Assembly: GCF_013033965.1 (NCBI RefSeq)
Contig: NZ_WQFE01000009.1
Span: 124,001-188,000 of the forward strand
DNA: 64,000 bases
Direction: 5' to 3'
DNA from: Ruegeria atlantica
GTDB lineage: Bacteria; Pseudomonadota; Alphaproteobacteria; Rhodobacterales; Rhodobacteraceae
Within the stretch, counting starts at the first letter, position 1; each line of letters starts with the position of its first letter. The position numbers and the translations under genes are program-made. Of the stretch, positions 1-64,000 are shown one piece after another. The notes under the pieces were generated by a model. It had not been told where the DNA came from. It was given only the letters and a program-made list of their open reading frames with translations, and searched no databases.

Positions 1-2622
1 ATCAGCGCGCGCCATGATCTCAATCGAGCCGCGCCGGGTGGTCAATCGGATCATCTCGCCCGGTTCGATCCCCATCAATTTCAACGTACGGGGATTAAGC
101 GAACAGTTCGCCTCAGGCTCAACTGCATCCAAAACCTTGGCGCGGCGAGTCATCGACCCGGTGTGCCAATGTTCCAGCTGACGCCCTGTGGTAGCAATCA
201 TCGGGTATTCGTCATCCGGGGCCTCATCCGGCGGGATGACGCTGGCCGGGGTGAACTTGGCCCGGCCATCCGCACGCGGGAATCCATCGCCAAACACAAT
301 CGCCTGACCCGGATCGGTCTCGCTGAGCGACGGGTAGGTGATTGTCTCGGTCTCCAGACGGTCCCAGGTGATGTTGTTCAGAGATGCCATGGTCAGCTTC
401 ATCTCGGCAAAGACCTGAGACACATCCGTGTAATCCCAATTCAGACCGATGCGCTGCGCGAGTTCAACGGTGATCTTCCAGTCTTCACGCGCCTCACCCG
501 GAGGGGTCACGGCGGGCCGCACCCGTTGCACCTGACGGTTGGTGTTCGACACTGTACCGTTCTTTTCATACAGCGCCGATGCCGGCAGTATGATGTCGGC
601 ATAGTTCGCCGTCTCGGTCAGGAAGATGTCCTGCACGATCATCAGCTCGAGCTTGGCCAGCGCATCGCGTGCGTGACCCACATCCGGGTCGGACATGGCC
701 GGATTTTCACCCTGAATATACATGCCCTTGATGTTGCCCGCATACGCCTGATCGATGATCTCGGTGACGGTCAGGCCTTTCTCGTTCGAGAAGTCGTCTG
801 AGTTCCAAACATTGTTGAACTTGGCCCGGATACCGTCATCGGTGACCGACTGATAGTCAGGCAGGAACATCGGGATCAGACCCGCGTCAGACGCGCCTTG
901 CACGTTGTTCTGGCCACGCAGCGGGTGCAGGCCCGCGCCGGGTTTACCAACGTTTCCGGTCATCAGAGCCAGCGAGATCAGGCAGCGCGAATTATCGGTG
1001 CCGTGAATGTGCTGGCTGACACCCATGCCCCAGAAAATCAGACCGGCTTTGGCCTGTGCAAAGGTACGCGCGACGCGACGCAACTGATCCGGTTCGATGC
1101 CACAGATCGGCGCCATCGCCTCGGGCGTGAACTGCCGCAGGTGCTCTTTCTCGGCTTCCCAGTTCTCGGTCCAGCGGTGGATGTACTGGCTGTCGTACAG
1201 TTCCTCTTCGACGATCACGTTCATGATCGCATTGAGCATCGAGACATCGGCACCGGGGCGGAACTGCAGCATTTCGTCTGCGAACTTGCGCATACCAACG
1301 CCGCGCGGGTCCATCACGATCAGCTTGCCACCGCGTTTGGTGAATTGCTTGAAGTAAGTCGCCGCAACCGGGTGGTTCTCGATCGGGTTAGCCCCGATGA
1401 TGATAACCACGTCCGAATTTTCGACCTCGTTGAAGGTCGCGGTCACCGCTCCTGAACCAACGTTTTCGATCAGCGCCGCCACTGAAGAGGCGTGACACAG
1501 ACGCGTGCAGTGGTCGACGTTGTTGTGCTTGAAGCCCTGACGAATGAACTTCTGGAACAGATAGGCTTCTTCGTTCGTGCATTTGGCCGAACCAAAGCCT
1601 GCAACCGAGCGCGGATCTTCAGCGCGCAGAGCTTTCAGTTTAGTGGCGGCCAGATCCATCGCCTCTTCCCATGTCGCTTCGCGGAAATGGGTCGACAGAT
1701 TACCCGGATCGACGTTCAGGCCCTTTGCTGGCGCATCCTCACGACGGATCAGCGGCTTGGTCAGGCGGTGCGGGTGGTGGATATAGTCGAAACCAAAGCG
1801 GCCTTTGACACACAAGCGGCCTTCGTTTGCGGGGCCGTTGATACCCTCGACATACTTGACCTTGCCGTCCTTGACCTTCAGCGAGACCTTGCAGCCAACG
1901 CCGCAGAACGGGCAGACGCTTTCGGTTTCGCTATCGTAGTCCTTGCTGTCACCCTGCTGGTTCTCATCCAGCACAGTGGCGGGCATCAGCGCACCGGTCG
2001 GGCAGGCCTGAACGCATTCGCCACACGCAACACAGGTTGATGCGCCCATCGGGTCGTTCTGGTCGAACACCACCTGCGCGGTATGTCCGCGACCGGCCAT
2101 GCCGATCACGTCATTGACCTGCACGTCACGGCAGGCCCGGACGCAGAGGTTGCAGTTGATACAGGCGTCCAGATTGACGCGCATCGCAACGTGGCTGTCA
2201 TCCAGCAGCGGAATCTTCTCGGCCTCTTTCGCCGGGAAACGGCTGTCGCTGACATCGTTCAGCTTGGCCATATCCCAGAAATGGCTGGAGGTGTCGTGCG
2301 CCTCTTCGGGCTGGTCGGCCACAAGCAGTTCCATGACCATCGCGCGCGACTTCTCGGCACGGTCGCTGTCGGTCTTGACGACCATACCGTCCGCCGCCGG
2401 ACGGATGCACGAGGCGACCAGAGTGCGCTCGCCCTCCACCTCGACCATACAGGCGCGGCAGTTGCCGTCGGGTTTGTAGCCCGGCTGTGGCTTGTGGCAC
2501 AGGTGGGGGATCGTGAACCCCTGCCCCTTGGCGGCTTCCCAGATGGTCCAGCCCTCGGGCACGGTGACATCTTCGCCGTTCAGGTTGAAGGTGACGGTCT
2601 TGTTTGGGCTTGCATCAAGCAT
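1..2622 (-). CDS. fdsA: NAD-dependent formate dehydrogenase, alpha (molybdenum) subunit, partial at window edge
   Basis: Catalytic subunit of a cytoplasmic Mo-bis-MGD formate dehydrogenase that oxidises formate to CO2. The frame is open from the ATG at 2622 to base 1 (874 codons); family members are about 950 residues, so only the C-terminal end is missing. Visible in order: a [2Fe-2S] ferredoxin-like domain (residues 1-95, with CRACMVEV near 55), two [4Fe-4S] sites (CINCNLCVRAC near 154 and CVACGECVQAC near 197), a further cluster motif CPFCGVGC at 237-244, then the molybdopterin domain. The Cys-His pair at 376-377 (within HCTRLCH) sits where the Mo-ligating Cys or Sec is found, so this is the cysteine type. 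The start has a GGGAG ribosome-binding site and follows fdsB by 13 bases. Accessory fdsC/fdsD genes would lie outside the window. Confidence 0.95.
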   Translation of the reverse strand, partial: MLDASPNKTVTFNLNGEDVTVPEGWTIWEAAKGQGFTIPHLCHKPQPGYKPDGNCRACMVEVEGERTLVASCIRPAADGMVVKTDSDRAEKSRAMVMELLVADQPEEAHDTSSHFWDMAKLNDVSDSRFPAKEAEKIPLLDDSHVAMRVNLDACINCNLCVRACRDVQVNDVIGMAGRGHTAQVVFDQNDPMGASTCVACGECVQACPTGALMPATVLDENQQGDSKDYDSETESVCPFCGVGCKVSLKVKDGKVKYVEGINGPANEGRLCVKGRFGFDYIHHPHRLTKPLIRREDAPAKGLNVDPGNLSTHFREATWEEAMDLAATKLKALRAEDPRSVAGFGSAKCTNEEAYLFQKFIRQGFKHNNVDHCTRLCHASSVAALIENVGSGAVTATFNEVENSDVVIIIGANPIENHPVAATYFKQFTKRGGKLIVMDPRGVGMRKFADEMLQFRPGADVSMLNAIMNVIVEEELYDSQYIHRWTENWEAEKEHLRQFTPEAMAPICGIEPDQLRRVARTFAQAKAGLIFWGMGVSQHIHGTDNSRCLISLALMTGNVGKPGAGLHPLRGQNNVQGASDAGLIPMFLPDYQSVTDDGIRAKFNNVWNSDDFSNEKGLTVTEIIDQAYAGNIKGMYIQGENPAMSDPDVGHARDALAKLELMIVQDIFLTETANYADIILPASALYEKNGTVSNTNRQVQRVRPAVTPPGEAREDWKITVELAQRIGLNWDYTDVSQVFAEMKLTMASLNNITWDRLETETITYPSLSETDPGQAIVFGDGFPRADGRAKFTPASVIPPDEAPDDEYPMIATTGRQLEHWHTGSMTRRAKVLDAVEPEANCSLNPRTLKLMGIEPGEMIRLTTRRGSIEIMARAD

Positions 2623-2635
2623 GGCTCTGTCTCCC

Positions 2636-4339
2636 TCAGATTTCGTCAGCGAAGTGTTTCATGACAAGGCGGATCGGGTTCGGGGCCGCCTGCCCCAGAC
2701 CGCAGATCGAAGCATCGCCCATGACCTGACACAAATCCTTCAGCAGGTCCTGATCCCACTTATCGGCTTGCATCAGCTTCACGGCCTTTTCGCAGCCCGC
2801 GCGGCAGGGGGTACACTGACCGCAGCTTTCATCCTCGAAAAAGCGCAGCATATTCAGCGCGGCGTCGCGAGCGGTATCCTGATCGGACAGAACCACAACG
2901 GCGGCAGAGCCAATGAAGGTGCCATGCGGTTGCAGCGTGTCGAAATCCAGAGGGATATCGTCCATCGACGCAGGAAGCAGGCCCGAGGACGGGCCGCCCG
3001 GCTGATAGGCCTTGAAGGTCTGGCCCTCGGCCATACCACCAGCGGCTTCGATCACGTCCAGAATGGTCGAACCCGCGGGCAGCAGGAAGACACCCGGTTT
3101 CGCCACCCGGCCCGAGACCGAATAGCTGCGCAGTCCTTTACGACCATTCTTTTCGGTGCTGTTGAGGCATTCAGGCCCCTCACGGCAAACCTTGGTGACC
3201 CAATAGAGCGTCTCGACGTTGTGCACCAAGGTCGGGCGGTTAAACACCCCAACCTGCGCCACGAACGGAGGACGGTGGCGCGGCAGGCCTTTTTTGCCTT
3301 CGATCGACTCGATCATCGCGGATTCTTCACCGCAGATATAGGCACCGGCACCCCGGCGCAGGTCGATATAGCCGGGTTCAACGATCCCGGCCTGTTCCAG
3401 CGCAGCGATCTCGCGGCGGAGAATTTCCAGAACCGCCGGATATTCATCGCGCATATAGATGAAGCAGGTCTCGGCCTCGACCGCCCAGGCGGCGATCAGC
3501 ATGCCTTCAAGGAAGACGTGCGGCGTGCGCTCGAGATAGTACCGGTCCTTGAAGGTGCCGGGCTCGCCCTCATCGCCGTTCACGGCCAGATAGCGGGTGC
3601 CTTCGTTCATGCGAACAAAGCCCCATTTCTTGCCGGACGGGAAGCCAGCGCCACCCAAACCACGCAGACCCGAGGACAGGATGTCTTCCTGCACCTTCTC
3701 CCAGTCACCGCCGTCACGCAGTTCTTTCAGCTTGGCGTAGCCGCCATTTGCCTCGTATGCGGCGAAGGTCTCGTAATCGGGCAGATGGGCGTGGGTGTCA
3801 CCAGCAGCGATCGCAGCCTGCACCTTTTCGGGGGTCGCATGGTCGATATGGTTGTGACCAATCTCCAGCACCGGGGCAGTGTCACAGCGACCCATGCACG
3901 GGGCGCGGACAACGCGGACTTCAGACGCATCCAGCCCGTCTTCCAGCGCCTTTTGCAACTGCTGGGCACCGGCCATCTCGCAGGACAGGGAATCGCAGAC
4001 CCGGATCGTCAACGCGGGCGGAGGCACCTCGTCTTCTTTCACCACATCGAAATGGGCATAGAACGTGGCTGTTTCATAGATTTCAGCCTGGCCAATCCTC
4101 ATCTCAACCGCCAGCGCGGCGATGTGATCGGCGCTGATATGGCTGTGTTCGTCCTGAATCAAATGCAGGAATTCAATCAACAGATCGCGACGGCGCGGGC
4201 GATCGCCCAGCAGGCGAGCGATTTCAGCCTGTGCCTCATCCGTGAACTGACGGCCCTTGGGCGTGTGCCGCCCCTTGCCTTTACCTGACTTCCAGACGCC
4301 CTTGGGTGCGCCTGATGGCTTGGTATCTAATGGTGCCAT
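2636..4339 (-). CDS. fdsB: formate dehydrogenase beta subunit, fused FdsG (NuoE-like) and FdsB (NuoF-like)
   Basis: NADH-forming diaphorase part of the formate dehydrogenase. Residues about 40-190 are a thioredoxin-fold NuoE-like [2Fe-2S] domain with Cys pairs in VCDSLSCEM and PCMGRCD. Residues about 200-567 are NuoF-like: glycine-rich NADH/FMN loop GLRGLGGAGFPSGKKW, NGDEGEPGTFKDR, and a C-terminal [4Fe-4S] motif ESCGQCTPCRAGC with a further Cys in SICGLG. In Rhodobacter capsulatus and Cupriavidus the gamma and beta subunits are separate genes, so this 567-residue protein is a fusion. The ATG at 4339 has a GGAGGG site a few bases upstream. It is first in the operon, followed by fdsA. Confidence 0.95.
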   Translation of the reverse strand: MAPLDTKPSGAPKGVWKSGKGKGRHTPKGRQFTDEAQAEIARLLGDRPRRRDLLIEFLHLIQDEHSHISADHIAALAVEMRIGQAEIYETATFYAHFDVVKEDEVPPPALTIRVCDSLSCEMAGAQQLQKALEDGLDASEVRVVRAPCMGRCDTAPVLEIGHNHIDHATPEKVQAAIAAGDTHAHLPDYETFAAYEANGGYAKLKELRDGGDWEKVQEDILSSGLRGLGGAGFPSGKKWGFVRMNEGTRYLAVNGDEGEPGTFKDRYYLERTPHVFLEGMLIAAWAVEAETCFIYMRDEYPAVLEILRREIAALEQAGIVEPGYIDLRRGAGAYICGEESAMIESIEGKKGLPRHRPPFVAQVGVFNRPTLVHNVETLYWVTKVCREGPECLNSTEKNGRKGLRSYSVSGRVAKPGVFLLPAGSTILDVIEAAGGMAEGQTFKAYQPGGPSSGLLPASMDDIPLDFDTLQPHGTFIGSAAVVVLSDQDTARDAALNMLRFFEDESCGQCTPCRAGCEKAVKLMQADKWDQDLLKDLCQVMGDASICGLGQAAPNPIRLVMKHFADEI

Positions 4340-4387
4340 GATGCCCTCCGATTGAGGCTCCGTGTCTCATCAGAATAGCATATCGTC

Positions 4388-4407
4388 AAATCGCTTATTG
4401 AAATCGC
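4388..4407. promoter_or_regulatory. direct repeat in the fds upstream region
   Basis: AAATCGC occurs at 4388-4394 and again at 4401-4407, exactly 13 bases apart, in the 85-base gap between the LysR gene and fdsB. The pair is flanked by an ATCGT/ACGAT inverted pair. A regulator site for the adjacent LysR protein is plausible but inferred. Confidence 0.3.
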
Positions 4408-4424
4408 ACGATAACGACAGTTTA

Positions 4425-5306
4425 TCACCGTAAAGACGTCACCACTGCGCGCAATGCCCCGACCGTCGGCAATTCGGGGTCACGGGACAGGGTCGCCAGA
4501 CAAATCGGTTTACTTACAATGGGATCGACCAGAGGCAGTACTTTGGTTCCCTTCAAATCACCCAGCGCGCGAACCAGAACACGAGGAACAACGGTAGCCG
4601 CCAGCCCCTCGCGCGCCATGACCATTGATGCGGTGAAACCGCTGGTTTCCGCAACCACATGGGGGTGCAGGCCCTGCTCGGCGAAGATGCGATCAAGGTT
4701 GCGTCGGTTCTGCATTTGCGGTTCCAGCAGACTGATCGGGAATTCGGCGACACGCGCCCACGGAATCGGCCCGGTTTCTGTGGTCATATGGGACGGGATC
4801 AGCAACACATAAGTCTCTTCGTATAACGGCTGAACGTGCCGCAGATCCGTGCCAATACTGTCGCCATAGGTGATGCCGGCATCCAGACTGCCCTCGTCCA
4901 GTCGGTGCTGGATGGCCGAGGCCGACATGGTTTCAACCCTTGTAACTATGCGCGGATGCGCCTGGTGCAGTCGCTTGATCAGCCGTCCGGTAAAGGCAAT
5001 TGCGGTTGGGATCACACCCAACTTGAGCGTCCCGGTAATCTCGCCTTTTGACGCCAGAACCTGCTGTTCCAGGGCTTTTGTCTCGTCCAGAATGCGCCGC
5101 GCGCGTTGGACGATCATCTCGCCCTCTTCTGTCAGACCCTGAAATCGGTTGGCCCGGCGAACGATGGTCACACCCAACCGGTCCTCAAGGTTGCGGATGC
5201 GCATTGAGAATGCCGGCTGAGATATTCCGCTTTCCTCGGCCGCCTTGGCAAAATGGCGATGTCGGGCCAAAGCGCTGAGCAGTTGCAGGTCGCGGATTTC
5301 GATCAT
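4425..5306 (-). CDS. LysR-family transcriptional regulator, probably of the fds operon
   Basis: 293 residues, the usual LysR length. The N-terminal winged helix-turn-helix (residues 1-60, with HFAKAAEESGISQPAFSMRI) is followed by a linker helix and a periplasmic-binding-protein-like effector domain. The ATG at 5306 starts the typical MIEIRDLQLLSAL opening. It lies directly upstream of fdsB on the same strand, 85 bases away, and LysR genes are commonly found beside fds operons, so control of formate oxidation is the likely job. Effector unknown. Confidence 0.9.
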   Translation of the reverse strand: MIEIRDLQLLSALARHRHFAKAAEESGISQPAFSMRIRNLEDRLGVTIVRRANRFQGLTEEGEMIVQRARRILDETKALEQQVLASKGEITGTLKLGVIPTAIAFTGRLIKRLHQAHPRIVTRVETMSASAIQHRLDEGSLDAGITYGDSIGTDLRHVQPLYEETYVLLIPSHMTTETGPIPWARVAEFPISLLEPQMQNRRNLDRIFAEQGLHPHVVAETSGFTASMVMAREGLAATVVPRVLVRALGDLKGTKVLPLVDPIVSKPICLATLSRDPELPTVGALRAVVTSLR

Positions 5307-5425
5307 TTAATGTTTTCTCAATTTGAATGTCGCCCGCCACACTAGCGGGGATTGTACAGGAGAGGGAAGCCTGGGCTGACTGGGGCAGTAGACCCGTGGC
5401 ACCTGAGTTCAGAAAGGACACTGCA

Positions 5426-5494
5426 ATGCTCAACGCGCTCAGGTATCTGCCGAGAACACTGCTTTGGGGTGTGATAGCGGAAACCAATTTGTAG
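5426..5494 (+). CDS. possible 22-residue peptide
   Basis: A short frame (MLNALRYLPRTLLWGVIAETNL would be its product, 22 residues) begins with ATG at 5426 behind a good AAAGGA site and ends with TAG at 5492-5494. It is the only frame with a good ribosome-binding site in the 250-base gap between the LysR gene and the VOC gene. There is no family evidence; it could be chance. Confidence 0.2.
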   Translation: MLNALRYLPRTLLWGVIAETNL

Positions 5495-5556
5495 GCCGGC
5501 ACCAAAAAAGTGCGTAAGCTCTTGCAAGGGAATTTTTTTGGAGAGGAATGTACGGA

Positions 5557-5973
5557 ATGATTGCCTACGTCACTATGGGTGTTGACGATATTGCGCGTGC
5601 GCAACGATTTTATTCTGCGTTCCTGCCATCCCTTGGTTATAAGCTGGAAAAGTATCACGGGGACTTAAGTTACACGCTGCCTGTCAAACCTGGCCAATCT
5701 CCCGTTCAGCCGGAATTTTACGTGAAGTCGCCCTATGACGGAGCCCCGGCTTCAGCCGGGAACGGCACAATGGTTGCCTTTGAAGCACGCAGCCAAAAAC
5801 AGGTTCGTGACCTTCATGCCGCAGCGCTTGCCGCAGGCGGTTTTGATGAGGGTCAGCCGGGTTTTCGTGCTTCGTATGGACCCAGGTTTTACGTTGGCTA
5901 CCTTCGAGATCCTCAAGGTAACAAAATCGCACTGTTTTCCAGCAATCCGGACGAACCCGGGCGAGATGACTAA
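5557..5973 (+). CDS. VOC-superfamily (glyoxalase/bleomycin-resistance fold) protein
   Basis: A single vicinal-oxygen-chelate domain of about 138 residues. It opens with the beta strand and helix IAYVTMGVDDIARAQRFY and ends with the metal-side strand YVGYLRDPQGNKIALF; an acidic metal ligand position is not clear, so catalytic activity is uncertain. Two ATGs are possible (5548 and 5557). The GGAGAGG site at 5540-5546 is one base from the first and ten from the second, so 5557 is preferred. Substrate unknown. Confidence 0.85.
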   Translation: MIAYVTMGVDDIARAQRFYSAFLPSLGYKLEKYHGDLSYTLPVKPGQSPVQPEFYVKSPYDGAPASAGNGTMVAFEARSQKQVRDLHAAALAAGGFDEGQPGFRASYGPRFYVGYLRDPQGNKIALFSSNPDEPGRDD

Positions 5974-6027
5974 CCCAGGATCGTTGACGGCAAAAGAAAA
6001 CTTTCACGAAGTCGGCGCAGTCCGACC

Positions 6028-7125
6028 TTAGGTATTGAACAGGAAGTGCATCACATCGCCATCCTTGACGATGTACCCTTTGCCCTCGGCCCGCATCTTG
6101 CCCGCCTCTTTCGCGCCCTGCTCGCCATTCGCGGCGATGTAGTCGTCATAGGCGATGGTCTCGGCGCGGATGAAACCCTTTTCGAAATCACCGTGGATCA
6201 CACCAGCGGCCTGCGGGGCGGCGGTGCCGGTGCGGATGGTCCAGGCGCGGGCCTCTTTTGGGCCAACGGTGAAATAGGTTTCCAGCTTCAGCAGGTCGTA
6301 ACCTGCACGGATCAAACGGTCGAGGCCAGGCTCTTCCAGACCCATCTCCTCAAGGAACATCTGGGCTTCATCGTCTTCCAACAGGCTGATCTCTTCTTCG
6401 ATCTTGGCGCTGATGATGACGTGAGAATTGCCCTGAGCGGCGGCCATTTCAGCCACCTTGGCAGAGTACTCGTTGCCGTCAGCCGCTTCTTCCTCGGACA
6501 CGTTGCAAACATAGAGCACCGGCTTGGTGGTCAGCAGTTGCAACATCTTCCACGCCTTGGCGTCTTCGTCCGAAACCTCGACCAGGCGCGCGGGTTTGCC
6601 GTTTTCCAGCATCGCCTGCGCCTCAGCCAGCAAGCGTTCCTGCTGCTGCGCCTCTTTGTCGTTGCCCTTAAGCTTGCGCACCAAATTGGCGCGGCGCTTT
6701 TCGATGCTTTCCAGATCAGCCAGCATCAGCTCGGTTTCGATTGTGTCCGCATCGGCCACCGGATCGACGCGGCCATCAACGTGAGTTACATCACCATCTT
6801 CGAAACAGCGCAGTACATGGGCAATAGCGTCGGTTTCACGGATGTTGGCCAAAAACTGATTGCCCAGCCCCTCACCCTTCGAGGCGCCCTTCACGAGACC
6901 GGCGATATCCACAAAGGTCATCCGCGTTGGAATGATCTGTTTCGAGCTGGCAATCGCTGCCAGTTTGTCCAGACGGTCATCTGGCACCGCAACATCGCCC
7001 ACATTGGGTTCAATCGTGCAGAACGGGAAATTCGCCGCCTGCGCAGCTGCGGTTTTGGTCAGCGCATTGAAGAGGGTCGACTTGCCCACGTTCGGCAAAC
7101 CCACGATTCCCATTTTAAAGCCCAT
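6028..7125 (-). CDS. ychF: redox-regulated ATPase YchF (Obg-family)
   Basis: 365 residues, matching the family. P-loop [15 protein letters not shown] near the N-terminus, the G3-like motif [10 protein letters not shown], a coiled-coil hairpin in the middle and a C-terminal TGS domain (motif [21 protein letters not shown] is split across its start). YchF binds ATP rather than GTP and associates with ribosomes. A longer frame starts at 7140, but the AGGAGG site lies between that codon and the ATG at 7125, which fixes the start at 7125. Confidence 0.95.
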
Positions 7126-7217
7126 GACGGCCTCCTGCATACCATTCGAGCGCTGCTTCTATGCAGGTCCGAAGTAATGCGCAAGCCAACGCGCGCGATA
7201 GGTGCGCAGAGGCGTTT

Positions 7218-7260
7218 TGACAACACAATTGATTGTCACGGCTTTGTGCGCTTGCGCACA
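7218..7260. promoter_or_regulatory. two tandem inverted repeats upstream of the PagL-like gene
   Basis: TGACAA at 7218-7223 and TTGTCA at 7233-7238 form one inverted repeat. TGTGCGC at 7245-7251 and GCGCACA at 7254-7260 form a second with a 2-base centre. Both lie between divergent ychF and the outer-membrane hydrolase gene. They look like protein-binding sites; no regulator is identified. Confidence 0.4.
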
Positions 7261-7315
7261 TTGAAACCTGAGCACTAGAATCACCAATTAACGATTTAGA
7301 ACAATTGAATAGTGA

Positions 7316-7810
7316 ATGGCTGACATGAGATCTATCGTTCTTGCCCTTGGGGCTCTTTTTGCCGCGACCAGCGTACACGCACAATCCGTTGTATTCGGAG
7401 CCGGATATGCGGATTTTTCCGACAGCAACTCAAAAGACCAAGCCGTCTTTTCGGTCGAGTACCAACATCGTCCGTTTTACGAGGCGACACGCCTGTCCGC
7501 GACATGGGGCGGTGCGTTGACCGTGGACGAAGCGGGGGACCTCCATGTGGGCGCAGGTCTGATCGGTTTATACACCTTTGCTGACCGATGGTTCGTCGAG
7601 GGAAGCGTCATGCCCGGCTACTTCTCTAAATCAGAAGAGCTGAACGACTTGGGTGGAAGTTTCCAAATTCGCAGCCTCTTAGGCGTCGGCTATACCCTGA
7701 ATAGCGGCAACAAAGTTTCAATGGCACTTACCCACAAATCCAACGCAAGCACGCAACGGGAAAACCCAGGCGTCAATTCGGTGCTGCTGCGATACCACCT
7801 TGCGTTCTGA
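7316..7810 (+). CDS. PagL-like lipid A 3-O-deacylase / acyloxyacyl hydrolase
   Basis: 164 residues with an N-terminal signal peptide (MRSIVLALGALFAATSVHA) followed by alternating strands of a small beta-barrel ending in aromatic LAF, typical of an outer-membrane protein. The motif THKSNAS near residue 137 carries the His-x-Ser of PagL enzymes, and NPGVNS follows as in that family. PagL removes the 3-O acyl chain of lipid A. An alternative start is the ATG at 7325. It stands alone, downstream of two inverted repeats. Function is inferred from the motif and the barrel pattern. Confidence 0.75.
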   Translation: MADMRSIVLALGALFAATSVHAQSVVFGAGYADFSDSNSKDQAVFSVEYQHRPFYEATRLSATWGGALTVDEAGDLHVGAGLIGLYTFADRWFVEGSVMPGYFSKSEELNDLGGSFQIRSLLGVGYTLNSGNKVSMALTHKSNASTQRENPGVNSVLLRYHLAF

Positions 7811-7889
7811 GGCCGAGGCACCGAACCGGGATTGATTTCTTTTCAAAGTTTCTGCACATCAGGTCTGAACCTGATTGCAAGGACAGCCT

Positions 7890-8681
7890 ATGACCCGTAT
7901 CGACGCCAAGTTCGCCGCTCTGAAAGAACAGGGAAAGAAGGCGTTCGTCGCCTACATCATGGCCGGTGACCCGGATTTCGAGACCTCCCTTGAGATCGTG
8001 AAGGGCCTGCCTGGCGCAGGTGTTGATGTCATCGAGCTGGGCCTGCCCTTCACTGATCCGATGGCAGACGGGCCGACGATCCAGGCCGCCGGCCAGCGCG
8101 CGTTGGACGGTGGCATGACCCTGCAGCGGACCTTGGATCTGGCCCGGGCTTTCCGCGAGACCGACGACACCACTCCGATTGTGCTGATGGGGTACTACAA
8201 CCCGATCTACAGTCGCGGCGTGGATAAGTTTCTTGCAGACGCGAAAGAGGCCGGCATTGACGGGCTGATCGTCGTCGACCTGCCGCCAGAAGAGGATGAA
8301 GAGCTGTGCTTGCCTGCGCAGGCTGCTGGATTGAACTTCATTCGTTTGGCCACGCCAACAACCGATGACAAACGCCTGCCCCGCGTTCTGCAGAATACGT
8401 CGGGCTTTGTGTATTACGTGTCTATCACCGGCATTACCGGTGCGGCCGAAGCCCAAGCTACAAATGTCGGCCCCGAGGTTGCCCGCATAAAATCCGCAAC
8501 CGATCTGCCTGTGATCGTTGGCTTCGGCATCAACACACCTGAAAAGTCCCGCGCTATCGCTACCGTGGCCGACGGCGCTGTGGTCGGTTCTGCGATCGTC
8601 AGCCAGATTGCGGCAGGAAAGCCAACCGGTGAAGTATTGGATTTTGTGAAATCTCTGGCCGACGGCGCGCATTCGGCCTGA
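7890..8681 (+). CDS. trpA: tryptophan synthase alpha subunit
   Basis: 263 residues, a TIM-barrel indole-glycerol-phosphate lyase. Catalytic Glu and Asp are in [16 protein letters not shown], and the phosphate-binding loops GFGINTPE and GAVVGSAIV are present. An upstream in-frame codon exists at 7875, but AAGGA at 7879-7883 sits in front of the ATG at 7890. Unusually it is not next to trpB, which lies about 6 kb away on the other strand with trpF. Confidence 0.96.
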
Positions 8682-8707
8682 TCAAATCCTAACCAAAATT
8701 CAACGCA

Positions 8708-8735
8708 GTCGGACTTTTCCGACCGCGGTTTTCGT
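8708..8735 (+). terminator. hairpin after trpA, weak terminator candidate
   Basis: GTCGGA at 8708-8713 pairs with TCCGAC at 8718-8723 around a CTTT loop. A short T run follows only after CGCGG, so termination is uncertain. Confidence 0.35.
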
Positions 8736-8834
8736 GCCCTGAATTACGTGGCGTGGCATCGAAACGTCGCGGCGTTGCGAGGGGCTCAAATGGTTGGTAA
8801 ACAAAAAGAACCAATCCCGCGAAGGCCGAACCAC

Positions 8835-10001
8835 ATGCCCGTTATCACCAATATCGACGACCTGAAACGCATCTACGAACGCCGCGTTCCACGCATGTTT
8901 TTCGACTACACCGAAAGCGGGAGCTGGACCGAGCAAACCTTCCGCGAAAACAGCTCGGATTTCGAAGATATCAGGCTGCGGCAGCGGGTTGCCGTCGATA
9001 TGGACGGGCGCTCGACCGCGTCACAAATGATCGGCGAAGACGTGGCAATGCCCGTCGCCCTCGCGCCTGTTGGCCTGACGGGCATGCAGCACGCGGACGG
9101 TGAGATGAAAGCCGCCAAAGCCGCCGAAGAATTTGGAGTGCCCTTCACCCTTTCGACCATGTCGATCAACTCGATTGAGGATGTTGCAGGGCATACAGGC
9201 AAACCTTTTTGGTTTCAGCTCTACACCATGAAGGATCAGGATTATGTCAGTCGCCTGATCCAGCGCGCCAAAGATGCCAAATGTTCGGCCTTGGTCATCA
9301 CACTGGACTTGCAAATTTTGGGGCAGCGCCACAAGGACCTCAAAAACGGCCTGTCTGCACCGCCGAAACTCACGGCCAAGACAATTGCCAACCTGATGAC
9401 CAAGTGGGCTTGGGGAATCGAGATGCTGGGCGCGCATCGGCGCGAGTTTGGCAATATTGTTGGCCATGCCGAAGGTGTCTCTGACGCCTCATCTCTGGGT
9501 GCATGGACGGCTGAACAATTCGACCCCAGCCTTGATTGGCGCAAAGTTGAAAAACTGATGGAACAGTGGGGCGGGAAGGTGATCCTAAAAGGCATTCTGG
9601 ATGCTGAAGACGCCAGAATGGCGGCCAAGCTGGGAGCAGACGCCATTGTCGTATCGAACCACGGCGGGCGTCAGTTGGATGGGGCGCTCAGTTCGATCCG
9701 GGTTTTGCCTGAAATTATGGACGCCGTAGGTGGTGACGTCGAAGTTCATTTGGACAGCGGCATCCGTTCGGGACAAGACGTTCTCAAGGCACTGGCGCTG
9801 GGGGCCAAGGGCACATATATCGGCCGCGCATTCATCTATGGGCTGGGCGCAATGGGTCAGAAAGGCGTGACCACCGCGCTGGACGTCATTCACAAAGAGC
9901 TGGACACCACCATGGCCCTGTGCGGTGAGCGGGATGTGAATGGACTGGGCCGTCACAACTTGCTGGTCCCCGAGGATTTTGGTGGCCGTTGGCAGGGTTG
10001 A
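8835..10001 (+). CDS. lldD: FMN-dependent alpha-hydroxy-acid dehydrogenase (L-lactate dehydrogenase LldD-like)
   Basis: 388 residues, an FMN TIM barrel of the family with LldD, glycolate oxidase and mandelate dehydrogenase. The active-site stretch SNHGGRQLDGA carries the catalytic His and substrate-binding Arg. FMN-phosphate loops are DSGIRSGQDVLKALALGA and YIGRAFIYG. The opening MPVITNIDDLKRIYERRVP is typical for LldD, so the ATG at 8835 is chosen over an in-frame upstream codon at 8748. The substrate is most likely L-lactate; a different 2-hydroxy acid cannot be excluded. Confidence 0.88.
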   Translation: MPVITNIDDLKRIYERRVPRMFFDYTESGSWTEQTFRENSSDFEDIRLRQRVAVDMDGRSTASQMIGEDVAMPVALAPVGLTGMQHADGEMKAAKAAEEFGVPFTLSTMSINSIEDVAGHTGKPFWFQLYTMKDQDYVSRLIQRAKDAKCSALVITLDLQILGQRHKDLKNGLSAPPKLTAKTIANLMTKWAWGIEMLGAHRREFGNIVGHAEGVSDASSLGAWTAEQFDPSLDWRKVEKLMEQWGGKVILKGILDAEDARMAAKLGADAIVVSNHGGRQLDGALSSIRVLPEIMDAVGGDVEVHLDSGIRSGQDVLKALALGAKGTYIGRAFIYGLGAMGQKGVTTALDVIHKELDTTMALCGERDVNGLGRHNLLVPEDFGGRWQG

Positions 10002-10073
10002 TCCGACCCTATGCCTAAAAGGGCAAAAACCCCTTTCCAAACCAGATGAATCAAGCTAAGGACGCGGCTTCAC

Positions 10074-10102
10074 GCGGGCATACAGCCTTGGAGGATGCCC
10101 GC
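10074..10102 (+). promoter_or_regulatory. hairpin in the rplY leader
   Basis: GCGGGCAT at 10074-10081 pairs perfectly with ATGCCCGC at 10095-10102 around a 13-base loop, ending 20 bases before the rplY start. Ribosomal protein mRNAs often carry leader structures for autogenous control; this role is only inferred. Confidence 0.4.
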
Positions 10103-10122
10103 CCTAACATTGGAGAATTATC

Positions 10123-10779
10123 ATGGCTGGAGAGATTCCTGATCTCGTAGCTCTGGAACGGACGGGGACAGGCAAGGGCGCCGCTCGTCAGGCACGCCGC
10201 GACGGCATGGTTCCGGGCATTGTTTTTGGTGGCGACAAAGAGCCGCTGCCGATTCAGATCCCGTTCAACGTCCTGTTCAAGAGCCTGAAAGCAGGCCGGT
10301 TCAAGTCGACCTTGTGGAACCTGAAAGTTGAAGGTCACGAAGACGTCCGCGTCATCTGCCGCGACGTTCAGCGTGACGTCGTCAAAGACCTGCCGACCCA
10401 CCTTGACCTGATGCGCCTGCGTCGGACCACAAAGATCGCGCTGTTTATCCCAGTTGAGTTCATCAACGAAGAAGAAGCGCCCGGCATCAAGAAGGGCGGC
10501 GTTCTGACCGTTGTTCGTCCGGAAGTCGAACTGATGTGCACGGCTGGTGACATTCCTGAGAAGATCGTTGTTGACGTAACTGGAATGAACATCAACGACG
10601 TTGTCACCATCTCGTCGGTTGACCTGCCCGCAGGAACCAAGCCGACCATCGACCGTGACTTCGTTATCGCGAACGTCTCGGCACCGACCGGTCTGTCGAC
10701 CAGCGACGACGAAGAAGGTGATGAAGCAGAAGTGGCCGCAGACGAAGTTGAAGTCGTCGGCCAGGAAGCTGAAGAATAA
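10123..10779 (+). CDS. rplY: 50S ribosomal protein L25/general stress protein Ctc
   Basis: 218 residues: an N-terminal L25 5S-rRNA-binding domain (1-95), a C-terminal TL5/Ctc beta domain (100-190) with the strand [11 protein letters not shown], and a strongly acidic tail of about 25 residues rich in Glu, Asp and Val. The long Ctc-type version is usual in alphaproteobacteria. It is followed by a clear terminator and then pth, a common pairing. Confidence 0.95.
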
Positions 10780-10805
10780 GTTCAGGTTTACTACCTTGAA
10801 TTTGA

Positions 10806-10837
10806 AACGGGGTTCCATTGGAGCCCCGTTTTTCTTT
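10806..10837 (+). terminator. rho-independent terminator of rplY
   Basis: AACGGGG at 10806-10812 pairs with CCCCGTT at 10824-10830, with further TCC/GGA pairing inside, followed by TTTCTTTT. Confidence 0.85.
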
Positions 10838-10961
10838 TCTACGACCGCGTGCCGTCGGTCCGTTCCGCGCGAGGTTTGATCTGTCGGCAAGCCCGACTGG
10901 ATTTCCGATCCATTTCCGGGCATGAGAGGGCAACTCGAACAAGGATGCCTGGAGCAGAGCC

Positions 10962-11642
10962 ATGAAACTATTTGTCGGACTGGGAAATCCGGGTCAGAAA
11001 TATGCCCGGAACCGGCACAATATCGGCTTCATGGCACTGGACAGGATCGCCGACGACCATGGTTTCGGACCTTGGAAATCCAAGTTTCAGGCAGAAATCG
11101 CAGAGGGGCGACTGGGCTCGGAAAAGGTGCTGCTGGTCAAGCCGCAAACCTTCATGAATCGCTCAGGGCAATCCGTGGGCGAAGCCATGCGGTTTTACAA
11201 ACTGGACTCGACAGATGTGACCGTTTTTCACGATGAGCTCGATCTGGCCCCCGGCAAGGTGCGCGTCAAAGCCGGCGGAGGTCACGCCGGCCATAATGGG
11301 TTGAGGTCGATCCATGAACATATCAGCCCGGCGTATGATCGGGTTCGTTTGGGCATTGGCCATCCAGGGCGAAAGGAACTGGTCTCACCTTATGTTCTCA
11401 GCGACTTTGCCAAGGCGGATGCGGATTGGCTGGATGATGTGCTGCGGGGTGTGTCGGACGGCGCCAGTCATTTGGCAGATGGCGACGGTGGCAAGTTCAT
11501 GAACGCAGTTGCATTGCGCGCCGCACCGCCACGGTCGTCAAAAACCCCGGCGACCGCCTCGAAACCGGTCCCAAAACCTGCGCCCGAGCCCAAGGTGGAC
11601 AACAGATCGGCCATGCAAAAACTGATGGACAAGTTCAGATAA
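10962..11642 (+). CDS. pth: peptidyl-tRNA hydrolase
   Basis: 226 residues. The N-terminal motif [19 protein letters not shown] holds the catalytic His. Other family stretches are [35 protein letters not shown] (the second split by position) and [10 protein letters not shown]-like [10 protein letters not shown] Pro/Ala/Lys-rich C-terminal extension of about 40 residues ends in [13 protein letters not shown], as in related alphaproteobacteria. It releases peptides from stalled peptidyl-tRNA. GGAG lies just before the ATG at 10962. Confidence 0.96.
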
Positions 11643-11724
11643 GGCCAGCGACGTTGCCGTTACGTCTCAATTGCGAACTGCCTCGGTCCGCGTTCCAATA
11701 CGGTACGAAAAAGGGAGGAGACAT

Positions 11725-12888
11725 ATGCGAACCCTGATCAAATGGGTGCTGCGCATCGTATTGATGTTGGTGCTGGCGGCAGTGGTTGTTGGCTTTTGGA
11801 AGCGTGAAGAGATTCAGCGTCTGATGGCCGTAAACTCTTTGTTTTCCGAAGAAAAGATCGTGCACAACTTCTCTCATATGGACGAAGCCTTCCTGACCGT
11901 TGCTCTGGCCCGCGGTGATGCCCCAACGTTCGAACTGCCCTACGGCCCCGGTTTTGATCTGCCAGAAGGCACGGATGCATGGATTGATGACCGCGCCGTG
12001 ACTTCGTTGCTGGTGATGCAGGACGGGCAGATCCGGTTCGAAGAATACTATCTGGGGACAGCGCCTGAAGATCGCCGGATTTCCTGGTCGGTGGCCAAAA
12101 GTTACCTGTCCGCTCTGTTCGGCATTCTGATGGACGAAGGGGCCATCGCCTCGCTGGATGACCCCGTGACCAAATACGCGCCGAAGCTGCAGGGGACGGC
12201 ATATGACGGTGCTACAATCCGCAATGTCCTGAACATGGCCAGCGGAGTGACGTTTGACGAAGATTATCTGGACTACGATTCGGACATCAACCGCATGGGC
12301 CGTGTTGTTGCACTGGGCGGAGAGCTTGACGATTTCGCTGCCTCGTTGAGCGAGACTTTCGCCACACCCGGCGAAACATGGCAGTACGTGTCGATCGACA
12401 CGCATGTCATCGGCATGGTGGTCCGCGGGGCAACAGGCCGGTCGGTAACCGAACTGTTGACCGAGAAGATCATTCAACCGCTGGGCCTTGAACGCGATGG
12501 CTACTATGTCACCGATGGTGCCGGGGTGGCCTTCGTGCTGGGCGGGCTGAATTTTACCACGCGCGACTTTGCCCGGTTCGGACAGATGATCCTGCAAAAC
12601 GGTGAACATAACGGCCAGCAGATTGTACCTGCCGAGTGGATCGCGGAATCGGTTTTCCCCAGCGCCCCCACGGAAGCTGGAGAGATCGGTTACGGCTATC
12701 AGTGGTGGATCCCCGTTGGCGCTCATGAAGGCGAATTTCTGGCCCGTGGCGTTTACGGACAGTACATCTATTTCGACCAGCCACGCGGTGTTCTGATAGT
12801 CTCGACCGGGGCGGATCGCAATTTCCGTGACGCTGGTGTCAACGATGCAAATATAGAAATGTTCCGCAGGATCGCCCAAAGCCTGTAA
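11725..12888 (+). CDS. membrane-anchored serine hydrolase of the beta-lactamase class C / PBP4* fold
   Basis: 387 residues. Residues about 5-24 are one hydrophobic anchor (VLRIVLMLVLAAVVVG), so the hydrolase domain faces the periplasm. Ser122 and Lys125 form the S-x-x-K motif in SWSVAKSYL; the Tyr motif is at WQYVS. Typical framing sequences such as ASGVTFDEDY and ARFGQMILQNG are present. Members include esterases and D-aminopeptidases more often than true beta-lactamases, so antibiotic resistance should not be assumed. GGGAGGAG precedes the ATG at 11725; an upstream in-frame codon at 11671 has no such site. Confidence 0.85.
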   Translation: MRTLIKWVLRIVLMLVLAAVVVGFWKREEIQRLMAVNSLFSEEKIVHNFSHMDEAFLTVALARGDAPTFELPYGPGFDLPEGTDAWIDDRAVTSLLVMQDGQIRFEEYYLGTAPEDRRISWSVAKSYLSALFGILMDEGAIASLDDPVTKYAPKLQGTAYDGATIRNVLNMASGVTFDEDYLDYDSDINRMGRVVALGGELDDFAASLSETFATPGETWQYVSIDTHVIGMVVRGATGRSVTELLTEKIIQPLGLERDGYYVTDGAGVAFVLGGLNFTTRDFARFGQMILQNGEHNGQQIVPAEWIAESVFPSAPTEAGEIGYGYQWWIPVGAHEGEFLARGVYGQYIYFDQPRGVLIVSTGADRNFRDAGVNDANIEMFRRIAQSL

Positions 12889-12891
12889 GGT

Positions 12892-13275
12892 ATGCCTATG
12901 CAAAAGCTGGACAGCATCAACGTTCTGGGGGGCGTCCTTGTCCCCTGCTCTCGCGATCCTCTGACCGGGTTTTTCCGGGATGGGGCCTGCAATACCTGCG
13001 CCGAGGATCAGGGCAGCCACACTGTCTGCGCCGTCATGACGGCCGAGTTTCTGGCCTATTCCAAGTATGTCGGCAATGATCTGAGCACGCCCCGCCCAGA
13101 GTTCGACTTTCCCGGCCTTAAGCCCGGCGACAAGTGGTGTCTATGCGCCGGGCGTTTCCTGCAGGCCCATGACGAAGGATGCGCGCCCAAAATCAATCTT
13201 GAAGCCACCCATCAGCGGGCGCTGGACATCGTCCCCATTGGAATTCTGCGTGAACATGCCGTGAAAACGGATTGA
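12892..13275 (+). CDS. DUF2237 family protein
   Basis: 127 residues, a conserved single-domain family of unknown function. Hallmarks are NVLGGVLVPCSRDPLTGF, GSHTVCAVMTAEFL, NDLSTPRPEF and GDKWCLCAGRF, with six conserved cysteines that suggest metal or redox chemistry. It begins three bases after the serine hydrolase stop, so the two are probably co-transcribed. The start may be 12892 or 12898. Confidence 0.88.
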   Translation: MPMQKLDSINVLGGVLVPCSRDPLTGFFRDGACNTCAEDQGSHTVCAVMTAEFLAYSKYVGNDLSTPRPEFDFPGLKPGDKWCLCAGRFLQAHDEGCAPKINLEATHQRALDIVPIGILREHAVKTD

Positions 13276-13358
13276 CCGCTGGGGCAAAAAAGCATCAAAG
13301 AAACCCGCCAGCCAACACTTTGTTTAGCGAGCGCATCCGTCAACAAACGAGGTAGGCT

Positions 13359-13679
13359 ATGAGCTTTATCGCCATGAACCGCTTCAAAGTCCGTCTGGGC
13401 AGCGAAGCAGATTTTGAAGCCGTTTGGAAAGACCGCGAAAGCCGTCTGAAAGAACTGCAGGGGTTTCAGGAGTTTCGTCTTCTGAAAGGCCCTGAGGGCG
13501 ACGGGTATCGGCTGTATTCCAGCCACGTGATTTGGGACCATCGCAGCGATTTCGAAGCGTGGACCAAGTCCGAACAATTCCGCGATGCGCACAAGAATGC
13601 GGGTAACGGCAAGACGCAGTCGGCACTGATGGGGCCGCCCAAATTCGAAGGGTTCGAAACGGTCTTGCATCAGAACTGA
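13359..13679 (+). CDS. ABM-domain monooxygenase resembling IsdG-type heme oxygenases
   Basis: 106 residues with an antibiotic-biosynthesis-monooxygenase ferredoxin-like fold. Asn7, Trp68 and His78 fall at the spacing of the Asn/Trp/His triad of IsdG and IsdI (about 7/66/76), which degrade heme. The pattern is therefore that of a non-canonical heme oxygenase rather than a quinol-forming ABM enzyme. No heme-uptake genes are adjacent. Activity is inferred from residue positions only. Confidence 0.75.
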   Translation: MSFIAMNRFKVRLGSEADFEAVWKDRESRLKELQGFQEFRLLKGPEGDGYRLYSSHVIWDHRSDFEAWTKSEQFRDAHKNAGNGKTQSALMGPPKFEGFETVLHQN

Positions 13680-13710
13680 TCCGGCCAAATCGTCAATGCC
13701 GGGTTGATCC

Positions 13711-14358
13711 TCAAACAGCGCGCGCCAAATAGCCGTGCGATGTGCGCGAAGGCGGGCCAGTTGGGAAACTGTGCTCCGCCTCCAACTGCCAGCCTGTATC
13801 CTTTAACAATTTGGCCACTTGCTGCGGTCTGTACGACCGGTGCCGCCATTGAAGCCAGATAATTGCATTACACCAATGGGGTTTGCTGACGACCAGCCAG
13901 ATTTTTGCCTCTGGCGCGGCCTGTTTGCGCATGTGTCGCAAGGCGTCGGTGGGGTCATTGCAATGCTCAAGAACATGGGCGGCCAGAATGCAATCAAACC
14001 GCTCGGTTGGTTGAAAGTCTTCCAACCGGGATTGCACTGTTTGTGACGTGACGCCTCGTTTGGCCAAGGCATGTCTGGCCTGTTGCAGCATCTTCCCGGA
14101 CGGCTCCAGCAGTGTGATCCGTCCCTCGGGCTGAATGACTGCGCGTGCCTCAGAAAATGCGCCCGTCCCGCACCCCACATCCAGGGCATTTCGGCCAAGC
14201 GCGCCTGCCAAACCGGTCGACAGAAATCCCAGATAGGCGTCGAAATAGCCCAACAGGCGCATTTTATCCGCCCAGCCGGGGGCCGCGGCATCGTATTTTT
14301 GATCGAGTCTATCTGTACTGGACGCGTCCTGCATACCCACCAGCGTGGCATGAAACAC
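13711..14358 (-). CDS. class I SAM-dependent methyltransferase
   Basis: 215 residues. Motif I is ALDVGCGTGAFSEA (about residue 58), followed by LLEPSGKML, and motif IV-like FDCILAAHVLEHCNDP. This is a Methyltransf_11/25-type fold with a small C-terminal cap; the substrate cannot be read from the sequence. An alternative start is the ATG at 14334, giving MQDASSTDRLDQKYD. It lies just downstream of trpB on the same strand and could be co-transcribed with it. Confidence 0.85.
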   Translation of the reverse strand: MFHATLVGMQDASSTDRLDQKYDAAAPGWADKMRLLGYFDAYLGFLSTGLAGALGRNALDVGCGTGAFSEARAVIQPEGRITLLEPSGKMLQQARHALAKRGVTSQTVQSRLEDFQPTERFDCILAAHVLEHCNDPTDALRHMRKQAAPEAKIWLVVSKPHWCNAIIWLQWRHRSYRPQQVAKLLKDTGWQLEAEHSFPTGPPSRTSHGYLARAV

Positions 14359-14384
14359 CCGGGACGCAAAGCCCCGGATAATCG

Positions 14385-15632
14385 TTAGCTAGCCGTACGA
14401 CCTTCGGTATCGGACATGTCGAAGTTCAGGTATTTGGCCACAGTCTGAACGTCCTTATCGCCGCGTCCGCACATGTTCATGCAGATCAGGTGATCCTTGG
14501 GTAATTCAGGTGCGATTTTCATGACATGTGCCAAGGCGTGGCTGGGCTCCAACGCAGGGATGATGCCTTCGGTTGCACAGCACAGCTGGAACGCTTCCAG
14601 TGCCTCTTTGTCGGTGATCGAGACATAGTTCGCGCGACCGATGTCATTCAGCCAGGAATGCTCAGGCCCGATGCCGGGGTAATCCAGACCGGCCGAGATC
14701 GAATAGCCTTCAAGGATCTGGCCGTCATCGTCTTGCAGCAGATAAGTGCGATTGCCGTGAAGAACACCCGGACGGCCACCGGTCAGAGACGCACAATGCT
14801 CCATCTTTTCGTTCACACCTTTGCCGCCCGCTTCTACGCCGATGATGTTGACCGATTTGTCGTCGAGGAATGGGTAGAACAGGCCCATGGCATTCGAGCC
14901 ACCGCCAATGGCTGCGATGATCGTATCGGGCAAACGGCCCTCGGCCTTGTGCATTTGCTCTTTGGCTTCCTTGCCAATGATCGACTGGAAATCGCGCACC
15001 ATCGCCGGGTACGGATGCGGGCCTGCCACGGTGCCGATGCAGTAGAACGTGTCGCGCACATTGGTCACCCAATCACGCAGCGCGTCGTTCATCGCGTCTT
15101 TAAGAGTTCCACGACCTGAGGTGACCGGAATAACTTCGGCGCCCAACAGGCGCATCCGGAACACGTTCGGTGCCTGACGCTGCACATCGTGCGCGCCCAT
15201 GTAGACTACGCACTTCAAACCGAATTTGGCGCAGACAGTGGCAGTGGCCACGCCGTGCTGCCCTGCCCCGGTTTCGGCGATGATCCGGGTCTTGCCCATG
15301 CGCCGCGCCAGAATGATTTGGCCCAGCACATTGTTGATCTTGTGCGCGCCAGTGTGGTTCAGCTCATCGCGCTTGAGATAGATCTTCGCGCCGCCCAGAT
15401 GCTCGGTCAAACGCTCCGCGTAATACAGCGGCGAGGGGCGGCCCACATAGTTTGCCCAAAGATCGTCCATCTCAGCCCAAAAGGTCGGGTCATCCTTGGC
15501 CTTCTCATATTCCTCTTCCAGCGACAGGATCAGAGGCATCAGTGTTTCGCTGACGAACCGTCCGCCGAAGATGCCAAAGCGGCCCTGTTCGTCGGGACCG
15601 GACATGAAGGAATTGAAAAGATCGTTGGCCAT
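14385..15632 (-). CDS. trpB: tryptophan synthase beta subunit
   Basis: 415 residues of a PLP type II enzyme that joins indole to serine. The PLP lysine is in HTGAHKINN, the phosphate-binding loop is GGGSNAMG, and [13 protein letters not shown] and [12 protein letters not shown] are canonical. The ATG at 15632 has GGGAG upstream. It is the partner of trpF, about 100 bases upstream, but trpA is on the opposite strand near 8 kb. Confidence 0.97.
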
Positions 15633-15731
15633 GGGTGTCTCCCTCGTCGTACCCGTCGTTCATAGGAGGTAGCGGCAGGTTTTGCCATCGGAAAACGCGC
15701 CTTTTGTCCTGGCTAAAAGCAACGGCGCGGG

Positions 15732-16373
15732 TTACTTCGCCGCGTCGATAAAGGACCGTATCAACTCAGCGTCTTTCACACCCGGAGCACTTTCCACACC
15801 GGACGCCACATCCACCTGTTGGGCACCGGTCATACGGATCGCCTCGGTCACATTGCCGGGGTTCAATCCACCTGCAAGCATCCAGGGTCTACGCCAGTAC
15901 TTTCGCCCCGCCAGCAACCGCCAATCAAAGGCCAGCCCGTTTCCACCCGGAAGTATCGCACCCTTGGGGGCCTTCGCATCAATCAAAAGCTGGTCGGCAA
16001 CCTCACTAAAAACATCTATCGCGGCCAGATCCTGAGCTTCGGCAACGCTGATAACCTTCATCACCGGCAGCCCATAGCGCGCTTTTACCTCGCGCACGCG
16101 CTGGATGCTTTCTCCGCCGTGCAGTTGCAACATATCGAAAGGCGCAGCGCCGGTGATACTGTCCAGCAGGTCATCCGAGGCATTCACGACCAACGCAACT
16201 TTTGCCACCCCCACCGGGACAGGCGCCATCAGCGCCGCCGCCTGTTCAGGCGAAGCATAGCGGGGCGATTTTGGAAAGAAGTTAAAGCCCAGATACCGAG
16301 CGCCTGCATCAGCCGCAGCGCGCACGTGATCAGGTGCGGTCAGCCCGCAAATTTTAACAGCTACGTCCGTCAT
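15732..16373 (-). CDS. trpF: phosphoribosylanthranilate isomerase
   Basis: 213 residues, a TIM barrel of tryptophan synthesis. The catalytic Cys is in [12 protein letters not shown] and the catalytic Asp in [15 protein letters not shown] and [10 protein letters not shown] are family stretches. It sits between lapA (9 bases upstream) and trpB in a same-strand run starting at ihfB. Confidence 0.96.
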
Positions 16374-16382
16374 AAAAGTGCC

Positions 16383-16736
16383 TTAGCTGGCTTCGTCCAG
16401 CAGTGCCAGAACGTCGTCCTTGCCCTCGTTCTGCTTTTTCTTGAGCTTCTTGACCTCACGCTCAAGCTTGCGCACTTCACCAGTCTTGGTCGAGGCATCG
16501 CGGCGATGCTTGTGCTCGCGCAGCCATTCCCAGAGGAATCCGATGATCAACCCGGCCACAACGCCGCCTAGCACAACGACAAATAACGGCAAGGATGTCG
16601 AGAAATTGAGCCCCAGCAACTCGGCCAGGGCGTCCGGCATCAGTTTCAGCTCGACGATCTGGCGATTGGCCAGCGAGATCGACACAAGAACGATCCCAAG
16701 GATCGCCAGAAAAGCATATCGAAGGTAACGCATCAT
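16383..16736 (-). CDS. LapA-domain (DUF1049) inner-membrane protein
   Basis: 117 residues: two transmembrane helices (about residues 5-23 and 47-70), then a basic, Lys/Glu-rich coiled-coil tail (EVRKLEREVKKLKKKQ). This is the LapA/YciS architecture; in E. coli LapA works with LapB to regulate LpxC turnover. Its place next to ihfB and rpsA is the usual one in proteobacteria. The start may be either of two consecutive ATGs (16736 or 16733). Confidence 0.9.
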   Translation of the reverse strand: MMRYLRYAFLAILGIVLVSISLANRQIVELKLMPDALAELLGLNFSTSLPLFVVVLGGVVAGLIIGFLWEWLREHKHRRDASTKTGEVRKLEREVKKLKKKQNEGKDDVLALLDEAS

Positions 16737-16740
16737 GGTG

Positions 16741-17025
16741 TCAGGCTTTACCGTTCAATCGATCCCTTAGCAACTTGCCAGTTTTGAAGAACGGGACACA
16801 TTTTTCTTCGACCTGTACGGTCTCACCCGTGCGGGGATTGCGGCCGACACGCGCATCCCGTTGTTTTACCGAGAATGCGCCAAAGCCACGCAGCTCAACA
16901 CGGTCGCCACGGGCCATGGCATCGGTCACTTCTTCGAACACGGTATTCACGATCCGCTCAACGTCACGCTGATAGAGATGCGGGTTTTCGTCGGCGATTT
17001 TCTGAATCAGTTCTGAACGGATCAT
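16741..17025 (-). CDS. ihfB: integration host factor subunit beta
   Basis: 94 residues, a DNA-bending protein of the HU/IHF family. The minor-groove arm carries the proline in GRNPRTGE. The start at 17025 ([15 protein letters not shown]) has a strong GGGAGGG site and matches IhfB length; a longer in-frame extension to 17130 has no support. It is downstream of rpsA and upstream of lapA, as in many proteobacteria. Confidence 0.96.
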
Positions 17026-17235
17026 GTGCGTGTCCCTCCCAGGCGACCGGTTAACCATGTCTATTACTTTGGACAGTATAGGAAAAAACCGTGATCGGGG
17101 GAACGTAAACTCTGCGTGCAAAGCATTCATTTTGCTGCAAAGTTACGCGATTTTTCGCTTGTTCGGGTGGATTCTGCGCCTAATGCCTGAACGACAGCCG
17201 TAATAAACCCAAAATTCGGAACATATTGATTCGCA

Positions 17236-17268
17236 ACAAAAACGGCCCCGCGCTTCTGCACGGGGCCG
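17236..17268 (-). terminator. rho-independent terminator after rpsA
   Basis: CGGCCCCG and CGGGGCCG at 17243-17250 and 17261-17268 form an 8-bp stem; on the minus strand it is followed by TTTTTGTTG. It separates rpsA from ihfB. Confidence 0.88.
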
Positions 17269-17296
17269 CGAATTCGGCCGGAACTCCAGCCTGAGC

Positions 17297-18973
17297 TTAG
17301 TCGCCAGACTTCAGCGCTGCACCCAGGATGTCGCCCAGCGATGCGCCCGAGTCGGAAGAACCGTACTGTTCCACGGCCTCTTTCTCTTCGGCGATTTCGC
17401 GCGCCTTGATCGACAGGCCCAGACGGCGGGTCTTGCTGTCGACGTTGGTGACGCGGACGTCGATCTTGTCGCTGACCGAGAAACGCTCGGGGCGCTGCTC
17501 TGCACGGTCGCGTGACAGGTCCGAACGACGGATGAACGACTTCATGCCTTCGTACTCGACCTCGATGCCGCCATCTTCGATCGCGGTGACTTCGACAGTG
17601 ATAACCGAGCCACGCTTCACGCCGCCCACGGCTTCGGCGAACTTGTCACCACCCAGGGCTTTGATCGACAGCGAGATACGCTCTTTTTCGACGTCAACTT
17701 CCGAGACAACGGCCGAAACCATGTCGCCTTTGCGGTAGTTCTGGATCGCATCCTCGCCACGCTCGTCCCAGGACAGATCGGACAGGTGAACCATGCCGTC
17801 GATGTCGCCTTCGAGGCCAATGAACAGACCGAATTCGGTGATGTTCTTGACTTCGCCTTCGACCTCGGTGCCCTCGGGGTGTGTTTCTGCAAACACTTCC
17901 CATGGGTTGCGCATGGTCTGCTTAAGGCCCAGAGACACGCGACGCTTGGCGCCGTCGATTTCCAGAACCATGACGTCGACTTCCTGGCTGGTCGAAACGA
18001 TCTTGCCGGGGTGGACGTTTTTCTTGGTCCAGGACATCTCGGAGACGTGGACCAGACCTTCGACACCGGCTTCCAGCTCGACGAACGCGCCGTAGTCGGT
18101 GATGTTGGTGACGCGACCCTGATGAACCGAGCCCAGCGGGTACTTGGCAGCGACCAGATCCCACGGATCTTCCTGCAGCTGCTTCATGCCCAGGCTGATG
18201 CGGTGAGTCTCTTTGTTGATCTTGATGACCTGAACCTTGATGGTTTCACCGATCGTCAGGATCTCGGACGGATGGTTCACACGGCGCCATGCCATGTCGG
18301 TGACGTGCAGCAGGCCGTCAACGCCGCCCAGGTCAACAAATGCACCGTATTCAGTGATGTTCTTGACAACACCCTCGACGGTCTGACCTTCGGACAGGTT
18401 GCCGATGACTTCGGCGCGCTGTTCGGCACGCGATTCTTCCAGGATTGCGCGGCGCGAAACAACGATGTTGCCACGGCGGCGGTCCATTTTCAGAATCTGG
18501 AACGGCTGCTTCAGACCCATCAGCGGGCCAGCGTCGCGCACGGGGCGAACGTCAACCTGCGAGCCGGGAAGGAACGCAACTGCGCCACCCAGATCGACGG
18601 TGAAGCCACCTTTGACGCGACCAAAGATTGCACCTTCGACACGCTGGTCGTCGGCATATGCTTTTTCCAGACGGTCCCATGCCTCTTCACGGCGGGCCAT
18701 CTCGCGCGAGATGACGGCTTCGCCACGGGCGTTTTCAGCGGCGCGAAGGTAAACTTCTACCTCATCACCAACAGCGATTTCAGGGGCTTCGCCGGGATTT
18801 GCGAATTCTTTCAGATCAACGCGGCCTTCCATTTTGTAGCCTACGTCGATGATGGCTTGGCCGGCTTCGATCGCCAGAACCTTGCCTTTGACAACAGAAC
18901 CCTCTTCGGGCGTGTCCATTTCGAAGCTTTCGTTCAGGAGGGCTTCGAATTCCTCCATAGATGTATCAGCCAT
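17297..18973 (-). CDS. rpsA: 30S ribosomal protein S1
   Basis: 558 residues with six S1 OB-fold repeats, recognisable by recurring blocks such as ITEYGAFVDLGGVDGLLHVTD, ITDYGAFVELEAGVEGLVHV and ITEFGLFIGLEGDIDGMVHL (each at a repeat start). S1 recruits mRNA to the ribosome. The opening MADTSMEEFEALLNESF is the standard alphaproteobacterial start, with AGAGG upstream; the frame extends to 19078 without support. In many relatives rpsA directly follows cmk; here about 5.4 kb of other genes lie between. Confidence 0.96.
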   Translation of the reverse strand: MADTSMEEFEALLNESFEMDTPEEGSVVKGKVLAIEAGQAIIDVGYKMEGRVDLKEFANPGEAPEIAVGDEVEVYLRAAENARGEAVISREMARREEAWDRLEKAYADDQRVEGAIFGRVKGGFTVDLGGAVAFLPGSQVDVRPVRDAGPLMGLKQPFQILKMDRRRGNIVVSRRAILEESRAEQRAEVIGNLSEGQTVEGVVKNITEYGAFVDLGGVDGLLHVTDMAWRRVNHPSEILTIGETIKVQVIKINKETHRISLGMKQLQEDPWDLVAAKYPLGSVHQGRVTNITDYGAFVELEAGVEGLVHVSEMSWTKKNVHPGKIVSTSQEVDVMVLEIDGAKRRVSLGLKQTMRNPWEVFAETHPEGTEVEGEVKNITEFGLFIGLEGDIDGMVHLSDLSWDERGEDAIQNYRKGDMVSAVVSEVDVEKERISLSIKALGGDKFAEAVGGVKRGSVITVEVTAIEDGGIEVEYEGMKSFIRRSDLSRDRAEQRPERFSVSDKIDVRVTNVDSKTRRLGLSIKAREIAEEKEAVEQYGSSDSGASLGDILGAALKSGD

Positions 18974-19074
18974 GTGGCGTTGTTTTCCTCTACATAACGT
19001 TTTTGCTGGCCGAGCGGTTGTCTCCGCCGGTCTTGATTCATGGTGCCATCGGACGTGACCCGGTGCGCCCCTGA

Positions 19075-19108
19075 GCAAACAAACACAAAGGGCCGAGGTA
19101 ACCCGGCC
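19075..19108 (-). terminator. terminator-like hairpin between the DUF6525 gene and rpsA
   Basis: GGGCCG at 19089-19094 and CGGCCC at 19103-19108 form a stem; on the minus strand TTTGTGTTTGTTTG follows. It may end the upstream small gene or act as an attenuator in the rpsA leader. Confidence 0.6.
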
Positions 19109-19222
19109 CTGCTCAGAAACGTCATCCGGACGTTGACCGCCCTTGTGTTGACAGCGCGCGTATATGCGGAATCACCAACAGGCGCAAGAGGAAAGCCTTG
19201 AAACACAGGGGCTCGGCGTCCA

Positions 19223-19498
19223 TCAGGGTCGCTGCGCTGTGCCCCAGACCCGTGCATCCCGTTGCAGCATCGTTTGCTCGATCGCGTTCAAACGCGAATA
19301 GGCTTCTTCGGGATCATGTGAACCGCCAACTATGTCCCAAACTCGCAGAGCCGATGCCGGGCTCCACGGCAGACAGGCCGCGGCAAGCCACTTTCGCAAA
19401 TCGGCGGGCAACGCATCATAGGCCTCCATGGGTGAGCCCGCACGGCGACGGCGTTTGATCTGGCTGCGCAGGTTTCGGTTCTTTCTACGATCAGTCAT
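19223..19498 (-). CDS. small basic protein, DUF6525-like
   Basis: 91 residues from the ATG at 19498 (MTDRRKNRNLRS). The N-terminal third is highly basic (QIKRRRRAGSPM) and the middle has DLRKWLAAACLPWSPASALRV. This pattern recalls the DUF6525 family of Rhodobacteraceae, function unknown. Its start codon overlaps an inverted repeat (19498-19524). The family assignment is from memory of the pattern and is tentative. Confidence 0.6.
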   Translation of the reverse strand: MTDRRKNRNLRSQIKRRRRAGSPMEAYDALPADLRKWLAAACLPWSPASALRVWDIVGGSHDPEEAYSRLNAIEQTMLQRDARVWGTAQRP

Positions 19499-19524
19499 TG
19501 CGCACTCCATTCACTGGTGCGCAA
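19498..19524. promoter_or_regulatory. inverted repeat over the start of the small basic protein gene
   Basis: TTGCGCAC at 19498-19505 and GTGCGCAA at 19517-19524 are perfect 8-bp arms separated by 11 bases. On the minus strand the hairpin loop carries GGAG and one arm touches the ATG, so it could mask translation start, or be a protein site. Confidence 0.4.
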
Positions 19525-19711
19525 GAACCCAATCTGTACTGTGTTCATAGATATTGTCATGCTCGCCCAACCTTTTGCTATGTTATTACATCAAGATAAT
19601 TTGAGCGCAACCATCACCTTTAAGCGAATCACCTAATTTCTGCGATGATTGTCGCGTTTCGAACAGCAAAGCCTGAGGCAAGTGCAAAGCTTGGAAAAGC
19701 CGGAGGATTCC

Positions 19712-21187
19712 ATGGGCCAACACCTGAACTTTCTTGTCATCATTTCGGATGAACACCGCAAGGATGCGATGGGGTGTGCGGGCCATCCGATTGTCAAAAC
19801 GCCCAATTTGGACGCACTCGCCGCGCGCGGTACAGTATTCTTGTCCGCCTACACGCCGTCACCCATGTGCGTCCCCACTCGGGCTGCATTGGCGACCGGT
19901 GATTGGGTTCACACGACAGGCAACTGGGATAGTGCCACGCCCTATAACGGACACCCACGCAGTTGGATGCGGCAATTGCGAGATGCAGGTCGCGAGGTTG
20001 TTTCCATTGGAAAATTGCATTTCAGATCCAACGATGACGACAACGGTTTCTCGCAGGAAATCCTGCCGATGCATGTGGTCGGAGGCGTTGGCTGGGCCGT
20101 AGGTCTTCTGCGCGAGAACCCACCTGCCTACGATTCGGCATCAGAATTGGCGAACGATGTGGGCATTGGGCCCAGCACCTATTCCGATTACGATCTGGAC
20201 ATTACCACGGCGGCTGAGACCTGGTTGACCGATCCCGAGCGCCAGAACCAACCCTGGGCAGCGTTCATGTCGCTGGTCAGCCCACACTATCCTTTAACTT
20301 GCCCCAAGGAATGGTACGACCTTTACGATCCCGAACAGATGGACTTGCCAGTCGGATATGGCAAAGGGCTGCCCGATCATGAAGAGCTGCGCAACATCGC
20401 CGCGTTCTTCAACTACGACGACTATTTCGACGAGCAGAAAATGCGCGAAGCCAAGGCGGCCTATTATGGTCTGACCTCATTTATGGATGACTGCGTGGGC
20501 CGTATCCTAAAAGCCCTGTCTAACAGCGGCCAGACAGAGAATACGGTTGTGATCTATGTCTCGGACCATGGTGACATGATGGGGGATCAAGGGTTCTGGA
20601 CCAAACAGGTGATGTACGAGGCAAGCGCAGGCATCCCGATGATCGCAGCGGGCCCGGGCATTCCGGCGGGGCGGCGTGTCACGACGTGCACCAACCTGAC
20701 GGACATCGCCGCAACCGCTCGGGACGTTTGCGGGGTCGAAGACGACGACGGCAACGCCCGTCAACCCGGCATCTCTTTGATGGGGCTGGCAAATGCCCCG
20801 GACAACCCTGACCGGACCGGGTTCAGCGAATATCATGATGGCGGATCGAAAACCGGCAGTTTCATGGTGCGGTGGGGTAACTGGAAATACGTCTACTACG
20901 TCGGACAGCCCCCGCAGTTGTTCGACCTGTCAACCGACCCGCACGAAAAGATCAATCGCGCGCACGACCGGGCGAATGACCCAATGGTGCAGGCGGCATT
21001 GATCGAGGGGGAACGCCGCCTGCGCGAGATATGCGATCCCGAAGAGGTCAACGCCCGCGCCTTTGCCGACCAGCGCAAGAAGATCGAAGATCTTGGCGGA
21101 GAAGACGCCTGCCGCACCGCCTACGTGTTCAATCACACGCCCACCCCGTCCGAACAGGAAAAGCTGAGCGAAGGACCTGCACTTTAG
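19712..21187 (+). CDS. type I sulfatase-family hydrolase (choline-sulfatase / phosphonate-monoester-hydrolase-like)
   Basis: 491 residues of the alkaline-phosphatase-like sulfatase fold. The formylglycine signature is MCVPTRAAL at about 50-58, where Cys would be oxidised to formylglycine. Metal-site residues appear in IISDEH and VSDHGDMMG, and a catalytic Lys in FWTKQ. No signal peptide is seen, suggesting a cytoplasmic enzyme. GGAGG precedes the ATG at 19712. No formylglycine-generating enzyme or sulfate transporter is adjacent. The substrate (sulfate ester, phosphonate or phosphodiester) cannot be decided. Confidence 0.85.
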   Translation: MGQHLNFLVIISDEHRKDAMGCAGHPIVKTPNLDALAARGTVFLSAYTPSPMCVPTRAALATGDWVHTTGNWDSATPYNGHPRSWMRQLRDAGREVVSIGKLHFRSNDDDNGFSQEILPMHVVGGVGWAVGLLRENPPAYDSASELANDVGIGPSTYSDYDLDITTAAETWLTDPERQNQPWAAFMSLVSPHYPLTCPKEWYDLYDPEQMDLPVGYGKGLPDHEELRNIAAFFNYDDYFDEQKMREAKAAYYGLTSFMDDCVGRILKALSNSGQTENTVVIYVSDHGDMMGDQGFWTKQVMYEASAGIPMIAAGPGIPAGRRVTTCTNLTDIAATARDVCGVEDDDGNARQPGISLMGLANAPDNPDRTGFSEYHDGGSKTGSFMVRWGNWKYVYYVGQPPQLFDLSTDPHEKINRAHDRANDPMVQAALIEGERRLREICDPEEVNARAFADQRKKIEDLGGEDACRTAYVFNHTPTPSEQEKLSEGPAL

Positions 21188-21243
21188 TTTAGGGCCTTCG
21201 CTCTTTTTGCGGATACCTGATCAAGGCAGAGCGCTGGGAATGT

Positions 21244-22923
21244 CTAGAACAGTTGCAGATCTTTCCTACCGCTTTGGATTTCGGCGAGGTTGGGCATGTT
21301 CTGGACCGCCACGGGCGCAAGCTGTTCGCCCGGCATCGCAACCGTCGGTCGCGCTACCTTGCCAAAAGTTGGTTTCTCCAACTCTCCGCGGATGTCACGC
21401 AACAACGTTTTGTGATCGGGCATCGTTTTGAGTATCTGCGAAAGATCCACTTTTGCGCCCTTACACCATTGGAACCAGATCGGTCTTTTCAATGGCCGCA
21501 GGCGATCCCGGATGCCGGTTCCATAGCCGGTGTCATAGACCTGTTTGCCCAACAGAACCGTTTGGTAAACGCGGAAGTTAAACAGCGTTGCAAACTCGAT
21601 ATCATGTTCCATGGGCAAGCGGTGCTGCCACAACTCAAGGTTCTCGGCTAACCGATCCGGGATTTTCATCTCGGTGCGTGCGTCGATCCAGTATTGGTCG
21701 TCCGTGCGGTTGCCCAACCGGTAATGCAGGCAGATAAAATCCAGAACCTCGTCATAGAGCTTGTTCATCTGGCGATTATATCTGTCCCGCAGTGACGACT
21801 CGATGTCCCGCGTCGGCAGGTGCTCGGCGAACCAGCGAATTGCGTGATCAATCATGTGGATTGCGGTGCTTTCCAATGGCTCGATAAACCCGCCGGACAG
21901 ACCGATTGCCACACAGTTCTTGACCCAGGCATTGCGCACGCGCCCGATGCGCATCGGGATCACGCGCGGTGTCAAACCCTTGCCGCTATCCCCCAACCAT
22001 TCAAGATATTCATCCGCCGCCTGATCATCCGTCCGATGCGCGGATGAGAAAACATAGCCCGTGCCCACACGGTTGTAGAGTGGCACCCGCCATGTCCAAC
22101 CGGCGCCTAATGCAGTGGACCGAGTGACGCTTTCGATCTTGTCCGGATCCGGATGTTCGATCTGCAGCGCCATGGCGCGATCGTTCGGCAGATAGTCCGA
22201 GTAATCCATAAACGGCTCACCCAGAGCTTTGTTGATGATCAACCCGCGGAACCCGGTGCAATCGACAACCATCTCTATGTCGTGGCGGCCTTTGTGCTCT
22301 AGTATCAGGTGGCTGACGTTGCCCTGTTCGTCCAGCTCAACCGCTTGCACCTCATCCTGAATATGCTCTACGCCGCGCTTGGTGCAGATTTTGGTGAGCA
22401 TGCCGGCAAACTTCACAGCGTCCAGATGATAGGCGTAGCCAAACCGTTGCTCAAACTCGGGCTGACCTAACTGTCGTGCGCCTTTGCACAGGCGTGCCAG
22501 GTCGTCATGTGGTGAGATGGACTGTGTAAAGTCCCGGTCCCCATTGCCAAAGCGCAGGAAGTACTCGGCGGCCTCCAACCCCTCGAGCATCTGGCCGTGG
22601 GCAAAGGGGTTCACGTAATCTATGCGATCACCCTTTGCGTCCTTGTTCCAATTGCAAAACTTAACACCCAGCTTGAACGACGCGTTGGTTTCGCGAAAAA
22701 AATCCCGCTCAGATATACCCGCCTGACGCAGCGTGACTGGCATGCGTGGCACGGTTGCTTCGCCGACACCAACGGTCGAAATATTGGGGCTTTCGATCAG
22801 GCAGATACGCGGGCGATCCTTGGTCGCTGAGGTGCGCGATAACACCATATCCAAGATCAGCGCGGTCATCCAACCCGCCGTTCCACCACCGACGATGGTG
22901 ATTTTACTCAAACGATTTTTCAT
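21244..22923 (-). CDS. flavin-dependent tryptophan-halogenase-family enzyme
   Basis: 559 residues. FAD-binding GGGTAGWMTALIL opens the protein; the halogenase signature W-x-W-x-x-P is WTWRVP at 276-281. Lys84 in ASFKLGVKF lines up with the essential Lys79 of PrnA that carries hypohalite, and the acidic catalytic position lies in FIEPLEST (348-351). These residues argue for a working halogenase rather than a monooxygenase. Family members act on free or carrier-bound aromatic substrates with a separate flavin reductase, which is not seen nearby. The start at 22923 matches PrnA; an in-frame ATG at 22998 would add 25 residues. Substrate unknown. Confidence 0.88.
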   Translation of the reverse strand: MKNRLSKITIVGGGTAGWMTALILDMVLSRTSATKDRPRICLIESPNISTVGVGEATVPRMPVTLRQAGISERDFFRETNASFKLGVKFCNWNKDAKGDRIDYVNPFAHGQMLEGLEAAEYFLRFGNGDRDFTQSISPHDDLARLCKGARQLGQPEFEQRFGYAYHLDAVKFAGMLTKICTKRGVEHIQDEVQAVELDEQGNVSHLILEHKGRHDIEMVVDCTGFRGLIINKALGEPFMDYSDYLPNDRAMALQIEHPDPDKIESVTRSTALGAGWTWRVPLYNRVGTGYVFSSAHRTDDQAADEYLEWLGDSGKGLTPRVIPMRIGRVRNAWVKNCVAIGLSGGFIEPLESTAIHMIDHAIRWFAEHLPTRDIESSLRDRYNRQMNKLYDEVLDFICLHYRLGNRTDDQYWIDARTEMKIPDRLAENLELWQHRLPMEHDIEFATLFNFRVYQTVLLGKQVYDTGYGTGIRDRLRPLKRPIWFQWCKGAKVDLSQILKTMPDHKTLLRDIRGELEKPTFGKVARPTVAMPGEQLAPVAVQNMPNLAEIQSGRKDLQLF

Positions 22924-22960
22924 GTTTCTTCTGTCCCTGTTGGCTTTAGGGATTTTTAGC

Positions 22961-22997
22961 TGCTGCCCCTTTTTTGTTTGGGGCTTGTAAGGCAGCA
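22961..22997 (-). promoter_or_regulatory. two mutually exclusive hairpins in the halogenase leader
   Basis: TGCTGCC/GGCAGCA (22961-22967 with 22991-22997) and GCCCC/GGGGC (22965-22969 with 22980-22984) share bases and cannot form together. They lie between a likely promoter and the start at 22923. Confidence 0.35.
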
Positions 22998-23018
22998 TTC
23001 CCTTTTAGCTTAAAAGAG

Positions 23019-23027
23019 ACTATAGCA
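23019..23027 (-). promoter_or_regulatory. extended -10 promoter of the halogenase gene
   Basis: Minus-strand TGCTATAGT is a good extended -10 element about 95 bases before the halogenase ATG; no strong -35 box is seen. Confidence 0.45.
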
Positions 23028-23104
23028 GCTTTCCTTCATCCAGCTAGGGCCAATGACGCAACGATCTGTACTCGAATGGGACTGGATCGAGCCTCAGGCG
23101 AGAC

Positions 23105-23629
23105 TCAGATTTCTTCGCCCTTTTTCAGAAGCTCTTCGATCAGATCACGCTGCAGATCATGGCTGTCGCCCCCACCGAATTCCGCCGCGCCACCGGAGTA
23201 CAACGTTCCATAGGTCTTGGCGATATTCACGGTCTGGGCCAGCCCAGAGATCAATTGGTTCTTGTCCAGCCGGGATAACGGATGGATGAATGCCGCCCAT
23301 AACGTGCCATTCGCGATCGCATAACGCGCGTCCAAAGTGCTGTCAAAATTTGCCTGCATCATGCGTTGAAGATCTGCGGGCGACAATTCCGTGGCACTTC
23401 CAATTGCGACCATCGCCCGCATCCGGTCAGCATTGGTATCCGTAACGACCAGTACCGTCAGGTCCGAGACCTTCAGTTCAAACCCCGGTCCGAACGGCTG
23501 TGCGTCGGGGTCGAGCGCAAAAATGATCTTTCCCAACCGCTCATACGTCATCGGAGGTTCCGGCTCGGCGGCCTCTTGGGACAATGCGCTTCCGGCGAGG
23601 AAAATCATCAATACGGCTAGTCGGATCAT
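23105..23629 (-). CDS. secreted hypothetical protein
   Basis: 174 residues with a signal peptide (MIRLAVLMIFLAGSALS). The mature part has alternating strands and helices (ELKVSDLTVLVVTDTNADRM, then a long helix, then YAIANGTLWAAFIHPL) that vaguely recall the CesT/YbjN chaperone fold; I do not recognise the family. GGAG lies before the ATG at 23629. It is upstream of the halogenase gene on the same strand, about 180 bases away, with a separate promoter in between. Confidence 0.7.
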   Translation of the reverse strand: MIRLAVLMIFLAGSALSQEAAEPEPPMTYERLGKIIFALDPDAQPFGPGFELKVSDLTVLVVTDTNADRMRAMVAIGSATELSPADLQRMMQANFDSTLDARYAIANGTLWAAFIHPLSRLDKNQLISGLAQTVNIAKTYGTLYSGGAAEFGGGDSHDLQRDLIEELLKKGEEI

Positions 23630-23847
23630 GGTAACGCTCCTGCAGGCTATAGGCCGACAATAGGGGCCAGCCGCAGACCTGACCAAACAAAGCTTAGTGA
23701 GGTGGTCCCTCAGGGCAACCACAGCTTTGGACGATCTGCAAGATACTTGGGGCTTCCTGCGATAGCTCGTTCAGAAACTTGTTCCTAGCTTTGGATCAGC
23801 GGCCGGATGACCCGCCGGCCCAAGCCTGAGAAAGAAAGGAAACACAA

Positions 23848-24327
23848 ATGAAGTCTCTCGTTCTGACCACTCTGATCGCCACCCTGCCCCTGATCGCGGC
23901 CCCGGCCTTTGCCGCAGATGAGATCAATGTATCAAACGGCATTTCCGCCGCCGGTGCACCGCTTGCCGCGCACGGGGTCGATCTGGTGGCCCTCGTCAAC
24001 GACGGCAACCCAGTCGACGGCTTTGCCAACCATTCGGCGACCTATGACGGCGCATCATACTACTTCACCAGCGCTGCCAACCGCGAAGCGTTCGAGGCCA
24101 ACCCTGCCGCCTATCTGCCCCAGCATGGCGGGTTCTGTTCTTTCGGCGTTTCGGTGGGCAAAAAGTTTGACGGCGACCCGGATCAGTATCTGGTCGCAGA
24201 CGGCAAGCTGTATCTGTTCCTGAACGCGGACACTCGCGCGGCGTTCCTGGAAGATGTCACGACCACATCCAAAACCGCTGACGATCAGTGGTCAAAGATC
24301 AAAAACATCGCGGTCGGCGAGCTGTAA
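23848..24327 (+). CDS. exported YHS-domain protein
   Basis: 159 residues: signal peptide (LIATLPLIAAPAFA, cleavage near 22) and a YHS-like domain with ALVNDGNPVDGFANHS, YYFTSAANREAFEANPAAYLPQHGGFCSFGVSVG. YHS domains are small modules linked to metal or heme handling; the single Cys is in GGFCSFG. AAAGGAAA precedes the ATG. It diverges from the hypothetical gene and converges on cmk. Confidence 0.85.
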   Translation: MKSLVLTTLIATLPLIAAPAFAADEINVSNGISAAGAPLAAHGVDLVALVNDGNPVDGFANHSATYDGASYYFTSAANREAFEANPAAYLPQHGGFCSFGVSVGKKFDGDPDQYLVADGKLYLFLNADTRAAFLEDVTTTSKTADDQWSKIKNIAVGEL

Positions 24328-24344
24328 TCTGCCTGTTTTAGACC

Positions 24345-24382
24345 AAGGCCTGCGCGGTTACGTCCCCGCAGGCCTTTTTGTT
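24345..24382 (+). terminator. rho-independent terminator of the YHS gene, overlapping the cmk 3-prime end
   Basis: AAGGCCTGCG at 24345-24354 pairs with CGCAGGCCTT at 24367-24376, followed by TTTTG. The right arm is coding sequence for the last cmk residues, and the cmk stop lies in the loop. Confidence 0.85.
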
Positions 24383-24984
24383 TCAATGACCTCGATGGCT
24401 TTTGCCAGGGCGGCTTCGATGCTCAGGTCTGATGTATCCAGCAAGACGGCGTCTTCTGGCGGTTTCATGGGCGCGGTGCTGCGCTCGGCATCCCGTGCGT
24501 CCCGCTCTTTTACGTCCGACAACACTTGTTCACGCGTGACATCGCTGCCCTTCGCGCTGAGTTCAAGGTAACGGCGCTCGGCCCGAACCTCGGGGCTGGC
24601 TGTGACGAACAGTTTCACCTCGGCCTCAGGACATATCACCGTACCGATATCGCGGCCGTCCAGAACAGCGCCGCCGCGGCGGCGCGCAAATGCCCGCTGG
24701 AAATCAACCAACGCGGCGCGGACCTCGCGGATCACGGCTACTTTTGAGGCCGCCTGCGCAATCTCCGCCGTGCGCAAATCGCCTTGTTCCAGTTCTTCAG
24801 CGGTTAGTGCCTGCGCAGCCGCAATCGGTTCCATCCCCTGCAATGTCCGGCGTCCGACCGCGCGGTACAAAAGCCCGGTGTCCAGATGTGCGAACCGAAA
24901 CCGGGCCGCGAGTGCTTTGGAAATCGTGCCCTTCCCCGCCGCCGCAGGTCCGTCAATGGCGATTGTAAACTGCGATTCCGACAT
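24358..24984 (-). CDS. cmk: cytidylate kinase
   Basis: 208 residues, phosphorylates CMP and dCMP. P-loop [17 protein letters not shown], nucleotide-binding [26 protein letters not shown] and the lid [16 protein letters not shown] are all canonical. It starts 5 bases after the aroA stop, so it is translated from the aroA message. Its end overlaps the terminator of the convergent YHS gene. Confidence 0.97.
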
Positions 24985-24989
24985 TGAAC

Positions 24990-26342
24990 CTACCGATTAT
25001 TGCGTTGCAGTTTCGCACCCAATGTGGCCATCAAAGGCTCGAAAATCGGGAACGACGTGGCGATCGGACCCGCATCGTCGACAGTGACACCCTTTTTGGC
25101 GCCCATCCCCAAAATCATGAACGACATAGCGATCCGGTGGTCCAGAAAGCTCTCGCACGTGCCGCCACCTGGGACATTACCGATGCTCAACCCTTCGACT
25201 GACCACCAATCATCACCTTCTTCGACAGTTACACCGTTGGCGCGCAGGCCACGGGCCATTGCGTCGATCCGGTCACTTTCTTTCACGCGCAGCTCTTTTA
25301 CGCCGCCCATCATCGTGACGCCCGTGGCGTTGGCCGCAATCACGGACAATACAGGGTATTCATCGATCATCGAGGCCGCGCGTTCGGGCGGCACGTTGAT
25401 CCCCTTCATATTTGGCGAATACTTAGCCCGCAGATCGGCGACGGGTTCGCCCCCCTCTTCGCGCTCATTCTCATAGGTCAGATCTGCACCCATCTCGCGC
25501 AGCGTGGTGAACAAACCAGCGCGGGTGGGATTCAGACCGATACCCGGCACCAGAACGTCCGACCCCGGCGTGATCAGCGCGGCACAGACCGGAAACGCCG
25601 CGCTGGACGGATCGCGTGGAACGGCAATGATCTGCGGTTTCAACTCGGGGCGACCGGTCAGAGTGATAACCCGGCCTTCATCAGTGTCCTCAACGGTGAT
25701 TTCCGCGCCGAAGCCTGCCAGCATACGTTCGGAATGGTCGCGGGTGGCTTCTTTCTCGATAACCACAGTTTTGCCCGGAGCGTTAAGCCCGGCAAGCAGT
25801 ACTGCGGATTTCACCTGAGCCGACGGCACCGGGACCTCGTATCGCACCGGTGTCGAGTCAGCGGCCCCAACGATGGTCATCGGCAGGCGTCCCCCAGAGC
25901 GGCCCACCGATTGCGTGCCAAACAGCGCCAGTGGATCTGTGACCCGCGCCATCGGGCGTTTGTTCAGGCTGGCATCGCCGGTAAAGGTTGCCGTGATCGG
26001 ACAGGTCGCCATCGCGCCCATGATCAAACGAACGCCAGTGCCTGAGTTGCCGCAATCAATCACCTGATCGGGTTCGGCAAATCCACCGACACCTACACCG
26101 TGCACGGTCCACTCACCGCCACCGTGATCGGTGACCTCGGCCCCAAAGGCGCGCATGGCCTTGGCGGTGTCCAGAACGTCCTCGCCTTCCAATAGGCCCG
26201 AGATTTTAGTCTCACCCACGGCCATCGCCCCCAGGATCAACGACCGGTGCGAGATCGACTTGTCGCCGGGTACCTCTGCCGTGCCGGTCAACGGGCCGCA
26301 GGGATGCGAGGTCATCGGGATGGGCGTGCCGTGTCCGGACAT
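24990..26342 (-). CDS. aroA: 3-phosphoshikimate 1-carboxyvinyltransferase (EPSP synthase)
   Basis: 450 residues, sixth step of the shikimate pathway. Motifs [47 protein letters not shown] and LRVKESDRI are present, and the opening resembles the class II (Agrobacterium CP4-like) enzymes. At the position where CP4 has Ala in GNAATG this protein has Gly in GNSGTG. AGGAG precedes the ATG at 26342. It is upstream of and coupled to cmk. Confidence 0.96.
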
Positions 26343-26410
26343 GGGGGCTCCTGTTTTCGCTATCAGTCCAAGGCGAATTAGCGAATTGGGGCCGGTTGGT
26401 CCAGCCGCAA

Positions 26411-27121
26411 TCAGCCTTTGCGGCGGAAGGTCAGATAATGCGGCGTGCGGCCCTCGCGTAGGGCTTTCTGTTCATAGCGGGTGGAAATCCAATCCTCCCA
26501 CGGCTCGCGCCAATCTTGGGGACGCTCAGCAAGCCATTCGAACCCGGCGCGAGGCACCTCTTCCAGAGTCTGGCGCACATAGTCAGGAATGTCCGTGGCA
26601 ACTCGGAAAATCGATCCCGGCTTCAGCGCGCGGGCCAACGGCTCCAGATGTTCCTGCGTCACGAAACGGCGACGGTGGTGCCGTGTCTTGGGCCAGGGGT
26701 CCGGGTACAGCAGGAAGGCGCGCGAGATGCTGGCCTCGGGCAGTACATCGAACAAATCGCGCGCATCGCCCGGATGCACGGCCAGGTTTTCGACGCCCGC
26801 TTTACGAATTTTTCCCAACAGCATCGCGACGCCGTTGATATACGGCTCGGCCCCGATGATCCCGATATCCGGGTTGCTTGCGGCCTGATGCACCAGATGC
26901 TCACCCCCGCCGAAGCCGACCTCAAGCCAGACGTCCTTGCCACCGAACAGCGCGTGCAAGTCCAACGGATGGCGTTCTGGATTGGTTTCCCAGTCCACCG
27001 CACCGGGTGACAATGCATCAAGGTCTTCGTTCAGATACGTCTTTTGGCTGGGCTTCAGGGTTTTCCCTTTGAAGCGGCCATAAAAGTTTCTGCGCGGGCG
27101 TTGTGGGGTCTGGGTGCTCAT
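26411..27121 (-). CDS. trmB: tRNA (guanine-N7-)-methyltransferase
   Basis: 236 residues. SAM-binding [18 protein letters not shown] and the tRNA-interacting [17 protein letters not shown] are diagnostic for TrmB, which makes m7G46. The start at 27121 ([15 protein letters not shown]) is preferred; another in-frame ATG is at 27133. It lies between metK and aroA on the same strand. Confidence 0.95.
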
Positions 27122-27223
27122 GGCGGTGGCCATACTGCGACGCCGAGGTTGGTTCAAGAGGGGCGTGGCAATCACCGACCCTTAAAAAAGCGCGCCGCTA
27201 TTGGCGCGCTTTATCGTTTTGGG

Positions 27224-28405
27224 TCAGACGGCAGCTTTCAACGCATCGACCAGATCGATGCGTTCCCAGCTAAAGCCGCCATCCGCATCGGGCTCACGCC
27301 CGAAGTGGCCATAGGCTGCGGTACGCTGGTAGATGGGCTTGTTCATTTGCAGGTGCTGGCGGATGCCGCGCGGTGTCAGGTCCATTACCTGACCAACGGC
27401 ATTCTCGATTTCAGCGTTCGAGATTTCGCCGGTTCCGTGCGCGTCTGCATAGATCGACAACGGCTTGGATACGCCGATCGCATAGCTCAGCTGGATCGTG
27501 CAGCGTTCCGCCATCCCGGCAGCAACCACGTTCTTGGCCAGATAGCGCGCGGCGTAAGCGGCCGAGCGGTCTACTTTGGTCGGGTCTTTGCCCGAAAACG
27601 CGCCACCACCATGGGGTGCGGCACCGCCATAGGTGTCCACGATGATCTTACGACCGGTCAGCCCGGCATCGCCGTCGGGACCGCCGATAACGAACTTGCC
27701 CGTAGGATTGACGTGCCATTCGGTTTCGTTGCTCAACCACCCATCGGGCAGGGTTTCACGAATGTAAGGTTCGACAATCGCACGGATGTCGGCCGAGCTC
27801 AGCGTTTCGTCCAGGTGCTGGGTCGACAACACGATCGAGCTGACGCCCACTGGCTTACCATCGCGATAAACGACCGACAGCTGCGATTTCGCATCTGGGC
27901 CAAGCGCGGGTTCGCTGCCATTCTTGCGTACTTCGGCAAGGCGACGCAGGATCGCGTGCGAATACTGGATCGGTGCTGGCATCAGAGCCGGCGTTTCCGT
28001 TGTCGCATAACCGAACATGATGCCCTGGTCACCGGCACCTTCGTCCTTGTCTGCGGCTGCATCGACGCCTTGAGCAATATGCGCAGACTGTTCATGCAGC
28101 AGGTTTGTCACCTCGACAGTTTCGTGGTGGAACTTGTCCTGCTCATAGCCGATATCTTTGATACAGGCGCGGGCGATCTCATCGATGCGGCCCATGTAAT
28201 CGTGCAGCTTTTCCTGATCAGACAGACCTACTTCACCGCCGATGACAACCCGGTCGGTCGTAGCAAAGGTTTCGCACGCCACGCGCGCTTCGGGTTCTTC
28301 ATTAAGAAATGCGTCAAGTACGGCATCGGAAATCCGGTCACAGACCTTATCCGGGTGCCCTTCGGAAACGGACTCCGAAGTAAATGTGTAGTTCTGTCGG
28401 GACAT
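27224..28405 (-). CDS. metK: S-adenosylmethionine synthetase
   Basis: 393 residues. [28 protein letters not shown] and [19 protein letters not shown] are MetK signatures. The ATG at 28405 directly follows a SAM/SAH riboswitch whose 3-prime strand contains the GGAG ribosome-binding site, so translation should drop when SAM or SAH is plentiful. A frame extension to 28486 runs through the riboswitch and is not real. Confidence 0.97.
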
Positions 28406-28410
28406 GAATG

Positions 28411-28456
28411 TGCTCCATTGAGATTTCCCCATCACGCCAGGAAGCCGTTGCGATGA
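28411..28456 (-). promoter_or_regulatory. SAM/SAH riboswitch (metK leader)
   Basis: On the minus strand the core CAACGGCTTCCTGGCGTGAT and the downstream AATGGAGCA match the SAM/SAH (RF01727-type) pseudoknot known upstream of metK in Rhodobacterales. P1 is CATCGC (28455-28450) with GTGATG; the pseudoknot pairs GCTTCC with GGAGC at 28412-28416. That GGAGC is the metK ribosome-binding site, giving translational OFF control by ligand binding. Confidence 0.93.
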
Positions 28457-28465
28457 GCATGCAAC

Positions 28466-28494
28466 GGGATACGCACCAAGAAACACAGCGTCAA
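28466..28494 (-). promoter_or_regulatory. metK promoter
   Basis: TTGACG (28494-28489) and TATCCC (28471-28466) are 17 bases apart on the minus strand. The start of transcription would fall at about 28459, at the 5-prime edge of the riboswitch. Confidence 0.55.
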
Positions 28495-28501
28495 TCCGAA
28501 A

Positions 28502-29998
28502 TTACTGCTGATGTCCTCTAGCGTTGCGCCAAAACAGCGCAAAGAGCGCCAACAGCACGACGAAGACCGGGCCATCACCCAGTCGGGCGTACACCGTCGG
28601 GGCCAGCGGGTTCGGCAATGTCGCATCGACAAAACCAGCCTGCCCCAGCGGCAGGGCCTGCGTGATCCGGCCCAGCGGGTCAATCATGGCGGACACACCG
28701 GTATTGGCCGACCGCATCATTGGCAGCCCTTGCTCAATCGCGCGCATTTGGGCCTGTGCCAGATGCTGATACGGCCCCGAGCGCGTGCCAAACCATGCGT
28801 CGTTGGTGATCTGCAACAGAAAATCGGCGCGACCCGGCGCCGACAAGACGTCCTGTGTAAAGACCGCCTCGTAGCAAATAAGCGGCAGTGCCTTTCCCAG
28901 CTTGCCAGCGTCCATCAGCGCCGCGCCGGGTCCGGCGCTAAAGCCGTTGCCGGTGGTGGCGGCCATGCCGTAGACCCCGAACCGCGCCAACACCTCACCA
29001 AACGGGACATATTCCCCGAAGGGTGCCAGGTGGTGCTTGTCGTACAGCCCCTGCTGCCGGCCATCCTCATCCAGATAGATCATCGAGTTGTAGATGCGCG
29101 GGCCGTCCCCCCTTTGAATACCCAGAAATACCGGGGTTCCCTCCGCCGCGTCGGCGATTGCGGCCAGATAAGGTTGCGCGCTGCCCAGCCACGCAGGAAC
29201 CGAGGTTTCCGGCCAGATAATCAAATCCGGTTGCGGTGCTGCGGCCGTGAACTCAACCTGACGGGCAAAGAAAAGCGGGGCGTAGTCCGGATCCCACTTC
29301 TGGTGTTGCGGCGCGTTGGGCTGAATGATGCGCACGACATGGTCGGTTTCTGTAACCACTGGGCGCGACGTAGAATAAACCAATGCTAAACACGCGGCTC
29401 CGACAGTCAGGCTTAACGGCGCGACATAGTCATCGCGCTGCGACAGCGCGGCCCCAAGTGGCAAAGTCGCCAGCAAAGTTACCGCACCCAGCCCATATGG
29501 CCCGAACAGGGACAAAAGCTGAGCCACCGGTGTGTCCACCCAAACCTGCGCCAGCCCAGCCCAAGGGAAACCTGTCAGAACATACCCTCGGGCTAATTCC
29601 AGAAGGGATATCGAAAGCGCCAGAAACACAGCCTGTGATACAGCTTGGCCGTCATGGCGTCGCACCAGCCAAAAGGCAAGCGCCCAAAACAGCGCGAGGC
29701 CGCCCGCCATGAACGTCAGCGCAAATGGCGCCATCCATGCGTGACGCTGGGCATCAACAAGGAACGGCTCGACAATCCAACTAAGTGCATGCGCGAAATA
29801 CCCGGTCGCAAAGGCCCACCCCACCCAAGCTGCCCTCGCCCGCGTCTCGGTCGTCAAAAACAAGGGCGACAGCAGGACTAATGCAATCACGGTAGCTGGC
29901 CAAATACCAAATGGGGCCAACCCGAACGCCGCGATCGCGCCCAGCAGCGCCGCGAGCACTAATCGCAACCAAAACGGCCAACCCCGCGCAGGGTTCAT
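28502..29998 (-). CDS. lnt: apolipoprotein N-acyltransferase
   Basis: 498 residues: six or more N-terminal transmembrane helices (about 1-200), a periplasmic nitrilase-like domain and a C-terminal helix. The Glu-Lys-Cys triad is in IWPETSVPAW, YDKHHLAPFGEYVPFGE and LPLICYEAVF. It adds the third acyl chain to lipoproteins. Its ATG overlaps the corC stop (ATGA at 29998-29995). Confidence 0.96.
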   Translation of the reverse strand: MNPARGWPFWLRLVLAALLGAIAAFGLAPFGIWPATVIALVLLSPLFLTTETRARAAWVGWAFATGYFAHALSWIVEPFLVDAQRHAWMAPFALTFMAGGLALFWALAFWLVRRHDGQAVSQAVFLALSISLLELARGYVLTGFPWAGLAQVWVDTPVAQLLSLFGPYGLGAVTLLATLPLGAALSQRDDYVAPLSLTVGAACLALVYSTSRPVVTETDHVVRIIQPNAPQHQKWDPDYAPLFFARQVEFTAAAPQPDLIIWPETSVPAWLGSAQPYLAAIADAAEGTPVFLGIQRGDGPRIYNSMIYLDEDGRQQGLYDKHHLAPFGEYVPFGEVLARFGVYGMAATTGNGFSAGPGAALMDAGKLGKALPLICYEAVFTQDVLSAPGRADFLLQITNDAWFGTRSGPYQHLAQAQMRAIEQGLPMMRSANTGVSAMIDPLGRITQALPLGQAGFVDATLPNPLAPTVYARLGDGPVFVVLLALFALFWRNARGHQQ

Positions 29999-30882
29999 TC
30001 AACGCGATCCGGTAACATGACACGCAGGCGCTTGATCCGGCGGGGATCGGCGTCCATCACCTCGAACTCAGGACCCTCGGGGTGCAAGACAACCTCACCT
30101 CGCGCAGGAACGCGACCCGACAGCATAAAGACCAACCCGCCCAACGTGTCGATTTCTTCCTCGTCCACGTCTTCGTGACTGGTCAGAGAACGCCCGATCT
30201 CGGCCTCGAACTCTTCCAACGGAACACGGGCCTGCACAACATAGCAACCGGGCTTTTCCTGAACCCAAAGCTGGCCCTCGTCGGCATCGTGTTCATCGGC
30301 GATTTCGCCAACCACCTGTTCGATCAAGTCCTCAATCGACACAAGACCGTCAACGCCACCATATTCATCGATCACCAACGCCATATGGCGACGTTCGGTC
30401 TGCATCTTAGTCAACAAAACGCCAATGGGCATTGATGGCGGAACAAACAGCAACGTGCGCAGCATCGAGACCAGGTCGAACTCTGGCCCCGAGCCGTTGA
30501 AACCGTGCGTAAGCGCAAAATCCTTTAGGTGAACAAACCCCAAGGGCGTATCGAGTGTTCCCTCGTAAACCGGGATACGGGACAGACCACTGTCGCGGAA
30601 GACCTGCGCCAGCTCATCCTTGCTAATCGTTGATGGCACGGACACGATTTCTGCCGTGGGAATGGCTACATCCTCGACCCGCATGCGCCGCAAGTTGATC
30701 ATGCCGCGGGGCTGAACCATGTCGACCTCATGTCCATTGGCCGCGTTGACCTCATCGTCGCTCTGCGGCGAGAACGCGTCCACTATTCGAGAAAAGAAAC
30801 CAGCTTTTTCGCTGCCATTTTCACCGCTGTCCTTCGGTTGCGCGCTATGCGCCGCCATAGAACTGCCGTCTGTATCGCCCAT
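29995..30882 (-). CDS. corC: CorC/YbeX-type CBS-pair protein
   Basis: 295 residues: an acidic N-terminal region, a CBS pair (about 85-210; IPVYEGTLDTPLGFVHLKD and MALVIDEYGGVDGLVSIEDL) and a C-terminal CorC_HlyC domain. It has no membrane segments. YbeX/CorC proteins are linked to magnesium efflux and ribosome quality. The miaB-ybeZ-ybeY-ybeX-lnt order is widely conserved and is kept here apart from an inserted outer-membrane gene. Confidence 0.93.
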   Translation of the reverse strand: MGDTDGSSMAAHSAQPKDSGENGSEKAGFFSRIVDAFSPQSDDEVNAANGHEVDMVQPRGMINLRRMRVEDVAIPTAEIVSVPSTISKDELAQVFRDSGLSRIPVYEGTLDTPLGFVHLKDFALTHGFNGSGPEFDLVSMLRTLLFVPPSMPIGVLLTKMQTERRHMALVIDEYGGVDGLVSIEDLIEQVVGEIADEHDADEGQLWVQEKPGCYVVQARVPLEEFEAEIGRSLTSHEDVDEEEIDTLGGLVFMLSGRVPARGEVVLHPEGPEFEVMDADPRRIKRLRVMLPDRVE

Positions 30883-30918
30883 AATCCTGTTCCAAATGAT
30901 CGGCCAATCCGGCCCTTA

Positions 30919-31413
30919 CTATATATTATATGGGTCATCTATACCCATTTTGCCAAGTATCTCGACTTCGAGACCTTCCATCAAAGTAGCGTCAGGGTCA
31001 CGGATGTGATCATAACCCAGCAAGTGCAACGTTCCATGGACGATCAAATGTGTGACGTGATCGTCCATGCTCTTGTCGGCGTCAGCCGCTTCGCTTGCGC
31101 AGGTATCAAAGGAAATCGCAATGTCGCCCAGTGCAATTTCGCCTGTGAAATCTGGCATAGGAAGTGTCGGTCTCTGCCCCGCTTTGTCAGCGGCCAGATC
31201 TTCGGCCGGCCAACTGAGCACATTGGTCGGTGTGGGCTTTTCCCTAAATTCGGCGTTCAGGTCTGCAATTCGCGCATCATCACAGGCCAGCAGGCTTATT
31301 TCGCACAAATCAGCGTCCAGATCGCAATAGTCCAACACTGCCTGAATAGCGCGCGTCGCCAACGGCTCCAGCCCCTGCCAGCGGGCATCCTCAATCGTCA
31401 GTTCAAGGTTCAT
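30919..31413 (-). CDS. ybeY: rRNA maturation endoribonuclease YbeY
   Basis: 164 residues. The zinc motif [11 protein letters not shown] is present near residue 135. YbeY processes the 16S rRNA 3-prime end and takes part in 70S quality control. It lies between phoH and corC with gaps of about 33-37 bases on each side. Confidence 0.96.
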
Positions 31414-31446
31414 GTCACCACGCCCAAAGCCTGCGGCCGTTGACGA

Positions 31447-32469
31447 TTATCCCGTCTCACGGCCCGAGTCGGCCTCATACGCTTCGATAATGGCGGCGAC
31501 AAGCGGATGGCGCACAACATCCTTGGACGTGAAATAGTTGAAGCTGATATTCGGGATCGTACTCAGCAAACGTTCGGCATCCGCTAGCCCAGATTGAACG
31601 CCGCGCGGCAGGTCGACCTGTGAGCGGTCGCCGGTGATCACCATCCGGCTTCCTTCACCCAAACGCGTCAGGAACATCTTCATCTGCATCGTGGTGGCGT
31701 TTTGCGCCTCATCCAGAACAACAAATGCATTCGCCAGCGTCCGCCCCCGCATGAAAGCCAGCGGCGCGATTTCGATTCGCTTTTCTTCAATCAGCTTGGC
31801 CAGCTGCTTGCCGGGCAGAAAATCGTTCAGCGCGTCGTACAAAGGCTGCATGTACGGATCGACTTTGTCCTTCATGTCGCCGGGCAGATAGCCCAGCTTT
31901 TCGCCAGCCTCTACAGCGGGTCGGCTCAGGATGATCCTATCTACATGGCCGCCGATAAACATCGATACACCGGCGGCGACAGCAAGGTAGGTCTTACCGG
32001 TACCAGCGGGACCAATCCCGAAGGCCAGTTCGTTCTGAAAAAGAGACTGAACGTATGCCTTTTGCGCATCCGTGCGCGGCTCAACCAGTTTTTTGCGTGT
32101 CTTGATTTCGACGGTGCCGCCCTTGAACATCTCAAGCTGGTCACCATCGCGGCTACCGGTTCCCGTCTCAGAACCGCCCATCCGCAGTTCGCGGTCCACA
32201 TCGGCGGCTTCAACATCGCGCCCGCCTTCAAGACGGGTATACAAAGCCTGCAAAACTTCGATGGCTTGCTTTTGGGCGTCTTCATCCCCCATCACAGCCA
32301 GCTGATTCCCGCGGCGCACGATCTGGACGGACAGCTTTTGTTCGATATCAGTCAGATTGCGGTCATATTCTCCGCACAGGTCTATCAACAATCGGTTATC
32401 TGGAAACTCAACAAACGCTTCGCGCTGAGGTATTTCATCTTGCGGTGGGGTAAGGGCACCGATGGCCAA
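31447..32469 (-). CDS. phoH: PhoH family ATPase (YbeZ)
   Basis: 340 residues from the TTG at 32469. A KH-like N-terminal part is followed by the PhoH ATPase: Walker A GPAGTGKTYLA, Walker B FVVLDEAQNAT and ITGDRSQVDLP. YbeZ partners YbeY. There is no ATG at the expected place. An upstream TTG at 32529 is also in frame, but AGGAGAG lies four bases before the TTG at 32469, which yields the natural-looking N-terminus (M)AIGALTPPQDE. Confidence 0.92.
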   Translation of the reverse strand: MAIGALTPPQDEIPQREAFVEFPDNRLLIDLCGEYDRNLTDIEQKLSVQIVRRGNQLAVMGDEDAQKQAIEVLQALYTRLEGGRDVEAADVDRELRMGGSETGTGSRDGDQLEMFKGGTVEIKTRKKLVEPRTDAQKAYVQSLFQNELAFGIGPAGTGKTYLAVAAGVSMFIGGHVDRIILSRPAVEAGEKLGYLPGDMKDKVDPYMQPLYDALNDFLPGKQLAKLIEEKRIEIAPLAFMRGRTLANAFVVLDEAQNATTMQMKMFLTRLGEGSRMVITGDRSQVDLPRGVQSGLADAERLLSTIPNISFNYFTSKDVVRHPLVAAIIEAYEADSGRETG

Positions 32470-32625
32470 TCCGCTCTCCTGTCTTGGCGTTTCATCCCAA
32501 GCGTAGACAGGAACACTTGGTGGGCGCAAGCCACAGTTTCATTTTTTCCCGCCCGGATGACAAAACCGCCGATGCACCCCGCATAACGAGAAGTGTCAAC
32601 AAGCGCAGCTGTTTCAAGTGAACTG

Positions 32626-33405
32626 TCAGAACCGGTAGTTCAAGCCTAGCTTCAAACCGCGGTATTTCGGCGTCGACCTGGTCGAGGTTCCGTTACCAAA
32701 ATCCACGTTTTCCGCGCTGAACTGGACATATTCATATTCGCCGCTGATCGACCAGTTTTCTGTCAGATTATGCTCGACCCCGATGCTGGCGGAAAACCCG
32801 TTCCGTCGGCCGCCACTTTCAAAAAACTGAGAGCCCCCTCCGGATGACTGCCTGCTGGTTGTGGTAACGTCGCCATTCACATAACCAGCTGACACAAAGT
32901 ACAAAACGGTACCGCTTTTGTTGGTCAAACCATTGCGGAGTCGAATCGAAAACACGTCTGATATTTCCGACCCGCCTGTGACCGGTTGCCCCCCAATCTG
33001 GTTAGTCGCGTCATCACTGAGCGAGCCGAATTCATATCCAAGCTCGACCCCATAAACATAGTCGCGACCGCCGCGCGCTGGCAAAACGCCGCGCCACCCT
33101 GCGCGCACGCCGCCCAGTGTGCCGCTCAGGTCCAAGTCGCCAACTTCTGAGGTTCCGCTGGGTCCGGTCAGGCCAAATCGATCGTCGCCCCCAAACGCAT
33201 AGGCACCTGTTGTGCCCAGATAAAAGACACTGACGTCACTGCCGAACCGTTTTGGATTGATGACAATAGGATCAGAAACACCTTGATCCAGATTGCCTGC
33301 TGTGGTCACGCCGGGAAACACCGAAAAAGCGAATGCGGCGGTCAGGGCGGATGTCAACAACCGCCCGGTTAAACGTTTCAAAGTCTTCACTCGTACCCTT
33401 TCCAT
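32626..33405 (-). CDS. outer-membrane beta-barrel protein
   Basis: 259 residues: a signal peptide ending near VTTAG, then amphipathic strands (YVYGVELGYEFGSL, VLYFVSAGYVNGDV, WSISGEYEYVQFS) and a C-terminal GLKLGLNYRF with the terminal Phe used by the BAM machinery. It resembles the Omp25/RopB-like small barrels. The start could also be a GTG at 33390. It is inserted between miaB and phoH, which are adjacent in many bacteria. Ligand or role unknown. Confidence 0.85.
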   Translation of the reverse strand: MERVRVKTLKRLTGRLLTSALTAAFAFSVFPGVTTAGNLDQGVSDPIVINPKRFGSDVSVFYLGTTGAYAFGGDDRFGLTGPSGTSEVGDLDLSGTLGGVRAGWRGVLPARGGRDYVYGVELGYEFGSLSDDATNQIGGQPVTGGSEISDVFSIRLRNGLTNKSGTVLYFVSAGYVNGDVTTTSRQSSGGGSQFFESGGRRNGFSASIGVEHNLTENWSISGEYEYVQFSAENVDFGNGTSTRSTPKYRGLKLGLNYRF

Positions 33406-33486
33406 TCACCGACCTGCTCATCCCATCGGCAAGAGATAAGGTTTTCTAAGGGCCCAAAACAACAAGCCCCTAAACAACCTGATTTT

Positions 33487-33505
33487 CTCGGAACATAATT
33501 CCGAG
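33487..33505. promoter_or_regulatory. 19-bp palindrome upstream of the outer-membrane barrel gene
   Basis: CTCGGAA at 33487-33493 and TTCCGAG at 33499-33505 flank a CATAA centre, about 82 bases upstream of the ATG. No T tract follows on the minus strand, so an operator or 5-prime UTR hairpin is more likely than a terminator. Confidence 0.45.
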
Positions 33506-33573
33506 TAATAAATCAAGGGTAAATTTGGAATTAACAAAACCGTATGGTTTCCAAATTCTGAATAACGGATGCG

Positions 33574-34893
33574 TTACCGCAACGCGCCGGCCAAGGAATT
33601 TGCGCCCGATGAGGTAATCCGTACATCCCGCAATTCGCCCACGGCGACATCGGCGTCGGACACGTGAACCGAATGAAGATACTCGGATTTTCCGACCATC
33701 TGCCCTTGCAGGCGACCAGGTTTTTCAAACAAAACTTTGACGTTTCGCCCAACCATCGCGTCCTGAATTTCGCGTTGGTGACGGGTGATCAACGCCTGAA
33801 GACGCTGCAAGCGGTCATCTGCCGCCTTCGGATCAACCTGAGACCTCTCTGCGGCCGGGGTTCCAGGGCGCGTCGAATACTTGAACGAATAGGCGTAGCC
33901 GTATTTGACCTCTTCCACCAGATCCAGAGTGGCTTGAAAGTCCTCTTCGGTCTCTTCCGGGAACCCGACGATAAAGTCACCGGACATCACGATATCCGGA
34001 CGTGCGGCGCGGATACGCTCAATCAGGCGCAGATAGCTCTCGGCGGTGTGGCTGCGATTCATCCGCTTGAGGATACGGTCTGACCCCGATTGAACCGGCA
34101 GGTGCAGATAAGGCATCAGCTTTTCGCAGGTCCCGTGCGCTTCGATCAGGTCATCAGCCATGTCGTTAGGATGCGACGTGGTGAACCGGATTCGCTCCAG
34201 CCCATCGACTTTGTTCAATTCCCAAATCAAACCGGCCAATGTCATGTCACCGTTTGGGCCAGCCCCGTGATAAGCGTTGACGTTCTGCCCCAGCAGAGTG
34301 ATTTCGCGCACACCGCGTTCAACCAGGTCGTTTGCTTCACGCAGGATGCGATCCGCCGGGCGGCTGACCTCTGCACCACGGGTGTAAGGCACAACACAGA
34401 AGGCACAGAATTTGTCACAGCCTTCCTGCACCGTCAAAAATGCGGTTGGTCCGCGCTTGGCCTTGGGACGACCTTTGAGTTTCTCGAATTTGTCCTCTTC
34501 GGGAAAGTCGGTGTCCAGAGCCTTTTCACCGGCACGCGTCTTGGCCTCCATCTCGGGCAGACGGTGATAGCTTTGTGGTCCCACGACCAAGTCCACCATG
34601 GGTTGGCGGCGCATGATCTCTTCACCCTCGGCCTGCGCGACACATCCGGCAACGCCGATCTTCAGATCGGGTTTTTCGGTCTTCAACCCCTTGAATCGGC
34701 CCAGTTCCGAATAGATTTTCTCAGCCGCTTTTTCCCGGATGTGGCAGGTGTTCAACAGGATCATATCCGCGTCATCGGGAGTTTTCGTTTCCACGTATCC
34801 CTGGCCACCCAACGTTTCCGCCATACGCTCGCTGTCGTATACGTTCATCTGACAACCATAGGTCTTGATGTACAGCTTTTTAGGTTCTGACAT
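33574..34893 (-). CDS. miaB: tRNA-2-methylthio-N6-dimethylallyladenosine synthase
   Basis: 439 residues. The UPF0004 domain has its three cluster cysteines in YGCQMN, NTCHIRE and AGCVAQ; the radical-SAM motif is GCDKFCAFC; a TRAM domain closes the protein (about 375-439). It methylthiolates i6A37 of tRNA. The start at 34893 gives [17 protein letters not shown], the family opening. It heads the same-strand run towards phoH. Confidence 0.96.
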
Positions 34894-35013
34894 GAAAACG
34901 GCCTTTGCATTCGCGGGACCGGCGTCGTCTATACCCAACGAACGCCGCTTGCAATGCCGACGCGATTACCCGATTTTGGCCCGAAACTCCAGCAAGGCGG
35001 CGGCGGACAGGCA

Positions 35014-35877
35014 ATGCAATACAAATCCCTCGACTCTTTCCTGCAAACGGGCCAAGCCGCTTTGGCAAAAGGTCCACTCGCGTTGGTTTTTGTCGAAGAT
35101 GACGTGGAAATTGACAGTACCATCCGCCACCATCTGAATCTGGGCTTCAAATCCCTGATTGTGTTCATGCCGCCGGCATTCGCACTGGACCCCAAGCTTG
35201 AGGATCGTGTTCACCGCGTCCCTCTCAGCTGCGTCCCGCGCACCGTCGTTTTTGAGACGATCAACCGAATCATTCAGGCTGCGCCCAGTCTTTGGATGTA
35301 TTACTGCTACAATGCCGAATACCTTTTTTTTCCCTTTTGCGAGACGCGCACGATCGGCGAAATGCTGGCGTTTCACAACGAGGAACGCCGGGATTCGATG
35401 CTGAGCCATGTCGTCGATCTTTATGCCGAAGATCTGAACGAATTCCCGAATGGTGTCGCACCGGAACACGCGATGCTGGATCGCACTGGGTACTTCGCCC
35501 AGGCACGGCTTGATTTGAAAAAGCACCCGAAGGAACGCCAGTTGGATATGTCCGGCGGGCTGCGGTGGCGGTTCGAGGAACATGTACCCTCGCAAAGCCG
35601 CCGAATTGACCGGATCGCCCTATTCAAATCCAAGAAAGGATTGGAGTTACGACCGGACCACACGTTCAACGACGAAGAATACAACACCTATTCCTGCCCA
35701 TGGCACCACAACCTGACCGCTGCAGTGTGCTCGTTCCGGGCCGCAAAAGCCCTGAAATCCAATGCCGGGTCGACCTTCGACATTGCGACGTTTCACTGGC
35801 GCAATTCGATCCCGTTCGAATGGTCGTCAAACCAATTACTTGAGATGGGGCTGATCGAAACGGGACAGTGGTTCTGA
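35014..35877 (+). CDS. conserved hypothetical protein, possible glycosyltransferase-like
   Basis: 287 residues from the ATG at 35014 (MQYKSLDSFL); the frame also has an ATG at 34954. It is soluble, with ALVFVEDDVEIDSTIRHHLNLGF at the start, LWMYYCYNAEYLFFPF in the middle, and HTFNDEEYNTYSCPWHHN near 230. EDDVEI could be a metal-type acidic motif, and similar Roseobacter proteins are sometimes named family 2 glycosyltransferases; I cannot confirm that. It diverges from miaB with a 120-base gap. Confidence 0.65.
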   Translation: MQYKSLDSFLQTGQAALAKGPLALVFVEDDVEIDSTIRHHLNLGFKSLIVFMPPAFALDPKLEDRVHRVPLSCVPRTVVFETINRIIQAAPSLWMYYCYNAEYLFFPFCETRTIGEMLAFHNEERRDSMLSHVVDLYAEDLNEFPNGVAPEHAMLDRTGYFAQARLDLKKHPKERQLDMSGGLRWRFEEHVPSQSRRIDRIALFKSKKGLELRPDHTFNDEEYNTYSCPWHHNLTAAVCSFRAAKALKSNAGSTFDIATFHWRNSIPFEWSSNQLLEMGLIETGQWF

Positions 35878-35906
35878 CCCGTTTCTTTGGCCTGTTTGGT
35901 GTCGGA

Positions 35907-36704
35907 TCACCGACGCAGCAAGATCGGAAACCAATCCTCGCGCAAGCGCTGACCCGGATCCATGTCGTGCCCCGGAAACGGCGGGGATGTCCGACCTGGC
36001 CGTTCAACATAACGCGCATCGTCACCGACCAGACGCAGTGAAAACGCGCGGCGGCGGCTGTTGGATTGATTTCCCCGCGCGCCGTGCAGCGTTCGATAGT
36101 TGAAGGCGACCGCGTCGCCCGGCTCCATCTCGAACTCGACGACCTTCATTCCTTCCGCATCCGGGTCCGGAACGGGAATGTACTGGCCTTCGTCGGGAAA
36201 GAACCCATCCTCGGACACCCAACGGGTCGGCAGAACCTCTTTCTCCCACCGATGCGAGCCTGCGACACAGCGCAACGTGGCCCGCGTGACCGGATCAAGA
36301 GGTGACCAAAAGCTGATCGTCTGCTGACCTTCAACGAAGTAGTACGGACCGTCCTGATGCCACGGCGTGGCCATCGAGGTTCCGGGTTCTTTGACCAAAA
36401 CATGGTCATGGAACATTTGCACTGTTTTGGACCGCATCAAATCGGCCGCAACTTCTGCGGCTGGAGACCCGTGCACAACCGACTGAAATTGCTCGATCCG
36501 GGACCAGTTGCAATAATCGTCGAAGAAACGACCTGTCTCGCCTTCTTTCTTGTTCTCAGATGCATAAGGTCCCGGCTCTGCCATGTTCGCAGCTACCCCT
36601 TCGCGTAGGGTTTCAACGTGATCGGCAAACAACCCCTTGATCAGGACCACGCCGTCCTGCTGATAGGTGTCGATCATCTCTTGCGTAACCAGAGGGTGCG
36701 TCAT
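35907..36704 (-). CDS. phytanoyl-CoA dioxygenase (PhyH) family protein
   Basis: 265 residues, Fe(II)/2-oxoglutarate dioxygenase fold. The iron ligands His and Asp are in TPWHQDGPYYF, the distal His in RTLHGARGN, and the 2-oxoglutarate Arg in RRRAFSLRLV. Marine relatives hydroxylate varied small molecules, so the substrate is open. The start at 36704 (MTHPLVTQEM) has GGAGAAAG in front. It diverges from a LysR gene, which probably controls it. Confidence 0.87.
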   Translation of the reverse strand: MTHPLVTQEMIDTYQQDGVVLIKGLFADHVETLREGVAANMAEPGPYASENKKEGETGRFFDDYCNWSRIEQFQSVVHGSPAAEVAADLMRSKTVQMFHDHVLVKEPGTSMATPWHQDGPYYFVEGQQTISFWSPLDPVTRATLRCVAGSHRWEKEVLPTRWVSEDGFFPDEGQYIPVPDPDAEGMKVVEFEMEPGDAVAFNYRTLHGARGNQSNSRRRAFSLRLVGDDARYVERPGRTSPPFPGHDMDPGQRLREDWFPILLRR

Positions 36705-36789
36705 GTCTTTCTCCGTGCCGTGGTTTATCGATCTGCGCATAGATAACCCCTCTGTTCAAATAATATCTTTCTAAAGTAGGTTTAATTTC

Positions 36790-37680
36790 ATGTTATATAT
36801 TTCACTTCGCCAATACGAATACATCTGTGCGATCGGTCGTTTCGGAAGCTTGTCTGCTGCAGCGCAACAGCTGAACGTGTCACAACCGGCGCTGTCCACA
36901 GCCCTGACGCGTGTCGAATCGCATCTCGGTCATCCGCTGTTCACGCGCAGACGCGGCGCTGCCATGGCGCTGACCCCGCAAGGGCGCAGCTTTATCGAAG
37001 ACGCGGAAGCCCTGCTGGCCAGCGCAGCGCAACTTGAAAAAGCCGATCAGGTCAGTCCGACCAAGGCGCAACTGCGGTTGGGTTGTTTCGTGGATTTGGC
37101 CCCGTTTTTGCTTGCCAAAGCGCTGCGCCCTTTGCGTGCGGCCCTGCCGGATTTGACCATCTCATACAAAGTGGATGGGTTCGAAGGGCTGATATCTGAC
37201 CTGATAGACGGTCGCATTGATCTGGCGTTGACATATGGCCTGAGCATGGATGCCGGGTTTCAACAGCAAATTCTGTTTCCCAGTAGGCCAAGTGCCATTA
37301 TGGCCCCGGACCACCCACTGGCGGGTGCTTCGTCCGTTTCACTGAGCGAACTGGCAGGCCATCCGCTGATCCTGTCGAACGAAGGCCTTTCCGCGCAGCA
37401 CGTTCTGGGGCTATTCCGGCAAAACGGATTGCGGCCCTTGGTGGCCCACCGGGCGGCAACGCTGGAAATCCAGCGCAGCCTTGCTGCAAACCACGAAGGT
37501 ATCGCAATTAGCTATGCCAACCCGCCTTCGGACTTCAGCTATGATGGAATGCCTTTGATCAGTCGCAGGGTCCTCGAAGATATCGCCGCAGAATCTGTGG
37601 TACTGGCGCGCCACGGTACCGGTCCCGCAGACCCGAATACCGCACAGGCGGAACAGATTTTGATGGAACTATTGGCCTGA
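36790..37680 (+). CDS. LysR-family transcriptional regulator
   Basis: 296 residues. The N-terminal helix-turn-helix SLSAAAQQLNVSQPALSTAL is followed by a substrate-binding domain. It is divergent from the PhyH-family gene with an 85-base AT-rich gap, the classic layout in which a LysR protein controls the neighbour and itself. Effector unknown. Confidence 0.9.
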   Translation: MLYISLRQYEYICAIGRFGSLSAAAQQLNVSQPALSTALTRVESHLGHPLFTRRRGAAMALTPQGRSFIEDAEALLASAAQLEKADQVSPTKAQLRLGCFVDLAPFLLAKALRPLRAALPDLTISYKVDGFEGLISDLIDGRIDLALTYGLSMDAGFQQQILFPSRPSAIMAPDHPLAGASSVSLSELAGHPLILSNEGLSAQHVLGLFRQNGLRPLVAHRAATLEIQRSLAANHEGIAISYANPPSDFSYDGMPLISRRVLEDIAAESVVLARHGTGPADPNTAQAEQILMELLA

Positions 37681-37681
37681 A

Positions 37682-38128
37682 TTACTTTTTCCGCAGGCGG
37701 ATCACCACGTCGACCGACGCGATTTCAACGCCCTCTGGTGCTTCGGGCAACCGTTGGATCACCAGCTGGTCTGATGGCGCATCGCTCAGGCGGCTTTCGT
37801 CTTCCCAGAAAAAGTGTGGGTGATCGTGCGTATTGGTGTCAAAATAGCTTTTCGAACCATCAACCGTGATCTCTTGCAGTACTCCGGCCTCACAAAAAGC
37901 ACGCAGCGTGTTGTAGACGGTTGCCAGAGATACCGCATCCCCGTTCTTCTTGGCCGCCTCAAACAGGCTTTCGGCGGTGACATGCCGGTGGCGACCGTCT
38001 CCGACCAGAAGCTCGGCCAAAGCGACACGCTGGCGCGTTGGGCGCAGCCCGGCGTCGACCAACCAATCCGTGGCTCTGTTCTGGCTCTGAGGTGTCATCA
38101 ATCCGAAACCTAATTGTTGCTGCCCCAT
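37682..38128 (-). CDS. irr: iron response regulator Irr (Fur family)
   Basis: 148 residues. A Fur-type winged helix (GLRPTRQRVALAELL, TVYNTLRAFCEAGVL) with the HRH stretch GDGRHRHVTAESLF and a short dimerisation domain with HDHPHFFWEDES. Irr, not Fur, is the main iron and heme-status regulator in Rhizobiales and Rhodobacterales, and its place divergent from fabA is typical for the latter. The start could be 38128 or 38098. It is convergent with the LysR gene, ending one base apart. Confidence 0.85.
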   Translation of the reverse strand: MGQQQLGFGLMTPQSQNRATDWLVDAGLRPTRQRVALAELLVGDGRHRHVTAESLFEAAKKNGDAVSLATVYNTLRAFCEAGVLQEITVDGSKSYFDTNTHDHPHFFWEDESRLSDAPSDQLVIQRLPEAPEGVEIASVDVVIRLRKK

Positions 38129-38149
38129 ATATAAGTGCTGTGTTCGGGT

Positions 38150-38180
38150 AATTTCAAATGAAATTCATTCGCAAAGAATG
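38150..38180. promoter_or_regulatory. inverted repeats in the irr-fabA divergent promoter
   Basis: AATTTCA at 38150-38156 and TGAAATT at 38159-38165 are perfect 7-bp arms two bases apart; CATTC at 38166-38170 and GAATG at 38176-38180 follow at once. Binding by Irr or a fatty-acid regulator is possible. Confidence 0.45.
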
Positions 38181-38286
38181 TCGTCTGCACAACAGGATGT
38201 GACGTGGCGCTCTTGCAGGACCTTGCATACGGGTGCTAGACGAGGCCAGATATAACGAACGGACCCCTGGCAGGAGAGGCGGCAGA

Positions 38287-38796
38287 ATGGCCCAATACCC
38301 GAGCAGCTTTGACAAGGACGATCTGCTGAAATGCGCCCGTGGCGAATTATTCGGTCCCGGCAATGCGCAATTGCCTGCTCCGCCAATGCTGATGATGGAC
38401 CGGATCACCGACATCTCGGCCGACGGTGGCGCACACGGCAAAGGCCATGTTTTCGCCGAGTTCGACATTACACCAGACCTGTGGTTCTTTGACTGCCATT
38501 TTCCCGGCAACCCGATCATGCCCGGCTGTCTGGGCCTTGATGGCCTATGGCAGCTGACCGGTTTCAACCTGGGCTGGCGCGGCTGGCAGGGGCGTGGCAT
38601 GGCCGTAGGCGTCGGCGAGGTCAAACTGACCGGTATGGTCCGCCCTGACCGTAAAATGCTGACCTACAAGATCGACTTCAAAAAGGCGATCCAGACCCGC
38701 CGCCTGACCATGGGTGTGGCGGATGGTATCGTCGAAGCGGACGGTGAAATGATTTACGATGTCAAAGACATGAAAGTCGTTCTATCCGAAGCCTGA
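38287..38796 (+). CDS. fabA: 3-hydroxydecanoyl-ACP dehydratase/isomerase
   Basis: 169 residues, a hot-dog fold enzyme making trans-2- and cis-3-decenoyl-ACP for unsaturated fatty acids. The catalytic His is in [12 protein letters not shown] and the Asp in CLGLDGLWQ. The start at 38287 ([14 protein letters not shown]) has AGGAGAGG upstream. It heads the fabA-fabB-fabI operon. Confidence 0.97.
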
Positions 38797-38827
38797 GCCT
38801 GACCGGCCCGAAATAAGGAGCACGCAC

Positions 38828-40057
38828 ATGCGTCGAGTAGTTGTCACCGGTCTGGGGGTCGTGTCCTCCATCGGGAACAATGCCCAGGAAGTATTGGCCT
38901 CTCTAAAGGCTGGCAAGTCCGGCATCGAAGCCAACGAGCAGATGGTCGAACACGGCTTTCGCAGCCGGATCGCCGGAACGCTCAAGATCGATCCGGCCGA
39001 GCACGTAGACAAGCGGACTCTGCGCTTTATGGGCCCAGGTGCCGCCTATGCTCATATTGCAATGAACCAGGCGATTGCCGACGCAGGGTTGACCGAGGAT
39101 CAGGTCGTGAACCCCCGCACCGGCTTGGTAGCCGGTTCCGGCGGCCCGTCGACCAGCGCAATGCTGACCGCGCATCAAACCGTTCTGAAAACGGGCGCAA
39201 CCAAGCGCATCGGCCCCTTCGCAGTGCCGAAATGCATGTGTTCGACGATCTCGGCCAATCTGGCGACCGCGTACAAAATCAAAGGTATCAACTATTCGAT
39301 CACCTCGGCCTGTTCCACTTCGCTGCATTGTATCGGCAACGCAGCGGAACAGATTATGCTGGGCAAGCAGGACGTCATGTTCGCAGGTGGCGGCGAAGAA
39401 CTGGACTGGACGCTGTCCTGCCTGTTCGACGCGATGGGCGCGATGTCGTCCAAGTACAATGACACCCCGGAAAAAGCATCCCGTGCATTCGATCAGAACC
39501 GCGACGGGTTCGTCATCTCGGGCGGCGGAGGGATCGTCGTTCTTGAGGATCTGGAACACGCACTGGCCCGCGGCGCAAAGATTTACGCCGAAGTGACCGG
39601 TTACGCAGCCACATCGGATGGCCACGACATGGTGGCGCCCTCTGGTGAAGGCGGCGAGCGTGCGATGCGCCTGGCCCTGTCCACACTGCCCGAAGGCCGC
39701 AAGGTCGGTTACATCAACGCCCACGGCACCTCGACCCCGGTCGGAGACGTTGGCGAGGTTGAAGCCGTCCGCCGCATCTTTGGTGAAGGCAACGTGCCCC
39801 CGATCTCATCCACCAAGTCGATGACCGGACACGCGCAGGGCGCGGCTGGCGCGCTTGAAGCGATCTTCTGCCTGCTGATGCTGGACAATGATTTTATTAC
39901 GCCGTCGATCAATGTCGACACGCTTGCCGAAGGCATTCTGCCCGGTGAAATTGCAACTCAAGTAGTTGAAAACGCAGGATTGGACAGTGTTATGACCAAC
40001 AGCTTCGGCTTTGGCGGCACCAACGGGTCCATGATTCTGTCGAAGTATAACGGGTGA
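38828..40057 (+). CDS. fabB: 3-oxoacyl-ACP synthase I
   Basis: 409 residues of the condensing-enzyme fold. Catalytic Cys in SACSTSLHC, and the two His residues in NAHGTSTPVGD and GHAQGAAGAL. It elongates the cis-3-decenoyl product of FabA. AAGGAG precedes the ATG; its stop is five bases before the fabI ATG. Confidence 0.97.
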   Translation: MRRVVVTGLGVVSSIGNNAQEVLASLKAGKSGIEANEQMVEHGFRSRIAGTLKIDPAEHVDKRTLRFMGPGAAYAHIAMNQAIADAGLTEDQVVNPRTGLVAGSGGPSTSAMLTAHQTVLKTGATKRIGPFAVPKCMCSTISANLATAYKIKGINYSITSACSTSLHCIGNAAEQIMLGKQDVMFAGGGEELDWTLSCLFDAMGAMSSKYNDTPEKASRAFDQNRDGFVISGGGGIVVLEDLEHALARGAKIYAEVTGYAATSDGHDMVAPSGEGGERAMRLALSTLPEGRKVGYINAHGTSTPVGDVGEVEAVRRIFGEGNVPPISSTKSMTGHAQGAAGALEAIFCLLMLDNDFITPSINVDTLAEGILPGEIATQVVENAGLDSVMTNSFGFGGTNGSMILSKYNG

Positions 40058-40062
40058 ATGTA

Positions 40063-40854
40063 ATGTCGGATCTTCTTAAAGGTAAACGCGGCCTGATCAT
40101 GGGCGTGGCCAATGACCGCTCGATTGCGTGGGGCATTGCCAAGGCCATGCATGAGGCCGGTGCCGAACTGGCATTCACCTATCAGGGCGAAGCTTTCGGC
40201 AAACGCCTTGAACCGCTGGCCCAAAGTCTGGGCAGCGATTTCATGGTGGACGCGGATGTCACGGATGACGCCTCGCTGGACCGTGCGTTTCAAGAGCTTG
40301 GAGCGCGCTGGCCCACTATCGACTTCGTGGTCCACGCCATTGCCTACTCGGACAAATCCGAACTGACAGGCCGTTTCCTGAACACTACACGAGCCAACTT
40401 CAAGCACTCGCTGGATGTCTCGGCCTATTCCTTCATTGAGGTCGCGCGCCGCGCTTACCCTCTGATGCAAGAGAATGGCGGCACGCTGCTGACCCTGACC
40501 TATCAGGGGTCGAACAAGGTGGTGCCGAACTACAACGTGATGGGTGTGGCCAAGGCTGCGCTGGAATCTGCGACCCGTTATCTGGCCAACGATCTGGGTC
40601 CTGAGGGTATTCGCGTCAACGCGATCTCTCCCGGCCCGATGAAGACGCTGGCCGGTGCAGCCATCGGCGGTGCCCGCAAGACCTACAAGTTCTGTGATCA
40701 GAACGCGCCCATGCGCTCGAATGCGACGCTCGAGGCCGTTGGCGGCACTGCAGTTTACCTCACATCGGATGCAGGTGCATGCACGTCGGGCGAGATCATC
40801 CGCGTCGATGGTGGCTTCCACGTTCTGGGCATGCCGCAACCCGATCACATGTGA
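40063..40854 (+). CDS. fabI: enoyl-ACP reductase (NADH), FabI type
   Basis: 263 residues, a short-chain-dehydrogenase fold. Nucleotide loop GVANDRSIAWGIAKA and the Tyr-x6-Lys catalytic pair in NYNVMGVAKAAL. The ATG at 40063 (MSDLLKGKRGL) is preferred; a GTG at 40054 overlapping the fabB stop is also in frame. Confidence 0.96.
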   Translation: MSDLLKGKRGLIMGVANDRSIAWGIAKAMHEAGAELAFTYQGEAFGKRLEPLAQSLGSDFMVDADVTDDASLDRAFQELGARWPTIDFVVHAIAYSDKSELTGRFLNTTRANFKHSLDVSAYSFIEVARRAYPLMQENGGTLLTLTYQGSNKVVPNYNVMGVAKAALESATRYLANDLGPEGIRVNAISPGPMKTLAGAAIGGARKTYKFCDQNAPMRSNATLEAVGGTAVYLTSDAGACTSGEIIRVDGGFHVLGMPQPDHM

Positions 40855-40864
40855 CCCGATCTTT

Positions 40865-40905
40865 CCCTGCCGGTGCCAAGATTTGAACATCTTTCACCGG
40901 CAGGG
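40865..40905 (+). promoter_or_regulatory. long hairpin between fabI and a small membrane gene
   Basis: CCCTGCCGGTG at 40865-40875 and CACCGGCAGGG at 40895-40905 are perfect 11-bp arms, with a further AAGAT/ATCTT pair inside. There is no T tract. The 3-prime arm contains the AGGG ribosome-binding site of the next gene. Confidence 0.6.
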
Positions 40906-40913
40906 ATATCGGC

Positions 40914-41102
40914 ATGAGCAAAGCCGAACATATCCTTACCAGCAACACTCGCAGTATCCGGTCGCGCCGCAGATCCGGGTTTCTGGGCGCGCGCGGCATT
41001 GTCGCGCTTTTGGCCCTGATCACTCTATTGTTGTTTGTGTTCTTCACACAGCCGCAAATGCGGGAAACCGTTGAAACTTGGATCAGCCTCATTTCAGGCT
41101 GA
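40914..41102 (+). CDS. small single-pass membrane protein
   Basis: 62 residues: a basic N-terminal stretch (SNTRSIRSRRRSG), then one transmembrane helix (GIVALLALITLLLFVFF, about 28-44) and a short C-terminal tail. No family is recognised. The AGGG site eight bases before the ATG lies in the 3-prime arm of a strong hairpin, so translation may be restrained. It follows fabI by 59 bases. Confidence 0.6.
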   Translation: MSKAEHILTSNTRSIRSRRRSGFLGARGIVALLALITLLLFVFFTQPQMRETVETWISLISG

Positions 41103-41120
41103 TCCGACACAGTTTTCGGG

Positions 41121-41549
41121 TCAGTTGACCGAAACGACCTCGATATCAAAAATCAGATCCTGCCCGGCCAATGGGTGGTTGGCATCCAGCGTGACCGTTG
41201 CCTCGTCGGCGTCGACCACGGTCACCGGCACCGCCTGCCCATCCGGGGTTTGCATTTGCAACTGCGTGCCGGGTTCCAGCGGGATATCATCGGGAATCCC
41301 TTCGCGAGGGATTTGTTGCCGCGCACCCGGATTGATCGGCCCATAAGCGTCAACACAGGCGATCTCGACGCGTTTCTTGTCTCCTACGTTCAGACCAGGC
41401 ATCGCCGAATCCAAACCGGGAATAATCTGGCCCGAGCCAACGACGAATTCCAGCGGGTCGCGTCCATCGGAACTGTCAAAGACGTTTCCGTCCAACAGCG
41501 TTCCTGTGTAGTGGATGCGAACCGTGTCGCCTTGTTTGATTTCGGTCAT
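41121..41549 (-). CDS. FKBP-type peptidyl-prolyl isomerase, SlyD-like
   Basis: 142 residues: an FKBP core (VRIHYTGTLLDGNVFDSS, PLEFVVGSGQIIPGLDSAM) interrupted by an insert-in-flap chaperone domain (about 70-120), then DANHPLAGQDLIFDIEVV. This is the SlyD layout without the His-rich metal tail. The frame opens at a GTG (41558), but the ATG at 41549 starts the natural MTEIKQGDTV. It is convergent with the small membrane gene. Confidence 0.92.
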   Translation of the reverse strand: MTEIKQGDTVRIHYTGTLLDGNVFDSSDGRDPLEFVVGSGQIIPGLDSAMPGLNVGDKKRVEIACVDAYGPINPGARQQIPREGIPDDIPLEPGTQLQMQTPDGQAVPVTVVDADEATVTLDANHPLAGQDLIFDIEVVSVN

Positions 41550-41677
41550 ATTGGCCACCGGCCTCTGAATGGGTTAAGCGATCAAACCTAGGAGGTCACA
41601 CGCTATTGTAAACCCCGCCCTCTTTCATGCTTACAATTGTTGTGCAAACGTGCCCCGAACGATCAGGAGGGGACCGG

Positions 41678-42364
41678 ATGCCAATTACAACCTGCGTTTT
41701 TGATGCCTACGGTACGTTGTTCGATGTGGCCGCTGCTGCACGACAGGCGGCTGGTGAGCCGGGTTTTGAGAGACTTCAACAAAAATGGCCGGAACTGGCC
41801 AATCACTGGCGTCTGAAACAGCTGCAATACACATGGCTTCGTGCGGTCACGGACGCCCACGCGGATTTCTGGGACGTTACGCAGGATGGGCTCGACTGGG
41901 CACTTGAGGCGACAGGGCTGGACGGGGACGCAGCGCTGCGGCAACGGTTGCTGGATCTGTACTGGGAATTGCAGGCCTATCCCGAAGTTCCCGAAATGCT
42001 GCGCGCGCTGAAGGCTGGCGGCTTGCAAACGGCGATCCTGTCGAACGGTTCGCCACCGATGTTGGATGGCGCGGTGCAATCCGCCGGTATTGGCGACGTT
42101 CTGGACGATGTGCTGTCCGTGGAAAGTGTCGGCGTGTTCAAACCAGACTCGCGCGTCTATGACCTTGTGCAGGACCGGTTCCGCTGTGCCCGCGACGAAG
42201 TGTTGTTCGTCAGTTCAAATGGCTGGGACGCGGCCGGGGCCAGCGGATATGGCTTTGTCACCGCATGGGTCAATCGCGCTGGGGAACCAATGGACCGCTT
42301 GCCATGGAAGCCAGCCCAAGTACTGTCCGACCTCACGACAATTCCGCAACTGGCTGGACTTTAA
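41678..42364 (+). CDS. (S)-2-haloacid dehalogenase (HAD type II)
   Basis: 228 residues. All positions that define L-2-haloacid dehalogenases are visible: nucleophile Asp9 in CVFDAYGTLFD, the Arg in the WRLKQLQYTW region, Ser-Asn in ILSNGS, Lys in FKPDSRVY, and SSNGWDAAGA near the end. The enzyme turns 2-haloacids into 2-hydroxyacids with inversion. AGGAGG precedes the ATG at 41678. Its stop overlaps the start of the next hydrolase gene by one base. Confidence 0.9.
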   Translation: MPITTCVFDAYGTLFDVAAAARQAAGEPGFERLQQKWPELANHWRLKQLQYTWLRAVTDAHADFWDVTQDGLDWALEATGLDGDAALRQRLLDLYWELQAYPEVPEMLRALKAGGLQTAILSNGSPPMLDGAVQSAGIGDVLDDVLSVESVGVFKPDSRVYDLVQDRFRCARDEVLFVSSNGWDAAGASGYGFVTAWVNRAGEPMDRLPWKPAQVLSDLTTIPQLAGL

Positions 42365-43191
42365 TGGCTTTTTTCACCACGTCTGACGAAAGACGAATTT
42401 ACTTTGAGGACATAGGGTCTGGAACGCCCGTACTTTGCCTTGCCGGGCTAACCCGAAACTGCAGGGATTTTTTGTTCCTCGCCCCGCACCTGTCCGATAT
42501 GCGGATGATTGCAATGGACTACCGCGGTCGTGGCCGTTCAGACTATGACCCAGATTATATGAACTACAACATTCCTCGGGAATCGCAGGACGTGATTGAG
42601 TTGCTGGACCATCTTGGTCTGGATCGCGTGAATGTCATCGGCACATCGCGCGGCGGGCTGATCGCCATGGTTCTGGCCGCCAGCCATCCCGAACGGTTGT
42701 TGAGTGTCGTTTTGAACGATGTTGGACCGGTGCTGGAACCGTCCGGCATTGCCAAGATCATGGGGTATGTCGGCAAACAGCCCGTTTCCAAAACCTACGA
42801 TTTGGCAGCACGCGCGTTGCAGCATGTCATGGAGCCTCAGTTCCCCGGTGTGTCGCTCGCTCGTTGGCAGCAGCAGGCAGAAGTTCAGTTCAACGAAACG
42901 CGTGATGGCCTGACACTCTGCTACGACCCCGCGTTACGCACGGCGCTTCTGGAACAGGCTGCTGCAGGGCCAGCTCCGGATCTATGGCCGCTTTTTGAAG
43001 CGCTGCGGGACATTCCGACAGGCCTCATTCGCGGCAAGAATTCGGACGTTTTGGGCAAAGACACGCTGACTGAAATGCACAACCGCCACCCCGATCTTAT
43101 GTCGGCGGAAATACCCGACCGTGGTCACCCCCCGTTTCTGGACGAGCCACAATCGATAGAACTCATTCGCAAGGTACTGGTCAACGCATGA
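42364..43191 (+). CDS. alpha/beta-fold hydrolase
   Basis: 275 residues. Nucleophile elbow GTSRGG, oxyanion region LCLAGLTRN, and the C-terminal His in IPDRGHPPFLDEP. The ATG overlaps the dehalogenase stop and the end overlaps the next gene by four bases, so it is tightly coupled to both. The substrate cannot be inferred beyond an ester, lactone or halide. Confidence 0.88.
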   Translation: MAFFTTSDERRIYFEDIGSGTPVLCLAGLTRNCRDFLFLAPHLSDMRMIAMDYRGRGRSDYDPDYMNYNIPRESQDVIELLDHLGLDRVNVIGTSRGGLIAMVLAASHPERLLSVVLNDVGPVLEPSGIAKIMGYVGKQPVSKTYDLAARALQHVMEPQFPGVSLARWQQQAEVQFNETRDGLTLCYDPALRTALLEQAAAGPAPDLWPLFEALRDIPTGLIRGKNSDVLGKDTLTEMHNRHPDLMSAEIPDRGHPPFLDEPQSIELIRKVLVNA

Positions 43192-44162
43192 GCAAAGTTG
43201 AAATGATCGAGGCCGCCGCCAAACGGCTGGAAGGACATGTTCGCGAGACACCAATTCTGACATCGCCGTTTCTGGACGAAATCGCAGGCCGCCGCGTGCT
43301 GGTAAAGCCCGAGTGCCTGCAGCACACCGGCAGCTTCAAGTTTCGCGGGGCTTGGTCCGCCATTTCAGCCCTCAGTGACACGGACCGGCAACGCGGTGTC
43401 ATCGCCTATTCCTCGGGCAATCACGCGCAAGGCGTGGCCTATGCCGCGGCTCAGCACGGGATTTCGTCCGTCATCGTCATGCCCTCTGACGCGCCACAAC
43501 TGAAGATCAGCAACACGCGCGCGCTGGGCGGGGAGGTTGTCCTTTACGACCGCGCGAACGAACGCCGCGAAGAGATTGGCGAGGCGCTGGCTTCCGAACG
43601 CGGCTTGACGCTGATCCGGCCTTACGACGAACCGCAGGTCATCGCAGGTCAGGGCACCATTGGGCTGGAACTGGCGCGGCAGACCGCCGAAATGGGCGTC
43701 GATCAAGCAGACGTTCTGGTGTGCTGCGGCGGTGGCGGTTTGACCTCGGGCATTGCGCTGGCACTGGAAAGTCACGCACCGGGGCTGCGTGCCCGTCCGT
43801 GCGAGCCCGAAGGGTTTGACGATGTCAAACGGTCTCTGGCGACAGGTCATATTCAAAGCAACAACGCTGCGGCGGGAAACATCTGCGACGCAATTCTGAC
43901 ACCGCAGCCGGGCCAGATCACCTTTCCGATCCTGAACCGGTTGTGCGGACCAGGCTTTTCGGTGTCCGAAGACGACGCGCTGCGCGCCATGGCGCAGGCG
44001 TTTTTGCGCCTCAAGATCGTGTTGGAACCGGGCGGGGCAGTATCGCTGGCCTCAGCCCTTTACCAGGCCGAGGAAATCGAGGGCGACACTGTGATCGTAG
44101 TGGCATCGGGCGGCAACGCCGACCCCGAAGTCTTTGGGCAAGCACTGGAATACCTGACCTGA
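43188..44162 (+). CDS. PLP-dependent threonine/serine dehydratase-like enzyme
   Basis: 324 residues, fold type II. PLP Lys51 is in HTGSFKFRG, YSSGNHAQGVAYAA follows, and the phosphate loop is CCGGGGLTSG. There is no C-terminal ACT domain, so it is the catabolic or hydroxyaspartate/hydroxyectoine-related type (EutB/BhcB-like) rather than biosynthetic IlvA. It overlaps the preceding hydrolase gene by four bases. The exact substrate is open. Confidence 0.85.
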   Translation: MSKVEMIEAAAKRLEGHVRETPILTSPFLDEIAGRRVLVKPECLQHTGSFKFRGAWSAISALSDTDRQRGVIAYSSGNHAQGVAYAAAQHGISSVIVMPSDAPQLKISNTRALGGEVVLYDRANERREEIGEALASERGLTLIRPYDEPQVIAGQGTIGLELARQTAEMGVDQADVLVCCGGGGLTSGIALALESHAPGLRARPCEPEGFDDVKRSLATGHIQSNNAAAGNICDAILTPQPGQITFPILNRLCGPGFSVSEDDALRAMAQAFLRLKIVLEPGGAVSLASALYQAEEIEGDTVIVVASGGNADPEVFGQALEYLT

Positions 44163-44221
44163 CAAGCTGTTTGGGCTGAGGCAACCTTACTATTGTGCGT
44201 ATGACGCCAGGGGATTGAGTC

Positions 44222-45010
44222 GTGCAAATAGCGGACATTGGAAACGTGCAAATCCACTATCGGATCGATGGTGATCCAGACGGCGCGCCGATTGTGTTTG
44301 CCAATTCATTGGGAACCGACCTGCGGCTGTGGAACGATTTGCTGCCGCACCTGCCCACCGGGCTGCGCATCATCCGATTTGACATGCGCGGGCACGGTCT
44401 TTCGTCTCAACCGCCGGCACCTTATTCGATGGGTGCCCTGGTCCGGGATGTGGAAGGTCTGCTTGATTTTCTCGAGGTGCGCGATAGCGTGTTTGTCGGC
44501 CTTTCGATCGGCGGGCTGATCGGACAGGGGCTGGCCGTCAAACGGCTGGATCAGGTGCGCGCGCTGGTGCTGTCCAATACAGCGGCCAAAATCGGCATGC
44601 CTTCGATCTGGCAAGACCGTATGGACGACGTACGAAAAGGTGGGATCAAGGCCTTGGCCGATGCGACCATGGAACGCTGGTTTTCGAAGGCATTCCGCGC
44701 GTCGCCCGAGCACCTGCTTTGGCGCAACATGATGGTGCGCCAGCCCGTCGATGGCTATCTGGGTTGCTGCGCCGCCATCTCGGGCACGGATTTCTACACC
44801 CCGACCAGCGGCCTGCGCCTGCCAACCCTTGGCATCGCCGGCAGCGAGGACGGATCAACCCCACCCGATCTTGTGCGGGAAACCGTTGACCTGATCCCCG
44901 GCTCTCGGTTCGAACTGATGCGACGCGTTGGGCACTTGCCTTGTGTCGAACAACCGGCAGAATATGCAGCATTGCTAAAAAGTTTTCTGACTGAAATTGG
45001 ACATGTGTGA
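44222..45010 (+). CDS. pcaD: 3-oxoadipate enol-lactonase-like alpha/beta hydrolase
   Basis: 262 residues starting with GTG at 44222. Family stretches: FANSLGTDLRLW, IRFDMRGHGLSS, nucleophile GLSIGGLIGQG, and VGHLPCVEQPAEYA with the catalytic His. It closely follows the PcaD pattern, the lactonase of the beta-ketoadipate pathway, yet no other pca gene is next to it. An alternative role on another lactone is possible. Confidence 0.8.
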   Translation: MQIADIGNVQIHYRIDGDPDGAPIVFANSLGTDLRLWNDLLPHLPTGLRIIRFDMRGHGLSSQPPAPYSMGALVRDVEGLLDFLEVRDSVFVGLSIGGLIGQGLAVKRLDQVRALVLSNTAAKIGMPSIWQDRMDDVRKGGIKALADATMERWFSKAFRASPEHLLWRNMMVRQPVDGYLGCCAAISGTDFYTPTSGLRLPTLGIAGSEDGSTPPDLVRETVDLIPGSRFELMRRVGHLPCVEQPAEYAALLKSFLTEIGHV

Positions 45011-45022
45011 AGGAGAATTGGT

Positions 45023-45751
45023 TTGGCCGATCTTCTGTTAGTCCATGGATCCTGCCACGGTGCCTGGTGTTGGCGCGAACTTATCCCGGCGTTGGAAACG
45101 CTGGGACATGAGGCGCGCGCCATTGACTTGCCCGGTCACGGCTCGGACCCGACACCGATCGCGAATGTAACGCTGGACAGCTGCCGCGACGCGGTTTTGC
45201 ATGCGAGCTCACCCAATACGATCATTGTAGGTCATTCCTGGGGAGGATACCCGATCAGTGCCGCGGCAGAAACAGCACCGAAAGCCATGCGCGCGCTTGT
45301 TTATCTTGCCGCCTACGTCCCGCAGGATGGCCTTTCGATGGTAGAAATGCGCAGACGCTGGCCCCGGCAGACGATCGTTGATGCCATCGAAAAGTCAACC
45401 GACGGTCAGTCGTACATGTTTAAGCCGAACAAAGTGCACGATCTGTTCTATCATGACTGCCCATCCGAAACGGTGCCATACGCGTTTGCACGCCTGTGCC
45501 CTCAAGCCATCGCACCGCAGGACACCCCCCTGTCCCTGAGCGACAAATTCAGCCGGGTTCCCAAGGCCTATATTCGGACGACCAATGACCGGACAATTCC
45601 GACGGAATACCAGGAACAAATGAGCCATAACGCCCCCGAAGCTATGCGGCATACGATTGCCACGTCGCATTCCCCGTTTTTTGCGCAACCCCAAAAACTC
45701 GCTGATTTGTTGGACAAAATCGCAAAAGACCTGCCAGGATCACAAGTCTGA
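45023..45751 (+). CDS. alpha/beta hydrolase of the methylesterase/hydroxynitrile-lyase-like group
   Basis: 242 residues starting with TTG at 45023 behind AAGGAGAA. The opening LLLVHGSCHGAWCWRELI and nucleophile GHSWGGYP are typical of the MES/salicylate-esterase-like group; the late His is in TSHSPFFAQP. It follows the lactonase gene by 12 bases. Substrate unknown. Confidence 0.85.
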   Translation: MADLLLVHGSCHGAWCWRELIPALETLGHEARAIDLPGHGSDPTPIANVTLDSCRDAVLHASSPNTIIVGHSWGGYPISAAAETAPKAMRALVYLAAYVPQDGLSMVEMRRRWPRQTIVDAIEKSTDGQSYMFKPNKVHDLFYHDCPSETVPYAFARLCPQAIAPQDTPLSLSDKFSRVPKAYIRTTNDRTIPTEYQEQMSHNAPEAMRHTIATSHSPFFAQPQKLADLLDKIAKDLPGSQV

Positions 45752-45818
45752 GCGCATCCCTTTCAACCCGTATCGTCTGCGGTTAAGGTCCGCCAAAATT
45801 ATCATCCTCGCGGTACAA

Positions 45819-47018
45819 ATGCGCCTTCCCTTCTTCTTCGTTCTTCTCACGGTCATGATCGACGCCATGGGCATCGGCCTTGTCCTGCCCATTATGCCGG
45901 AACTGATCGTCGAGGTTCAGGGCGGCACGTTGGCGACGGCTGCGATCTGGGGCGGAATCCTCAGCACAGCATTTGCTGCCATGCAGTTCGTGTTCGGGCC
46001 GGTTTTGGGAAACCTCTCGGATGCTTACGGTCGACGGACAGTTTTGCTGGTTTCGCTGTTCGTCATGTCTCTGGACTATGTTGTCATGGCGCTTGCGGGC
46101 GGCATCTGGCTATTGCTGGCCGGCCGCATCGTCGGAGGCATTACAGCGGCCACGCATGCCACGGCGGCAGCATTCATGGCGGATGTATCCAAACCTCATG
46201 AAAAGGCAGCCAATTTCGGCCTGTTGGGTGCGGCCTTTGGGGTGGGCTTTGTGTTTGGCCCAGTCCTGGGTGGGCTGCTGAGCGAATATGGCACGCGCGC
46301 GCCGTTTTGGGCTGCGGCTGGTTTGTCTGCCACAGCGTTCGCAATTGGCATGTTTGTCATGCCTGAAACGGTCACCGACAAGACCCGCCGGGCCTTCAGC
46401 CTGCGGCGGGCTAACCCGGTGAATTCTCTACGCGCAATTGCTGCGTTGCCCGGCATCCGTCCAATGCTGTGGGTTTATTTCCTGTACTCCATCTCAATCT
46501 ATGTCTACCCGGCCATATGGGCGTATTTCACGACCGAACGGTTCGGCTGGTCACCGCAAATGATCGGCCTGTCACTGGGTATCTACGGGATCGGCATGGC
46601 GGCCGTTCAGGGCGGCTTGATCCGTCCTGCAACCAAGTATTTGGGTGAACGCGTCACTATCATCTGTGGCATGGGGTTCGAGCTTGTTAGCTTTTTGCTT
46701 CTGGCCTTTCTGACCAACGGAATCATTGCGCTGATGCTGATCCCGGTCACAGCAGTCGGAGCAGTTGTGACCCCTGCCCTACAGGCTTTGATGTCACGCG
46801 CGACGCCGGACTCGCAACAGGGCGAACTGCAGGGCGTACTGACCTCTCTGCACGCGTTGTCGATGGTCATTGCTCCGGTGCTCATAACCAGCGTTTTCGC
46901 ACAGTTCATCAAACCCGACGCGGTGATCTACCTGCCTGGTGCACCATTCCTCCTGGCATTCGTTTTGATGGTGGTCGGTTTGGTCGTGTTTTCCCGCTCA
47001 CGCAAGGTCATGGCATAA
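45819..47018 (+). CDS. MFS transporter of the TetA (DHA1) type
   Basis: 399 residues, twelve predicted transmembrane helices. Motif A in GNLSDAYGRRTVLL and the DHA1 motif-C-like GFVFGPVLGG are present; length and sequence pattern fit TCR/Tet exporters. No tetR gene is adjacent, so a metabolite exporter in this catabolic run is as likely as drug efflux. The ATG at 45819 starts MRLPFFFVLLTVMIDAMG; the longer frame from 45657 overlaps the preceding gene and is not supported. Confidence 0.85.
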   Translation: MRLPFFFVLLTVMIDAMGIGLVLPIMPELIVEVQGGTLATAAIWGGILSTAFAAMQFVFGPVLGNLSDAYGRRTVLLVSLFVMSLDYVVMALAGGIWLLLAGRIVGGITAATHATAAAFMADVSKPHEKAANFGLLGAAFGVGFVFGPVLGGLLSEYGTRAPFWAAAGLSATAFAIGMFVMPETVTDKTRRAFSLRRANPVNSLRAIAALPGIRPMLWVYFLYSISIYVYPAIWAYFTTERFGWSPQMIGLSLGIYGIGMAAVQGGLIRPATKYLGERVTIICGMGFELVSFLLLAFLTNGIIALMLIPVTAVGAVVTPALQALMSRATPDSQQGELQGVLTSLHALSMVIAPVLITSVFAQFIKPDAVIYLPGAPFLLAFVLMVVGLVVFSRSRKVMA

Positions 47019-47099
47019 CTACGACATCTCTTTGACGGAATCCGCCTTGCAGGGTCCGCTCAAGCGCGCCACCGTGGCGCAAAGGGAGCGAGAAACAGC

Positions 47100-48194
47100 A
47101 TGCAAACAATCAAAGCCGCCGTTTGTCGGGCGTTCGGCGAACCTCTGGTCATCGAAGACGTCCAGATCGCATCGCCCAAACCGGACGAGGTCGAAGTGAC
47201 TCTGGATGCGGTGGCGATCTGCCATTCGGACATCTCATATGCCAGTGGCGCATGGGGTGGGCACCTTCCGGCCGTCTATGGGCATGAGGCGGCAGGTGTT
47301 ATCACGGCGGCCGGTGACTCGGCTGGTGGATTTCAGGTTGGGGATCCGGTTGTCGTCACCCTGATCCGGGCATGCGGCTCGTGCCCCTCATGCGCTGGGG
47401 GGAAACCAACTGTCTGCGAAACGCCATATGACACGGTCAAAGGACCATTGCGCACAGCAGACGGCGGGCCGTTGGAACAAGCAATGGCCTGCGGAGCATT
47501 TGCGGAAAAGGTTGTGGTCAGCCACCGGCAGATCGTCAAGATTCCACAGTCGATGCCTAAGGACGTTGCCAGTCTGCTGTCCTGCGGTGTGATTACGGGC
47601 GTAGGTGCCGCTGTTAACGCTGCAGGGCTGCGTCCTGGGCAGGATGTGGTGGTGATTGGTGCGGGCGGCGTCGGACTGAACGCGGTCCAGGGTGCACGCA
47701 TAGCAGGTGCGCGCCGCATCGTGGCCGTGGACATGACCGAAGAGAAGCTGGCCATCGCCAAGGAATTTGGCGCAACCCACGGCGTCTTGGCCGATCAGAA
47801 AGCCCCCTGGAAGGCCGCTTACAAAGCGCTTGGGGGGCGCGGCGCGGACGCCGTGTTGATCACCGTCGGCGCACTCCCTGCCTATGATCAGGCCCCTCGT
47901 TACTTGGGTCCGGGTGGCAAGGCAGTCATGATCGGGATGCCCCATTCCGGGGATATGGCAAGTTATGAGCCGGTGGTGCTGGCCGCGCTGGGTCAGGGCC
48001 TGATCGGGTCGAAAATGGGTGATGTCGTCATTCAGCGGGATATTCCATGGATGATCGACCTTTATGAACAAGGGCGTCTGAAGCTGGACGAACTGATCTC
48101 GGGCCGGTGGTCCCTGTCGCAGATCAACGAAGCAATTGAGGACACCAAAACCGGGTCCGCCAAGCGCAACGTGATCGTTTTCGACAGGACCTAA
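47100..48194 (+). CDS. zinc-dependent alcohol dehydrogenase (MDR family)
   Basis: 364 residues. Catalytic zinc residues in AICHSD and GHEAAG, structural zinc cysteines in CGSCPSCAGGKPTVC, and the Rossmann loop GAGGVGLNAVQGA. The layout is close to class III/aryl-alcohol dehydrogenases. GGGAG precedes the ATG, and a small GCGCCA/TGGCGC hairpin (47066-47080) lies upstream. It is followed by the enolase-superfamily gene 24 bases later, probably one unit. Confidence 0.9.
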   Translation: MQTIKAAVCRAFGEPLVIEDVQIASPKPDEVEVTLDAVAICHSDISYASGAWGGHLPAVYGHEAAGVITAAGDSAGGFQVGDPVVVTLIRACGSCPSCAGGKPTVCETPYDTVKGPLRTADGGPLEQAMACGAFAEKVVVSHRQIVKIPQSMPKDVASLLSCGVITGVGAAVNAAGLRPGQDVVVIGAGGVGLNAVQGARIAGARRIVAVDMTEEKLAIAKEFGATHGVLADQKAPWKAAYKALGGRGADAVLITVGALPAYDQAPRYLGPGGKAVMIGMPHSGDMASYEPVVLAALGQGLIGSKMGDVVIQRDIPWMIDLYEQGRLKLDELISGRWSLSQINEAIEDTKTGSAKRNVIVFDRT

Positions 48195-48218
48195 CCCGGC
48201 AAGGCAGGAGGACACCTG

Positions 48219-49451
48219 ATGAAGCTGCAAGATCTCGATATCATCGTCACTGCGCCTCCCGCGCCCGGATGGGGCGGGCGGTATTGGATACTGGTCAAAG
48301 TCACGACCGATACCGGAATCACTGGCTGGGGCGAATGCTATGCATCCTCAGTTGGTCCCGAAGCAATGCGCCATGTCATACAGGACGTGTTCGAACGTCA
48401 CATGCTGGGCGAAAACCCCGAAAACATCGAGCTGATGTTCCGCCGCGCCTATTCCAGCGGTTTCACGCAGCGCCCTGATCTGACGGTCATGGGTGCATTC
48501 TCTGGGCTGGAAATCGCTTGCTGGGACATCTTGGGTAAGGATCGCGATCGCCCGGTCCATGCCTTGCTTGGCGGGCTGGTGAACGAACGCATCCGGGCCT
48601 ACACCTATCTGTACCCCCTGCCCCAACATAACCTGACCGATTTCTGGACCTCGCCGGAGCAAGCTGGCGAATGTGCTGCCGAAATGGTCCGACGCGGCTT
48701 CACAGCCGTCAAGTTCGACCCGGCCGGGCCTTATACGATACGCGGCGGGCACATGCCTGCAATGTCCGACATCTCGATGTCTGTGGCATTCTGCAAAGCG
48801 ATCCGAGAAGCCGTAGGCGACAAAGCCGACCTTCTGTTCGGCACCCACGGGCAATTCAACACGGCAGGTGCAATCCGATTGGGTCAAGCGCTCGAACCCT
48901 ATTCCCCGCTGTGGTTCGAAGAGCCGGCACCCCCCGACATGATCGAGGACATGGCCCGCGTCGCGCGAAACGTTCGCATCCCGGTCGCAACTGGCGAACG
49001 CATGACCACCAAGGCTGAATTCGCCGCCGTTTTGCGGGCCGGAGCGGCGGAAATCCTGCAACCCGCGCTGGGCCGTGCCGGCGGCATTTGGGAGATGAAG
49101 AAAGTGGCCGCCATCGCCGAAGTCTTCAGCGCTCAGATGGCCCCACATTTGTATGCCGGTCCGGTCGAATGGGCCGCCAATATCCACCTTGCCGCATCCA
49201 TCCCTAACCTGTTGCTGCTTGAGACCATTGAAACTCCGTTCCACGATCAACTCATCAACAGCTCACTGCGGGCCGAGGAGGGATTTGTCTTGGCCCCCAC
49301 TGCACCCGGCCTTGGCATTGAGGTCAACGAAGACCTAGCCCGGGCACATCCGTTCAAGGGCGACGGCCTGCATCTACAGATGCAGGAAGAGCCCTGCGAT
49401 TACGTGAATGGAAACGCCTTTCAGGGCGGTGCCCCTGCAACCGAGGGGTGA
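48219..49451 (+). CDS. mandelate racemase/muconate lactonizing enzyme family protein
   Basis: 410 residues of the enolase superfamily. N-terminal capping domain, then barrel residues: Lys in AVKFDPAG, GTHGQFN, metal Glu in FEEPAPP and ATGERM, and APHLYAGP near the C-terminus. The set resembles acid-sugar dehydratases (galactonate/gluconate type) more than muconate cycloisomerase. AGGAGG precedes the ATG. Together with the upstream dehydrogenase it may handle a sugar acid or similar hydroxy acid. Confidence 0.87.
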   Translation: MKLQDLDIIVTAPPAPGWGGRYWILVKVTTDTGITGWGECYASSVGPEAMRHVIQDVFERHMLGENPENIELMFRRAYSSGFTQRPDLTVMGAFSGLEIACWDILGKDRDRPVHALLGGLVNERIRAYTYLYPLPQHNLTDFWTSPEQAGECAAEMVRRGFTAVKFDPAGPYTIRGGHMPAMSDISMSVAFCKAIREAVGDKADLLFGTHGQFNTAGAIRLGQALEPYSPLWFEEPAPPDMIEDMARVARNVRIPVATGERMTTKAEFAAVLRAGAAEILQPALGRAGGIWEMKKVAAIAEVFSAQMAPHLYAGPVEWAANIHLAASIPNLLLLETIETPFHDQLINSSLRAEEGFVLAPTAPGLGIEVNEDLARAHPFKGDGLHLQMQEEPCDYVNGNAFQGGAPATEG

Positions 49452-49491
49452 CAAAACAATGGGAATTGAGGCACATTGACCCAACTACAAG

Positions 49492-49851
49492 GTGTTTGAC
49501 GGGCCAGGCGTGACACTTAAAGACGACAAGTCCCAGAAATCCAAAGCTGCGCTAACTGACATGCAGGAAAGCGCGGCCCGGGCCTCTGCGTTTCTGAAAA
49601 CGCTCGCGCATGAGGGCCGATTGATGATCCTGTGCCATCTGGCCGACGGTGAAAAATCCGTGGGTGAGTTGGAGGCGTTGCTAGATATTCGTCAGGCCGC
49701 GGTCAGCCAAATGCTGGCGCGCCTGCGCGCTGAAAACATTGTCGCAACGCGCAGGGATGGCAAATCCATCTATTACTCGCTGTACGATGACGGCGCGGCG
49801 AAGGTGATCGCAGTGCTCTACGAAATGTTTTGCAGCCCCGACAACGAATAG
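49492..49851 (+). CDS. ArsR-family regulator with the SqrR/BigR persulfide-sensor cysteine pair
   Basis: 119 residues from the GTG at 49492 (GTG 49510 or ATG 49561 are alternatives). The winged helix has KTLAHEGRLMILCHLADGE and IRQAAVSQMLARLRAE. Cys48 and Cys114 are 66 residues apart, the same spacing as Cys41/Cys107 of Rhodobacter capsulatus SqrR, which forms a tetrasulfide bridge with reactive sulfur. The sequence around both cysteines also matches that group. No sqr or sulfide gene is in view, so the target is unknown; it faces the large ABC-type gene tail to tail. Confidence 0.82.
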   Translation: MFDGPGVTLKDDKSQKSKAALTDMQESAARASAFLKTLAHEGRLMILCHLADGEKSVGELEALLDIRQAAVSQMLARLRAENIVATRRDGKSIYYSLYDDGAAKVIAVLYEMFCSPDNE

Positions 49852-49854
49852 CCT

Positions 49855-52800
49855 CTAGTTCGACACGTAGCCCGCGATTACCTGCAACAGCTTGAACGCC
49901 GTTGCAGCGTCGTTTTCAACCACGGCCAGGAATTCTTCTTCGCCGATCCGCAGGCAAGACAGCTCTGTCTCGGCGATCATGCTAAGAGCCCGAGGTTCCT
50001 TGCGGATCAGCCCCAACTCTCCGACCAACGCTCCGGGCCCGACCTTGACAATCAACTGATCTGCCCCATCAAGCTGCGGCAGATACAACCCGGCTTCTCC
50101 TTCCAGCACCACATAAGCGCCATCCGTTGGCTGATCGTCTTTGAGGAAAACAATCTCTCCTGCTTTGGCATCGAACCAGCGCGCACCAAAGGCCAACAGG
50201 CGCAACTGTCGGCGATCCAGCCCGGAAAACAGCGGCGTCTGTTCGAGCGCCCGCAGCTTGCGCGCAAGGTCAGCCGAGGCGGCACTGTCTTCTTCCACGT
50301 CCACCGGTCCTTCGTCAGAGACGACCCGACCTTGCCTGATTTCGACATACATGTCGAACACATCAGGGCTGTCGAACTGATCGTTCAGATAGATCACCGT
50401 GGTATCCGGCAAGAGCGCACGCAGGTTTTTGTAAACCGCCACTTTTGAGGCCATGTCATAGCTGGCCAACGCATCCTCAAGAATCAGAATGTCCGGTTTC
50501 TTGATCGTTGCGCGTGTGAAAGACAGGGGTTCGGCAAAGACCGCGGGCAGGTTTTGCCCACCGAGCGCCACCGGGACGTCATAGATCAGTTCGACCACCA
50601 GCGGGCGCGCACCGTTTTCATTCAGGACATCCACGATCAGTTTGCGCGCCTCATCCGAACGGGCACCACCGATCTGACTGACTTTTCCGAACAAAGCGTT
50701 TTCCAGAACCGTCAAGCCGGGCGCAAACTTCGATTTGTCCAATGGCACAAACACGTCCAGCAACCGTTCCAGCAGCTTTTCCGAGTGGCTATGCCGCAGC
50801 TCAAGTATTCGGTCTTTGAGGTCATCGGTGAACGCCGGACCAATCTGTTCCGCCGAAATCACGAACGGAACGGCCAACAAATTCGCAAGCTGTTCATCAT
50901 CCAACCCCGAAACGCCTTCGTTCCGGGTTTTCTCGACCAGCTCCACCGCGGACTCATAGGTCTGCGCCTCCAACCCCAGTTTGCGGAACAGGGGATGATC
51001 GGTGCCGTCCAGGCCGAAAATCTGGCGCAGCATCTCGATCACATCGCGCGTCAGGCTGACCAGAGTTTCGTCCAGACCAAATTCACGTAGCTGTCCCAGA
51101 AACACGGTCTGTTGCGCCAAAAGTTCCTGTGTGACCGGCACTTTGGGCGTGGCAAACAGCAAGTTTTCCGCAACCGGCAATGCCGGATTATAGCTGTCGC
51201 GATCAAAGATCAAAGCCTGCTGATCCAGCCCCGAGTTTTTCACCGCGTCCTGAACCAAGGGACGCAATTCGACCAGTTTGTCGGCCAATTCGGGGTGTTC
51301 TGTGGCATCAAAAACCTGTTCGGCCCCGCGCAAGAACAACGCTGCGCCAGAGCCCATCCCATCAATCAGCTTCAGCCACCAGTCGCGCACCTCTTCAGCA
51401 TTTTCCAATCCCGCAATGGTCGGGTCCAGCCAATTTGCCTTGAATGGGTCAGCGCTATTTCCGGCCCGCAGGGTCTCATCATGTCCGGGGTCGCTCGTTT
51501 CCGTTGTCTGTGGCTTGAACCGCATCGGCATCATGACGTTGTCGCCCAGCGTGCCCTGGAACATCACCGGTCGGGACGACGCGTACCCAATGCGCGCCGC
51601 CACGACGCTTTGGTGCAGCTCGGACAGATTGACGTCACCTATCCGAACCCGGCCTGAGCTGGGCAAGATTTCCCGCGTCAGCAACTCGGCGACAGCGCGG
51701 CGGTCCTCTTCGCTGGGGGCGGCAATTCCAATGATTTTTCCACTGGAAAATGTCAGATCCAGATCATCCAGAATCTGATTGCCGTCCATATCGCGGACCG
51801 AGACATGATCCAGCACAATGTCGCCGTTCAGCCTTGGATTGGCGTCGGGTTCGCCTTCGAACAGTTTTTCGTTGTGCATTCCAGCTGGTGCAAACCGTTC
51901 GGTCACCACGTCCCACCGCAGCGACATGTCCTGTGTCTGGTTGTAGTAGGTCAACAGTTCCTTCCACGGCGAGCTGAGGTCCTTGTACGCGGCCAAGGCC
52001 GCAACCAGAGCCCCCAAAGACACCGACCCCTGCAAAACCAGAAGACCGCCAACCAGATAAAACAGGAACGGCGTAAGCTGCGAAATGAAGTTGTTTATGA
52101 ATTTCATAAAGAACTTCTTCTGGTAGATCTCGAACCGGATGCCAAACAAGCGCCCCAGCTGATCGGAAACCATTGCGCGACGATACCGCCACCCACCGTT
52201 GGCACGCAATGTGGACGCACCCGCCGCGTTCTCGCCGATCTGGGCGGCAAGCACCCGCACTTCTTGAATTCGTTTTTTGTTTAGAAGGTTGATCTGGCGT
52301 TGCAGCTTCGGGATCAGCCAGGCTTGCAATGGGATTAGCGCAATTGCCGCCAACCCGAACCAGAAGCTTTGCAAAAACAGAAAGGACAGGATGGTGATCA
52401 TCTGACCCGCCTGCAAAACCGGTTGGCTAATCGCATCCCCCATAAGCCCACCCATCGGTTCGCTTTCGGCGGTGACCATCGACACCAGCTCGCCTTGGCT
52501 GACACGCTCAAAATAGGGTTGAGGGAAACGCAACGCGCGACTGATCAGCACATACCGGAACCGGCGCAGCATACGCTCGCTCAGCACGCCCTTCATCGTG
52601 TTGATGCGCATTTTCATCAGGCCATGCGCCAGCACCGCCACAAGGAACCCGATACACAGAACGATCAGAAATGTTGTCTGCGGCAGGCTATAGCCCCACA
52701 CATCCACAACTGGACTGGCGGCACCGATTGCATCGTTGATGATGCGTTTGGGCAGTTCAAGCGTCAGATAGAGCAGTGGAAACAAGGTCGACGTCACGGC

Positions 52801-52863
52801 CAGCAGAATCAACTGGTCGCGCTTCGAGTACTTCCAAATAAACTGGAAAATTGAACGTTCTAT
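49855..52863 (-). CDS. ABC-type membrane protein with degenerate nucleotide-binding domain and C-terminal cyclic-nucleotide-binding domain
   Basis: About 1000 residues. First comes an ABC exporter transmembrane domain (six helices, about 1-310). The NBD that follows lacks a Walker A lysine: IIGIAAPSEEDRR stands where GxxGxGKS/T should be. The signature region reads PLSFTRATIKKPD instead of LSGGQ, and the Walker B region reads ILILEDALASYD. A roughly 270-residue insert splits the NBD and contains two further Q-loop-like blocks. Residues about 860-1000 form a cNMP-binding domain (VLEGEAGLYLPQ, GALVGELGLI). The first standard start is TTG at 52812, but the frame continues upstream through ERSIFQFIWKYSKRDQ to an ATA at 52863, where I expect the true start. 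Confidence 0.85.
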   Translation of the reverse strand: MERSIFQFIWKYSKRDQLILLAVTSTLFPLLYLTLELPKRIINDAIGAASPVVDVWGYSLPQTTFLIVLCIGFLVAVLAHGLMKMRINTMKGVLSERMLRRFRYVLISRALRFPQPYFERVSQGELVSMVTAESEPMGGLMGDAISQPVLQAGQMITILSFLFLQSFWFGLAAIALIPLQAWLIPKLQRQINLLNKKRIQEVRVLAAQIGENAAGASTLRANGGWRYRRAMVSDQLGRLFGIRFEIYQKKFFMKFINNFISQLTPFLFYLVGGLLVLQGSVSLGALVAALAAYKDLSSPWKELLTYYNQTQDMSLRWDVVTERFAPAGMHNEKLFEGEPDANPRLNGDIVLDHVSVRDMDGNQILDDLDLTFSSGKIIGIAAPSEEDRRAVAELLTREILPSSGRVRIGDVNLSELHQSVVAARIGYASSRPVMFQGTLGDNVMMPMRFKPQTTETSDPGHDETLRAGNSADPFKANWLDPTIAGLENAEEVRDWWLKLIDGMGSGAALFLRGAEQVFDATEHPELADKLVELRPLVQDAVKNSGLDQQALIFDRDSYNPALPVAENLLFATPKVPVTQELLAQQTVFLGQLREFGLDETLVSLTRDVIEMLRQIFGLDGTDHPLFRKLGLEAQTYESAVELVEKTRNEGVSGLDDEQLANLLAVPFVISAEQIGPAFTDDLKDRILELRHSHSEKLLERLLDVFVPLDKSKFAPGLTVLENALFGKVSQIGGARSDEARKLIVDVLNENGARPLVVELIYDVPVALGGQNLPAVFAEPLSFTRATIKKPDILILEDALASYDMASKVAVYKNLRALLPDTTVIYLNDQFDSPDVFDMYVEIRQGRVVSDEGPVDVEEDSAASADLARKLRALEQTPLFSGLDRRQLRLLAFGARWFDAKAGEIVFLKDDQPTDGAYVVLEGEAGLYLPQLDGADQLIVKVGPGALVGELGLIRKEPRALSMIAETELSCLRIGEEEFLAVVENDAATAFKLLQVIAGYVSN

Positions 52864-53065
52864 GGAACCTGCCCCTACTACGGATCACGGATACGATCTT
52901 GACCAAAGTGCCGTAAATCCAACACTCTGAATTTACCTTAGTCCAGCAAAAAGAGGCAAATAGTTTCCAATTTGATCAGTTAACTGCCGAGTGTGAACAA
53001 GTTCATTTGCGCAACCACAAATTAGTGCCTAGAGTCTGCTTTGGGACGATATTGGGAGGAGTCAT

Positions 53066-53455
53066 TTGACTGCCAGTTTAGGCGCAGTGCTATTGATGCT
53101 CTGCTTATTGCAGATCAAACATATGTTTGCGGACTTTTTTCTACAGACTCCGAAAATGTTGGCAGGGCGAGGTGAGTATTTTCACCTGGGCCGTGCGCAG
53201 CATGCCGGTGTGCATGTCGTCGGATCAGTGATTGTCTTTTTGCTATTTGGCGCGCCGTGGTCGTTCATTTTGATCATTGCTGCGCTGGAATGGATTGTTC
53301 ATTTCAATATTGATTTCGCCAAGGCCAGCTATTCGGACAAAAAGCAACTGATGCCGACGCAAGCCGCGTTTTGGCGTGCTGCCGGTCTGGATCAGTGCCT
53401 GCACAACCTGACCTACATTGCCATGGTCTGGGCCTGGGTTGCGTTCGCGACCTGA
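53066..53455 (+). CDS. DUF3307 family membrane protein
   Basis: 129 residues with three to four transmembrane helices. HMFADFFLQTPKMLAGRG and EWIVHFNIDFAKA are the DUF3307 hallmarks; His and Asp within the helices recall metal-dependent membrane hydrolases. The start is TTG at 53066 with GGGAGGAG five bases upstream. It diverges from the large ABC-type gene. Function unknown. Confidence 0.87.
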   Translation: MTASLGAVLLMLCLLQIKHMFADFFLQTPKMLAGRGEYFHLGRAQHAGVHVVGSVIVFLLFGAPWSFILIIAALEWIVHFNIDFAKASYSDKKQLMPTQAAFWRAAGLDQCLHNLTYIAMVWAWVAFAT

Positions 53456-53467
53456 TCGGCAATTGAC

Positions 53468-54199
53468 TCAGGCGACGTTTTCCAAGGTTTTAGGGCAATA
53501 CGCGTCCAGCCACATACGATCCAGACGGTCGATATTAGTGAGGTCGAACCGGTCTTCCTCCTTCCAGTAACGACCCGATGGAACAATGTAGTTCAATCTA
53601 GCCTCGGCCTTTAGCGCCGCTTGCATACCCTTTGTCGAAGGTAGCCTGGCAGATTTGAGATTGTCAGACGTCACTGAGGGAAATACCAGCCGGCTTTTGC
53701 CCCGCGACAGCCGCACCACGTGGCAGTTTTGTGTGGCCCCAAACAGCGCCAACCGGGCGGATTTCGCCTCAAGCGACCGCAACGTGACATCCGCGCGCAA
53801 AGGGTCGGCGGCGCCCTTGCCATAAAAATGAGTCTGGCCGCAATTCGGGTAAATCATGTCACAGCCGAAAAAGGCTAGTACGGCCGGTTGAAGCGAGGCC
53901 AAAGCCCAGTACCCGGCTGTAAACGCCATGGTGCCGCCAGCATAAACAAAGCCACCAAATTTGTTTTGAAGCGGAACGTATTCATCCGCTTCGACGATGC
54001 GTTGGCCGCAGGAAAGATTGTCCGGGCGGTTGCCTACGGGAAAATCCTCGGGGTGGATAAGGACATCCCAGTCGGCACGGACGCGCCAGGCGTTGTTAAT
54101 GGCAACGATGTGGGTAAAAGGCTCACGCGGCCAATCCCGCGCCGTCAGAGCGGCCGGAGCACTTCCAAGTATCAGAACGCGATGCGTCGGCTCGGCCAT
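53468..54199 (-). CDS. hypothetical protein with a Rossmann-like fold, GT42/DUF115-like
   Basis: 243 residues. It opens with VLILGSAPAALTARDW and AINNAW, then FVYAGGTMAFTAGYWALASL and FFGCDMIYPNCGQTHFYG. The order G-SAP, N, S/T-G-A-xx-A, then G-x-D-x-Y and H recalls sialyltransferase-like GT42 and DUF115 proteins. This is a weak fold-level guess. It is convergent with the DUF3307 gene and has its own small promoter gap from the flavoprotein gene upstream. Confidence 0.6.
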   Translation of the reverse strand: MAEPTHRVLILGSAPAALTARDWPREPFTHIVAINNAWRVRADWDVLIHPEDFPVGNRPDNLSCGQRIVEADEYVPLQNKFGGFVYAGGTMAFTAGYWALASLQPAVLAFFGCDMIYPNCGQTHFYGKGAADPLRADVTLRSLEAKSARLALFGATQNCHVVRLSRGKSRLVFPSVTSDNLKSARLPSTKGMQAALKAEARLNYIVPSGRYWKEEDRFDLTNIDRLDRMWLDAYCPKTLENVA

Positions 54200-54255
54200 C
54201 CTGGGTCCTACATTTTTTCGGTTCTCAGGAAGGATAGAGCGATTTTTTTCTTAAA

Positions 54256-55560
54256 CTACCCCAATACCGAAAAACTGCTTTCTTCGTTTATCGGACGCTT
54301 GCGCGAGTAGAACCCGACATCAATGTTCCGCCCGATGTAGGGAAGCTTGTACTGCAGCGGTTGCGCATCGTGATCCGCGCCGCCCTCGCAATACTCTATC
54401 AACGCCGTCATCATTTTACCCGCGATCGGAGCATTCTTGTACTGGTTCCCGCTGGTCCCGCAGGCCATGTAGAACCCCGGCAGGCTGGATTTGTCATAGA
54501 TCGGGATCCAGTCGGTCGATGCGTCGTACAGATCCACAACGCCGCGTGTCTTGGATGGAATGCCAAGGCTGGGCACACGCTGCGCATATCGCATGGCCTG
54601 CGTTGTCCACTGGTCAGTGAAGTCATGGTTATAGTGCACATCATCCTCGCACCACTGATGCGGATCACATTCGGGATCTTCCGAGCCGACCAGAATGTGA
54701 TTGCCATGTTCGGGGCGACAGTAGCAGGCGATATCGCTGTCCGAGACAATCGTGCCGTCATTTTCAAAATCGAACCCTTCGGGCGCGGGCACGTGCACCA
54801 CTTCCTGCCGCAGGGGGCGGGTCTCGATGGTCATGTCATCCAGAACATCGGCCATCTTGTTGATGATTGCTGAACCGGGGCCTGCGACGTTTACAACAAC
54901 CTTCGCGTGGATTTCCTCACCCGACGCCAGTTTCACTCCCGAAACACGCCCTTCGGAAGACAGTATTTCGACAACCTCGGCCCCGGTGCGAACCTCGGCA
55001 CCGTGCTGTTTGGCGGCATCCATCAGGTTTTGCGCTGACAAGGCAGGATCAGTGACGTATCCGGCCTGCGGCCAGAAGACACCGCCCTGCATCTTGCGCC
55101 CGTTGGGCTGTCCGAACTCCGGGTCATCCATACGGCGCGCTGGCGCAAAACTGTCTTGCGAGTAGATTGGCAGGCGCTCACTGACTTTATCGGCTGACCA
55201 ATCTTCAAACGGGCAATCCAGATCGGTGCTGTTCTTCATATGCTTTTCCAGCATACCGTTCGCGTCGGTCTTCATCACCAGACAGCCGGTTTCGCGGAAT
55301 TGCGCCAGATTGGCACCTTCGGGCAAGCCAAGGTAGTCGGCCCAATCGCGCCAATAGTGGTACCCTTCCCACGCGAAGGCGGTTCCGTCGAAGGTCGAAT
55401 AATGCATGCGGATAATGGCACATGACCCGGCGGTTGATCCGTGGCCAACCTGACTGTTTCGGTCCAGCGACAGGGTTTTCCAGCCCGCCTTGGCCATTTC
55501 AAAGGCAATGGCCGCGCCGATCACACCTGTTCCGATGATGATTGCGTCAGGTTGACTCAT
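54256..55560 (-). CDS. FAD-dependent amine oxidoreductase (sarcosine-oxidase-like, DAO family)
   Basis: 434 residues. FAD-binding IIIGTGVIGAAIAFEMAKAG at the N-terminus, HGSTAGSCAIIRMHYS next to the flavin, and a C-terminal YMACGTSGNQYKNAPIAGKMM. The pattern is that of sarcosine oxidase beta and glycine oxidase relatives, which oxidise N-methyl or amino groups. Its ATG (55560) overlaps the TetR stop by four bases, so it is the last gene of the operon with the MttB-like protein. It likely oxidises the partly demethylated product. Confidence 0.88.
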   Translation of the reverse strand: MSQPDAIIIGTGVIGAAIAFEMAKAGWKTLSLDRNSQVGHGSTAGSCAIIRMHYSTFDGTAFAWEGYHYWRDWADYLGLPEGANLAQFRETGCLVMKTDANGMLEKHMKNSTDLDCPFEDWSADKVSERLPIYSQDSFAPARRMDDPEFGQPNGRKMQGGVFWPQAGYVTDPALSAQNLMDAAKQHGAEVRTGAEVVEILSSEGRVSGVKLASGEEIHAKVVVNVAGPGSAIINKMADVLDDMTIETRPLRQEVVHVPAPEGFDFENDGTIVSDSDIACYCRPEHGNHILVGSEDPECDPHQWCEDDVHYNHDFTDQWTTQAMRYAQRVPSLGIPSKTRGVVDLYDASTDWIPIYDKSSLPGFYMACGTSGNQYKNAPIAGKMMTALIEYCEGGADHDAQPLQYKLPYIGRNIDVGFYSRKRPINEESSFSVLG

Positions 55561-56231
55561 GAGGCTTCTCCCTTCCAATAGCGCATTGAGTAGGCGCTGA
55601 ATTCTTCGACTTCCTCGGGCTTGGGCTCAACCCCGGTGAAGACGTAAAGGTAATGCGGAACCATTGCGATCCGCGTGGGCATTGGCTCGTTCAATTGGGC
55701 CAGATCATAACCGATCTGCATGTAGTACAGCACGCGGGCGCGCGTTTCGGCCTCGACCTCGGAATAGCCATAGCGCGCAAACATGTCGTGTAGGGCCGCC
55801 AACCGGCGTGCATCCGACTGATCCAGCGCACGGCGCACTTTTCCTGACTTACGAGCCCAGTCGCGCACAGCAAAATCCAGCGCGGTATCAAACAATTCGG
55901 TGTTCACCACACAGCGATGCACATTGCAGACCGCCGCGGTGATAGTATTTGCCGGAGCCTCGGCCTGCGCGACCAAAGCAGCTGTGTTTGTCGCCTGCCA
56001 CCGCGCCATCAACGCGTCCAAAAGCTCCTGCCGGGATTTGAAGTACCAATAGAAGGACGACCGCGACACGGCCATCCGTTCAGCCAGGTTCATGACCTTG
56101 ATCTGATCCACACCGTCCGAGATCAAAACATCCATAGCCACGTTCAGCCAATCGTCACGCGTGACTTTGATGTTGCCAACCAATGGTTCGGCTTCGGGGT
56201 CATCCCGATGCAGGATGGGTTTGGTACTCAT
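55557..56231 (-). CDS. TetR-family regulator of the amine operon
   Basis: 224 residues. The helix-turn-helix is LAERMAVSRSSFYWYFKSRQEL; the rest is a helical ligand-binding domain. The ATG follows the mttB-like stop with no gap, and the stop overlaps the flavoprotein start, so it is translated within the operon. Palindromes upstream of the first gene (60229-60260) are its probable operator. The ligand is probably the pathway substrate. Confidence 0.9.
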   Translation of the reverse strand: MSTKPILHRDDPEAEPLVGNIKVTRDDWLNVAMDVLISDGVDQIKVMNLAERMAVSRSSFYWYFKSRQELLDALMARWQATNTAALVAQAEAPANTITAAVCNVHRCVVNTELFDTALDFAVRDWARKSGKVRRALDQSDARRLAALHDMFARYGYSEVEAETRARVLYYMQIGYDLAQLNEPMPTRIAMVPHYLYVFTGVEPKPEEVEEFSAYSMRYWKGEAS

Positions 56232-57782
56232 CTAACTCTCCGGCGGGGCGCCGCCTTCAGAGGTACGGCGCGCAATAAACTCGTGCAAGGCACCCATTCG
56301 GTCGCTGTCACCTGGAGGAGGCTTAAAGTCGTTCAGAATACCCTTCCAAACCGCGGTCGCACGATGATTGGCATCCACCGATCCGCGTTCCGTCCAGGTT
56401 CCGAAATTGGCGTAGTCGTGCAAATGCGGTTCGTAGAATTCGGTGTTGTACCGCGCCATAGTCTGGGATGAAGCAAAAAAGTGTCCGCTGGGTTCAACCT
56501 CGCTGAGGGCGGTGTCGAAACCGATCTCGGCCGTGCCTGCCTGCGTCCCCGCGCACAGCTCGGCGACCATGTTCAAAACCTCGGCGTCGCAGATCATCTT
56601 CTCGAAAGAAACGGTCAAGCCGCCCTCCAACCAACCGGCCGAGTGAATAATCACCGTCGCCCCTGCCATCAGACAACCCCAAAGCCCGAACTGGTTTTCA
56701 TTGGCTGCCTGCACATCGTTTGTATTCGACGCCGACCCTGCGGCGGACCGCCAAGGTAGGCACAGATGCCGTGCCAACTGGCCTGCGGCCAGCGAGGCCT
56801 GGAAGTGTGACGGCGTACCAAATGCAGGTGCGCCCGATTTCATGTCCACATTGCTGGTGAACGTGCCGTAGCAAACCGGCGCGCCCGGCTTGGTCAACTG
56901 AGTCAGCGTCAGCGCCGCCAAGGCCTCGGCATGCGACAGCGTAATCGCTCCGGCCACGGTGATCGGGGCCATCGCGCCCATCAAAGTGAACGGCGTGATG
57001 ATCGCCATCTGACCATTGCGTGCGAAATCAATCAGCCCCTGAGCCATCGGGATATCCAACGTGCGCGGGCTGTTCGTGTTGATGATCGTGTAGCAATGCG
57101 CGCCCGCCTGAAACTCTTCATCGGACAGACCCCGCGCGGTCGACAGCATCTCAAAACAATCCATCACCTGCGGCGTCCCGCGTGAGAAGAAGAACGGGAA
57201 CTTGTCGGTCAGTTCCATTTGCGCCTGCGTCGTGAAGTAATGGCGCAGGTTCGTTGGCACATCCTGCGGCTCGACCTGAGGCGAAATCATCTGGAACACA
57301 TCGAAGTGATGCGTGAGCTTTAGGAACTCCAGATAGTCTTGACCAGTCGCGGGGCGGCGCCCACGTTCCAGATCCGTTGCGTTCGGAGCCCCTGCCCCAG
57401 GCTGGAACACCAATGATCCGAGTTCAAGCGTGAAATCCCGATGCCGCGCGCCGGCACGGCAAGAAATCGCTTTGGGAGCAGAGGCAACTGCTGCCTCGAC
57501 AATATCGCGCCCGATGAAAACCATTTCGGTGTCTTCATCCACATGCGCGCCCGCCTTCGCAAAGATGCGCCGCGCTTCGGGCAGCAGGCATTTGATCCCA
57601 AGCTCCTGCAGGGTACGTAGCGCGGTTTCATGCATCTCGGCGATCTGATCCGCCGGAAAAACCTCCATCACAGGAAAAGGGTTTTTTAGCTGGCGGTAGT
57701 TCACGTCCCGACTGGGCGCAGGCGCAGTTTCGGCACCTCGTCCGCGCCGCCGCCTTCCTCGTTCGGATGTTTGCCCGATCAT
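56232..57782 (-). CDS. MttB-family (trimethylamine methyltransferase) protein without pyrrolysine
   Basis: 516 residues of the MttB TIM-barrel family. The frame has no internal amber codon, so this is the non-pyrrolysine branch, whose studied members such as MtgB demethylate quaternary amines (glycine betaine and others). The N-terminal 25 residues are Arg-rich and likely disordered. Family-like stretches are YFTTQAQMELTDKFPFFFSR and the C-terminal YEPHLHDYANFGTWTERG. It starts two bases after the DMGDH/GcvT-like gene stop. No corrinoid protein is encoded here, so direct coupling to tetrahydrofolate or a corrinoid partner elsewhere is needed. Confidence 0.88.
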   Translation of the reverse strand: MIGQTSERGRRRRGRGAETAPAPSRDVNYRQLKNPFPVMEVFPADQIAEMHETALRTLQELGIKCLLPEARRIFAKAGAHVDEDTEMVFIGRDIVEAAVASAPKAISCRAGARHRDFTLELGSLVFQPGAGAPNATDLERGRRPATGQDYLEFLKLTHHFDVFQMISPQVEPQDVPTNLRHYFTTQAQMELTDKFPFFFSRGTPQVMDCFEMLSTARGLSDEEFQAGAHCYTIINTNSPRTLDIPMAQGLIDFARNGQMAIITPFTLMGAMAPITVAGAITLSHAEALAALTLTQLTKPGAPVCYGTFTSNVDMKSGAPAFGTPSHFQASLAAGQLARHLCLPWRSAAGSASNTNDVQAANENQFGLWGCLMAGATVIIHSAGWLEGGLTVSFEKMICDAEVLNMVAELCAGTQAGTAEIGFDTALSEVEPSGHFFASSQTMARYNTEFYEPHLHDYANFGTWTERGSVDANHRATAVWKGILNDFKPPPGDSDRMGALHEFIARRTSEGGAPPES

Positions 57783-57784
57783 GA

Positions 57785-60187
57785 TCAGCCCCGCATCGCC
57801 TTGCCTTGCGGGTCGTATGGCGATGGGGCGACAACGCGCGCCGGGCGTTCAACGCCTACCACATGCACAGATAGTCCTGTTCCAGGTTCGGCCTTATCGC
57901 GATTGACCAGCGCCATCGCCAGCGACTTGCCTGTGTAGTGGCCATACCCGCCTGATGTCACAAATCCGACGCGTTCTTCTCCTGCCCAAACAGGTTCATA
58001 TCCGCTGGCATCCGCGTCGACGGCATCCACCTCCAGTGTCACCTGAATTTGAGCGGGTCCGTTGCCATCGCGTTCTGCGACCGCGGCATCCTTGCCAATA
58101 AAGTCCTTGTCCCAATCGATCCAGCGATCCATGCCGGTCATGCCCGGAGTGTAGAGCTGCGTGAACTCTGCCGACCAGATGCCAAAACTCTTTTCCAACC
58201 GCGTCGACAACATGGCGTTGAAGCCGCATTCGCGAATGCCCTCGTCCGCTCCTGCCTCAAGCAGAATGCGGCGTAGTTTGATGTGGTCTCCGTAGCGGCA
58301 GTTGATCTCGTACCCTTTCTCGCCTGTCACGGACATCCGAGCGACGCGCGCGCGGACAAGTCCAATATCAAAATCGCCGCAGCCCATGAATTTCAGGCTC
58401 GATATGTCCTGTTCGGCCAGTTTTTCGATCACGGCCTGAGATTTAGGACCAACGACAGCAAACCCGCAGTATTCCTCACCCAGATCACGTACATTGACAC
58501 CGTCGATCATGTGATCGTCGAACCAGCGCATGTGCCATGCCCGCAGGTAATAGCTGCCCATGATCCACCATGTGCCATCGCCCCAGTTGAGCACCGTGAG
58601 GTCCCCTTTGAGCCGCCCGTTCTCACCCAGCATCGGCGCCAGCTTCGCCCGACCGGGCGCGGGCAGTTTTGAGGCCATGACTTTGTCCAGCCAAATCTCA
58701 GCATTCGAGCCACTGACCTCGAACCGCGAAAAACCTGAGATATCCAACAGGCCCACGCCTTCGCGGATCACCCTGCATTCCTCAGCCACGATGTCATGCG
58801 CGTTCGAGCGTTTGAGCGTCGGCGTTTCCTCGAACCCTTTCGGTGCGAAATAGAGCGGCACCTCCAGATCCCAGCTGACGCCCCATTTGCACCCGGCCTC
58901 GGTCATCGCGTCATGCGCTGGGGCCATCTTTAGCGGCCGCCCCGCGGGCAGTTGCTCGTTCGGGTAGGTCATTACAAAGCGGCGGGAATAAAACTGGCCC
59001 GTGGTTTCACGGATATACCGTTTGTTCTGCGCAAAATCACCAAAGCGCGCCACGTCCATTGGCCAGGCATCCGCCTCGGGCTCGCCATGGATCATCCATT
59101 CAGCCAGCGTTTTGCCGACGCCTCCGCCCTGCAGAAAGCCTGCCATAACCGCGCAGGCCGACCAATAGCCGCGCTTGCCCGGTACCGGGCCGACCAGCGG
59201 GTTACCGTCGGGCGCAAAGGTGAAGGCACCGTTTACCCATGTCTTGATACCCACATTCTGGATTGACGGATAACGTTCAAAGCCCAGTGTCAGCTCGTTC
59301 TCGATCCTGTCGAGCTGCTCCTGAAACAGTTCCTCACCGTAGTTCCACGGTGCGCCGTCCATGGCCCAGTGTTCGTGATCGACCTCATAGATACCGACCA
59401 GAACGCCTTTCTGATCCTGCCGCATATAGGTGAACCCTTCGAGGTCTACGGTCATAGGCATCTCGAATTCGGCTTCAGCGACCTCGGGAACTGTATCGGT
59501 GATCAGGTAGTGGTGTTTCAGAGGAGACACCGGCAGCTCCACCCCGGCCATGCGCCCTACTTGCTTGGCCCAAAGGCCGGCGGCATTAACCACGTGTTCG
59601 CAAGTGATCGTGCCCCTATCGGTAACAACCTGCCAGCCATCGTCGATCTGGATCAGCTCCTCGACCTTGGTTTCTTCGTAGTACTCCGCGCCACGCTTTT
59701 TCGCGGCTGTCGCATAGGCCTGAACCGTGCCGGTGGTGTCGATATACCCCTCACGGTCCGCCCACATGGCACCCAGCACGCCGTCGGTGGACATGATCGG
59801 GCACCGCCTTTGCGCCTCTTCCGGAGATAACAATTCGCAGTCATCAATGCCGATAGACTGAAAGATGCGGTAGTTCGCCTGAAGCCACTCCCACCGTTCC
59901 GGCGTGCCCGCCAGTGTCAGACCACCGGTCATATGCAGACCGATGTTCTGGCCGGATTCCTTTTCAATCTCGCTGAGCAGATCGATCGTATAGGCCTGCA
60001 GGGATGCCATGTTCGGATCGGCGTTCAGCGCGTGAATGCCACCCGCAGCATGCCAGGATGAACCCGAAGCCAACCGCCGTCGTTCCAGCATGACCACATC
60101 CGACCAGCCAAACTTGGCCAGATGATACAGAACCGAGGCACCCACGACGCCGCCCCCGATGACCACAACGCGATACTGAGATTTCAT
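57785..60187 (-). CDS. dimethylglycine-dehydrogenase-like FAD / GcvT fusion
   Basis: 800 residues. Residues 1-380 form a DAO-type FAD domain: GGGVVGASVLYHL at 11-23 and His46 in SGSSWHAAGG, the position that carries covalent FAD in DMGDH and sarcosine dehydrogenase. A FAO-M linker is followed by GCV_T (about 440-690) and GCV_T_C (700-790) folate-binding domains. Such enzymes oxidise N-methyl groups and pass the one-carbon unit to tetrahydrofolate. AGGGGAG lies before the ATG at 60187. It is the first gene of the operon, under a palindromic operator. Confidence 0.92.
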   Translation of the reverse strand: MKSQYRVVVIGGGVVGASVLYHLAKFGWSDVVMLERRRLASGSSWHAAGGIHALNADPNMASLQAYTIDLLSEIEKESGQNIGLHMTGGLTLAGTPERWEWLQANYRIFQSIGIDDCELLSPEEAQRRCPIMSTDGVLGAMWADREGYIDTTGTVQAYATAAKKRGAEYYEETKVEELIQIDDGWQVVTDRGTITCEHVVNAAGLWAKQVGRMAGVELPVSPLKHHYLITDTVPEVAEAEFEMPMTVDLEGFTYMRQDQKGVLVGIYEVDHEHWAMDGAPWNYGEELFQEQLDRIENELTLGFERYPSIQNVGIKTWVNGAFTFAPDGNPLVGPVPGKRGYWSACAVMAGFLQGGGVGKTLAEWMIHGEPEADAWPMDVARFGDFAQNKRYIRETTGQFYSRRFVMTYPNEQLPAGRPLKMAPAHDAMTEAGCKWGVSWDLEVPLYFAPKGFEETPTLKRSNAHDIVAEECRVIREGVGLLDISGFSRFEVSGSNAEIWLDKVMASKLPAPGRAKLAPMLGENGRLKGDLTVLNWGDGTWWIMGSYYLRAWHMRWFDDHMIDGVNVRDLGEEYCGFAVVGPKSQAVIEKLAEQDISSLKFMGCGDFDIGLVRARVARMSVTGEKGYEINCRYGDHIKLRRILLEAGADEGIRECGFNAMLSTRLEKSFGIWSAEFTQLYTPGMTGMDRWIDWDKDFIGKDAAVAERDGNGPAQIQVTLEVDAVDADASGYEPVWAGEERVGFVTSGGYGHYTGKSLAMALVNRDKAEPGTGLSVHVVGVERPARVVAPSPYDPQGKAMRG

Positions 60188-60228
60188 CCTGCGCTCCCCT
60201 GCATGACTCGGGGAGAACGCTAGAGGCA

Positions 60229-60260
60229 CTGTTCACTTCTGTCTAGACATTTCTGTACAG
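60229..60260. promoter_or_regulatory. palindrome cluster, probable TetR operator
   Basis: TGTCTAGACA at 60240-60249 and CTGTACAG at 60253-60260 are both perfect palindromes, three bases apart, with an extra half-site CTGTTCA at 60229-60235. They lie 42-73 bases before the first gene of the TetR-containing operon. Confidence 0.6.
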
Positions 60261-60298
60261 TTCTACCCGCACCAAGAAACGGTTACGGGCGACAGTTC

Positions 60299-60928
60299 TT
60301 AAAGTTGCGCGCTGGGGCGTGATGCGACCTTGTCAAACCATGCCAAGGTGGCCGTGTTCTCTTGCGGAATCTGCTTCTTGATCACGCGCGCAAAATCTAC
60401 AAACACAAAGGTGGAGATGTCAGCCAAGGTGAATTCCGAACCTGCAACAAATGTGCTTTCGACCAGACGCTGTTCAAGCAACGAAAAGAAATGGGAAACC
60501 CGCGCTGATCCACGTTGCGCCAATTCGGGGATCTGCGCATAGTTCACCGGACCCGGAATCGCCCGGTCGGCAAAAGCTGGGTGCGTGTTACGCAATGCCT
60601 CGGCAATAGGCATGCCGCCCTGCTGTTCAACAATACTGTTCCACATCAGAACCTGCCCCTTTTCATCAGGGGTGCGCCCCATCAGTGGTGGTTCGGGAAA
60701 CCGCGCCTCAAGATACGCAGCGATCCCCAGGTTCTCGGTCAACGCGATCCCCTCGTCGGTCACCAACACAGGAATGGTCGCATTCGGGTTTACGGCGCGA
60801 AAGTCGTCGCCGAGTTGCTCCCCCTTGCCGATCGAAACTTCTCGGGTTTCGATTTCCAAGCCCTTTTCCCCAATGAACATGCGCGCCCGGCGTGGGTTGG
60901 GGGCCGTGGAACAATCATAGAAAAGCAT
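60299..60928 (-). CDS. glutathione S-transferase
   Basis: 209 residues: an N-terminal thioredoxin-like domain (residues 1-80; IPVLVTDEGIALTENLGIAAYLE is the cis-Pro and glutathione gamma-Glu site, split at TEN) and an all-helical C-terminal domain with FTLADISTFVFVD. The Cys/Ser at the N-terminus (CSTAPNPRR) is the likely activating residue. It ends about 110 bases before the DMGDH-like gene and starts 17 bases after a methyltransferase gene. Confidence 0.9.
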   Translation of the reverse strand: MLFYDCSTAPNPRRARMFIGEKGLEIETREVSIGKGEQLGDDFRAVNPNATIPVLVTDEGIALTENLGIAAYLEARFPEPPLMGRTPDEKGQVLMWNSIVEQQGGMPIAEALRNTHPAFADRAIPGPVNYAQIPELAQRGSARVSHFFSLLEQRLVESTFVAGSEFTLADISTFVFVDFARVIKKQIPQENTATLAWFDKVASRPSAQL

Positions 60929-60945
60929 CGAGGTTCCCTTCCAGG

Positions 60946-61443
60946 TCAGCGGCGGTAGATGAAACAGCGCCCCTCGACGGCCCCGTCAGGAAGGGGAACC
61001 TCGGTCAGGGTATCGAAATACATCCGGTCGCTGGATACCATCAAACCGCCCTCGGCCAGCAGAGGTTCTATCAACGGTGAGACAAATCTGGCGAAGTCGT
61101 CGTTCTTTTTGCGGTTATGCCCGCCCAGATCCGCGTGGATCAGGCTGGCCGTGGCCCCGAACCGATCCAGCGAGGCTGGCAAAGTTTCCCTGACGTCCCC
61201 CAAAATCACCCGATCGTCAGGCGGCGTGGAATCTGGATGCGACGCCACGGCGCGCTCGAACACATACACAGGGCGATCAGAGATATACTGAACCATGTGA
61301 TGATAGGTACGCCCATTGCCCAACCCCAGTTCGAACACCGGCCCAGGCATGCCTTTGGTTTGAGCAATGGCAAAATCCAGACAGGCTCTTTGGGACACCA
61401 TGCGGTCGATGAACAGATCCAGGCGGCTTTGGTTGTCTGGCAC
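60946..61443 (-). CDS. small class I SAM-dependent methyltransferase
   Basis: 165 residues starting with GTG at 61443 behind AAGGAGAG. SAM-binding VFELGLGNGRTYHHM, then VYVFERAVASHP and a LIHADLGGHN motif. The small size and lack of a cap leave the substrate open. It is upstream of the glutathione transferase gene and divergent from the ABC ATPase. Confidence 0.82.
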   Translation of the reverse strand: MPDNQSRLDLFIDRMVSQRACLDFAIAQTKGMPGPVFELGLGNGRTYHHMVQYISDRPVYVFERAVASHPDSTPPDDRVILGDVRETLPASLDRFGATASLIHADLGGHNRKKNDDFARFVSPLIEPLLAEGGLMVSSDRMYFDTLTEVPLPDGAVEGRCFIYRR

Positions 61444-61503
61444 GGGGAAATCTCTCCTTGATATCAGTCAGCACATGATTTGGGGCCGACACCGCATGTG
61501 ATG

Positions 61504-61523
61504 ACAAATCCTCAAGGATTTGT
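61504..61523. promoter_or_regulatory. 20-bp palindrome in the divergent methyltransferase/ABC promoter region
   Basis: ACAAATCCT at 61504-61512 and AGGATTTGT at 61515-61523 are perfect 9-bp arms two bases apart, in a 233-base non-coding gap between divergent genes. It resembles a dimer-binding operator. Confidence 0.55.
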
Positions 61524-61676
61524 GTAGGTAAATTGGTCTAAGTTTCACATTTTCGCGACAATTCGGCCCAAGAACGGGTTTGACTACACAGGCCCAACCG
61601 CGCGAGACTGCGTCAAAAAACACAGGGAGTTGAAAACACCGATGTCGAACCACGGACGAACGGGTGGAAAACCCGC

Positions 61677-63449
61677 ATGACTGCGTTGTTGTCCGTCAGA
61701 GACCTCAGCATCGGCTTTGGTGCGGGCGACCCAGTTGTCAAGGAAGTCAACTTTGATGTCGAAGCCGGGCAGACACTAGCTCTGGTCGGGGAATCCGGGT
61801 CAGGCAAAACCATCTCGTGCCGGGCGGCATTGCGCATTCTGCCGCGGGCCGCGCAGATCCGAAGCGGTACGATTACTCTGAATGATTCAAAGGGTTTCGA
61901 AGAACTGACCAAAATCAGCGAACGCCAGATGCGCGACATTCGCGGCAATCGTGTTTCGATGATTTTTCAGGAACCGATGCGTTCACTTTCCCCGCTGCAC
62001 AAGATCGGCAATCAGGTCAGCGAGGTATTGTGGCTGCATCGCGGCGCGTCCGAGGCACAGGCCCGCAAAGAGGTCCTGACTCAATTCGAACGCGTCGGCT
62101 TTCCCGACCCGCAGCGCGCATATGATTCTTACCCGTTCGAATTGTCCGGCGGCATGCGTCAGCGCGCCATGATTGCGATGGCCATGGTGTCCAAACCTGA
62201 ATTGCTGATCGCAGATGAGCCGACAACCGCGTTGGACGTGACGACACAAGCTCAGGTACTTGGGCTGATCAAGGAATTGCAACGCGAGACGGGCATGGCC
62301 CTGATCCTTGTGACGCACGACCTTGGGGTTGTTGCGAACATGGCGGAACAGGTCGTTGTTATGCACAAGGGCCGCGTGATGGAGGCCGGGGCGGCCGCTC
62401 CGATCCTGAGCGCACCGGCGCACCCCTATACGCAACAACTGTTCAACGCCGCACCTGCGATCCCCGACGAGGAATCGGTGGGCCTGCCGATGCCGGACGA
62501 AGACCTCATTCTTCAAATGAAAGGGGTCTCCAAAACCTATACAATGAGGTCCAGCAAAGGCTGGAAAGACGACAAGCTGATCCACGCCTGCCGTGGCGTA
62601 GACCTGAATCTGGCCCGCGGCAAAACGCTGGCAATCGTTGGTGAAAGTGGCTCGGGCAAAACGACGGCTGCGCGGATCGCCCTTGGCGCTGAACTGCCCG
62701 ATCCGGGTGGCGAGGTTCTGTTTCGCACCGCGCCGAACGAAGACCCGATCACCGTACATCATATGACCCGCGCGCAACGCACAGCGTTTCAGCGCAAGGC
62801 ACAGATGGTGTTTCAGGACCCCTACAGCTCGCTTAGTCCTCGGATGCGCATTCAGGACGCGCTGACCGAACCGTTGGAAATTCACTCAATCGGTTCGACC
62901 TCGGAACAGAGGGACAAAGCGGTCGAGATGCTGCAACGGGTGGGACTGAACGGGGATATGCTGAAACGATATCCCCACGCCTTTTCCGGCGGACAGCGGC
63001 AACGCCTGTCGATTGCACGCGCAATGATGCTGGATCCGCAATTGATTGTCTGTGACGAGCCGACCTCGGCCCTGGATGTATCGGTCCAGGAACAGATCCT
63101 GACCTTGCTGGAAAACCTGCAGGACAGATTGAACCTGTCTTACCTGTTTATCTCTCACGATCTTGCAGTCGTGGCGCGCATTGCCGACGAAGTCGCTGTG
63201 ATGCGCCGAGGGCTTGTCGTCGAACAGGCCCCGCCCGAGACGTTGTTTTACAACCCCCGACATCCCTACACCAAGGCGCTGATTGCCGCCCAACCCGAAC
63301 CCGACATCAACCGGCCCATCGACCTGAAACTGGTTGCGTTGGGCGCAGGTTCACCAGACAGTTGGGATGACACCTTCCGATTTACGGACTCCGTGGTACC
63401 TTCGTTGGTAGAGATGGAGCCCGGCCATAAGGTACGATGCCATGTTTAA
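61677..63449 (+). CDS. oligopeptide/dipeptide-type ABC transporter, two-domain ATP-binding protein
   Basis: 590 residues, a DppD-DppF fusion. The first NBD has Walker A GESGSGKTISC, signature LSGGMRQRAMIAMAM and Walker B LLIADEPTTALD. The second has GESGSGKTTAARIAL, FSGGQRQRLSIARAM and LIVCDEPTSALD. Both end in the oligo_HPY stretch (HPYTQQLFNA and HPYTKALIA). Its stop is inside the start of the next gene (ATG at 63442), so the substrate-binding protein is translated from the same message. Permeases would lie beyond the window. Confidence 0.95.
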   Translation: MTALLSVRDLSIGFGAGDPVVKEVNFDVEAGQTLALVGESGSGKTISCRAALRILPRAAQIRSGTITLNDSKGFEELTKISERQMRDIRGNRVSMIFQEPMRSLSPLHKIGNQVSEVLWLHRGASEAQARKEVLTQFERVGFPDPQRAYDSYPFELSGGMRQRAMIAMAMVSKPELLIADEPTTALDVTTQAQVLGLIKELQRETGMALILVTHDLGVVANMAEQVVVMHKGRVMEAGAAAPILSAPAHPYTQQLFNAAPAIPDEESVGLPMPDEDLILQMKGVSKTYTMRSSKGWKDDKLIHACRGVDLNLARGKTLAIVGESGSGKTTAARIALGAELPDPGGEVLFRTAPNEDPITVHHMTRAQRTAFQRKAQMVFQDPYSSLSPRMRIQDALTEPLEIHSIGSTSEQRDKAVEMLQRVGLNGDMLKRYPHAFSGGQRQRLSIARAMMLDPQLIVCDEPTSALDVSVQEQILTLLENLQDRLNLSYLFISHDLAVVARIADEVAVMRRGLVVEQAPPETLFYNPRHPYTKALIAAQPEPDINRPIDLKLVALGAGSPDSWDDTFRFTDSVVPSLVEMEPGHKVRCHV

Positions 63450-64000
63450 AACCACTCGCCCGCTCATTCTGGCAGCCACATTGGCCGCCACCTGGATCCT
63501 GCCCGCCACGGCAGGGACACCAACCCCTCAGGAAAGCGAATTCTGGAAGGACGAGGTCAGCGCCGGGAACCTACCGCCGGTCGCTGAACGCCTGCCAGCC
63601 GAACCCCTGGTAGTTGATCTGACCGCCAAAGGCCGTGAGTTCGGAACCCCCGGTGGCACGCTTCGCACCATGGTGACCCGGTCAAAAGACATCCGCCAGA
63701 TGGTTGTATACGGCTATGCGCGATTGGTTGGGTTCAACGAAAACTACGAAATCGTACCCGATCTGCTGGATTCCTATGAAAATGAAGGCAACCGGAAATT
63801 CACCCTGCACCTGCGGGATGGGCACAAGTGGTCTGACGGATCGCCGTTCACCTCGGAAGACTTCCGGTATTGGTGGGAAGACGTTGCCAACAACGAATTG
63901 CTCAGCCCGTCAGGCCCACCTGATTTCCTGATTGTCGAGGGCAAAACGCCAACCGTGACCTTCCCCGACGAGACAACCGTTATCTTTGAGTGGGAAGACC
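63442..64000 (+). CDS. ABC transporter substrate-binding protein (SBP_bac_5), partial
   Basis: The frame opens with ATG at 63442, overlapping the ABC ATPase gene by eight bases, and runs off the window (186 codons seen). A signal peptide (TTRPLILAATLAATWILPATAG) leads into the family-5 opening GGTLRTMVTRSKD, YEIVPDLLDSYEN and FTLHLRDGHKWSDGSPFTSEDF. Family-5 proteins bind peptides, nickel or opines in the periplasm. With the fused ATPase it forms an uptake system near the amine operon. Confidence 0.93.
   Translation, partial: MFKTTRPLILAATLAATWILPATAGTPTPQESEFWKDEVSAGNLPPVAERLPAEPLVVDLTAKGREFGTPGGTLRTMVTRSKDIRQMVVYGYARLVGFNENYEIVPDLLDSYENEGNRKFTLHLRDGHKWSDGSPFTSEDFRYWWEDVANNELLSPSGPPDFLIVEGKTPTVTFPDETTVIFEWED

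Follow-up and report, generated by a model that had tools for sequence, protein, structure and literature searches.

The closest described counterpart of the locus reported here is the MtgBCD(E) system of R. pomeroyi, in which mtgC and mtgD mutants are incapable of glycine betaine use even when methionine is supplied. The MtgBCD and MtgE genes of this organism are dispersed rather than colocated, and up to seven pfam06253 genes occur per genome, for which the authors suggested other substrates (PMC12478193). A related arrangement is known from Eubacterium, where the MttB homologs MtpB, MtyB, MtcB and MthB differ in substrate and are served by a single MtgC (PMC12478193).

We analysed a 64,000-nucleotide stretch, hereafter the window, of a Ruegeria genome (4.67 Mb, 99.97% complete). 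It carries four minus-strand genes arranged head to tail and separated by 2, 0 and −4 bases, the order and spacing that a first-pass annotation had claimed and that the coordinates bear out. The genes, their order and conservation, the partner genes and the operator candidate described here were all computed in this work. The features are as follows:

57785..60187, minus strand: FAD/tetrahydrofolate DMGDH-GcvT fusion; ATG at 60187; Pfam DAO, FAO_M, GCV_T and GCV_T_C
56232..57782, minus strand: non-pyrrolysine MttB-superfamily methyltransferase; PF06253 (MTTB), 646 bits; MtgB/MttB relatives in PDB
55557..56231, minus strand: TetR-family regulator; TetR_N, 1.6e-10; kept after MttB
54256..55560, minus strand: DAO-family flavoprotein, presumed to act in a third demethylation; ATG at 55560; PF01266, 2.9e-49
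60240..60259, minus strand: candidate TetR operator; TGTACA-N4-TGTCTA (60244-60259) and palindrome TGTCTAGACA (60240-60249)

Conservation and Proposed Regulation of the Operon

Orthologs are present in 51 of the 54 genomes of the genus, the nearest named ones (93-94% identical) belonging to Ruegeria. Across 80 orthologous loci a DMGDH gene lies upstream of MttB in 74 and a TetR gene follows MttB in 73, both more often than chance would allow; the search found no DMGDH in the other six, of which one is a short contig. Plasmids of Leisingera, Mesorhizobium and Gemmobacter carry orthologous MttB-DMGDH pairs too. The operon as counted here excludes the adjoining GST, Methyltransf_17 and ABC ATPase genes, whose synteny is kept in Ruegeria only.

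Several neighbouring genes were recorded along the way. The GST gene (window 60299-60928) precedes the operon in Ruegeria, and a distant GST (22% identity) is also found upstream in Leisingera; just past the operon, positions 49855-52812 encode an apparent ABC transporter of 985 aa whose C-terminal domain resembles a cyclic-nucleotide-binding one. On Leisingera plasmids a cytochrome P450 gene can stand directly before MttB (L024:7778-9007 and L118:1721-2950), the hosts being L. caerulea, where the P450 gene comes after DMGDH, and Leisingera sp. S132; upstream, the Leisingera loci encode a protein of PNPOx-FNR-ferredoxin type that may serve as a reductase. At one locus with an orthologous MttB and no DMGDH, Rieske oxygenase-like, DAO-like and proline-racemase-like genes lie about 4-7 kb downstream (L083:15146-18477), a set that, as read from sequence starts only, calls to mind the catabolism of hydroxyproline betaine.

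Upstream of the DMGDH gene, the palindrome TGTCTAGACA is invariant in all 39 aligned Ruegeria-type rows, the window included, against a mean conservation of 0.66 elsewhere in the region; it occurs as a single copy in the whole genome, with 0.02 copies expected in the window. A matching dyad, T(A/G)GACA-N4-TGTC(T/C)A, is found upstream in most other orthologous loci, and the best match to TAGACAG-N2-CTGTCTA in 40 other loci has a mean of 2.9 mismatches versus 6.0 in shuffles, a comparison that is descriptive because the consensus derives partly from the same loci. The upstream dyad, including the palindrome, is likely the operator to which TetR would bind.

The MttB-Like Protein

The product of the second gene matches PF06253 over its full length (646.5 bits, residues 10-511). 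Its frame is open without internal stop, in agreement with the earlier remark that no amber codon is present; a pyrrolysine reading is ruled out by the lack of an in-frame amber codon, and in the sequence alignment Ala351 stands opposite the pyrrolysine of MttB. By sequence, its PDB relatives are MtgB (2qne/9yce), 4yyc and MttB. An AF2 model (pLDDT 80.9), based on an alignment that excludes plasmid-record sequences, returned 2qne, 9yce, 4yyc and 7xcl as top Foldseek matches, with E values down to 3e-38. Of these, 2qne and 9yce are MtgB of Desulfitobacterium hafniense (DhMtgB), 4yyc is from S. meliloti and 7xcl is MttB.

Our comparison of pocket residues is based on a docking study of DhMtgB, which predicted betaine contacts at Y94, N199, R309 and H345 (PMC6855144). 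In the alignment, N199, R309 and H345 are kept as N235, R345 and H380, while Y94 and F353 are replaced by Ala130 and Gly388; the position of Tyr94 is occupied by Ala, Ser or Cys across the window MttB clade, and W384 and E386 are invariant. The Tyr94 change is weak evidence against glycine betaine, as residue 94 is small in two other paralogs of the same genome that have the same pocket type. In a phylogenetic tree that leaves out two apparently misread rows (L112 and L117), the window clade has 100/100 support and both DhMtgB and S. meliloti 4yyc group outside it; within this tree, which was built without R. pomeroyi MtgB1/2, the MttB-like protein does not group with characterised MtgB. The source genome encodes 11 MttB paralogs (pfam06253), four of which lack the Asn/Arg/His pocket set in the alignment and group with pyrrolysine MttB in the tree. 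These four are L013, L017, L018 and L020; three of them sit near apparent aminotransferase, Rieske, agmatinase-like or transporter genes.

A Probable Shared Corrinoid Carrier Encoded Outside the Operon

The window had been reported to hold no gene for a corrinoid protein or its activator, and the sole B12-binding_2 and RACo_C_ter matches in the genome indeed lie on another contig. The genome-wide search for an MtbC/MtgC-type protein that the first-pass annotation had proposed yielded exactly one B12-binding_2 match, a stand-alone, MtgC-like corrinoid protein encoded on contig C34. It has both a B12-binding_2 and a B12-binding domain, and the motif GDIHDIG (DIHDIG). A DUF1638 gene lies near it. 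Elsewhere on C34, RamA (RACo) and a Pterin_bind (MtgD-like) protein are encoded together; the MetF-like neighbour of the latter has no Pfam match and was assigned by position only. Two stand-alone S-methyl_trans genes (MtgE-like) are present in the genome. The genome content is that of an MtgBCD system (stand-alone corrinoid protein, pterin-binding methyltransferase, RamA and DUF1638), with a ratio of MttB to corrinoid protein of 11:1. MtgC is the single candidate carrier in the genome for the MttB-like protein to methylate.

An MtgC-type gene was found in 228 of 248 sampled genomes of the family. Among near-complete genomes, MttB is present in 12/12 that are MtgC-positive versus 4/12 that are MtgC-negative (Fisher p 0.0013), in a small test that ignores kinship and in which the MtgC-positive controls were hand-picked. 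These controls have between 1 and 22 MttB genes each; eight of the 12 MtgC-negative genomes have none, and three of the four that do have MttB are fragmented assemblies. In the fourth, the 99% complete genome G140, a single MttB is present and the sole B12-binding_2 match falls within a 1276-aa open frame that is probably a fused MetH. At the other end of the range, the 5.2 Mb genome G252 combines 22 MttB and 21 FAO_M matches with a single B12-binding_2 protein.

Over 25 genomes, an FAO_M (DMGDH-type) gene lies within 6 kb of 37 of the 106 MttB genes, where 3.2 are expected and the maximum in 2000 draws of random placement was 11, the null being one that ignores general operon structure. Per-genome counts of MttB and FAO_M correlate (rho 0.95, 25 genomes). 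In the source genome, five of the 11 MttB genes have an FAO_M-type neighbour.

The Two Flavoproteins

The best solved relatives of the DMGDH-GcvT fusion are mitochondrial dimethylglycine dehydrogenases (E 2.6e-137). Its DAO-FAO_M-GCV_T-GCV_T_C architecture, together with the flavin-linking His and the GcvT Asp, places it in the DMGDH/DMGO family. The flavin-linking His of WHAAG, the oxidase-site His/Tyr and the GcvT Asp all align, and we assume for them the catalytic roles known from DMGO and DMGDH (flavin linkage, active-site His/Tyr, GcvT Asp). At 32.7% identity to human DMGDH, the protein is among the most diverged of 13 paralogs in its own genome and ranks 11th of them in score to the human enzyme, which makes dimethylglycine a less than obvious substrate for it. 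Some DMGDH genes of this genome are located away from MttB genes. On contig C47, a DMGDH-type gene accompanied by a GlxA-like regulator and a homocysteine S-methyltransferase gene (L122:4192-8612, partly read from sequence starts) is a candidate general dimethylglycine/betaine locus.

The fourth gene had been described as sarcosine-oxidase-like, a label that suits its place better than its sequence. Its product scores 55.6 bits against monomeric sarcosine oxidase (TIGR01377), under the curated cut-off of 479.65, and is 24% identical to SoxB over 421 columns (E 2e-10), so that the likeness is at superfamily level; its predicted structure (pLDDT 38) is too poor for use. The DAO gene is present in 35 of 38 Ruegeria-type loci, and in five other genera SoxB/SoxA genes occupy its position after TetR (L089, L092, L095, L102 and L104). 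The soxB gene scores above the NCBIfam cut-off in the three loci tested; in all five a soxA-like gene follows it, and SoxA scores below its curated cut-off. Because soxB stands in the DAO position, the exchange is presumed to be a functional replacement, in which case the fourth gene product would oxidise a mono-N-methyl product.

A Model for Stepwise Demethylation

We consider it probable that this operon serves a particular substrate as a branch of the MtgBCD system of roseobacters, carrying out stepwise demethylation by way of a shared MtgC. For this model we infer the use of MtgC by the MttB-like protein, the order of the steps, the inducer and the substrate. The MttB-like protein would take one methyl group off a betaine-type (trimethylammonium) compound and load it onto Co(I) of the shared MtgC, from which MtgD would pass it to tetrahydrofolate, or it would go via MtgE to methionine, with RamA and the DUF1638 protein keeping the cobalamin reduced. 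The DMGDH-GcvT fusion would oxidise the dimethylamine product and transfer the second carbon, as methylene, to folate, and the last methyl would be removed oxidatively by the DAO flavoprotein. TetR, bound at the dyad that precedes the first gene, would keep the operon repressed until relieved by the substrate or an intermediate. The idea of stepwise N-methyl amine demethylation with a distant corrinoid partner, already put forward in the first-pass annotation, is well supported by the partner on C34 and by the equally split system established genetically for glycine betaine in R. pomeroyi (PMC12478193).

Glycine betaine is a possible trimethylammonium substrate; the MttB clade, the Tyr to Ala change in the pocket and the diverged DMGDH suggest another betaine. 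An operon specific for glycine betaine, in which the MttB-like protein is an MtgB isozyme producing dimethylglycine, the DMGDH yields sarcosine and a DAO or SoxBDA-type oxidase yields glycine, would accord with the soxB (above cut-off) and soxA-like genes after TetR in five genera, with the intact architecture and catalytic residues of the DMGDH and with the three of four predicted betaine contacts that are kept. We nevertheless regard it as unlikely, since the MttB-like protein belongs to a separate clade (100/100) that includes neither DhMtgB nor the 4yyc group, Tyr94 is Ala, Ser or Cys throughout that clade (weak evidence, as noted), the DMGDH is only 11th of 13 in score to the human enzyme and SoxA falls under its curated cut-off.

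Two further readings would take the MttB-like protein out of corrinoid chemistry. DMGDH-type enzymes use tertiary amines as substrates without MttB, and some DMGDH genes of this genome are distant from MttB, as would befit flavoproteins that demethylate tertiary amines alone, with the MttB-like protein as a non-catalytic sensor or scaffold; four MttB paralogs of the genome do lack the N/R/H residues. The window protein, however, keeps N235, R345 and H380 along with the invariant W384 and E386, and its pairing with DMGDH is tight and conserved, which makes such a role very unlikely. A methyl transfer or removal without any corrinoid protein, the “corrinoid-free” option of the first-pass annotation, is hardly credible; genome content and the co-occurrence of MttB with MtgC led us to set it aside as the main reading. 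The operon and the window are without a corrinoid gene, G140 has a single MttB yet lacks a stand-alone corrinoid protein, and a P450 gene adjoins MttB in some Leisingera, but MtgC-type genes are near-universal in the family and MttB genes track them, the MttB-like protein has the MtgB/MttB fold and keeps three of the four predicted betaine contacts in the pocket, and action of MtgC in trans is proven in R. pomeroyi (PMC12478193).

Returning to the operon as a branch of the MtgBCD system, we give an even chance to a wider picture of hub-and-spoke B12 demethylation in roseobacters, in which one MtgC would serve up to about 20 MttB proteins, many with their own DMGDH, and this operon would be the branch for a betaine of undescribed catabolism. 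If the shared-carrier model is true, B12 supply and methionine synthesis would be tied to many methylated osmolytes beyond glycine betaine, and operons of this type would be gene markers for compounds with unresolved turnover. Because the layout is self-contained, with DMGDH, MttB, its own TetR and a unique operator candidate, the substrate question is directly testable by induction and gene removal.

Comparison with Known Systems

The R. pomeroyi MtgBCD(E) system (PMC12478193) has counterparts here of MtgC, MtgD, MtgE, RamA and DUF1638, likewise encoded away from the mttB-like genes, as well as many pfam06253 paralogs and the genes for later demethylation; the difference is that the window MttB belongs to a separate clade and has a DMGDH, a TetR and a flavoprotein dedicated to it. 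D. hafniense MtgB (2qne, 9yce) shares with the window protein the superfamily, the fold, the lack of pyrrolysine and the Asn/Arg/His of the predicted pocket. The two are about 31% identical and differ at Tyr94 (Ala130) and Phe353 (Gly388), and the window protein comes from a marine roseobacter with its carrier encoded elsewhere. The Eubacterium proteins MtpB, MtyB, MtcB and MthB, likened here by description, are similar in that several MttB homologs exist per single MtgC, whereas their hosts are anaerobic acetogens. Mitochondrial DMGDH and Arthrobacter DMGO match the first operon gene in domain order and catalytic residues, although the fusion is diverged from human DMGDH (32.7% identity). The operon, well conserved and so far uncharacterised, is probably one branch of the known, recently described pathway of cobalamin-dependent demethylation.
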